A DNA stretch of 40,918 bases from an uncultured Actinomycetes bacterium (GTDB lineage Bacteria; Actinomycetota; Actinomycetes; Nanopelagicales; Nanopelagicaceae), in contig CAINVP010000055.1 in assembly GCA_903854185.1 (NCBI GenBank), positions 1-40,918 of the forward strand, given 5' to 3'. Positions within the stretch are counted from its first letter, which is position 1. The number at the start of each line of letters is the position of its first letter. Below, piece by piece: positions 1 to 40,918 of this stretch. The notes under the pieces were generated by a model. The model was not told the DNA's origin and searched no databases. It saw only the letters and a list, made by a program, of their open reading frames with translations. The translations under genes and the position numbers were made by a program.

Positions 1-121
1 GCACGAATATGAAGATACCGAATCTATTCCACTTCTTGAGAACACCGTGAAGCCGCGGAAAATTGAGTTTGAATCTACGAGCGATGAAGACGAGATCGAT
101 ATCCCTGACTTTATGAAGTAG
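1..121 (+). CDS. ftsZ: Cell division protein FtsZ, C-terminal end (partial, continues upstream)
   Basis: Open frame from window start to TAG at 119-121. It ends ...DEIDIPDFMK*, resembling the conserved FtsZ C-terminal tail (D[I/V]PxFL[K/R]), and is followed by pgeF-yggS-sepF-yggT. Confidence 0.85.
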   Translation, partial: HEYEDTESIPLLENTVKPRKIEFESTSDEDEIDIPDFMK

Positions 122-123
122 CG

Positions 124-744
124 ATGGCGAGATCACTCTTTACATCCAAAGGCAGTTCGCTGCACCTCAGGGAAAATCAACGTTTCCTGAGTGACCTGCT
201 CTCACTCAACTCAGTACATTTCCCTCAGCAAGTTCACGGTACGAACGTTGTGGTGATTTCAGAATCCGAGCAAGAAGTTGCTCAAGCAGATGCGGTCGTG
301 ACAACACTGCGTGGTGTGGGAGTAGGAGTTATTGTTGCTGACTGTTTGCCGTTATTAATAAGCGGACCAGATATTGTTGGAGCGGTACATGCCGGCCGCA
401 GAGGGTTGCTCGCGGGAGTTATTGAGCGGACAATCGAAGTGATGGTTGAACAGAGCGCATATCCAATCTCCACCTTCTCAGCTGAGATTGGTCCCTCAAT
501 TTGCGGCAGATGCTATGAAGTATCGCAAGAGATGCATGATGAGTTGGTAGTGAACTTTCCTGCTCTTTCTCAAGGCGTGGAGGGTCGGCGCCTTAATCTA
601 CAGTCAGAGGCGCTGCGCAGATTACGTGAAGGTGGCATCGTCTCATTACGTGATGTGGAAATTTGTACTCGAGAGAGCGAGGCGTTTTACTCTTATCGCT
701 CGGGTGATTTGATAGAACGCCAGGCTGGAGTTATCTCACTATGA
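124..744 (+). CDS. pgeF: PgeF/YfiH (laccase-domain, peptidoglycan-editing) family protein
   Basis: 206 aa; motifs VADCLPLLI, VGAVHAGRRGLLAGV and EIGPSICGRCYEV typical of the DUF152/YfiH family; lies between ftsZ and yggS. Confidence 0.9.
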   Translation: MARSLFTSKGSSLHLRENQRFLSDLLSLNSVHFPQQVHGTNVVVISESEQEVAQADAVVTTLRGVGVGVIVADCLPLLISGPDIVGAVHAGRRGLLAGVIERTIEVMVEQSAYPISTFSAEIGPSICGRCYEVSQEMHDELVVNFPALSQGVEGRRLNLQSEALRRLREGGIVSLRDVEICTRESEAFYSYRSGDLIERQAGVISL

Positions 745-1412
745 ACTCATCTCGTAGAGAAGAAGAGTTAGCGGGACGCCTTGCTGAGGTGCGTGATGAG
801 CTGGCAGCGGCAGCATCTTCTGTGGGTCGCACGCCAGAGGAGATAACGCTCATAGTGGTGACTAAGAATTTCCCCGTGAGCGATGCCCAAATCCTCTTTG
901 ATCTGGGCGAGCGAAATTTTGGCGAAAACCGGGACAATGAAGGCGCAGAGAAATCAAAAATTCTTCCCGATAGCGTCACGTGGCATTTTCAGGGACAGGT
1001 GCAAGGTAAGAAGATCAAGTCGATTGCCGAGTGGGCGAATGTTGTGCACTCCATTGACTCGCTTGAGCACGCAGCTAAATTTAATAATTACCCGGGCCTT
1101 GAGTACTTCATTCAGGTCTCGATGGAGCCTGCAGCGCAGCATCGCGGGGGAGTCCCTATCGATTCACTCTCAGATTTTTATAGTCACGCGGTTACATTGG
1201 CAAACCTCCCAGTGCAGGGGCTCATGGTCGTCCCTCCGCTGGGCAGTGACCCATCTACCGTTTTTACTGAAGTTGCAGCTAAGGGTCGAGAGCTTGGCCT
1301 TAATAGATTTTCGATGGGTATGAGCGGAGATTTTCGCGAGGCGATTGCCGCTGGAGCGACACATATCCGAGTTGGCAGCTCAATCCTCGGTTCTCGAGTA
1401 ACCCCCGCGTAA
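741..1412 (+). CDS. yggS: YggS/PROSC family PLP-binding protein
   Basis: 223 aa; motifs VVTKNFP, GERNFGENRDNE, WHFQGQVQGKK, GMSGDFREAIAAGATHIRVGSSILG; 4-nt overlap with pgeF. Confidence 0.92.
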   Translation: MNSSRREEELAGRLAEVRDELAAAASSVGRTPEEITLIVVTKNFPVSDAQILFDLGERNFGENRDNEGAEKSKILPDSVTWHFQGQVQGKKIKSIAEWANVVHSIDSLEHAAKFNNYPGLEYFIQVSMEPAAQHRGGVPIDSLSDFYSHAVTLANLPVQGLMVVPPLGSDPSTVFTEVAAKGRELGLNRFSMGMSGDFREAIAAGATHIRVGSSILGSRVTPA

Positions 1413-1415
1413 AAT
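1410..1415 (+). promoter_or_regulatory. Candidate -10 box (TAAAAT) for leaderless sepF transcript
   Basis: TAAAAT-TTGGGT-ATG: hexamer 6 nt before ATG 1422; it contains the yggS TAA stop (1410-1412). Confidence 0.5.
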
Positions 1416-1421
1416 TTGGGT

Positions 1422-1919
1422 ATGGCTAATGCATTTAAGAAGATGGCGGGTTACCTCGGGTTAGTTGACGATGAGGATGATCTGCAGCCGCTTGTGCCCG
1501 TTGAAGCACCGCGTCAGGTTCGATCAGTAGCGCCACGTGTGAGTGCTCCGACCTTTGATCTGCCAGTTGCTTCAGCGCCATCAGTTCAAGCGCCAGTGCA
1601 GGTCGCTCCAAGCTATTTGGCACAACCAGAACTTCCTGTGATTGATCAGATTTTCACTATCCACCCACGTTTTTATAACGAGGCGAGAGTGGTGGGAGAG
1701 CGTTATCGCGAAGGTCAGCCAGTATTGATCAACTTAGGAGATATGGAAGAGTCAGAGCGCAAGCGCTTGGTGGACTTCGCTTCCGGTCTGGTCTTTGGCC
1801 ACCATGGAACAATTGAACGTGTAACCTCAAAGGTATTCCTTCTTACTCCACCCAATGTTCGAGTAAGTTCTGAGAACAAAGTGATTGCCGCAGAGGCAAG
1901 TTTCTTCAACCAGAGCTGA
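1422..1919 (+). CDS. sepF: Cell division protein SepF
   Basis: MANAFKKMAGYLGLVDDED... and C-terminal domain INLGDMEESERKRLVDFASGLVFGHHGTIERVTSKVFLLTPPNV. Start assigned to ATG 1422 rather than the TTG at 1416 in the ORF track. Confidence 0.92.
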   Translation: MANAFKKMAGYLGLVDDEDDLQPLVPVEAPRQVRSVAPRVSAPTFDLPVASAPSVQAPVQVAPSYLAQPELPVIDQIFTIHPRFYNEARVVGERYREGQPVLINLGDMEESERKRLVDFASGLVFGHHGTIERVTSKVFLLTPPNVRVSSENKVIAAEASFFNQS

Positions 1920-1925
1920 TAACTT

Positions 1926-2210
1926 GTGAATATCGCAGTTCTGCTCGCTCGCCTCGTACATCTCTTTCAGCTCTTCCTTTTGGCACGGTTAGTGCTTGAG
2001 TATGTTCAAGTCTTCTCTCGAACATGGCGACCACGTGGCGTGATGTTGATTGTGGCGGAAGCGGTCTACTCAGTGACAGACCCAGTTCTGAAGCCAGCCC
2101 GCCGCTTGATTCCACCACTTCGGCTCGGCGTAGTGGCCCTTGATCTCTCCTATATCGTCGTCTATTTCGCAACGAATATAGTGATCTCGCTCTTGCTTAA
2201 ATTTGCCTAA
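1926..2210 (+). CDS. YggT family membrane protein
   Basis: 94 aa hydrophobic protein; VLEYVQVFSRTWRP...AEAVYSVTDPVLKPARRLIPPLRLGVVALDLSYIVVYF typical of YggT; GTG start. Confidence 0.88.
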   Translation: MNIAVLLARLVHLFQLFLLARLVLEYVQVFSRTWRPRGVMLIVAEAVYSVTDPVLKPARRLIPPLRLGVVALDLSYIVVYFATNIVISLLLKFA

Positions 2211-2234
2211 CGCGCCCAGAACCGAACGTTAGGC
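2205..2234. repeat. Inverted repeat GCCTAACG/CGTTAGGC spanning both convergent stop codons
   Basis: Perfect 8-bp arms 2205-2212 and 2227-2234 with 14-nt loop; each arm contains the last Ala codon plus TAA of yggT (+) or ileS (-). No T-tract. Confidence 0.6.
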
Positions 2235-5200
2235 GCGCTTGCTCAGGGCGAGCGCCAGGCCAATCTCTGGATCAAAAGCGAGTGCCTCGTTTCGCGATGA
2301 ACTTATCGCCAGAACTTCGCCATGAATTGTGCTCTCTGCGTGTGCGAAGGCTGCGATAAAGCTCTTGTTTCCATTCCACTCAATCTGGATGCGATCGCTG
2401 ATATCAAAACCACTCTGCTTGCGCTCTTCTTGAACGGCGCGAATGATCTCTCGTACAACGCCCGCTTCGATGAGTTCAGGGGTGAGTTCTAGGTCCAATG
2501 CAATGCTTTCGCCCGAATACGATGAGACTGACCAGCCGCTCTTAGGAGTCTCAGTAACTACTAGGTCTTCCAGTGTGAGTGTCGCGGAAGATCCCTCGCC
2601 GTAGCTGAGTGTTGTAGAACCTTCGACACGGAGCAGACGTACAAGTTCGGCGGCATCTGCCCCAGCAATCGCCTTTGCAATTGGCTGAACATCCGCGCCG
2701 TATTTTGCGCCAATACTCTTAAAGTTTGCTTTGATTGAGACCTCGACGAGGTCAGCATCTGCTGAGGCCAAATCATCCATACGGAGAACATTGAGTTCTT
2801 CAGCGATATGTGAACGAATCTCACTATCCATCATGGGCCACCCTGGCGCGGCTACAAGAGCTCGCCCTAGCGGCTGACGAATCTTTACCTTTGACTCGGC
2901 TCGCGCGGCACGACCTAGTTCAACGAGACGGCGGGAGAGACCGACGCTCGCTGAGAGCTTCTTATCTATCAATGTCGGATCGCTGACAGGGAAAGAGGTG
3001 AGGTGTACAGACTCTTTCTCGTTAGGTTCAGCCAGGCGAATTAAACTCTGCCATACGTGCTCTGTAATGAATGGAATCATCGGCGACAGTAGTTGTGTAA
3101 CGCTCTTGAGACAGTAGTAGAGAGTATTAAGTGCGAGTGGTTCGCCATCCCAGAAGCGTCGACGGGATCGACGCACATACCAATTTGAAAGATCATCAAT
3201 AAAGCCCGCAAGCAACTGTCCTGCGGTCTGTGAATCGAAGTTGAGATAAGCCTCATCAACCTTCTCAATTAAATTATGAATCTCAGAGATAATCCACTTA
3301 TCCATTGTGGGAAGGTTTGAGGTCGATGGGTCAAAAGCAGCATCGACTTCGAAGTGGGAAGCATGTGCATACAAGGCGAAGAAGGAGACGGTGTTCCAAT
3401 AGGTAAGTAGCGTCTTTCGGACTACCTCACCTAGCGCATCATGCCCCACGCGTCGGGCTGACCATGGCGAGCCGGCGGCGAGCATGTACCAACGGACCGC
3501 ATCTGCGCCATGCTGATCCATGAGTGGAATAGGCTCGAGCACATTGCCCAAATGCTTGCTCATCTTTCGGCCATCTTTATCGAGAATATGACCGAGGCAG
3601 AGCACATTCTCATAAGAGCTCTTATCAAAGACGAGAGTGCCGATAGTCATGAGCGTGTAGAACCATCCTCGCGTCTGGTCGATCGCTTCGGCGATAAAAT
3701 TAGCTGGGTAGGCAGCTTGGAATTTCTCTACCGAACCCTCTTTATGTGGATAGCCCCACTGCGCAAATGGCATGGCACCTGAATCAAACCAACAATCAAT
3801 AACCTCGGGGACGCGTTGCATCTGTTGTGAATTTCCAGTGGCGGCACACTCAGCACATGGGAAGAGAATCTCATCGACGAATGGGCGGTGTGGCTCGGTA
3901 GAGCGGACATCGCGTCCGGCAAGTTCAGAGAGTTCTGCCAGCGAACCTACACAGGTGAAGTGGCCCTCTTCGCAGCGCCAAATGGGGAGCGGCGTTCCCC
4001 AAAAGCGATTTCTTGAGACCGCCCAGTCAATATTGTTGTTGAGCCAATCTCCAAAACGACCAGTCTTAATCGTCTCTGGATACCAATGTGTCTTCTCGTT
4101 TTCGGCAAGAAGGTGATCCTTGATAGCGGTAGTGCGGATATACCACGATGGTTGCGCGTAATAAATAAGTACAGTGTGGCAGCGCCAACAATGCGGATAG
4201 GAGTGCTCGTACTGCGTGTGTTTAAACATTAAGCCGCGAGCCTTCAAATCCTTGATGAGAATCTTGTCAGCATCCTTGAAGAACTCTCCGCCGACTAGAC
4301 CGACAGATGAGAGGAATGTGCCGTCAGGCGCAATCGGATTTACAACGGGTAGGCCGTAACTCTTGCAAACCACTAAGTCGTCAGCACCAAATGCTGGAGC
4401 TTGGTGAACTAGACCTGTTCCATCTTCAACGGTCACATAATCTGCGAGCACAATAAAATGAGCATCTGGGATATCGATAAGGTCAAACGGACGGGCGTAG
4501 GTTGAGCGCTCAAGGTCGCGACCAAGGAATGAGGCAAGGACCGTTAACTCCTCAGGCTTACCCACCACCTGAAGGAGATTTTCAGCAACGATAAGCCGTT
4601 CGGTGCTCTCGTCGCGAACCACTTCAACGACGTTGTACATCACGGTTGGATTAACTGCGATGGCGGTGTTGGAGACGAGGGTCCAAGGCGTGGTTGTCCA
4701 GACTAAGAATGAGGCATCAAACTCTGCTGCTGGACCGGATAACACCTTAAAACGGATAAAGACCGATGGGTCTTGGACGGTCTCATAGCCTTGTGCCAAC
4801 TCATGATCGGAGAGACCAGTTCCACAGCGCGGGCAGTACGGAGCCACGCGGTGATCTTGAACGAGCAGACCCTTATTCCAAATTTGCTGGAGTGACCACC
4901 AGACAGACTCCACATATTCGGGGGACATCGTCCAATACGCCTCATCAAAATCCACCCAGAAACCCATGCGCTCTGTCATATCTGTAAAAGCGCTCACGTG
5001 GCGCTGAACAGATTCGCGACACTTATCGTTAAAGGCAGCGATTCCAAATTTTTCGATATCACCCTTGCCAGAGAATCCGAGCTCCTTCTCGACCGCAATC
5101 TCCACTGGCAATCCGTGGCAATCCCAACCCGCCTTGCGAATGACTTGATAGCCCTTCATCGTCCGGTAGCGGGGGAAGAGATCTTTGAATACTCGAGCTT

Positions 5201-5402
5201 CGATGTGGTGCGTTCCTGGTAATCCATTTGCAGTCGGTGGTCCTTCATAGAAGGTCCAGAGAGGTGCGCCCTCTCTTGCTGCGACGCTCTTCTCAAAGAT
5301 GCCACTTTCGCGCCAGAAGTTGAGAATGGAGTGCTCGGTGGCGGGGAGGTCAATCTGTGGAGAGAGGGCGACGAATCGGGAGTTCTTGGTGCTATCCGCC
5401 AT
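2229..5402 (-). CDS. ileS: Isoleucyl-tRNA synthetase
   Basis: 1057 aa; class I signature PTANGLPGTHH, KMSKHLGN (KMSKS-like), GWDCHGLPVE, VIDCWFDSGAMPFAQWGYP. SD AAGGAG upstream of ATG on the minus strand. Confidence 0.97.
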   Translation of the reverse strand: MADSTKNSRFVALSPQIDLPATEHSILNFWRESGIFEKSVAAREGAPLWTFYEGPPTANGLPGTHHIEARVFKDLFPRYRTMKGYQVIRKAGWDCHGLPVEIAVEKELGFSGKGDIEKFGIAAFNDKCRESVQRHVSAFTDMTERMGFWVDFDEAYWTMSPEYVESVWWSLQQIWNKGLLVQDHRVAPYCPRCGTGLSDHELAQGYETVQDPSVFIRFKVLSGPAAEFDASFLVWTTTPWTLVSNTAIAVNPTVMYNVVEVVRDESTERLIVAENLLQVVGKPEELTVLASFLGRDLERSTYARPFDLIDIPDAHFIVLADYVTVEDGTGLVHQAPAFGADDLVVCKSYGLPVVNPIAPDGTFLSSVGLVGGEFFKDADKILIKDLKARGLMFKHTQYEHSYPHCWRCHTVLIYYAQPSWYIRTTAIKDHLLAENEKTHWYPETIKTGRFGDWLNNNIDWAVSRNRFWGTPLPIWRCEEGHFTCVGSLAELSELAGRDVRSTEPHRPFVDEILFPCAECAATGNSQQMQRVPEVIDCWFDSGAMPFAQWGYPHKEGSVEKFQAAYPANFIAEAIDQTRGWFYTLMTIGTLVFDKSSYENVLCLGHILDKDGRKMSKHLGNVLEPIPLMDQHGADAVRWYMLAAGSPWSARRVGHDALGEVVRKTLLTYWNTVSFFALYAHASHFEVDAAFDPSTSNLPTMDKWIISEIHNLIEKVDEAYLNFDSQTAGQLLAGFIDDLSNWYVRRSRRRFWDGEPLALNTLYYCLKSVTQLLSPMIPFITEHVWQSLIRLAEPNEKESVHLTSFPVSDPTLIDKKLSASVGLSRRLVELGRAARAESKVKIRQPLGRALVAAPGWPMMDSEIRSHIAEELNVLRMDDLASADADLVEVSIKANFKSIGAKYGADVQPIAKAIAGADAAELVRLLRVEGSTTLSYGEGSSATLTLEDLVVTETPKSGWSVSSYSGESIALDLELTPELIEAGVVREIIRAVQEERKQSGFDISDRIQIEWNGNKSFIAAFAHAESTIHGEVLAISSSRNEALAFDPEIGLALALSKRA

Positions 5403-5448
5403 TTTCGTCCCTTGCTCCTTTTTCCATCTCGCTCCTGGCCAGCTGCCA

Positions 5449-5507
5449 CAGCGGGTCCTGCCTGCGTGAAAGGGAAGTCTAGCGCGGAGAAACGCCCCGA
5501 CCCGCTG
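5449..5507 (-). promoter_or_regulatory. Candidate hairpin in ileS 5' leader / divergent intergenic region
   Basis: Perfect 9-bp inverted repeat CAGCGGGTC (5449-5457) / GACCCGCTG (5499-5507), 42 nt apart. Confidence 0.35.
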
Positions 5508-5644
5508 GGAAATTGGTATTTACTGCGCCAAGGTCTAGCCTTTGACTTCAACTCAGCCGCCTCTTGAGGCAGTGCGAAGAGGGTTCCATAGTCGTTGAGG
5601 GCGTTAGCCTTCGAGAGCGTTACAGAGCGAAAGTGCAGGACACG

Positions 5645-6556
5645 ATGACACCAGCAAATTCAAGTAAGAAAAAAGCGGTTTCCAAGACCACAAAGAAAGC
5701 TGCTGTGAAGGCTCCTGCCAAGGCTCCTGCCAAGAAAGCTGCTGTGAAGGCTCCTGCCAAGTCATTTGGTAAGTCATCTGCTAAGAAGGCCGCGGTGAAG
5801 GCTCCTGCTAAGAAAGTTGCCGTGAAGAAGGTTGTTGCCAAGAAGGCTGCCCCTGCTCCGGCGAAGAAGAGCGCGCCGGCCGCGGCGACCCGATCACCTA
5901 ACATTGTTAAACCATCACTTGCGAAGAAGTCTTCACAAGGATCAACTAAGTTGCAGAGCACCACAAAAGGAGACTCCACCACAATCTCGGTTGCACCTAA
6001 AGAGAATCCAGATGGTCCAGCGGTCGTAGTTGAAGAGAAGCGTCTCATGATGATTCCACCACCACGCCCACAGCATGGTGCAAAGGGTGTGAAGAGCGAG
6101 AAGAGCAGTGCATCTGCGAAGGGCGTGAAGAAGGTTCTTCTGAAGCCCATTAAGGCTGCGCCCGCACCAGCAGCAGTTGACTCCTCTGAGGGAGCTTGGA
6201 CTGCATCGGAATTTAAAGCAATGCGCTCTGAACTCCTTAAGGATTTAACACGCCTGAAGGCAGAGTTGGCTGATGCAGAGGGAGAGATGGAAGATCTCAT
6301 TCTTGCTGCCGGAGTTGGTGCTGGCGATGACCAAGCAGATGCTGGTACGAAGACATTTGAACGTGAGCACGAGATGTCACTTGTTTATAACGCTCGCGAT
6401 ATGGTGCTTCAAACAGAGCGCGCAATTGAGCGCATAGACACGAAGACTTACGGTCGCTGTGAAGAGTGTGGCAACCCCATCGGAAAGGCTCGCCTTCAGG
6501 TATTCCCTCGAGCAACCCTCTGTATGGTCTGTAAGCAGAAAGAAGAGCGTAGATAA
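5645..6556 (+). CDS. TraR/DksA-type C4 zinc-finger protein with long Lys/Ala/Pro-rich (histone H1-like) N-terminal tail
   Basis: Start taken at ATG 5645 (MTPANSSKKKAVSKTTKKAAVKAPAK...). C-terminus YGRCEECGNPIGKARLQVFPRATLCMVCKQKEERR is a CxxC-x17-CxxC zinc finger. Confidence 0.88.
   Translation: MTPANSSKKKAVSKTTKKAAVKAPAKAPAKKAAVKAPAKSFGKSSAKKAAVKAPAKKVAVKKVVAKKAAPAPAKKSAPAAATRSPNIVKPSLAKKSSQGSTKLQSTTKGDSTTISVAPKENPDGPAVVVEEKRLMMIPPPRPQHGAKGVKSEKSSASAKGVKKVLLKPIKAAPAPAAVDSSEGAWTASEFKAMRSELLKDLTRLKAELADAEGEMEDLILAAGVGAGDDQADAGTKTFEREHEMSLVYNARDMVLQTERAIERIDTKTYGRCEECGNPIGKARLQVFPRATLCMVCKQKEERR
5693..5812 (+). repeat. In-frame tandem-like coding repeat (30-nt unit AAGAAAGCTGCTGTGAAGGCTCCTGCCAAG)
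   Basis: Exact 30-nt copies at 5693-5722 and 5732-5761, degenerate copy at 5783-5812; encodes KKAAVKAPAK repeats. Confidence 0.9.
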
Positions 6557-6579
6557 TTTTTTCTTGGAGAAGGCCCTTG

Positions 6580-7104
6580 ATGAAAGGTAATACTCAAAGA
6601 TATTTCGTTCCGTTGATTGCTGCGTTCATCTTGTTAATTGATCAAGGGACGAAGGCAATCGCACAGCGCTCCCTGATTGCGCCAGATGGCAGCTTTATTG
6701 AGAAGCGAATCGTAGGCTCGGCGTTGACGCTTCACCTCGCCTACAACTCCGGAGCAGCATTTAGCCTTGCGACGAACCAGACAATCCTTCTCTCGCTTTT
6801 CTCACTACTTGTTGCTCTCCTCATTGTTAAGAGATCGCGTAGCTTTACCTCACTGGCATGGAAGTTCGGGGCGGCGCTCATCATTGGCGGAATCGCCGGC
6901 AATATCTCAGATCGCGCCTTCCGCGCACCGCGCCTGCTCCGCGGTGAGGTCGTGGACTGGATTCACCTCGCCCATTGGCCAACTTTTAATCTTGCAGATT
7001 CCTCTATAGTTACGGGTGCAGCCCTTGTAGTCGCACTCATTGCGCGTGGAGTTCCATCGGGTGGTTCGCACCAAGGAACATCGGGGGAGAGTAACCATGA
7101 GTGA
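6580..7104 (+). CDS. lspA: Lipoprotein signal peptidase (signal peptidase II)
   Basis: Motifs LLIDQGTKAIAQ, AYNSGAAFSL, GGIAGNISDRA, FNLADSSIVTG with catalytic Asp residues; SD GGAGAAGG; start ATG 6580 (TTG 6577 alternative). Confidence 0.94.
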   Translation: MKGNTQRYFVPLIAAFILLIDQGTKAIAQRSLIAPDGSFIEKRIVGSALTLHLAYNSGAAFSLATNQTILLSLFSLLVALLIVKRSRSFTSLAWKFGAALIIGGIAGNISDRAFRAPRLLRGEVVDWIHLAHWPTFNLADSSIVTGAALVVALIARGVPSGGSHQGTSGESNHE

Positions 7105-8059
7105 GAGCTCAGCAGTCGAAGGTCGAGAGATTCGCATTATCGAAATCTCCGAGCCGCATGATCGCGAGCGGGTTGATGCCGCACTTGCAGCAGCGCTCAA
7201 TCTCTCTCGCTCCAGCGTCTCTCACCTGATTGAGGCCGGCGAGGTCCGCCGCAAAGGCAAGGCGCTCGCAAAGTCAGATCGGGTCAATGTTGGTGAGAAG
7301 ATTGAAATTCTGATGCCAGCCGAGAAGGCAGAGCCAGCCCTTACCTCTACGCCGATTGAAGAACTCAAAGTCATTTACAACGATGACCATATTATTGTCA
7401 TTGATAAACCTGCTGGTATCGCAGCGCATCCAAGTCCAGGATGGACTGGTGCAACTGTCATCGGCGCAATTATTGGAGCGGGATATAACGTCTCCACCAG
7501 CGGAGCTGCTGAACGCCAAGGAATTGTTCACCGACTCGATGTAGGCACAACCGGGCTCATGGTCGTCGCCAAGGATGAGAAGTCCTATACAAGTTTAAAG
7601 GACCAATTTAGAGAGCGTACGGTTTCAAAGGTCTATCACGCACTTGCACAGGGACATATGGATCCAGCTGAAGGTACGATCGATGCGCCAATTGATCGCC
7701 ACCCGCGTGAGGATTACCGATTCGCCGTCGTTGCAGATGGAAAGCCGAGCATCACCCATTACAAGGCGCTCGAATATTTCCCAGCCGTTACTCTGCTAGA
7801 GATTGAACTTGAGACCGGAAGAACTCACCAGATTCGCGTCCACTTCTCGGCTCTCCACCACCCCCTCGTTGGCGATCTGACATATGGCGCAGATCCGGCG
7901 TTAGCGCAGAGCCTGAAGATCGCGCGTCCGTGGCTTCATGCGAAGAAGTTGAGCCTGACTCACCCGATTTCGGGCGAGTTGCTGCACTTTGAATCACCAT
8001 ACCCAGCCGACCTGACACGCTCACTCGCTCAGCTAGAAGCCAATAACCATGCAATCTAA
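7097..8059 (+). CDS. rluD: Ribosomal large subunit pseudouridine synthase (RluD/RluA family)
   Basis: S4 domain then DDHIIVIDKPAGIAAHPSPGWTGATV and GIVHRLDVGTTGLMVVAK (HRLD motif), ELETGRTHQIRVHFSALHHPLVGD. ATG 7097 overlaps lspA end. Confidence 0.93.
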   Translation: MSESSAVEGREIRIIEISEPHDRERVDAALAAALNLSRSSVSHLIEAGEVRRKGKALAKSDRVNVGEKIEILMPAEKAEPALTSTPIEELKVIYNDDHIIVIDKPAGIAAHPSPGWTGATVIGAIIGAGYNVSTSGAAERQGIVHRLDVGTTGLMVVAKDEKSYTSLKDQFRERTVSKVYHALAQGHMDPAEGTIDAPIDRHPREDYRFAVVADGKPSITHYKALEYFPAVTLLEIELETGRTHQIRVHFSALHHPLVGDLTYGADPALAQSLKIARPWLHAKKLSLTHPISGELLHFESPYPADLTRSLAQLEANNHAI

Positions 8060-8083
8060 GAAGCAGTAGTACTCTCTCGATTC

Positions 8084-11000
8084 GTGGCTGATTCATCTTT
8101 CGTACATCTTCATGTGCATACCGAGTACTCGATGCTCGATGGAGCTGCACGCGTTAAAGAGCTGGTCGAAGAGGTCGCACGCCAAGAGATGCCCGCAATT
8201 GCAATTACTGATCACGGCAACGTTTTTGGCGCGTACGAGTTTGATAAGCAAGCGAGAAAAGCTGGCGTTAAACCCATTATCGGCATGGAGGCATATGTAG
8301 CCCCTGAGAGTCGGTTTGAGAAGAAGCGTGTGAAGTGGGCCGAAGGCGGAGAAGATGATGTATCCGGCGGTGGCGCCTATACACATATGACTATTTTGGC
8401 CGAGAATAATGTTGGACTTGCCAATCTCTTCCGCCTCTCCTCGCTCGCCTCGCTCGAAGGTTTTTACTACAAAGCACGGATCGACCGGGAACTCATTGCT
8501 AAATATTCAACGGGCATCATTGCAACTACCGGCTGCCCAGGCGGTGAAATCCAAACTCGGTTGCGTATGGGCGCGATGCGTGAGGCAAAAGAAGCAGCGA
8601 GCCAGCTTCGGGATATCTACGGAAAAGAAAATTTTTATCTAGAGTTGATGGATCACGGCATTGAGATTGAGAGCCGAGTTAAGAAAGATCTTGTCAAACT
8701 AGGCAAAGATATGGGAATCCCATTCTTGGCGACGAATGATTTGCACTACACAAAACATGAGGATGCGGCCGCGCATGAGGCCCTGCTCTGCGTGCAATCT
8801 GGCTCTACCCTTGCTGATCCAAAGCGCTTTAAATTTGATACCGACCAGTTCTACGTCAAAAGTGCGCAGCAGATGCGAGAAATCTTTGCTGAGTTTCCTG
8901 AGGCATGCGATAACACCCTCCTCATTGCGGAACGTTGCAATACGACGATGCGCGATCATGAGAATCTGTTGCCGCAGTTCACGGTGCCCAAGGGAGAGAC
9001 AGAGGAGAGTTGGCTCCGCTCGCTCTCCCGCAAGGGCCTTACCGAGAAGATGGGCGGAGTAATTCCAGATGCTCATATGGAGCGGTTGAACTACGAACTC
9101 GACATCATGATCAAGATGGGATTCCCTGGCTACTTTCTTGTGGTTGCGGATTTGTGCGAGCACGCGCGTGAAGTGGGCATTCGGGTCGGTCCGGGACGTG
9201 GCTCTGCCGCTGGCTCGCTGGTTTCGTACGCGCTTGGAATTACTCAAATTGATCCTATTAGACATGGATTACTTTTCGAGCGGTTCTTAAATCCAGAACG
9301 TATCTCGATGCCCGATATTGATCTGGATTTTGATGAGCGCCGACGAAGCGAGATGATTCAATACGCAACCGATAAGTATGGTGAAGATCGAGTTGCCCAG
9401 ATTATTACTTATAGCAATATTAAATCAAAGGCTGCGATTAAGGATTCAACTCGAGTCCTTGGTTATCCCTATGCGATTGGCGACAAGATTACTAAGGCCC
9501 TTCCACCGACAGTTATGGGTAAAGATATCTCGCTCGCTGGTGTCTTTAATCCCAACGATGACCGCTATGAAGAAGCCCAGGAATTTCGCACGCTCTATGA
9601 AACAGATCCGGACGCGCAACGTATCGTTGATACCGCTCGAGGGCTTGAGGGACTTAAGCGTCAGTGGGGAGTTCACGCAGCCGGAGTTATCTTAAGTAAA
9701 TATCCGTTGCTGGAAGTTGTACCAATTCAGCGCCGTGAAGCTGATGGCGCGATTATTACGCAATGGGATATGGGTGCCTGCGAGAGCATCGGCCTACTCA
9801 AGATGGATTTCCTCGGACTTCGAAATCTCTCTGTTCTTGACGACGCCCTTCTTAATATTCAAGCTAACCTGGGCGTTACAGTCACGCTAGAAGATCTTGA
9901 GTTGAGTGATAAGAAGACTTTCGAATTACTCGGTCGCGGAGATACGCTCGGCGTATTTCAGCTCGATGGTGGCCCGATGCGTTCACTTTTGCGTCAGATG
10001 ATTCCTGACTCATTCGAAGATATCTCTGCAGTTATTGCGCTGTATCGCCCAGGGCCAATGGGCGTGGATGCGCACACGGATTATGCCGACCGCAAAAATA
10101 AGCGACAGAAGGTGGAGCCAATCCATCCTGAGCTCTCCGAACCCCTTCAGGAGATTCTGGGCGATACCTACGGTCTGATTGTCTACCAGGAACAAGTCAT
10201 GGCAATTGCTCAGAAGGTCGCCGGCTTCTCACTCGGCCGTGCTGATCTTCTCCGCAAAGCCATGGGTAAGAAGCAAAAGGAGATCCTGGATAAGGAGTAT
10301 GTCTCCTTCGAGCAAGGCATGAAGTCGAACGGCTTCTCCGATGAAGCTATCAAAAAACTCTGGGATACCTTGCTCCCATTTGCCGATTACGCATTTAACC
10401 GGGCACATAGCGCTGGCTATGGCGTTGTCTCCTTCTGGACCGCTTATCTCAAAGCAAATTATCCGACTGAATATATGGCAGCGCTTCTTACAAGTGTTCG
10501 CGACGATAAGGATAAGAGTGCGCTCTATCTCAACGAATGTCGTCGCATGGGTATTTCAGTACTTCCACCTGATGTGAATGCATCGGAGTCGAATTACCGC
10601 CCCATCGGGAAAGATATTCGCTTCGGCATGAGCGCAATCCGAAACGTTGGCGAGAATGTGACTCACTCCATCGTTGAGAGCAGAAAGGTGAAGGGCGCTT
10701 ACACCTCCTTCTTTGATTTCTTAGCGAAGGTCGATCAACAAGCGTGCAATAAGAAGACCGTGGAAGCGCTAATTAAAGCTGGCGCATTCGACTCTCTTGG
10801 GCATAGCCGCAGGGGTCTGATGAACATTTATTTAGAAGCAATTGATGTTGCAAACGAGGCTCGTCGAGCTGAAGAGATTGGTCAGTTCGATCTCTTCGGT
10901 GATGCGCCAGCTCCGACGGACCCAACTCAATCAACGTCGGGGATGTCCGTGCCTGCCCTTGAATGGGATAAGTCGACGCTCCTGTCATATGAGCGCGAAA

Positions 11001-11599
11001 TGCTTGGTCTCTATGTCTCCGACCATCCGCTACTTGGAGTTGAGCATATTCTCCGATCTCATGTAGATATGCCGATCAGTCAGTTAGCAGATGAGTCACT
11101 TGCGCAAGAGACAACCGTAACTATAGGTGGACTCATTACTGGCGTGCAGCGCAAAGTTGCCAAGAATGGAAATGCTTGGGCAATTGTTACAGTGGAAGAT
11201 TTGGAGGGCGCGGTCGAAGCGCTCTTCTTTGCAAAGACCTATACAACACATGCCTTGAACTTGGTCGAAGATCGAGTCGTAGTCATTCGCGGTCGTCTTG
11301 ATAAGAGAGAAGAGAATCTCCGATTCACTGCGTTAGATATGACGATGCCAGATATTTCCGCAGCGCCGACCGGCCCGCTTCTCATCACAATCGAGGCTAG
11401 CCGGGTTACACCACCGCTGGTGGAGCGAATGAAAGAAGTGCTTCGTAGTCACCCAGGAGCACGTGAAGTCCATCTGAAGTTAGAGGATGAGAAGGGGGGA
11501 GTGGTCATGAAGCTTGATTCCGCACTGATGGTCACCGCCTCACCGAGCCTCTCCGCCGACCTTAAGCAACTACTTGGGGCATCCTGTCTCATTAATTAA
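8084..11599 (+). CDS. dnaE: DNA polymerase III alpha subunit, with apparently intact PHP domain
   Basis: 1171 aa; FVHLHVHTEYSMLDGA, ITDHGNVFGAYEF, PGRGSAAGSLVSYALGITQIDPI, MPDIDLDFDERRR; GTG start. Confidence 0.97.
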   Translation: MADSSFVHLHVHTEYSMLDGAARVKELVEEVARQEMPAIAITDHGNVFGAYEFDKQARKAGVKPIIGMEAYVAPESRFEKKRVKWAEGGEDDVSGGGAYTHMTILAENNVGLANLFRLSSLASLEGFYYKARIDRELIAKYSTGIIATTGCPGGEIQTRLRMGAMREAKEAASQLRDIYGKENFYLELMDHGIEIESRVKKDLVKLGKDMGIPFLATNDLHYTKHEDAAAHEALLCVQSGSTLADPKRFKFDTDQFYVKSAQQMREIFAEFPEACDNTLLIAERCNTTMRDHENLLPQFTVPKGETEESWLRSLSRKGLTEKMGGVIPDAHMERLNYELDIMIKMGFPGYFLVVADLCEHAREVGIRVGPGRGSAAGSLVSYALGITQIDPIRHGLLFERFLNPERISMPDIDLDFDERRRSEMIQYATDKYGEDRVAQIITYSNIKSKAAIKDSTRVLGYPYAIGDKITKALPPTVMGKDISLAGVFNPNDDRYEEAQEFRTLYETDPDAQRIVDTARGLEGLKRQWGVHAAGVILSKYPLLEVVPIQRREADGAIITQWDMGACESIGLLKMDFLGLRNLSVLDDALLNIQANLGVTVTLEDLELSDKKTFELLGRGDTLGVFQLDGGPMRSLLRQMIPDSFEDISAVIALYRPGPMGVDAHTDYADRKNKRQKVEPIHPELSEPLQEILGDTYGLIVYQEQVMAIAQKVAGFSLGRADLLRKAMGKKQKEILDKEYVSFEQGMKSNGFSDEAIKKLWDTLLPFADYAFNRAHSAGYGVVSFWTAYLKANYPTEYMAALLTSVRDDKDKSALYLNECRRMGISVLPPDVNASESNYRPIGKDIRFGMSAIRNVGENVTHSIVESRKVKGAYTSFFDFLAKVDQQACNKKTVEALIKAGAFDSLGHSRRGLMNIYLEAIDVANEARRAEEIGQFDLFGDAPAPTDPTQSTSGMSVPALEWDKSTLLSYEREMLGLYVSDHPLLGVEHILRSHVDMPISQLADESLAQETTVTIGGLITGVQRKVAKNGNAWAIVTVEDLEGAVEALFFAKTYTTHALNLVEDRVVVIRGRLDKREENLRFTALDMTMPDISAAPTGPLLITIEASRVTPPLVERMKEVLRSHPGAREVHLKLEDEKGGVVMKLDSALMVTASPSLSADLKQLLGASCLIN

Positions 11600-11624
11600 G
11601 GTGAATTCGCTCGCTCGCCCAAAG

Positions 11625-11630
11625 TAGAAT
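11625..11630 (+). promoter_or_regulatory. Candidate -10 box (TAGAAT) for leaderless hisD transcript
   Basis: TAGAAT-TGCAGA-GTG: hexamer 6 nt before GTG start 11637; no SD visible. Confidence 0.5.
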
Positions 11631-11636
11631 TGCAGA

Positions 11637-12971
11637 GTGAATCCAGGGACGCAGGTAATCAGGAGAGTCGATCTCCGCGGTCAAACTCTGACTAAGAGCG
11701 CGTATCAGCGCCTTCTACCGCGGGCAGATATGGATATCGATGCCGCACTTATTGCCATCGCTCCGATCTTGGAACAAGTGAAGAATGGCGATGCCGACAC
11801 GTTAATTGCCTTAGGCGAAAAATTCGATGGCGTAGCGCCGGAGCAGATTCGCGTTCCACGTGAAAAGTTGAGCGATGCCCTTGACCACCTAGACCCCGAT
11901 ATTCGAAGTGCACTGGAAGAGGCAATTCGCCGCATCAAGAAAGGGCATGCAGATCAAGCGCGCCACACAACGAAGACTTCCGTTGTGAATGGAGGAGTTG
12001 TTGAGCAGCGCTGGATTCCGGTAGACCGCGTTGGCCTCTATGTTCCTGGCGGTAAGGCCGTCTATCCCAGCTCGGTCATTATGAATGTTGTCCCGGCGCA
12101 GATTGCACAGGTAGGAAGCATCGCCGTTGCCTCACCTCCGCAGAGAGAGTTTGGCGGGTATCCCCATCCAACGATTCTCGCAGCATGCGAACTACTGGGT
12201 GTCGATGAGGTCTACGCAGTCGGTGGAGCTCAAGCGGTTGCGATGTTCGCTTATGGCGTTCAAGGTGTCTGCGAGCGTGCGGATATGGTGACCGGCCCAG
12301 GAAATATTTATGTCGCGGCCGCGAAGCGTGCACTCCGTGGATTAATTGGTATCGATTCTGAGGCTGGACCAACTGAAATTGCAATTCTTGCTGACCACAC
12401 GGCTATCGCCTCTGAAGTTGCAGCCGATTTAATAAGCCAAGCCGAACACGACACGATTGCTGCCGCAATTCTCGTCACACCATCCGAAACCCTCATAGCG
12501 GAAGTGGAGCAAGAGCTCTCGCATCGAGTTGCCAGCACAAAGCACCGAGAGCGGATCGAAGTAGCGCTCGCTGGCGTCCAATCCGCACTTGTTCTAGTTG
12601 ACTCCATTGATCAGGGCTTAGATGTTGTGAACGCATACGCGGCCGAGCACTTAGAGCTCATCTTTGAGGGAGCTGCTCAACGATCGGCAGAGATCCGAAA
12701 TGCTGGTGCAGTTTTTGTAGGACGATTCTCCCCGGTCTCACTTGGTGATTACTCTGCCGGTTCAAACCATGTCTTGCCTACCGGCGGCTGCGCCTGCCAC
12801 TCAAGTGGTCTCTCAGTCCAGAGTTTTCTCAAAGGCGTAACCTTTATCGAATACAATCAGAGCGCATTTGTAGATATTGCAAAGAATGTAATCACCTTGG
12901 CAAATGCAGAAGATCTTCCTGCCCATGGTGAGGCGATTGCTGCGCGGTTGGATTCCCTCAATGGTCGATAA
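11637..12971 (+). CDS. hisD: Histidinol dehydrogenase
   Basis: 444 aa; [70 protein letters not shown]. Confidence 0.97.
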
Positions 12972-14082
12972 CGCTTGGCCAAGCTGGCTTCCGCTGCGCG
13001 AAGATTTGTGCGCGCTCACACCCTATGGCGCGCCTCAGATTCACGATGTGATTCAGTTAAATACGAACGAAAATCCATACCCACTACCAACCGAAGTTGC
13101 TGCCGCGATAGTGGAAGAAATCGCTCAGGTAGTGAAGAATCTCAATAGGTATCCAGATCGAGATGCCATCGAGCTTCGTACGAAACTTGCCTCGTATATC
13201 AACGCGCAATCTGGGACTGCATTTGGCGTCAAGAATATCTGGGCAGCAAATGGCAGCAACGAGATTATTCAAACCCTGATGCTTGCTTGCGGGGGAGCTG
13301 GGCGCACCGCACTCGGCTTCACGCCCTCCTATTCGGTTCATCCGCTTATTGCTAAAACGACTGGAACAGCGTGGGAGTCTGGTCTTCGCGAGGAAGATTT
13401 CTCGTTAGATATTGGCCGAGCCATCAACGAGATATCGCGGATTCGTCCATCTCTGGTCTTTCTCACAACGCCAAATAACCCAACGGGTACGAGCACAGCG
13501 CTCAGAGATATTCGAGAGATTGCACGTGTGTGTGGCGAGATTGAGGCGCTCTTGGTCGTCGATGAGGCCTACGCAGAGTTCTCATCAGAGAGTTCGGCGG
13601 TTACCCTCATCTCAGAGTTCCCACATGTCGTTGTGAGTCGAACCATGAGCAAGGCCTTCGCCTTTGCGGGAGCGAGAGTTGGTTACTTAGTAGCTTCTGA
13701 GCCTGCTATTGAGGCGATGCTCGTGACCCGGCTTCCGTACCATCTAAGCGCGCTCACTCAGGCGGCTGCATCTGTTGCCGTAGACTTTGCCGCCACACTG
13801 CAAAGTGAGATCAACCTGCTCATCGGCGAGCGGGAGAGGGTTGCAGCGGCTCTTACCTCGTATGGGTATCGCCCAGTGCCATCAGCTTCAAATTTCATTC
13901 TCTTCGCGCTTCCTCATAGCTCAACAATGAGTTCGGCACAGGCTTGGACGTACTTTCTCGAAAGAGGAGTTCTCATCAGAGATGTGGGGTTAGAGGGCTT
14001 CCTTCGAGTGACCATAGGGACAAAGGACGAGAATGCGGCTTTCTTAACGGTCGCAGCGGAGTGTGCAGCAACTACAAAATAA
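12961..14082 (+). CDS. hisC: Histidinol-phosphate aminotransferase
   Basis: [66 protein letters not shown] 12961 overlaps hisD end. Confidence 0.95.
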
Positions 14083-14156
14083 TTTGTAGGTAGGTAGATT
14101 GAAAGTTGATTGAAGATTGGTTCCGAAAGTTATTCCGTCAAGAATGGGGAGTGAAG

Positions 14157-14747
14157 ATGTCAGCTCGTAGCGCAAAGGTGGCTCGCAAGACGAAAGAATC
14201 AGAAGTCAGCGTTCACCTTGTACTCGACGGTTCCGGCACTATCGATATCGATACCGGTGTTCCGTTCTTTGATCACATGCTCTCTCAGTTGGGTAAACAT
14301 GCTGGCTTTGATCTGACGGTAAAGACAGTCGGAGATATCGATGTCGATTCTCACCATACTGTTGAAGATACTTCACTTGCCTTCGGCCAAGCGTTGCGCG
14401 AGGCGTTAGGCGATAAGGCTGGAATCCGCCGATTTGGTGATGCAATGGTCCCACTCGATGAAGTCCTCGTACAAGCGGCGGTAGATCTCTCGGGTCGCCC
14501 ATATCTTGTCCATCGCCAACCAGAAATTGTGGAATTGATTGGTACTTTTGATACCACCCTTGGCCGTCATATCTGGGAGTCAATCGTCGCCGAGGCACGA
14601 ATCGCGCTACATGTGCGAGTGCTGGAAGGTCGCAATGCTCACCACGTCTTTGAGGCACAGTTCAAGGCAGTTGCCCGCGCACTTCGTGATGCGGTCGCAC
14701 TCGATGCACGGATAACGGGAATTCCATCAACTAAGGGCACTCTTTGA
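14157..14747 (+). CDS. hisB: Imidazoleglycerol-phosphate dehydratase
   Basis: [62 protein letters not shown] 14157 preferred (GGGGA upstream); longer starts possible at 14106/14151. Confidence 0.95.
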
Positions 14748-15340
14748 TCGCAATTCTTGATTACGGTTCCGGGAACCTCCGCTCTGCCGAGCGCGCCTTT
14801 GCGGCTGCCGGCGTTGATGTTCGCGTTACTTCGGATTCATCAGTTGCGATTGCAGCCGACGGACTCGTGGTGCCTGGAGTAGGTGCATACGCTGCCTGCA
14901 TGAGCCAACTTAGCTCCATCGACGGGACGCGAATCATTCAAGAGCGCCTTCAGGCTGGAAAGAAGATTTTAGGGATATGTGTTGGAATGCAGATTCTCTT
15001 TGATGAAGGTACAGAGAAGAAATCAACACCTGGTCTTGCTCTTCTGCCGGGACGTGTTTCCCCAATCGAAAACCGAATTCTTCCTCACATCGGTTGGAAT
15101 ACCGTCAGCGCGGGAGCAGGTTCACAACTTTTCCGTGGCTTAGATGGAGAGTCGTTCTATTTCGTCCACTCTTTCGCTGCTCACACACCAGTTCCTAACG
15201 CCATTAATAGCATTACAGAGTATGAAGATCGTTTCCTTTCCGCAGTCGAGAGTGAACTGATTAGTGCAACGCAATTTCATCCCGAGAAGAGCGGGGATGC
15301 AGGAGCTCGATTGATAAGAAATTGGGTGGAGTCGCTATGA
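14744..15340 (+). CDS. hisH: Imidazole glycerol phosphate synthase, glutamine amidotransferase subunit
   Basis: [40 protein letters not shown] (catalytic Cys), [15 protein letters not shown] start overlapping hisB stop. Confidence 0.96.
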
Positions 15341-16059
15341 ATAAATTAGAGTTGCTACCAGCGATTGATGTGAAGGCTGGGCGTGCCGTACGGTTGGTAC
15401 AGGGTGAATTAGCGCAAGAGACTCAATACGGAAACCCACGGGACGTTGCGCAAGAGTTTCTCCGCGCGGGTGCCGAGTGGATTCATCTCGTTGATCTTGA
15501 TGCCGCCTTTGGTCTTGGTAGCAACGCTGATCTACTTGCCGAGGTGATCGCCAGCGTAGATCTTCGGGTCGAGCTCTCAGGTGGAATTCGTGATGATGAA
15601 TCACTTCGACGCGCACTTGCTACCGGTTGTGAACGAGTAAATCTTGGAACGGCAGCGCTGGAAAACCCAGAGTGGACTGCACAAGTCATTTCAGAGTTTG
15701 GTCCTCGAATTGCGGTGGGGCTGGATGTGCGTGGGCATACGCTCGCTGCTCGAGGTTGGACTAAAGCGGGTGGCGAACTCTTTGAAACCATGGAGAGACT
15801 CGATAGGGATGGTTGTGCGAGATACATCGTTACTGATGTGACAAAAGATGGAACTCTCATGGGACCGAACGTAGAACTGTTGCGCGAGGTCTGTGCGGCG
15901 ACGAAGAGCCCAGTCGTTGCCTCCGGTGGAATTGCCACGCTTGAAGATTTGCGGACCTTGAAATCGCTAACATCGATTGGCATTGAAGGGGCGATTACCG
16001 GCAAGGCCTTGTATGCCGGAGCATTTACTCTGGAAGAAGCCCTTGAGGTCTGTAACTAA
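15337..16059 (+). CDS. priA: Phosphoribosyl isomerase HisA, probable bifunctional PriA (HisA/TrpF)
   Basis: [92 protein letters not shown]; close to actinobacterial PriA, including the RGWT motif. Confidence 0.9.
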
Positions 16060-16829
16060 TGCTTGCGAAACGAATAATCCCTTGCCTTGATGTTGCTGGC
16101 GGCAGAGTAGTAAAGGGTGTCAATTTCAAGAATCTCGTTGATGCTGGCGATCCCGTGGAGTTAGCAAAGTTGTATGGCGCAGCCGGAGCTGATGAGCTCA
16201 CCTTTCTCGATATCTCTGCCTCTGTTGAAGATCGAAAGACAACGCTCGATGTGGTGAGTAGAACTGCTGAGCAGGTTTTTATTCCGCTTACGGTCGGCGG
16301 CGGAATCAAGAGCGCCGATGATGTGAATCAGCTCCTTCGCGCAGGTGCAGATAAGGTCTCAGTAAATACTGCCGCGATTCTTCGACCAGAGCTTATTAAC
16401 GAAATCTCCGATCGCTTTGGCAATCAGGTGCTTGTTCTCTCAGTAGATGCGCGGCGCGGTGATACACCCTCAGGATTTGAAGTGACTACCCATGGGGGCC
16501 GAGAAGGAACGGGAAGAGATGCGCTAGATTGGATTGAGGAGGGCATCGAACGGGGAATCGGTGAGATTCTACTTAACTCTATGGATGCCGATGGCACCCG
16601 AGATGGTTATGACCTAGAGATGACTGTTCGAGTGAAGGCAATTTCATCAGTGCCAGTAATTGCTAGCGGGGGAGCGGGCACTTTGGAAGATTTTGCTCAC
16701 GCCCTTGAGGCTGGCGCCGATGCTCTATTGGCCGCCTCCGTCTTTCATTTCCAAACATTTACCATTGCAGAAGTGAAAGAATTCCTCATCGGACATGGAT
16801 ATCCAATTCGCCAAGTACAGGGGGTCTAG
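16059..16829 (+). CDS. hisF: Imidazole glycerol phosphate synthase, cyclase subunit
   Basis: [78 protein letters not shown]. Confidence 0.97.
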
Positions 16830-16831
16830 AT

Positions 16832-17173
16832 ATGGCTACATTTGTTATCCCTGCAGAGGTTCAGAGCCACTTCGATAAGTCAGAACTTGTGGCTGCAATA
16901 GCGCAGGATGTGCAGAGTTCGGAAGTGCTGATGCTCGCCTGGATGAATCGCGAAGCCCTGGAGCTCACCTTGAGAACTGGCGAAGTTACATACTGGAGCC
17001 GCTCGCGCAATCAACTGTGGCGCAAGGGTGCGACTTCAGGAAATACCCAAAGATTGCACTCAATCTCGTATGACTGCGATGGCGATGCGTTGCTGCTTAA
17101 AGTGGAACAGGTTGGCGCTGCTTGCCACACGGGTGAACGTTCCTGCTTCTTTCGAGCGATTGAAATTGCCTGA
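16832..17173 (+). CDS. hisI: Phosphoribosyl-AMP cyclohydrolase
   Basis: [68 protein letters not shown]. Confidence 0.96.
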
Positions 17174-18663
17174 TGGATCGCGAAAGTTTTCGAGAGTACG
17201 CGAAGGGTCACAACTTCATCCCGGTGTGGAAGAAATTTCTTGCCGACAGTGAGACGCCTTTGGGTCTCTACCGCAAACTAACCGGAGAGCGCGAGGGGAC
17301 ATTTCTCCTTGAATCTGCCGAGCATGGTGGAGCCTGGTCTCGGTACTCATTTATCGGTGTAAATAGCGTTGCGACTCTTACTGAAAGAGATGGGGTTGCC
17401 GTGTGGGAGGGTCGAGCCCCGGCAGGTGCGCCCTCTGGTTGTGATCCGCTCGAAGCACTTCGAATCACTGTGGCGCATTTAAAGTCACCGAAGATTGCTG
17501 AGTTGCCGCCTCTCACTGGCGGCCTCGTTGGCTACATGAGTTACGAGGCGGTCAGAAGACTCGAGAAGATCTCATCGATTGCGACTGCTGATATTGATCT
17601 CCCTGAAATCGCGTATCTACTCACCTCTGACTTAGCAATCTTTGATCACTTCAATGGAACGCTCGTCCTCATCGCTAACGCGATTAATTGGGATGGCAGT
17701 GATGATCGGGTTGATGAAGCATATGACGACGCCTGTCTTCGACTCGAGCAGATGGTGGAGTCGCTGAAATCTGATAGCAAGGCGGCAATTGCCTTAAGTA
17801 TCGACAAGGTCGCTGCCGATTATTCACGTGACATCTCCTCGGAACAGTATTGCGAAAAGGTCAATCTTCTTAAAGAAGAGATTCGAAGTGGTGAAGCTTT
17901 TCAGATAGTGCTCTCACAACGATTTAGAGCAGAACTCCTCGCCACTCCGCTCGATGTGTATCGTATTCTGCGGTTACATAATCCCAGCCCCTATATGTAC
18001 ATATTTAACTTGCCTAACGCGCTTCACATCGTCGGCTCTAGCCCTGAGGCGTTGGTGAAGGTTACGGGGGAGGATGTTCTCATTCATCCGATTGCGGGTA
18101 CGAGACCACGTTCACAAAACCCTGAGATCGATCAGTCGAACGCCGATGAGCTCTTAGCAGATGTGAAAGAGCGAGCCGAACATCTGATGTTGGTTGATTT
18201 GGGTCGCAATGATTTAGGAAGAGTCTGCTCTGCAGGCAGCGTAGAAGTCGTTGAGTTTATGAAAATTGAGCGCTATTCACATGTCATGCATATCGTCTCC
18301 ACGGTAACAGGCAAACTTCGTGGCGAATCATCTCCCATTGATGCACTCTTCGCCGTCTTTCCTGCTGGCACCCTCTCGGGGGCTCCAAAGCCCCGGGCTA
18401 TGGAGATTATCGAAAATCATGAACCTACGCGACGGGGAATTTACGGTGGAACTATCGGCTACTTTGATTTTCAAGGCAATATCGACTCTTGTATCGCAAT
18501 CAGGACAGCGGTGATTAAAGATGGCATTGCTTATGTTCAAGCAGGAGCAGGAATCGTTGCCGATTCGGTTCCCGCGCTAGAGGACCAAGAATGTGTTAAT
18601 AAAGCGGCCACAGTTCTCTCGGCCATCGCGACGGCTAATGCCATGGTCGCGCTGGAGGGTTGA
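17173..18663 (+). CDS. trpE: Anthranilate synthase component I
   Basis: 496 aa; YMYIFNLPNALHIVGSSPEALVKV, PIAGTRPRSQNPEID, LVDLGRNDLGRVC, FPAGTLSGAPKPRAMEII, RRGIYGGTIGYFDF. Confidence 0.95.
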   Translation: MDRESFREYAKGHNFIPVWKKFLADSETPLGLYRKLTGEREGTFLLESAEHGGAWSRYSFIGVNSVATLTERDGVAVWEGRAPAGAPSGCDPLEALRITVAHLKSPKIAELPPLTGGLVGYMSYEAVRRLEKISSIATADIDLPEIAYLLTSDLAIFDHFNGTLVLIANAINWDGSDDRVDEAYDDACLRLEQMVESLKSDSKAAIALSIDKVAADYSRDISSEQYCEKVNLLKEEIRSGEAFQIVLSQRFRAELLATPLDVYRILRLHNPSPYMYIFNLPNALHIVGSSPEALVKVTGEDVLIHPIAGTRPRSQNPEIDQSNADELLADVKERAEHLMLVDLGRNDLGRVCSAGSVEVVEFMKIERYSHVMHIVSTVTGKLRGESSPIDALFAVFPAGTLSGAPKPRAMEIIENHEPTRRGIYGGTIGYFDFQGNIDSCIAIRTAVIKDGIAYVQAGAGIVADSVPALEDQECVNKAATVLSAIATANAMVALEG

Positions 18664-18664
18664 G

Positions 18665-18811
18665 ATGAAATTAATTATTCCGCTTACAGCAATTCTGTTG
18701 GCAGGTTACTTTCTTCGCAGAACCAAGAAGCGCTCAACAGATTCACGTTATGACCGCCATACTCCATCGGATTGGAACAAGTTGAATAACGGAGAGGACC
18801 CATCGTTATGA
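18665..18811 (+). CDS. Small putative membrane protein (48 aa) between trpE and trpC
   Basis: [48 protein letters not shown]; one N-terminal hydrophobic helix then basic residues. ATG 1 nt after the trpE stop; TGA overlaps the trpC ATG (ATGA). Confidence 0.65.
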   Translation: MKLIIPLTAILLAGYFLRRTKKRSTDSRYDRHTPSDWNKLNNGEDPSL

Positions 18812-19593
18812 GCTCGGTCTTAGAAAGTATTATTGAAGGTGTACTCGAAGATGTGCACGCTCGCGAGGTGCCATTAGGCCAACTCTATGAGCGCCTTGAT
18901 GAGGCAGAGCCACTTCGCGGTGCGCTAACTGCACTGTCACAGCCTGATCTGCGGGTAATTGCAGAAGTGAAGCGCTCCTCACCAAGCAAGGGCGAGCTCT
19001 CGCAGATCTCTGATCCCGCAGGGCTAGCGCAGATGTATCAAGAGGGCGGAGCAACTGTTGTCAGCGTGCTCACAGAAGAACGTCGATTTAAAGGCTCGAT
19101 GGCAGATTTCCAGGTAGTCAGAGCAGCTATTGATACCCCCATGCTTCGCAAAGACTTTATCGTGACAGAATTTCAAGTTGTCGAATCTCGACTGCTAGGC
19201 GCGGATCTTCTGCTGCTGATTGTTGCTGGACTTGCGAAGAGTCAGCTCGTGGATTTCTATCAATTAGCGACTGAACTAGGAATGGATGTATTGGTCGAGA
19301 CTCATGATGAGCGAGAAGTAGAGATTGCCTGTGATCTAGGCGCACGTATCATCGGCGTGAATTCCAGAAATCTGAAGACGCTCGAGGTAGACACCAAGGC
19401 CTTCGAACGTCTCATCCCGATGATTCCTGCTGATGTGATTCGCATCGCAGAATCGGGGATAGCGCTGCCATCAGAGGTAGCTGCGCTTCGAGCCATCGGG
19501 GCTAACGCCATCTTGGTTGGGGAGACGTTGGTGAAGGCGGGTAACCCTGCACACGCTATCCAACATTTGCTGGGTAACGCTGGTACCGTCTGA
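18808..19593 (+). CDS. trpC: Indole-3-glycerol phosphate synthase
   Basis: [68 protein letters not shown]. Confidence 0.96.
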
Positions 19594-19595
19594 CC

Positions 19596-20795
19596 ATGTC
19601 TGCCACACAACTTCCAGATCTCCTTGGCCATTTCGGCCGGTTCGGTGGTCGCTTTGTTCCAGAAGCACTCATCGGAGCGCTCGATGAACTATCGGCTGCA
19701 CATCAAGCAGCTCTTGTTGACCCACTCTTTATTAAAGAGCTCTCCGAATTGCATCGGACATATACAGGCCGGCCCAGCATCATCACAGAGGCAAAGCGAT
19801 TTGCAGAGCATGCAGGCGGCGCACGTATTTTTCTGAAGCGTGAAGATCTGAACCACACTGGTTCGCATAAGATAAATAATGTTCTTGGGCAAGCGCTATT
19901 AACAAAGCGCATGGGCAAGAAGAGAATTATCGCCGAGACAGGTGCTGGACAACATGGCGTTGCCTCTGCAACCGCCGCAGCGCTGATGGGCCTTGATTGT
20001 GTTGTCTATATGGGCGAGGAAGATACAAAACGCCAGGCGCTCAACGTTGTTCGAATGAAGTTATTGGGCGCGGAGGTTGTGCCAGTTACTCAAGGATCGC
20101 GCACTCTCAAGGATGCGACTAATGAGGCGATGCGCGACTGGGTCACTAATGTGGAGACAACGCACTACATGCTTGGTACGGTTGCTGGACCACATCCTTT
20201 CCCCGTAATGGTTCGAGATTTCCATAAGATTATTGGCGAAGAGGCTCGTGAGCAGATGCTTGCTCTCACTGGAAAGCTGCCTGACGCAGTTCTTGCATGT
20301 GTGGGTGGCGGCTCAAATGCCATCGGTATCTTCCATGCTTTTATTCCAGATGCGAGTGTCAGACTAATCGGACTGGAAGCAGGCGGTCGAGGGGTCGAGA
20401 CCGGTTTTCACGCAGCGACAATCACAGGTGGAACTCGCGGAGTTCTTCATGGCACTCGCTCCTATGTTCTCCAGGATCAGAATGGTCAGACCGTTGAATC
20501 ACACTCCATCTCCGCAGGGCTGGACTACCCTGGCGTTGGACCAGAGCATGCCTACCTGCATGACATCGGTCGCGCCGAGTATCGAGCGATCACCGACGCT
20601 GAGGCGATGGCGGCCTTCTCACTTCTCTGCAAAACCGAGGGAATTATTCCTGCGATTGAAACTGCCCACGCACTTGCTGGCGCGATGAAGATTGGTCAGG
20701 AACTTGGCAGCGGCGCCTCACTCTTAATTAATCTCTCGGGTCGCGGCGATAAGGATGTTCATACGGCGGCTGAGTATTTTGGAATGCCAGTATGA
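19596..20795 (+). CDS. trpB: Tryptophan synthase beta subunit
   Basis: [80 protein letters not shown]. Confidence 0.98.
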
Positions 20796-21592
20796 GCACT
20801 GCGTTAGAAGAGCTCTTTGCTACAACCCGCAGCGAGCGAGCGATTCTCATTGGATACATTCCAGCAGGATTTCCTACTCAGGAGGCTTCCTACCGAATCA
20901 TTCAAGCGATGATTGATGGCGGCGTGGATGCGATTGAAATTGGTTTTCCATATTCCGATCCAGTGATGGATGGTCCCATCATTCAAGCCGCTGCCGATCA
21001 AGCGTTAGCCAATGGCGTAGGAGCGAAGGAGGTCTTCGAGACTCTCCGTTTCGCGGCTGATCTAGTTCCGTCAGTGATCATGACGTATTGGAACCCTATT
21101 GAACGATTTGGCGTGGATAACTTTGCGAAAGAACTCGCAGCGCATGGCGGTTCAGGGGTGATTACACCTGATTTGACGATCGAAGAGTCGAAAGAGTGGA
21201 TTGCGGCTACAGATTCTCACCAGGTAAATCGCATCTACGTCGTTGCACAGAGCACGCAGCCAGAACGCCTTCAGAACGTCACATCCCAAACTAATGGATT
21301 TATTTATGCCGCCTCATTGATGGGGGTAACGGGACTTCGCACATCAGTCGCAAGCGGCGCACATGAATTGGTTGCACGTATCCGTGCGGTCTCCGAAGTG
21401 CCGATTGCTGTCGGGCTTGGCGTATCTAATGCAGAGCAGGCCGCCGAAGTTGCTGGCTATGCTGATGGCGTCATTGTCGGCTCTGCTTTTATTCGTGCGG
21501 TGCAAGAGGCCAACTCATTGGATGAGGGCGTGGCGGCAGTTCGCTTACTCGCTGAGAGTTTGGCAGCGGGTGTTAGGTCTCAGAAGCGCTAA
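20792..21592 (+). CDS. trpA: Tryptophan synthase alpha subunit
   Basis: [64 protein letters not shown]; 4-nt overlap with trpB. Confidence 0.97.
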
Positions 21593-21684
21593 CGCTGAGA
21601 TATAGAAAGTTTGTAAGTTTGTAAGAGAGATGGAATAGAAGAAATCCAAGCGGTCACAGCGACCCGAGAGAGAAGGAAGAGAAG

Positions 21685-22398
21685 ATGGCACTTTCACAAG
21701 GGAAGTCTCCTAAGAAGGCTTCGTCCTCGAAGAAGAGCAAAGAGGGCGATACGACAACGCGCTATATCGCCATTGGCATGGTCGTCTTTGTCCTCGCAAC
21801 AGCGGGAATCTTTGCTTTTATGAATAGCCAGGCTTCGAAGAAACTCACAATTCCTTCCTCAGTCTCTAAGGCTGATGGCTATGCGATTGTGGTTAACCCA
21901 ACCGCACCGGTCCGCGTTGATTTTTGGGAAGACTTTCAATGCCCAAACTGTCGCAACTTTGAAGCAGTTTCCAATGCTTACTTTGATGATCTAGTGAAGG
22001 CGAAGAAGATCAAGGCGGTCTATCATCCAATGTCCTTCCTCGGACCAGAGTCTGTTCTTGCTGCACAAGCGGCGGCATGTACCGCGGATGAAGGAAAATT
22101 TGTTCAAATGCACACCATGCTCTACGCCAATCAGCCCTCCTCTGAGAACTCTGGTGCGTGGACAAATGATGTGCTCATAAAATTGGCAACTGCAGCTGGT
22201 GCAAATAAGAGCACCGTCTCGAAATGTATTACATCAGGTAAATATGTGAACTGGGCACAGAAGGTGGAGGATGACGCCTCCAAGAAGGGCGTGAGTTCAA
22301 CACCAACAGTTTATGTGAACGGGAAAGAGTTGAACCGTGCCCACTACCTTGATCTAGCTGCCCTGAAGAAAGATCTGGCAGCTGCAGGAGTGAAGTAA
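21685..22398 (+). CDS. DsbA-family thiol-disulfide oxidoreductase, membrane-anchored
   Basis: N-terminal TM YIAIGMVVFVLATAGIFAFM, then FWEDFQCPNCRNFE (CPNC redox motif) and KGVSSTPTVYVNG (cis-Pro loop); SD AAGGAAGAG. Confidence 0.88.
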   Translation: MALSQGKSPKKASSSKKSKEGDTTTRYIAIGMVVFVLATAGIFAFMNSQASKKLTIPSSVSKADGYAIVVNPTAPVRVDFWEDFQCPNCRNFEAVSNAYFDDLVKAKKIKAVYHPMSFLGPESVLAAQAAACTADEGKFVQMHTMLYANQPSSENSGAWTNDVLIKLATAAGANKSTVSKCITSGKYVNWAQKVEDDASKKGVSSTPTVYVNGKELNRAHYLDLAALKKDLAAAGVK

Positions 22399-22409
22399 CT
22401 CGACACCTG

Positions 22410-23231
22410 ATGCACGCGCTGCATAGTTTTATCCCAACGCCGACCTTCTCGACCGTGGCGCTGGGTCCCTTTACTATTCATATGTATGCGCTCTGCATTC
22501 TCTTGGGCGCCATTGCTGCCCTCTCTATCGGTAGAGCGCGCTATGCCCACGTTGGCGGAGATCCGAAGACGTTAACGGATCTTGCAATATGGGTGATACC
22601 GGCGGGAATTATCGGTGGCCGGCTCTATCACGTCGCTACCTCACCCGATGCTTACTTTGGCACTGGCGGTTCTCCACGTGACGCACTCAAGATTTGGAAA
22701 GGTGGGATGGGAATCTGGGGCGCAGTTGCCTTGGGTACTCTCGTTGCTTTTCTGCTCTTTCGACGTAAAGATCAACGAACAAATTTTGCACTCTTTGCTG
22801 ATGCACTCGCTCCAGGCCTCTTAGTTGCCCAGGCGATAGGCCGTTGGGGAAATTGGTTTAATGGTGAACTCTTCGGTCGTCCACTTCACAGTTGGTGGGG
22901 GTTAGAGATCCCTCGCGGTCTGCGCCCAGTGGGCTTTGAGGGCTACTCAACCTTTCACCCCACCTTTCTTTATGAATCGCTGTGGTGCCTCTTTGTAGCG
23001 GGGGCCATTATTCTTGCCGAGCGCAGAACGACCCTCAGGGCCGGATCGACATTCCTTATTTATATATTTCTTTATTGTCTGGGCAGAGTGGCTTGGGAGT
23101 CACTTCGCATAGATCCAGCCCATACGCTCTTTGGCCTGCGAGTAAATTTGCTGCTCTCGCTCGTTTTGATGCTCACATCCGGGCTTTGGTTGTGGAGGCG
23201 AAACCGAGGCTCGAGTAAGATGCATCCATGA
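22410..23231 (+). CDS. lgt: Prolipoprotein diacylglyceryl transferase
   Basis: IGRWGNWFNGELFGRPL, IPAGIIGGRLYHVAT, multiple TM segments, HPTFLYESLW. Confidence 0.95.
   Translation: MHALHSFIPTPTFSTVALGPFTIHMYALCILLGAIAALSIGRARYAHVGGDPKTLTDLAIWVIPAGIIGGRLYHVATSPDAYFGTGGSPRDALKIWKGGMGIWGAVALGTLVAFLLFRRKDQRTNFALFADALAPGLLVAQAIGRWGNWFNGELFGRPLHSWWGLEIPRGLRPVGFEGYSTFHPTFLYESLWCLFVAGAIILAERRTTLRAGSTFLIYIFLYCLGRVAWESLRIDPAHTLFGLRVNLLLSLVLMLTSGLWLWRRNRGSSKMHP
23216..23221 (+). promoter_or_regulatory. Candidate -10 box (TAAGAT) for leaderless VIT1-family transcript
   Basis: TAAGAT-GCATCC-ATG: hexamer 6 nt before ATG 23228, inside the lgt 3' end. Confidence 0.45.
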
Positions 23232-23932
23232 TCGAAGATGTCTACAACCGCAACCGACACCACAAGACGCATAACGCCGGCTGGTTGCGCGCAGCCGTGC
23301 TCGGTGCAAATGATGGACTGGTCGCAACTGCGAGCTTGATGATTGGCATCGCCGCCGCAGCCCCAACTGCAGGGCTAACCGTGACCGGCATCGCCGCGAT
23401 CGCCGCAGGTGCAATGTCGATGGCGGTTGGTGAATATATTTCGGTGCAATCTCAGAGCGATATTGAAGAGAGTGATCGCCTCATGGAGATCAAACACCTA
23501 GAACTCGATCCCGTGGGGGAGGAGGAAGAGCTCACTCAGATTTATATCGAACGTGGACTTCCCCGAGAGATGGCGGCAGAGGTTGCTCGCATCATGCATG
23601 AGCGTGATCCGCTTGAGGCGCACCTACGTGATGAGTTGGGTCAATTTGAACATACGAAGGCTCGGCCAGTTCAAGCATCTATCGCCTCGGCCATCTCCTA
23701 CACGGCCGGCGGTATCGTGCCACTCTTCGGCGCGATTGCCTGGTCCTCTCATGCAAAATCTGTGGGGATTATCGTCTTCACGCTCTTGGGGCTTGTACTC
23801 ACGGGAGGCATCAGCTCCAAGCTGTCAGGTTCGGGAATGCCAAAGACCATCTTGCGCGTAGTGATTGGCGGCTCGCTGGGTATGGCAATCACTGCAGGAA
23901 TTGGCGGATTGGTTCACCTCTCAGGCATCTGA
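23228..23932 (+). CDS. VIT1/CCC1 family predicted Fe2+/Mn2+ transporter
   Basis: WLRAAVLGANDGLVATASLMIGIAAA, AAGAMSMAVGEYISVQSQSDIEE, GGIVPLFGA. Confidence 0.9.
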   Translation: MIEDVYNRNRHHKTHNAGWLRAAVLGANDGLVATASLMIGIAAAAPTAGLTVTGIAAIAAGAMSMAVGEYISVQSQSDIEESDRLMEIKHLELDPVGEEEELTQIYIERGLPREMAAEVARIMHERDPLEAHLRDELGQFEHTKARPVQASIASAISYTAGGIVPLFGAIAWSSHAKSVGIIVFTLLGLVLTGGISSKLSGSGMPKTILRVVIGGSLGMAITAGIGGLVHLSGI

Positions 23933-24020
23933 TTGCTAGGATTCACCACCCTCTCCGAACCAGGAGCGGGCCGGGCCACTGCTGTCCCGAACTTTGATGG
24001 ATAAATCAGCAGGAGGCCAG

Positions 24021-27000
24021 ATGACGCTCTTCAGCACAGTTCCGCAAGCTCAAGGACTCTATAACCCTGAGAATGAACATGATGCATGTGGCGTTGCGAT
24101 GGTGGCGACGCTCAATAAAGAGGCGCGCCACGAGATTGTCAGTCAAGCCCTTACTGCTCTCCGAAATCTTGAGCACCGCGGTGCATCAGGAGCAGAGCCT
24201 GATAGCGGTGACGGTGCGGGAATTCTTATCCGCATCCCAGATCACTTCTACCGTGAAGTTGTAGATTTCACCCTTCCTGAATCTGGATCGTATGCGACCG
24301 GCATTGCATTTGTAGATGAATCGCTGATTGCTCATGGTGGGCTAAGTGCAAGCGCTTTGCAGAAAATTGAGGGGATAGCAGCAGAAGAGGGGTTGACTCT
24401 TCTTGGCCTGCGCTCGCTACCTATTAACTCGACCTCACTAGGAAAAACTGCGCTCTCTGTGATGCCGCACTTTATTCAATTCTTCCTCGCCGGAAAGAGT
24501 TCACAGAACGATTTAGCCCTTGATCGACTCGTCTTTATCTTCCGCAAGCGCGTTGAACACTCGTTAAGCATCTACTTCCCATCGCTCTCATCGCGGACGA
24601 TTGTGTATAAGGGAATGTTGACGACGGGACAGTTAGAAGAGTTCTTCCCCGATCTCTCTGATGAGCGCGTCGCATCACCGCTTGCCGTTGTGCACTCCCG
24701 CTTTTCTACAAATACTTTCCCCTCTTGGCCATTGGCACACCCGTACCGGTATATCGCTCACAATGGTGAGATCAATACCGTTCGCGGAAATCGAAATTGG
24801 ATGCGAGCCCGCGAAGCGCTCCTCTCGAGTGATTTTATCGAAGGTGATATCTCCCGAATCTTTCCGATAGTGGATCCGACCGGATCTGACTCTGCCTCGT
24901 TTGATGAGGTGTTAGAACTGCTCTACCTCAATGGCCGCTCACTTCCTCACTCCATGTTGATGATGATCCCTGAGGCCTGGGAGAACCACGCAACGATGTC
25001 GAAAGAGCGGCGTGATTTCTATGCCTTCCACTCCTCACTGATGGAGGCATGGGATGGTCCAGCGTGCGTAACTTTCACAGATGGAAATCAAGTCGGCGCA
25101 GTCCTTGATCGCAATGGACTCCGCCCATCGCGGTACTGGGTAACCGATGATGGACTCGTGATCTTGGCGAGTGAAGTCGGAGTGCTTGAGATTCCGGCTG
25201 AACGCGTTGTGCGTAAGGGAAGACTCCAACCAGGTCGCATGTTCCTCGTCGACATTGAGCAGGGTCGCATCATTGAAGATGATGAAATTAAGGATTCACT
25301 GGCACAGGCAGAGCCTTACTCCGACTGGTTGCAATCTGGTCTAGTGAAGCTCTCCGATCTTCCAGCACGTGAGCACATCATCTATCCACACGCATCAGTA
25401 GTGCGACGTCAGCGAGCATTTGGCTATACCGAAGAAGAACTTCGCCTTCTTATAGCTCCCATGGCAAAGAATGGTGCAGAATCTCTGGGTTCGATGGGAA
25501 CTGACACACCTATCGCGGCGCTCTCGAACAAACACCGCAACCTCTTCGACTACTTTGCCCAACTCTTTGCTCAAGTGACTAACCCACCGTTAGATGCGAT
25601 TCGGGAAGAGTTAGTAACAAGCCTGGGTGGCTCCATCGGTCCTGAGCACAATCTGCTCGATCCCGGTCCCGCTTCTTGTCGTCAGATTGCACTCGACTTC
25701 CCAGTCATTGATAATGATGAATTAGCAAAGATTATTCACGTGAATGCAGAGGGCGATCGACCTGGCTTTCAAGCGCACGTTGTCCGAGGGCTGTTCTACG
25801 TTGCTGGCGGGGGAGAAGGTCTCCGTGAACGACTAGAAGAGATTCGCGCTGAGGTATCCCAGGCTATTGCAGATGGCGCTCATATTATCGTTCTCTCTGA
25901 TCGTGATGGCGATGCTGAAGAAGCACCTATTCCATCACTTCTTTTGACCTCTGCTGTGCACCATCACTTGATTCGCGAGAAGACTCGCACCAAGGTCGGA
26001 CTCGTTGTCGAGTCAGGTGAAGTACGCGAAGTTCACCATGTCGCACTCCTCATTGGATTCGGCGCTGCCGCTGTCAATCCATACCTAGCCATGGAGAGCG
26101 CGGAAGATTTAGTTCGCCAAGGAGTTATCACTGGAATCACTCCCGAGAAGGCAGTTGCCAACCTCATCAAGGCGCTCGGAAAAGGCGTCCTCAAGGTTAT
26201 GTCGAAGATGGGTATCTCAACCATCGCCTCATATACCGGTGCGCAGGTTTTCGAAGCGATTGGCCTCTCGCGCGAGATTGTTGATGAGTACTTCACTGGA
26301 CTCACCTCGCGACTTGGAGGAGTCACTCTCGATATCGTGGCTGAAGAGACTGTGAAGCGCCACCATGTTGCCTATCCACCCATGGGTATCGTGCCAGGCA
26401 GCAAGAAGTTGCCGATCGGTGGCGAATATCAGTGGCGCCGCGAAGGTGAACCTCATCTCTTCGATCCGGAGACGGTCTTTGCACTTCAGCACTCGACTCG
26501 CAATAAGCGTTATGACATCTTTAAGCGATACACAACGCATATCGATGATCAATCTCGCCTTCTGATGACGCTGCGTGGACTCTTCACCTTTAAAGAAGGT
26601 GTTCGCACCCCCATTGCGATCGAGGATGTTGAACCAATCGAATCAATCGTGAAGCGCTTTGCCACGGGCGCCATGTCATACGGTTCCGTCTCGCAAGAGG
26701 TTCATGAAACTCTTGCTATTGCGATGAATCGCCTCGGCGGTAAATCCAATACCGGTGAAGGAGGAGAAGATCCAGCGCGCTTTACGCCAGATGCAAATGG
26801 CGACTCTCGCCGCTCTTCCATCAAGCAGGTTGCCTCCGGACGTTTTGGTGTGACCAGTGAGTACCTTGTTAATGCCGATGATATTCAGATCAAGATGGCG
26901 CAGGGCGCCAAGCCTGGTGAGGGCGGTCAACTTCCAGGAAATAAGGTCTATCCGTGGGTTGCTCAAGTTCGTCACTCGACACCAGGAGTAGGACTTATCT

Positions 27001-28559
27001 CGCCACCACCGCACCACGATATCTACTCCATTGAAGATTTAGCACAGCTGATTCACGACCTTAAGAATGCCAATAACCAAGCGCGCATTCACGTGAAGTT
27101 GGTCGCGGAAGTTGGAGTAGGAACGGTAGCGGCCGGAGTTTCGAAGGCGCATGCCGATGTAGTGCTCATCTCTGGACATGATGGCGGTACTGGTGCATCG
27201 CCGCTGACTTCACTTAAGCACGCGGGCGCCCCATGGGAGCTAGGTCTGGCAGAGACTCAACAGACGTTGATTCTCAATAATCTGCGCGATCGCATCGTTG
27301 TACAAGTAGATGGTCAGATGAAGACGGGGCGAGATGTTGTTATCGCAGCTCTCCTAGGAGCAGAGGAGTTTGGGTTCGCTACGGCACCGCTCGTCGTCTC
27401 CGGTTGCGTCATGATGCGCGTCTGCCATCTAGATACCTGCCCAGTCGGTGTTGCAACTCAGAATCCTGACCTCCGTAAGCGCTTCTCAGGTAAGCCAGAG
27501 TTTGTTGAGACCTTCTTTGAGTACATTGCTGAGGAAGTTCGCGAGCTTCTCGCGACCCTTGGCTTTAAGACCCTCGATGAGGCAATCGGTCAGGTCGAAC
27601 TTCTCGATACTCGATCAGCGATTGATCACTGGAAGGCGAGCGGACTTGATCTCGCACCGCTTCTCCAGGTTCCGGGGGGCGAACATTCTCATGCACGCAA
27701 GAACAGCGTGGCTCAAGATCACGGATTAGCGGCTGCGCTCGACAATGAGTTAATTGCGAAGGCCGCTGCCTCCTTGAACGACGCCCTACCAACTACCTTT
27801 ACCTCGACTGTTCGCAATGTAAACCGCACTGTCGGAACAATGCTTGGCTCGGAAATCACTCGTCGCTTCGGTGGCACAGGGCTTCCCACGAATACCATTC
27901 GTGCAAACTTCACTGGGTCGGCAGGACAGTCATTCGGCGCATTCATTCCATCCGGATTGACGATGACTTTGGTCGGAGATTCTAATGATTACGTTGGTAA
28001 GGGCCTCTCCGGTGGTCGAGTCATCGTTAAGCCTGATCCATTATCAACCTTTGCTTCGCACGAGAATGTGATTGCGGGCAATGTCATTGGTTACGGCGCA
28101 ACCCAAGGCGAAATTTTTATTCGTGGAATCGTTGGCGAGCGGTTCTGCGTTCGAAACTCTGGTGCAACTGCCATAGTCGAAGGCGTCGGTGATCACGGTT
28201 GTGAATATATGACCGGAGGAACCGTAGTCATTCTCGGCAAGACCGGTCGTAACTTTGCCGCAGGCATGTCTGGTGGGCGAGCATTTGTACTCGATCTCGA
28301 TCCGCGGTTAGTCAATCCTGATATGGTCGATGTACTTGCGATTCCTGATGACCAAGATGCCCGGCTGAAGGATTTGTTGACCCGATTCTATGAAGAGACC
28401 GGTTCGCACGTTGCATTTGAGCTCATCTCAGACTGGATTAATGGCAAGGCCCGTATCTCACTAGTAATGCCTCGTGACTACGCACGCGTCTTGGCAGTTA
28501 TGGAGAAGGCGCAACGTGAAGGACTTGATGTAAATAAAGCAGTTATGGAGGCGTTGTAA
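24021..28559 (+). CDS. gltB: Glutamate synthase large subunit
   Basis: [20 protein letters not shown] (class II amidotransferase Cys), FMN/3Fe-4S region [22 protein letters not shown]-terminal GXGXG repeats. Perfect SD AGGAGG (24011-24016) before ATG 24021 argues for this start over 23994. Confidence 0.96.
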
Positions 28560-30016
28560 TGGCTGATCCCAAAGGTTTTCTCACGACCGCTCGCGAACTC
28601 CCAACGCGACGCCCGGTCGACGTTCGCATTCAAGATTGGAAAGAGGTCTACGAGCCGCAGGAGTTCTCTCACCTGCAAAAGCAGGCTGGGCGTTGTATGG
28701 ATTGTGGAATTCCGTTCTGCCATATGGGATGCCCACTCGGAAATCTCATCCCTGAATGGAATGATTTGATGTGGAGAGGTGAGCGCCGCGAGGCGATTGA
28801 CCGACTTCATGCAACGAACAATTTCCCTGAGTTCACAGGTCGGCTCTGTCCTGCACCGTGTGAGACCGCTTGCGTAGTTGGAATTAACCAGCCTGCCGTA
28901 ACTATTAAGCAGATCGAACTTCGCACTATTGAAGAGGCCTTTAAGAACGATGTTGTTGTACCGCAAGGGCCAGACCGCCTTACGGGTAAAACTGTTGCCG
29001 TCATTGGCTCTGGCCCAGCTGGTCTTGCAGTAGCGCAACAACTCACCCGTGCTGGCCATACCGTTGCGGTCTATGAGCGGGCACCACGCGTTGGCGGTCT
29101 GCTTCGATACGGCATTCCTGAATTCAAGATGGAGAAGGCAATCGTGGATCGCCGGATCTATCAGATGCAGGCTGAAGGAACCCGATTTAGATCCGGCATT
29201 GAAGCTGGCGTGGATATCACAGGTGCGCAATTGCGTGCGAAATACGATGCGGTCGTGCTCGCAGTAGGAGCAACTTCGTGGCGAGATATCGATGTGCCCG
29301 GGCGTGAGTTCACGGGGATTTATCAAGCGATGGAATACCTGCCATGGGGCAATAAGTTAGGCCTCGGAGAACTTCCTGAGGGTGCACCGATTGATGCGCA
29401 CGGAAAGCACGTGATCATCTTGGGTGGCGGAGATACCGGCGCGGACTGTCTTGGAACTGCTACTCGTCAAGGCGCAGCGAGTGTTACTCAATTAGAGATT
29501 ATGCCGCGACCTACTGAAGAGCGGCCATCCTCGCAACCGTGGCCAACCTATCCGATGATCTACCGAGTCAGTAGCGCGCATGAAGAGGGCGGCGAACGGC
29601 TGTATGCGCTCTCAACGGAAGAGTTCCTCGGTGATGCGGAGGGCCATCTGCGCGCAATAAAAATTGTTGAGACGAAATTTGTCGATGGAAAATTCGAGAA
29701 GGTGCCAGGCACCGAACGGGAACTTCCGGCAGATCTTGTCTTCTTGGCGATGGGCTTTGTTGGCCCAGAGAAGAGTGCACTTCTCTCACAACTTGAGGTC
29801 GAACTCGATGAGCGAGGAAATGTAAAGCGAGATGCGAACTTCGCCACGAGTGCGGAGGGAGTATTTGTCGCCGGCGATGCTGGACGTGGGCAATCCCTCA
29901 TTGTTTGGGCCATTGCAGAGGGCAGAAGTTGCGCCGCCGCTGTTGATACTTACCTGATGGGCGAGACGCAGTTACCGGCTCCCATAGAGCCAACAGCGCG
30001 TCCGCTCGCGATTTAA
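28559..30016 (+). CDS. gltD: Glutamate synthase small subunit
   Basis: QAGRCMDCGIPFCHMGCPLGNLIPEWND, LCPAPCETACVVGI, VIGSGPAGLAVAQQL, GGGDTGADCLGTA; TAATG overlap with gltB. Confidence 0.97.
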   Translation: MADPKGFLTTARELPTRRPVDVRIQDWKEVYEPQEFSHLQKQAGRCMDCGIPFCHMGCPLGNLIPEWNDLMWRGERREAIDRLHATNNFPEFTGRLCPAPCETACVVGINQPAVTIKQIELRTIEEAFKNDVVVPQGPDRLTGKTVAVIGSGPAGLAVAQQLTRAGHTVAVYERAPRVGGLLRYGIPEFKMEKAIVDRRIYQMQAEGTRFRSGIEAGVDITGAQLRAKYDAVVLAVGATSWRDIDVPGREFTGIYQAMEYLPWGNKLGLGELPEGAPIDAHGKHVIILGGGDTGADCLGTATRQGAASVTQLEIMPRPTEERPSSQPWPTYPMIYRVSSAHEEGGERLYALSTEEFLGDAEGHLRAIKIVETKFVDGKFEKVPGTERELPADLVFLAMGFVGPEKSALLSQLEVELDERGNVKRDANFATSAEGVFVAGDAGRGQSLIVWAIAEGRSCAAAVDTYLMGETQLPAPIEPTARPLAI

Positions 30017-30066
30017 TTCACACCGTAATACTCATGAGTTCGAAGTCCATAGATTAAGGTTGAGAT

Positions 30067-31518
30067 ATGCCATCAATGAGAAGAGCAAAGATCGTCTGCA
30101 CCATGGGTCCAGCGGTAGAGGCGCCTGAAAAAGTAGCAGAGTTGATCGAAGCGGGAATGAATATGGCTCGACTCAATCTCTCCCACGGCGGATATGAGGA
30201 GCATCAGGCACGGCTAGATCGAGTGCGCGCTGCCGCTGCTAAGGCCGGTAAGCCGGTCGCTATTCTCGTTGACCTTCAAGGTCCAAAGATTCGACTCGCA
30301 CGTTTTGCGGATGGCCCACATGAGCTCTTTCGCGGCGATATCTTCACCATCACCACTGATGAAGTAGAGGGTACAAAAGAGCGCGTGGGAACGACCTACA
30401 AGGGGCTTCCTGGTGATTGCCGCCCTGGCGACCGCATCCTGATTGATGACGGCAAAGTAACCGTTCAGGTTGTCGAAGTACAAGGTAACGATGTAATTAC
30501 CGAAGTTATTCAACCGGGTTTTGTCTCCAACAATAAGGGAATTAATCTTCCGGGAGTTGCCGTCTCAGTACCGGCAATGTCTGAGAAAGATATCGATGAT
30601 CTTCGCTGGGGCCTTAAAGCTGGCGCGGATTTCATTGCGCTCTCCTTCGTGCGAAATGCCAGAGATATCGATGACGTGCATCGCATCATGGATGAGGTCG
30701 GAATACGCCGTCCGGTTATTGCAAAGATTGAGAAGCCGCAGGCGGTTGATAACCTAGAAGAGATTGTCGCTGCCTTCGATGGCATTATGGTCGCACGCGG
30801 TGATCTTGGCGTTGAGATGCCGATCGAGGAAGTGCCGCTCGTTCAAAAGCGTTGCGTCATCCTTGCCCGTGAGAATGCAAAGCCAGTAATCGTTGCAACT
30901 CAGATGTTGGATTCGATGATTACCAACTCTTCACCTACGCGGGCAGAGGCGACAGATTGCGCTAATGCAGTTCTCGATGGCGCCGATGCACTTATGCTCT
31001 CGGGCGAGACGTCAGTCGGCGCCTTCGCCATCGATGCTGTAAAAACTATGGCTCGCATCATCGCTCGAACCGAAGAGGCGATGCTTAACCGAATTCCGCC
31101 GCTCGAGCACAACCCGTCGACAAAGGGTGGCGCTATCACCAAGGCTGCGGCAGAGGTAGGCGCAATCATCGGCGCGAAGTATCTCGTGGCATTTACCGAG
31201 AGCGGAGATTCTGCGCGCAGAATGTCACGCCTACGTTCGGCAATTCCCATTCTCGCCTTCACGCCAAACCAACACGTTTACAATCAACTCGCGCTCTCGT
31301 GGGGCGTCGAGCCACTCATAGCGCCAACCGTTGATCACACAGATGAGATGGTGAAGCAGGTCGATTCACTTCTGATTGATTCACATCGGGTTCAGCAAGG
31401 TGAATATGTCATCATCGTTGCTGGGTCACCGCCTGGAATCCCGGGCTCCACCAATGCCCTCCGTGCCCATCAGATTGGCGATGCCGTCTCGGGTGTAGCT
31501 CCTGCTTACCGTAAGTAA
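30067..31518 (+). CDS. pyk: Pyruvate kinase
   Basis: RRAKIVCTMGPAVEAPEKV, MNMARLNLSHGGYEEH, VMVARGDLGVEMPIEEVPLVQK, ATQMLDSMITNSSPTRAEATDCANAVLDGADALMLSGETSVG. Confidence 0.97.
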   Translation: MPSMRRAKIVCTMGPAVEAPEKVAELIEAGMNMARLNLSHGGYEEHQARLDRVRAAAAKAGKPVAILVDLQGPKIRLARFADGPHELFRGDIFTITTDEVEGTKERVGTTYKGLPGDCRPGDRILIDDGKVTVQVVEVQGNDVITEVIQPGFVSNNKGINLPGVAVSVPAMSEKDIDDLRWGLKAGADFIALSFVRNARDIDDVHRIMDEVGIRRPVIAKIEKPQAVDNLEEIVAAFDGIMVARGDLGVEMPIEEVPLVQKRCVILARENAKPVIVATQMLDSMITNSSPTRAEATDCANAVLDGADALMLSGETSVGAFAIDAVKTMARIIARTEEAMLNRIPPLEHNPSTKGGAITKAAAEVGAIIGAKYLVAFTESGDSARRMSRLRSAIPILAFTPNQHVYNQLALSWGVEPLIAPTVDHTDEMVKQVDSLLIDSHRVQQGEYVIIVAGSPPGIPGSTNALRAHQIGDAVSGVAPAYRK

Positions 31519-31556
31519 GTAGCGAAGTAGGGGATTAGCCCCATAAACTTAGGCAG

Positions 31557-31591
31557 CTCATCAGCGAAGGTAAACTCTTCGGCTGGCTGAG
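31557..31591 (+). other. Imperfect hairpin immediately upstream of the tRNA
   Basis: CTCA-t-CAG-CGAAG-gtaaact-CTTCG-g-CTG-gc-TGAG: 12 paired positions with one bulge and one internal loop, ending 7 nt before the tRNA. Confidence 0.4.
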
Positions 31592-31598
31592 ATGTTTA

Positions 31599-31671
31599 GC
31601 CTCGGTACTCCAACGGTAGAGAGGGCAGACTCAAAATCTGCACAGTGTCGGTTCGAATCCGACTCGAGGCA
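31599..31671 (+). tRNA. tRNA with CAA anticodon (Leu by anticodon), type-I short variable loop, no encoded CCA
   Basis: GCCTCGG acceptor / TCGAGGC plus A73; anticodon stem-loop GCAGA-CTCAAAA-TCTGC; variable region ACAGT (5 nt); T arm GTCGG-TTCGAAT-CCGAC. Length 73 nt. Confidence 0.9.
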
Positions 31672-31672
31672 C

Positions 31673-32266
31673 ATGAATATTGCAACGCCTCCTGCTCGCA
31701 TCCTCGTTGCTGAGGATGAGGCGATTATTCGACTGGATCTGGTCGAGATGCTCCGTGACGCCGGCTATGAAGTTGTGGCCCAAGCGACTAACGGCGTTGA
31801 GGCGATTGCCCTCGCGCGGGAGACTAAGCCAGACCTGGCGATCCTAGATGTGAAGATGCCTGAGATGGATGGCATCACCGCAGCAGAATCCATCATCGAA
31901 TTTGCTCCAGTCCTCATGTTGACCGCATTTAGCCAGAAGGAGCTCGTCGATAGAGCCCGAGATGCGGGGGCAATGGCCTACGTTGTAAAGCCCTTTGGAA
32001 TCAATGATCTCGTCCCCGCTATTGAAATTGCCATCAGCCGGCATGCTCAAATGGTCTCGCTGACTCAAGAGGTGGCAGATCTCCACGAGCGGCTAGAGAC
32101 TCGCAAAATTATCGACCGGGCAAAGGGCATCCTGATGGGGGCCCTCAATCTCACTGAGCCTCAGGCATTTAGTTGGATCCAACGGGCGGCGATGGATCGC
32201 CGAATCTCCATGAAAGCGGTCGCGCAGGCGGTTATCTCACCCGATGCCGTTCCAGATAAGCACTAG
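31673..32266 (+). CDS. ANTAR-domain response regulator (receiver plus RNA-binding ANTAR)
   Basis: ARILVAEDEAIIRLDLVEMLRDAGYEVV...LAILDVKMPEMDG...VVKPF; ANTAR-like ETRKIIDRAKGILMGALNLTEPQAFSWIQRAAMDRRISMKAVAQAVI. Resembles PdtaR-type regulators. Confidence 0.92.
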   Translation: MNIATPPARILVAEDEAIIRLDLVEMLRDAGYEVVAQATNGVEAIALARETKPDLAILDVKMPEMDGITAAESIIEFAPVLMLTAFSQKELVDRARDAGAMAYVVKPFGINDLVPAIEIAISRHAQMVSLTQEVADLHERLETRKIIDRAKGILMGALNLTEPQAFSWIQRAAMDRRISMKAVAQAVISPDAVPDKH

Positions 32267-32318
32267 CAAGAGAGCTGACTAAAGCACGCCTCAGGTTGAA
32301 CTCAAGCGGGAATAATTT

Positions 32319-32360
32319 GCAGGTGCAATAGCTTCGGAGTACATCTCAGCAGGTGAAATA
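32319..32360 (+). repeat. Phased imperfect direct repeat GCAGGTGCAATA / GCAGGTGAAATA upstream of livK
   Basis: Copies at 32319-32330 and 32349-32360, exactly 30 nt start to start, one mismatch in 12. Confidence 0.6.
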
Positions 32361-32389
32361 TTCCGTCTCACCCCTTGTCGGGGGCTGCT
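32348..32389 (+). promoter_or_regulatory. Candidate three-way-junction RNA/cruciform in the livK leader
   Basis: P1 AGCAG(32348-52)/CTGCT(32385-89), P2 GTGA/TCAC (32353-56/32368-71), P3 CCC-TTGTC-GGG (32372-82). Confidence 0.3.
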
Positions 32390-32485
32390 CGAGCCATTAA
32401 TCTTCAATCCTCCCTGTCCCGGGATTGTAAGCATGACTCCTGCAGGATGCATGTTTGCTCATTAGGCAATAACAGGAAGGTCTAC

Positions 32486-33640
32486 ATGAAGAAGAATATG
32501 AAGCTTGGCGTAGCTCTTGTTACAGCAGCGACACTCATTTCAGGTGGCGCAGTTGCAACATCAGCAAGCGCAACAACATATAAGTATTACATCGCATACC
32601 AAGGTCCATTGACTGGCGATAACAAGCAGACAGGTCTTGATGAGATCGCAGGCGTTAAGTATGCGCTCGCTCTCTACAACAAGGCTAACCCAAAGGCCCA
32701 GGTCGGGCTTAAGCAAGTTGATGATCAGGGTTCAGGCCCAGGAGCATCTGTTGTAGCACCAGGAACAGCAAAGGATAAGAGCATCCTCGCAATCGTAGGA
32801 CCTGCCTTCTCTGGCGCATCTGTTGCTTCATTCCCTTACTACAAGGCTGCAGGATTGCCATTGATTTCACCATCAGCAACTCGCGTAACTTTGACAGATC
32901 CTTCATCAACAGACTTCGGTGGTCCAGTCTTCCACCGTCTGCCATCGAAGGATGATAAGCAGGGTCCAGCTCTTGCTAAGTATGCAATTCAGGGTGTTAA
33001 GTCACCTGTTGTCTACACCGTAAATGATCAATCTTCATACGGAACCGGACTTGATGGTTACGTTCAGTCTGCTCTTAAAGCACTTGGTCACGCAGCTGTT
33101 GGCACAGATTCAGTTGATGGTACAAACACCACACTTGATTTCTCTGCAACAATCTCAAAGATCAAGGATTCAAAGACCAACGTCGTAATCTACTCAGGTT
33201 ACTACGCACAGGCAGCTGGCTTCGTTAAGCAGCTCCGTAACGCTGGCTTCACAGGTATCTTCGCATCAGGCGACGGTACATATGACCCAGGATTCATTGA
33301 TGGCGCTGGCGATGCAGCAGAAGGCGCACGCCTTACAGCTTCATCAGCAGTATTCCAGGATGCTGGCAAGGCAATTGCTGCTGACTTCAAGAAGGTCACA
33401 GGAAATGCTCCAGGAACTTACGCAACAGAAGACTTCGATGCAGCAAATATCATTCTTTCTTGCATCAAGAAGGGCAACACAACTCGCGCGAAGATCCAGA
33501 AGTGCATCAACACCGGAACATTCACAGGCTTGATGGGCAACACCATTAAGTTTGATAAGAATGGCGATACAGCTGGCGCTGGATTTATCAACGCCTTCCT
33601 CGTCACAGGTGGAACAATCATCTCAAAGGGTCAGATCTAA
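32486..33640 (+). CDS. livK: Branched-chain amino acid ABC transporter, substrate-binding protein
   Basis: MKKNMKLGVALVTAATLISGGAVATSASATTYKYYIAYQGPLTGDNKQTGLDEIAGVKYALALYN..., Peripla_BP type; signal peptide; SD AGGAAGG; followed by livHMGF. Confidence 0.93.
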   Translation: MKKNMKLGVALVTAATLISGGAVATSASATTYKYYIAYQGPLTGDNKQTGLDEIAGVKYALALYNKANPKAQVGLKQVDDQGSGPGASVVAPGTAKDKSILAIVGPAFSGASVASFPYYKAAGLPLISPSATRVTLTDPSSTDFGGPVFHRLPSKDDKQGPALAKYAIQGVKSPVVYTVNDQSSYGTGLDGYVQSALKALGHAAVGTDSVDGTNTTLDFSATISKIKDSKTNVVIYSGYYAQAAGFVKQLRNAGFTGIFASGDGTYDPGFIDGAGDAAEGARLTASSAVFQDAGKAIAADFKKVTGNAPGTYATEDFDAANIILSCIKKGNTTRAKIQKCINTGTFTGLMGNTIKFDKNGDTAGAGFINAFLVTGGTIISKGQI

Positions 33641-33674
33641 TACATCTGATTTAATCGAGTTTGACGTAGTTCGG

Positions 33675-33705
33675 AAAGGCCGCTCAGTACGCTGGGCGGC
33701 CTTTT
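33675..33705 (+). terminator. Strong intrinsic terminator/attenuator between livK and livH
   Basis: 13-bp stem AAAGGCCGCTCAG-TACG-CTGGGCGGCCTTT (one G-T wobble) with TACG loop, followed by TCC. Confidence 0.85.
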
Positions 33706-33727
33706 CCTCGTATAGAGTTCGACCATT

Positions 33728-33753
33728 GCCTGGAGCCATTCGGGGGTCCAGGC
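33728..33753 (+). other. Second inverted repeat upstream of livH (GCCTGGA/TCCAGGC)
   Basis: Perfect 7-bp arms 33728-33734 / 33747-33753, between the terminator and the livH SD. Confidence 0.45.
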
Positions 33754-33793
33754 TGAACGTTCGCTTTTACTCGCATCTACCAAGGAGACCGAC

Positions 33794-34741
33794 TTGCATA
33801 CCCTCATAAGTCAGTTCTGGCAGTTGACCTTCTCGGGCGCAGTTCAAGGATTTATCTACATCCTGATCTCGCTCGGATACACCATGGTCTATGGAGTGCT
33901 TCGCATGATTAACTTTGCGAACTCTGAAATTTTCATGGTTGGAACCTTTGCCACAATCGTAGTTTCACGTGACATCCTCGGACATCAACCAAACTCTGGA
34001 GATCTTCACGGATTCACACTTATCTATTCCATGCTCTTCTGCTTGATCGCCTCCATGCTTGCATCTGGAGTGACCGCAGTCATCGTTGAGCTGGTCGCAT
34101 ATCGCCGCCTTCGCTCTCGCGGAACCAATCGACTAGCGCCACTCATCTCTGCAATTGGCATGTCCATTGTCTTGAGCGAGTCGGTCTCACTTCTCACAGC
34201 TGGTCGCGCAACTATCGCGCCCGAGATGCTCCATAAGAGTTCGCTCTTCACCATTCTTGGTGCAAATATTCGTGTGGATCAACTCCTTGTCTTTATCGTT
34301 GCTCCCATCATGTTCTTCGGTCTTCAACGCTTCGTAAATCACACCCGTCTCGGAAAGGGTATCCGAGCAGTGTCAATGAACGAAGAGACCGCCAAGCTCA
34401 TGGGCGTCAATCTCAACCGCGTCATCTCCATCACCTTCCTTATCGGCGGTCTGATGACAGGTGCGGCAGCCTTCTTCTTTGAAACGGTATACGAGGCGAC
34501 AAAGTTCAACATTGGCTTCAATATCGGTATCGCAGCCTTTACCGCCGCAGTGCTCGGTGGCATCGGAAATATTCGTGGAGCCTTTGTTGGGGGATTGACC
34601 CTTGGCCTCCTTGAAACTTATGCCTCAGCAGTACTTGGCTCCCAGTGGAAGGCGATCACCGTCTTCATAGTTCTGGTGCTCGTCCTTCTTGTCCGTCCTA
34701 ACGGCCTCTTCGGTGAAGCCATTCAGCAGTCAAGGGTCTAA
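33794..34741 (+). CDS. livH: Branched-chain amino acid ABC transporter permease LivH
   Basis: GFIYILISLGYTMVYGVLRMINFANSEIFMVG, IRAVSMNEETAKLMGVNLNRVISITFLIGG; AAGGAG SD 8 nt before TTG start. Confidence 0.93.
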   Translation: MHTLISQFWQLTFSGAVQGFIYILISLGYTMVYGVLRMINFANSEIFMVGTFATIVVSRDILGHQPNSGDLHGFTLIYSMLFCLIASMLASGVTAVIVELVAYRRLRSRGTNRLAPLISAIGMSIVLSESVSLLTAGRATIAPEMLHKSSLFTILGANIRVDQLLVFIVAPIMFFGLQRFVNHTRLGKGIRAVSMNEETAKLMGVNLNRVISITFLIGGLMTGAAAFFFETVYEATKFNIGFNIGIAAFTAAVLGGIGNIRGAFVGGLTLGLLETYASAVLGSQWKAITVFIVLVLVLLVRPNGLFGEAIQQSRV

Positions 34742-34745
34742 ACAC

Positions 34746-35822
34746 ATGAGAACTACAAACTCACTTCGAAACTTCAACGTCCGCGATAAAGGCGCTGCCA
34801 TCTGGAGTGGCTGGAATCGACTCCAGCGAACCAGCTTCGGCATTGCAATGATTCTCTTGGCTGGCGCACTTCCATTTGCGGGAAATTACTCGTTCTCCAA
34901 TTTCCTCAATACGCCAATCAGTAATTTCGCAGATGTCCTTATCTACCCCGTAGGCATGTTCGTGCTGATGTCCCTTGGTCTCAACATCGTGGTTGGTAAA
35001 TCAGGAATGTTGGACCTTGGTTATGTGGCCTTCTTTGCTATCGGCGCCTACACGATGGCGATCTGTGGCAAGTGGACCCACCTGAACACGTGGGAGATCC
35101 TGCCACTTGGAATTGCCTTTGCGATGATTGCTGGCGTTCTTCTTGGTATTCCAACCTTGCGCCTTCGAGGCGATTACCTAGCGATTGTGACGATGGGTTT
35201 CGGTGAGATTGTTCGAATCACGGCTCTTAACACCCAGAAAATCGGTGGACCAAATGGAATGGCGAACGTTCCAAATCCACCATCTATTCACACTCCACTC
35301 GGTGTACTTGATTTCAACATCATGACACCAAACTCGTTCTATTGGTTTGTCCTCGTTCTCATTCTCCTCACCATCTGGATGATCCGTCGCCTCTCTGTGC
35401 GCCGCCCAGGACGTGCATGGGAGGCGATTCGCCAAGATGAGGATGCCGCCGAGCTTATGGGCGTACCAACTTTGAAGTACAAGATTTGGTCCTTCACACT
35501 CGGTGCTGGCGTCGGTGGTGCTGCAGGCGTCGTTTATGCATCAAAGACGCTCTACATCTCACCTGATGCCTTCACCTTCAATATCTCTGTTCTCATCCTC
35601 TCCTGTGTCGTCTTCGGTGGAATTGGAAATATCTGGGGCGTCGTCCTTGGCGGCGTCTTCCTCGCCTATCTGCCAGAGCGTATTCGCTTTATCTCCAATG
35701 CCCGTCAGCTCGTATTTGGTCTGACATTGGTCATCATTATGAACTTCCGCCCGGATGGAATCTTGCCTCGTAAGAAGCGCGAGAAACTCTCATCTCCGGC
35801 AATTGAAACAGGAGCAAAGTAA
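34746..35822 (+). CDS. livM: Branched-chain amino acid ABC transporter permease LivM
   Basis: MFVLMSLGLNIVVGKSGMLDLGYVAFFAIGAYT, LRLRGDYLAIVTMGFGEIVRI, GRAWEAIRQDEDAAELMGVPTLKYKIWSFTLGAGVGGAAGVVYA. Confidence 0.94.
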   Translation: MRTTNSLRNFNVRDKGAAIWSGWNRLQRTSFGIAMILLAGALPFAGNYSFSNFLNTPISNFADVLIYPVGMFVLMSLGLNIVVGKSGMLDLGYVAFFAIGAYTMAICGKWTHLNTWEILPLGIAFAMIAGVLLGIPTLRLRGDYLAIVTMGFGEIVRITALNTQKIGGPNGMANVPNPPSIHTPLGVLDFNIMTPNSFYWFVLVLILLTIWMIRRLSVRRPGRAWEAIRQDEDAAELMGVPTLKYKIWSFTLGAGVGGAAGVVYASKTLYISPDAFTFNISVLILSCVVFGGIGNIWGVVLGGVFLAYLPERIRFISNARQLVFGLTLVIIMNFRPDGILPRKKREKLSSPAIETGAK

Positions 35823-36604
35823 TGTCAGAGAGAATTCTTGAACTCACCGGGCTCACCAAGAAATTTGGTGGCGTAACCGCACTCAATGAGGTCAACCTCC
35901 ACGTCAACAAGCAGGAGATCCTGGCGCTGATTGGACCTAACGGCGCTGGCAAGACAACAGTCTTCAACATGATCACTGGTGTCTATCAACCTACATCTGG
36001 TGAGATCACCTTTAAAGGAAAATCACTCGTTGGTAAGAAGCGCTTCACTATTACTCAGAGTGGTGTCGCTCGTACCTTTCAAAATATCCGCCTCTGGGGG
36101 GATATGACCGCTCTTGAAAACGTCATCACCGCCACCGATGTGCATAGCAAGGCTGGCTTAGTTGGCGCGCTCTTTGGTTCAATTCGTTCACGTAAAACCG
36201 AGAAAGCGGCACGAGCAAAGGCTCACGAGATTCTTGAATTTATTGGAATTGCTGAATATGAAGATCGCCTTGCGAAGAACCTGCCGTATGGCGTTCAACG
36301 TAGATTAGAGATTGCTCGTGCAATGGGTACGGGTGCAGATCTACTTCTCCTGGATGAGCCAGCCGCTGGTTTTAACCCGGCAGAGAAGGTAGAGCTCGCC
36401 AATACAATCAAGCGGATTCGCGATGCTGGTTACACCGTTCTACTTATTGAACACGATATGTCACTCATCATGGGAATTTCAGATCGTGTTGTCGTTCTCG
36501 ACTTCGGCGTGAAGATTGCCGACGATCTACCCTCTGTTGTTCAAAATGACCCTAAAGTTATCGAGGCTTATTTAGGAGCGCCCGCTGATGAATCTGGAAA
36601 TTAA
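35822..36604 (+). CDS. livG: Branched-chain amino acid ABC transporter ATP-binding protein LivG
   Basis: GPNGAGKTTVFNMITGVYQPTSG (Walker A), NLPYGVQRRLEIARAMGTGADLLLLDEPAAGFNP, IEHDMSLIMGISDRVVVLDFG. Confidence 0.95.
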   Translation: MSERILELTGLTKKFGGVTALNEVNLHVNKQEILALIGPNGAGKTTVFNMITGVYQPTSGEITFKGKSLVGKKRFTITQSGVARTFQNIRLWGDMTALENVITATDVHSKAGLVGALFGSIRSRKTEKAARAKAHEILEFIGIAEYEDRLAKNLPYGVQRRLEIARAMGTGADLLLLDEPAAGFNPAEKVELANTIKRIRDAGYTVLLIEHDMSLIMGISDRVVVLDFGVKIADDLPSVVQNDPKVIEAYLGAPADESGN

Positions 36605-37310
36605 AGATTTACGAGTTTTCTACGGCAAGATTGAGGCAATCAAGGGCATCAGCGTCACAGTAAATCAAGGTGAGATTGTTACTTTGATTGGAGCAAATGG
36701 TGCTGGCAAGACCACTACGCTCAAAACCATCTCCGGACTTCGCCCAGTTGCAAGTGGCGCCATCATCTTCAACGGTCAAGATATTTCAAAGCTTCCTGCA
36801 CATGAGCGAGTCGAACTAGGTATCTCGCAGGCACCAGAAGGCCGTGGAATCTTCCCCGGTATGACGGTTCTTGAAAATTTGGAGATTGGCAAGTACTTCC
36901 GTAAGGATAGGAAAATTGAGATGCAAGAGGACCTTGAGCGGGTCTTCCATCTCTTCCCACGCCTTAAGGAGCGCCTGACCCAAGCTGGTGGAACTCTCTC
37001 AGGTGGCGAACAGCAGATGCTTGCAATCGGAAGAGCGCTGATGGCGCGTCCTCAAGTTCTCCTCCTCGATGAGCCTTCGATGGGTCTTGCACCGATGATG
37101 ATTGCAAATATCTTCAACATCATTACCGCAATCAATAAAGAGCTCGGAACAACAATTCTTCTCGTGGAGCAGAACGCGCAGCAGGCCCTTCAGCGCGCGC
37201 ATCGTGCTTATGTACTTGAGACTGGAAAAGTTGTAAAAGAGGCAAAGGCATCAGATCTTCTCAACGATCCCGATGTTCGCGCTGCTTACCTAGGAACCGG
37301 TGCTCACTAG
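36588..37310 (+). CDS. livF: Branched-chain amino acid ABC transporter ATP-binding protein LivF
   Basis: GANGAGKTTTLKTISGL, APEGRGIFPGMTVLENLEIG, LSGGEQQMLAIGRALMARPQVLLLDEPSMGLAP. Confidence 0.95.
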   Translation: MNLEIKDLRVFYGKIEAIKGISVTVNQGEIVTLIGANGAGKTTTLKTISGLRPVASGAIIFNGQDISKLPAHERVELGISQAPEGRGIFPGMTVLENLEIGKYFRKDRKIEMQEDLERVFHLFPRLKERLTQAGGTLSGGEQQMLAIGRALMARPQVLLLDEPSMGLAPMMIANIFNIITAINKELGTTILLVEQNAQQALQRAHRAYVLETGKVVKEAKASDLLNDPDVRAAYLGTGAH

Positions 37311-37337
37311 CGCCAGAACAGCGTTATAGATTGCAGT

Positions 37338-37372
37338 GAATCACCTGTCGGCAAGGATGAGGCAGGTGATTC
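37338..37372. terminator. Candidate bidirectional hairpin at the livF/thioesterase convergent junction
   Basis: 10-bp perfect arms GAATCACCTG (37338-37347) / CAGGTGATTC (37363-37372), extendable by 2 bp inward; lies across the thioesterase stop. No T-tract. Confidence 0.45.
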
Positions 37373-37745
37373 TTGCTGTACAGGTTCGCTTCCCTTGGTC
37401 ATCGGTGATTTCAATCTGATAGCAACAGAGGGTGCGTCCGAGAGAGACCGGAGTCGCAACCCCGGTTACGAATCCTGAAGTTGCAGAGCGATGATGTGTC
37501 GCATTGATATCGACACCGACAATGCGCTTATCTGGCCCGGCGTGAAGTTGGGTTCCGATGGAACCAAGGGACTCGGCAAGAACTACATTTGCACCGCCAT
37601 GAAGTAGGCCGATGGGTTGGGTATTTCCTTCAACCGGCATCCGCGCCACTAACCGTTCAGGGGAGGCCTCAAGAATCTCGATGCCCATCTTCTGGTCCAG
37701 CGCTCCGGAGCCACGTTCCTTGATAATCGCTAAGTAATCAACCAT
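37341..37745 (-). CDS. Hotdog-fold PaaI-type acyl-CoA thioesterase
   Basis: 134 aa; GLLHGGANVVLAESLGSIGTQLHAGPDKRIVGVDINATHHRSATSGFVTGVATPVSLGRTLCCYQIEITDDQGKRTCTARITCLI. Confidence 0.9.
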   Translation of the reverse strand: MVDYLAIIKERGSGALDQKMGIEILEASPERLVARMPVEGNTQPIGLLHGGANVVLAESLGSIGTQLHAGPDKRIVGVDINATHHRSATSGFVTGVATPVSLGRTLCCYQIEITDDQGKRTCTARITCLILADR

Positions 37746-37752
37746 GGATGAA

Positions 37753-37758
37753 AGTTTA
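37753..37758 (-). promoter_or_regulatory. Candidate -10 box (TAAACT, minus strand) for leaderless thioesterase transcript
   Basis: Minus strand reads TAAACT-TTCATCC-ATG: hexamer 7 nt before the ATG. Confidence 0.45.
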
Positions 37759-37763
37759 ACCTC

Positions 37764-37769
37764 TAGAAT
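37764..37769 (+). promoter_or_regulatory. Candidate -10 box (TAGAAT) for leaderless polA transcript
   Basis: TAGAAT-CCAATA-ATG: hexamer 6 nt before ATG 37776; no SD. Confidence 0.5.
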
Positions 37770-37775
37770 CCAATA

Positions 37776-40394
37776 ATGAGCGCGAAGAAGAGTGAGAAGT
37801 CCACGGCAGATAAGCGACTATTACTTATCGACGGCCACTCAATGGCCTATCGCGCGTATCACGCCCTGCCAGCAGAGAACTTCGCCAACTCCTCAGGTCA
37901 GACAACAAATGCCATTTACGGATTTACTTCCATGCTGATCAACCTTATTCGAGATGAGAGCCCCACCCATATCGCGACCGCCTTTGATGTCTCTCGGAAG
38001 ACCTTCCGCACAGAGAAGCTCGAGTCCTATAAGGGCACGCGGAGTGCAACGCCAGATGATTTTCGTTCTCAGACCACCTATCTCTATCAGATGGTGGAGG
38101 CGTTGGGGATTTCTCACTTCGCCCTTGAGGGATTCGAAGCAGATGATCTCATTGCTACGCTGACCAAGAGCGCAGAGCGAGCGGGCTTTGAAGTACTTAT
38201 ATGCTCTGGCGATCGCGACTCTTTTCAATTAATAACCGAGCAGACGACAGTTCTCTACCCGAAGAAGGGAATGTCAGATCTCGCTCGAATGACCCCATCA
38301 GCGGTTGAAGAGAAGTACGGATTAACGCCGGCGCAGTACCCGGATTTCGCCGCGTTGCGAGGCGATCCCAGCGACAATCTTCCCTCTGTTCCAGGCGTGG
38401 GGGAGAAGACTGCGACAAAGTGGATTCACGACTTTGGCTCGCTCACAGAACTCATTGCCCACATCGATGAGATTCCTGGAAAGGCAGGAGACTCTCTTCG
38501 AGCACACATCTCCGCTGTCATGCTCAACCGCGAATTAACCGAGCTACGCAAAGATGTTCCGATCGAGACTGATATCTCCAAACTCGCTTGGGATGGAGTG
38601 GTTCAAGCTAAGTTAGCACCGCTATTGGACCTACTTGAGATTAAAGCGCTCAACGAGAGAGTGAAGAAACTTCCTGGATTTACCTCCACTTCGGACCAGG
38701 TCAAGGTTGCCGATAAGGTCGAGCTCTCAATTACAAAGGTGACGGCTACCGAGCTGACGAAGCTGCTATCTGGCCGAACCAATCCCATTGCGGTTGATCT
38801 AGACATTGATGGCAACTCGATAATTAATTACGCAGTCGCACTATCGGCTCATGAGATATTTATCGTTGAGTCGGGGGATGTGGGCCCGTGGATATCGGAT
38901 GCGAACCTTCCGAAATGGCTTCACTCAGCTAAGCCGGTGGCGCGAATTCTCGATATCGCCGGACTTGCTTGGGATACCGAGCTAGCTGCCTACTTAGTTA
39001 ACCCAGGAAGTAGAAATATTTCGCTTCTGGATTTACAAGAGCGCTACTTAGGCCACATTGAAGAGGAGAGTGAATCGGGCGGACTCTTCCAAGAATTCTC
39101 GGGTAATGGGGCATCGGCCATCTATCGTCTTACTCCACTGCTGCAAGGAGAAATTGAGTCGCGCGGCATGCGTGCATTAATGAGCGATTTAGAAATTCCC
39201 ACACTCCTTGAATTAGCTCTCATGGAGCGAGTAGGCATCAAGGTCGATAAGAAGAAATTAACAGAGCTCGCCGATTTCTTTAGGGGAGAGGTGGCAGAGC
39301 AAACTACCCAAGCACATGCTGTCGCAGGTAGAGAGTTCAACGTCGCCTCGCCCAAGCAGTTACAGGTGATTCTCTTCGATGAATTGGGCTTGCCGAAGAC
39401 GAAGAAGAATAAGACTGGCTACACAACGGATGCAGAGAGCCTCAATCTGCTCTACGCCAAGACGCAGCACCCGCTGCTACTTAATCTGCTGCGAATAAGA
39501 GAGACCGGCAAACTTCTTACAACGATTGAAGGATTGCTCAGTGCAATTGCCCATGACAGTCGCATTCATACGAATTTTCAACAGACAGTTGCTGCAACCG
39601 GGCGCCTCTCGAGCACCGATCCGAATCTTCAGAATATTCCCGTGCGCACAGAGGAGGGGAGGAGAATTCGCGATTGCTTCATCGCCGACAAGCCCTTCAC
39701 CCAATTGCTGACCGCGGATTACAGTCAGATTGAGATGAGAATTATGGCCCACCTCTCCGAGGATGCTGGACTGATTGCCGCATTCACATCGGGAGAGGAT
39801 CTCCACAAGACGGTTGCTTCAAAGGTATTCGGAGTTTTGCCGGATGCGGTAGATGCTGAGATGCGTCGACAGATTAAAGCGATGTCTTATGGACTTGCCT
39901 ATGGCTTAAGTTCGTATGGCCTGGCTCAGCAGTTAGATCTCTCACCAGGTGAGGCTGCCCAATTAATGGATACCTACTTTGATCGCTTCGGGGGAATCCG
40001 TGACTATTTGAAGAAGGTGGTTATTCAGGCACGAGAGGTTGGTTACACCGAGACCATCATGGGCCGTAGAAGATATCTCCCCGATCTCACGAGCGATAAC
40101 CGAGCGCAGCGAGAGGTGGCAGAGCGCATGGCGTTAAATGCGCCAATCCAGGGATCAGCTGCGGATATCATCAAGATTGCGATGCTAAAAGTTTCCGAGC
40201 GTATTGTTCGCGAGAAGTTGAAATCACGGCTTCTACTTCAGGTGCATGATGAACTGATCTTAGAAGTTGCACCTGGTGAAGAGAGCGTGCTCTCTCTCGT
40301 TGTAAAGGAAGAGATGGCTAGTGCCGTGAAGCTCTCACTTCCACTTGATGTCAGCGTCGGTATTGGCTCAAGCTGGGATAGCGCGGCTCACTAA
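37776..40394 (+). CDS. polA: DNA polymerase I
   Basis: 872 aa; 5' nuclease LLIDGHSMAYRAYHALP, GDRDSFQLI, GDPSDNLPSVPGVGEKTA; polymerase ATGRLSSTDPNLQNIPVRTEEGRRIRDCFI, LTADYSQIEMRIMAHLS, QVHDELILEV. Confidence 0.97.
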   Translation: MSAKKSEKSTADKRLLLIDGHSMAYRAYHALPAENFANSSGQTTNAIYGFTSMLINLIRDESPTHIATAFDVSRKTFRTEKLESYKGTRSATPDDFRSQTTYLYQMVEALGISHFALEGFEADDLIATLTKSAERAGFEVLICSGDRDSFQLITEQTTVLYPKKGMSDLARMTPSAVEEKYGLTPAQYPDFAALRGDPSDNLPSVPGVGEKTATKWIHDFGSLTELIAHIDEIPGKAGDSLRAHISAVMLNRELTELRKDVPIETDISKLAWDGVVQAKLAPLLDLLEIKALNERVKKLPGFTSTSDQVKVADKVELSITKVTATELTKLLSGRTNPIAVDLDIDGNSIINYAVALSAHEIFIVESGDVGPWISDANLPKWLHSAKPVARILDIAGLAWDTELAAYLVNPGSRNISLLDLQERYLGHIEEESESGGLFQEFSGNGASAIYRLTPLLQGEIESRGMRALMSDLEIPTLLELALMERVGIKVDKKKLTELADFFRGEVAEQTTQAHAVAGREFNVASPKQLQVILFDELGLPKTKKNKTGYTTDAESLNLLYAKTQHPLLLNLLRIRETGKLLTTIEGLLSAIAHDSRIHTNFQQTVAATGRLSSTDPNLQNIPVRTEEGRRIRDCFIADKPFTQLLTADYSQIEMRIMAHLSEDAGLIAAFTSGEDLHKTVASKVFGVLPDAVDAEMRRQIKAMSYGLAYGLSSYGLAQQLDLSPGEAAQLMDTYFDRFGGIRDYLKKVVIQAREVGYTETIMGRRRYLPDLTSDNRAQREVAERMALNAPIQGSAADIIKIAMLKVSERIVREKLKSRLLLQVHDELILEVAPGEESVLSLVVKEEMASAVKLSLPLDVSVGIGSSWDSAAH

Positions 40395-40918
40395 TCTGTG
40401 CGAGCTGCACTCTGGTGGCGATCAGCCTTGATGAGATATTTCTGACCGAGAATCACGGTAATGAGCCCGCCAACGACGGTGAGCGAGTTGAAGCCGAGGC
40501 AGATTCGCGGCGAGTAGTTCTCCGAGAGAAATCCACCGACAGCTGATCCAAGTGCTGCAGCGCTTCCCTCGATGGTCCACATCCAACCGAGGGCTGAAGC
40601 TGATGTGCCATATGGTCGAACCGCTTCAAGTATTTCCAAGTAGAAGACTTGCTGTGCGCCAAGGAAGAGCCCGACGATAAAAGCGATGAGGAGCATGCTC
40701 CAGTTTGGATTGGTGAAGGCTAACGGCAGGCCGGCTAGCGCCCAGAAATAGTAGTTTCGAAGGAAGGCGCGAAGCGGTGTGAGGTGTTTTGCAAAGACTC
40801 CAGCAACGAGACTTCCGAGAATCATGGCTAGCGAAGAAGAGGCAAAGACCCAGGCGGTCATGCCCTCCACTTTCTTGATTGTTGCCAAGGCAGGGACAGC
40901 AATTTCAAAAGCACCGGC
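40391..40918 (-). CDS. MFS-like transporter, partial (start lies beyond window)
   Basis: Frame stays open to the window end (...GAFEIAVPALATIKKVEGMTAWVFASSSLAMILGSLVAGVFAKHLTPLRAF...); multiple TM helices, C-terminal half of an MFS protein. Confidence 0.75.
   Translation of the reverse strand, partial: AGAFEIAVPALATIKKVEGMTAWVFASSSLAMILGSLVAGVFAKHLTPLRAFLRNYYFWALAGLPLAFTNPNWSMLLIAFIVGLFLGAQQVFYLEILEAVRPYGTSASALGWMWTIEGSAAALGSAVGGFLSENYSPRICLGFNSLTVVGGLITVILGQKYLIKADRHQSAARTD

Follow-up and report, generated by a model that had tools for sequence, protein, structure and literature searches.

The production of messenger RNA ends by tRNA excision, or tRNA punctuation, was reportedly described for animal mitochondria by Ojala, Montoya and Attardi in 1981. 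In this system, tRNAs that lie between or before coding genes are cut out, and the resulting mRNAs have no leader or almost none, which is also the outcome predicted for the locus considered here. The two systems differ in that mitochondrial tRNAs are cut after nucleotide (nt) 73 by ELAC2, whereas here the cut is predicted after an encoded C74 and no RNase Z was detected in the order. The setting differs as well, the present organisms being free-living bacteria with genomes of about 1.2-2.2 Mb, bacterial 70S ribosomes and most genes not placed behind tRNAs. One bacterial transcript that carries tRNAs and a protein gene and is processed is that of the E. coli thrU-tyrU-glyT-thrT-tufB operon. 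There, however, tufB has a normal leader with a Shine-Dalgarno (SD) sequence, and the tRNA cut does not set the start codon as the 5' end.

Actinobacterial leaderless mRNAs (Shell et al. 2015, PMC4633059; Cortes et al. 2013, PMC3898074) resemble the messages proposed here in having ATG or GTG at the 5' end and no SD. In mycobacteria, leaderless starts are ATG or GTG only, and such a codon at the 5' end is both necessary and sufficient (PMC4633059). The 5' end of those messages is the transcription start, whereas here a 5'-monophosphate end left by processing is predicted. Cuts between C74 and C75 of the encoded CCA, the position predicted here, have been mapped by dRNA-seq in P. acnes and S. 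coelicolor (PMC3848588, PMC4681348). P. acnes likewise has no obvious tRNase Z, the cuts are ascribed to no named nuclease, and they concern other Actinobacteria and mostly CCA-encoding tRNAs. These reports are not known to tie the cuts to a leaderless downstream mRNA, unlike the proposal made here. The PdtaS/PdtaR system is related through the downstream protein, which combines a receiver and an ANTAR domain; 16/16 genomes of the order carry the sequence of a PdtaS-type sensor kinase domain, and the PdtaS GAF domain was found in the source genome. In the other Actinobacteria examined, the tRNA neighbouring the regulator gene is divergent, so that the gene is off the tRNA transcript, whereas here the two are co-directional.

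In the literature searched, with most subscription papers lying outside its scope, no account of bacterial leaderless mRNAs produced by tRNA excision was found. The reading favoured here, with a probability of roughly 0.7, is that tRNA and regulator would form one transcript, that a cut after C74 would yield a leaderless mRNA, and that this layout would be general in the order.

Layout and transcription of the locus

The window, that is, the whole 40,918-nt stretch of DNA that was analysed, comes from a Nanopelagicales genome of 1.45 Mb in 119 contigs, whose relatives include Ca. Planktophila and Nanopelagicaceae/Nanopelagicales MAGs. Its relevant features are as follows.

30067..31518, + strand: pyk (pyruvate kinase), open reading frame identified from its sequence; co-directional with the tRNA and upstream of it
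31544..31549, + strand: TAAACT, possible distal -10 element, by TANNNT consensus match only
31571..31576, + strand: TAAACT, possible -10 box for the tRNA, whose 5' end lies 22 nt downstream
31599..31671, + strand: tRNA-Leu(CAA), 73 nt, short variable arm (ARAGORN and Rfam RF00005)
31632-31634, + strand: anticodon of tRNA-Leu(CAA)
31666..31669, + strand: GAGG, sole SD-like stretch, paired inside the acceptor stem, 3 nt before the ATG
31672, + strand: C74, lone nucleotide between tRNA body and start codon; predicted cut at 31672/31673
31673..32266, + strand: PdtaR-type response regulator (receiver + ANTAR), 197 aa, starting at tRNA position 75
32486..33640, + strand: likely branched-chain amino acid binding protein (livK-like), from its sequence

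The geometry claimed in the original prediction, with discriminator base A31671, a single C31672 and the regulator's ATG from 31673, is borne out by the tRNA calls and the sequence. ARAGORN and Rfam RF00005 (55.4 bits) place tRNA-Leu(CAA) at 31599-31671/72, the acceptor 3' strand is TCGAGGC (T31664-C31670), A73 is 31671, and the start codon occupies 31673-31675. The accompanying claim that GAGG is the only SD-like stretch and lies too close to the start, within the acceptor stem, is equally correct. The next in-frame ATG falls within the receiver domain. An upstream in-frame ATG at 31592, which would read through the tRNA, was rejected as the start, and it has no equivalent in the other loci with ATG or GTG (RTG) at nt 75. 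The livK-like gene is preceded by AGGAAGG, and the organism therefore probably also uses ordinary leadered starts.

The regulator matches PF00072 (receiver, 93.7 bits) and PF03861 (ANTAR, 81.2 bits), and its nearest solved structure by sequence is 1s8n (E 3e-69), which we take to be PdtaR (Rv1626) from M. tuberculosis. By this domain order and its closeness to Rv1626 it is a PdtaR-type ANTAR regulator. Single-strand folding of 31599-31720 gave a minimum free energy structure in which the acceptor strand pairs with the coding region in preference to the cloverleaf acceptor stem, but at z -1.3 this fold is uninformative. GAGGC of the acceptor 3' strand (31666-31670) can pair with GCCUC at about 31687-31691, within the first codons.

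The junction of tRNA and regulator is too short to hold a terminator or a promoter, and no terminator-like site was found in 31400-32600. Upstream, the pyk stop codon lies 80 nt from the tRNA. The window scan returned no sigma-70 double-hexamer match for a tRNA promoter; TAAACT also occurs 9-19 nt upstream of the tRNA in four related loci (L031, L032, L056 and L072). In 47 loci in which the gap was measured with the pyk C-terminus as tblastn query, pyk and the tRNA are 12-125 nt apart. Ten of these gaps span merely 12-19 nt and contain no TANNNT, which suggests that transcription at these loci probably continues from pyk into the tRNA.

A promoter of the regulator's own inside the tRNA gene would also yield a leaderless message, by transcription initiation at the ATG itself. 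Many actinobacterial leaderless genes have TANNNT directly before the start, and two junctions found by eye in the complete genome G001 fit this pattern: TAGACT stands 6 nt before the ATG of a glmU-like gene at nt 90 behind tRNA-Gln(TTG) (L286), and TAAAGT 6 nt before the ATG of the gene at nt 94 behind tRNA-Lys(TTT) (L268). Both boxes lie in the gap and look like leaderless promoters of the downstream genes. At the regulator, however, positions -12 to -7 read GACTCG (31661-31666), and a TANNNT box 4-9 nt before the RTG occurs in just 1/26 distinct nt-75 junctions. Such a promoter also leaves nt-75 starts behind many different tRNAs unexplained. With no suitable -10 found within the tRNA gene, initiation there was rejected and is considered very improbable.

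Position 75 in Nanopelagicales and in other Actinobacteria

In 36/45 related loci of the same order (L031-L075), exactly one nucleotide separates A73 from an in-frame ATG or GTG, and C74 is present in all 45. The tRNA 3' half was searched for in 296 genomes of the order and found in 261, of which 212 have C followed by RTG at nt 75. This state occurs after tRNA-Leu(CAA) in 13/17 genera, and the loci lacking it cluster in some genera. In five fetched loci (L122-L126, genera g8 and g12) the regulator was not found behind tRNA-Leu(CAA), and there position 75 is not RTG, which indicates that the tRNA itself does not require RTG. The position of the start at nt 75 (36/45 loci, 212/261 genomes) is more than chance. 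The start in this class is ATG or GTG without an SD, as in known leaderless messages. Several MAGs labelled Bifidobacterium breve or Streptomycetaceae (L049, L059, L061, L064, L073; L040, L047) have the Nanopelagicales tRNA, and those included in the tree cluster with Nanopelagicales; the labels of all these MAGs look wrong.

In 22 shifted loci, the regulator starts about 15-70 nt from the tRNA, and in nearly all of them a purine-rich SD-like site, for example GAAAGGA or GGGAGG, precedes the start. The mean anti-SD energy is -9.1 kcal/mol in the shifted loci versus -1.9 in the nt-75 class, where the value is computed on tRNA sequence and hence barely varies; three loci (L134, L138 and L128) were scored at a rule-picked start that is probably not the true one. 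The appearance of SD-like sites where the start has moved supports a leaderless start in the nt-75 class. An exception is L071, where no clear SD is present and the ATG at nt 75 is out of frame. On a tree of 91 regulators, the nt-75 state requires 7 changes and the shifted state 6.

The suggestion that a tRNA gene precedes PdtaR-type regulators in other actinobacteria is right about adjacency and wrong about orientation. In 32/33 actinobacterial loci outside the order (L078-L110), tRNA-Leu(CAA) lies beside the regulator on the opposite strand, and at the remaining one (L086) no tRNA-Leu(CAA) was found close by. One locus (L076) carries the order's own tRNA sequence, yet is divergent. The divergent tRNAs outside the order suggest that the co-directional, flush arrangement is probably derived. 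A survey of nt-75 junctions in other Actinobacteria, one locus per genome, yielded mostly short or doubtful frames and no sign that the layout is common there.

Maturation of the tRNA 3' end

In the proposed sequence of events, tRNA and regulator would be co-transcribed, from the tRNA's own promoter and/or by read-through from pyk. The 5' end of the tRNA would be made by RNase P, while an endonuclease would cut 3' of C74 and the CCA-adding enzyme would complete the CCA. The downstream product would then begin exactly at the start codon and be translated as a leaderless mRNA, a mode of initiation that is efficient in Actinobacteria from 5'-AUG or GUG, so that the tRNA would serve both as punctuation and as the 5'-end maker for the next gene. 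Sequence comparison leads us to infer the shared transcript, the position of the cut, the leaderless mode of initiation and the nuclease itself.

The original prediction had placed the cut after A73, made by an RNase Z-type enzyme and leaving C-AUG, a one-nucleotide leader. This is the textbook RNase Z site for tRNAs without an encoded CCA. RNase Z is reported in M. tuberculosis (PMC10673834), and full-length RNase Z-type matches were found in at least 12/40 genomes of the class. In 61 genomes of the order, however, the RNase Z model TIGR02651 never scored above the cut-off, nor did any match span its full length. Because class-level full-length matches also fell below the curated cut-off, the cut-off alone was not taken as the criterion. 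The matches listed for the order cover short segments, mostly in frames as long as ComEC and RNase J, and RNase Z was set aside as the 3' enzyme. An actinobacterial CCA-adding enzyme is present in 16/16 order genomes.

A cut after A73 would also leave nt 74 unconstrained in genes that do not encode CCA. C74 is encoded in 38/38 tRNA genes of the source genome and 38/38 of G001 (76/76), while nt 75-76 vary and the full CCA is encoded in 12/38 and 10/38, respectively (22/76). A C74 encoded in every one of these genes is hard to explain if it is cut off and re-added, which argues against the A73 site, although the conserved C74 could have other reasons. From C74 in 76/76 genes, the published C74/C75 maps and the lack of full-length RNase Z matches in the order, we infer a cut after C74 that would leave 5'-AUG. 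Cleavage after A73 is thus judged unlikely.

Other tRNA-gene pairs with a start at position 75

Scans of 31 genomes of the order looked for a T-loop pattern followed by C-RTG at nt 75 and, as a control, for one with RTG at nt 76. The tRNA-like matches to be fetched were partly chosen by eye, and orthologous junctions are not independent. Counted as distinct tRNA-gene pairs, 12 were found at nt 75 (the Leu(CAA)-regulator pair and 11 others) versus one at nt 76. The nt-75 pairs are:

Leu(CAA): pdtaR
Ala(GGC): leuS
Ala(GGC): short-chain dehydrogenase
Ala(TGC): cyclophilin (ppiA)
Arg(TCT): orn
Arg(TCG): Sbt_1 family transporter
Asn(GTT): ACT protein
Leu(GAG): apt
Leu(CAG): GDPD
Pro(GGG): CDP-alcohol phosphatidyltransferase (pgsA-like)
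Met(CAT): homocysteine S-methyltransferase
Lys(TTT): drug/metabolite exporter-like

In one fetched set with verified tRNAs, long frames (79 aa to more than 230 aa) open at 17/17 nt-75 junctions versus 1/13 nt-76 junctions. The lone nt-76 gene encodes 6-phosphogluconolactonase and follows tRNA-Met as C-T-ATG (L252, G031:C4:227600-228480). Behind an Asp tRNA (L190), the nt-75 RTG opens merely a 23-aa frame. In the complete genome G001, the first downstream frame of at least 100 aa begins at nt 75 (3 tRNAs) or at nt 90 or beyond, and none begins at 76-89. Start codons thus stand flush with the predicted processing site, between nt 74 and 75, at several junctions. Judged from these junctions, the layout is general to the streamlined Nanopelagicales, with about a dozen pairs, and is not special to the ANTAR gene.

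These counts also bear on the notion that the junction is mere compaction, the regulator being translated by internal initiation on an uncut or partly cut transcript, through GAGG or with no signal at all. The genomes are indeed streamlined (mostly about 1.2-2.2 Mb), and tRNA versions with A69 contain GAGG. As an SD, GAGG was nevertheless rejected: it is paired, stands 3 nt from the ATG and is missing from most other nt-75 junctions. Were compaction the sole cause, starts at 76-89 would be expected as well, yet G001 has none, and the lineages with moved starts carry SD-like sites, which speaks against internal initiation. The odds of this explanation are accordingly put quite low. The proposal of a leaderless mRNA that depends on tRNA processing gains from the missing SD, the missing -10 at the junction, the conservation of nt 75, the SD-like sites at moved starts and the 11 other pairs; the cut after A73, part of its first version, is not supported.

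Extended to the whole order of these freshwater bacteria, the claim is that tRNA excision, through a non-RNase Z cut after C74, would provide leaderless mRNAs for about a dozen genes, including leuS, orn, apt, ppiA and the regulator gene. On the sequence evidence, this broader claim appears somewhat more probable than its opposite. If true, bacteria too would make mRNA 5' ends by tRNA excision, including those of essential genes such as leuS. Mitochondrial tRNA punctuation would then have a bacterial parallel that spans several genes, in a group that ranks among the most abundant bacteria of lakes. The synthesis of the encoded proteins would be tied to tRNA maturation, and the junctions would offer a natural reporter for a tRNA 3' nuclease cutting between C74 and C75. 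Leaderless translation would let the gap between tRNA and gene shrink to one nucleotide, and the nt-75 layout would aid the annotation of gene starts after tRNAs.

The spread of the layout also affects a more specific idea, namely a dedicated circuit in which the ANTAR regulator, encoded beside a likely branched-chain amino acid transporter, is tuned by how much leucine tRNA is supplied or by its processing. tRNA-Leu(CAA) does adjoin PdtaR-type genes across Actinobacteria, and likely branched-chain amino acid transporter (liv) genes follow the regulator in the window. Outside the order, however, the divergent tRNA precludes a shared transcript, and many relatives have left the layout without losing the regulator gene. 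Functionally unrelated genes (leuS, ppiA, apt, orn and the pgsA-like gene) have the same layout, so the special link between tRNA-Leu supply and ANTAR output that had been suggested is unsupported, and such a circuit seems scarcely credible. The source genome's tRNA-Leu(CAA) and its two tRNA-Leu(TAA) (L025, L027) are all 73 nt long with a short variable arm, which is unusual for Leu. At the same locus in other Actinobacteria, the tRNA is either short (74-77 nt) or long (82-87 nt).
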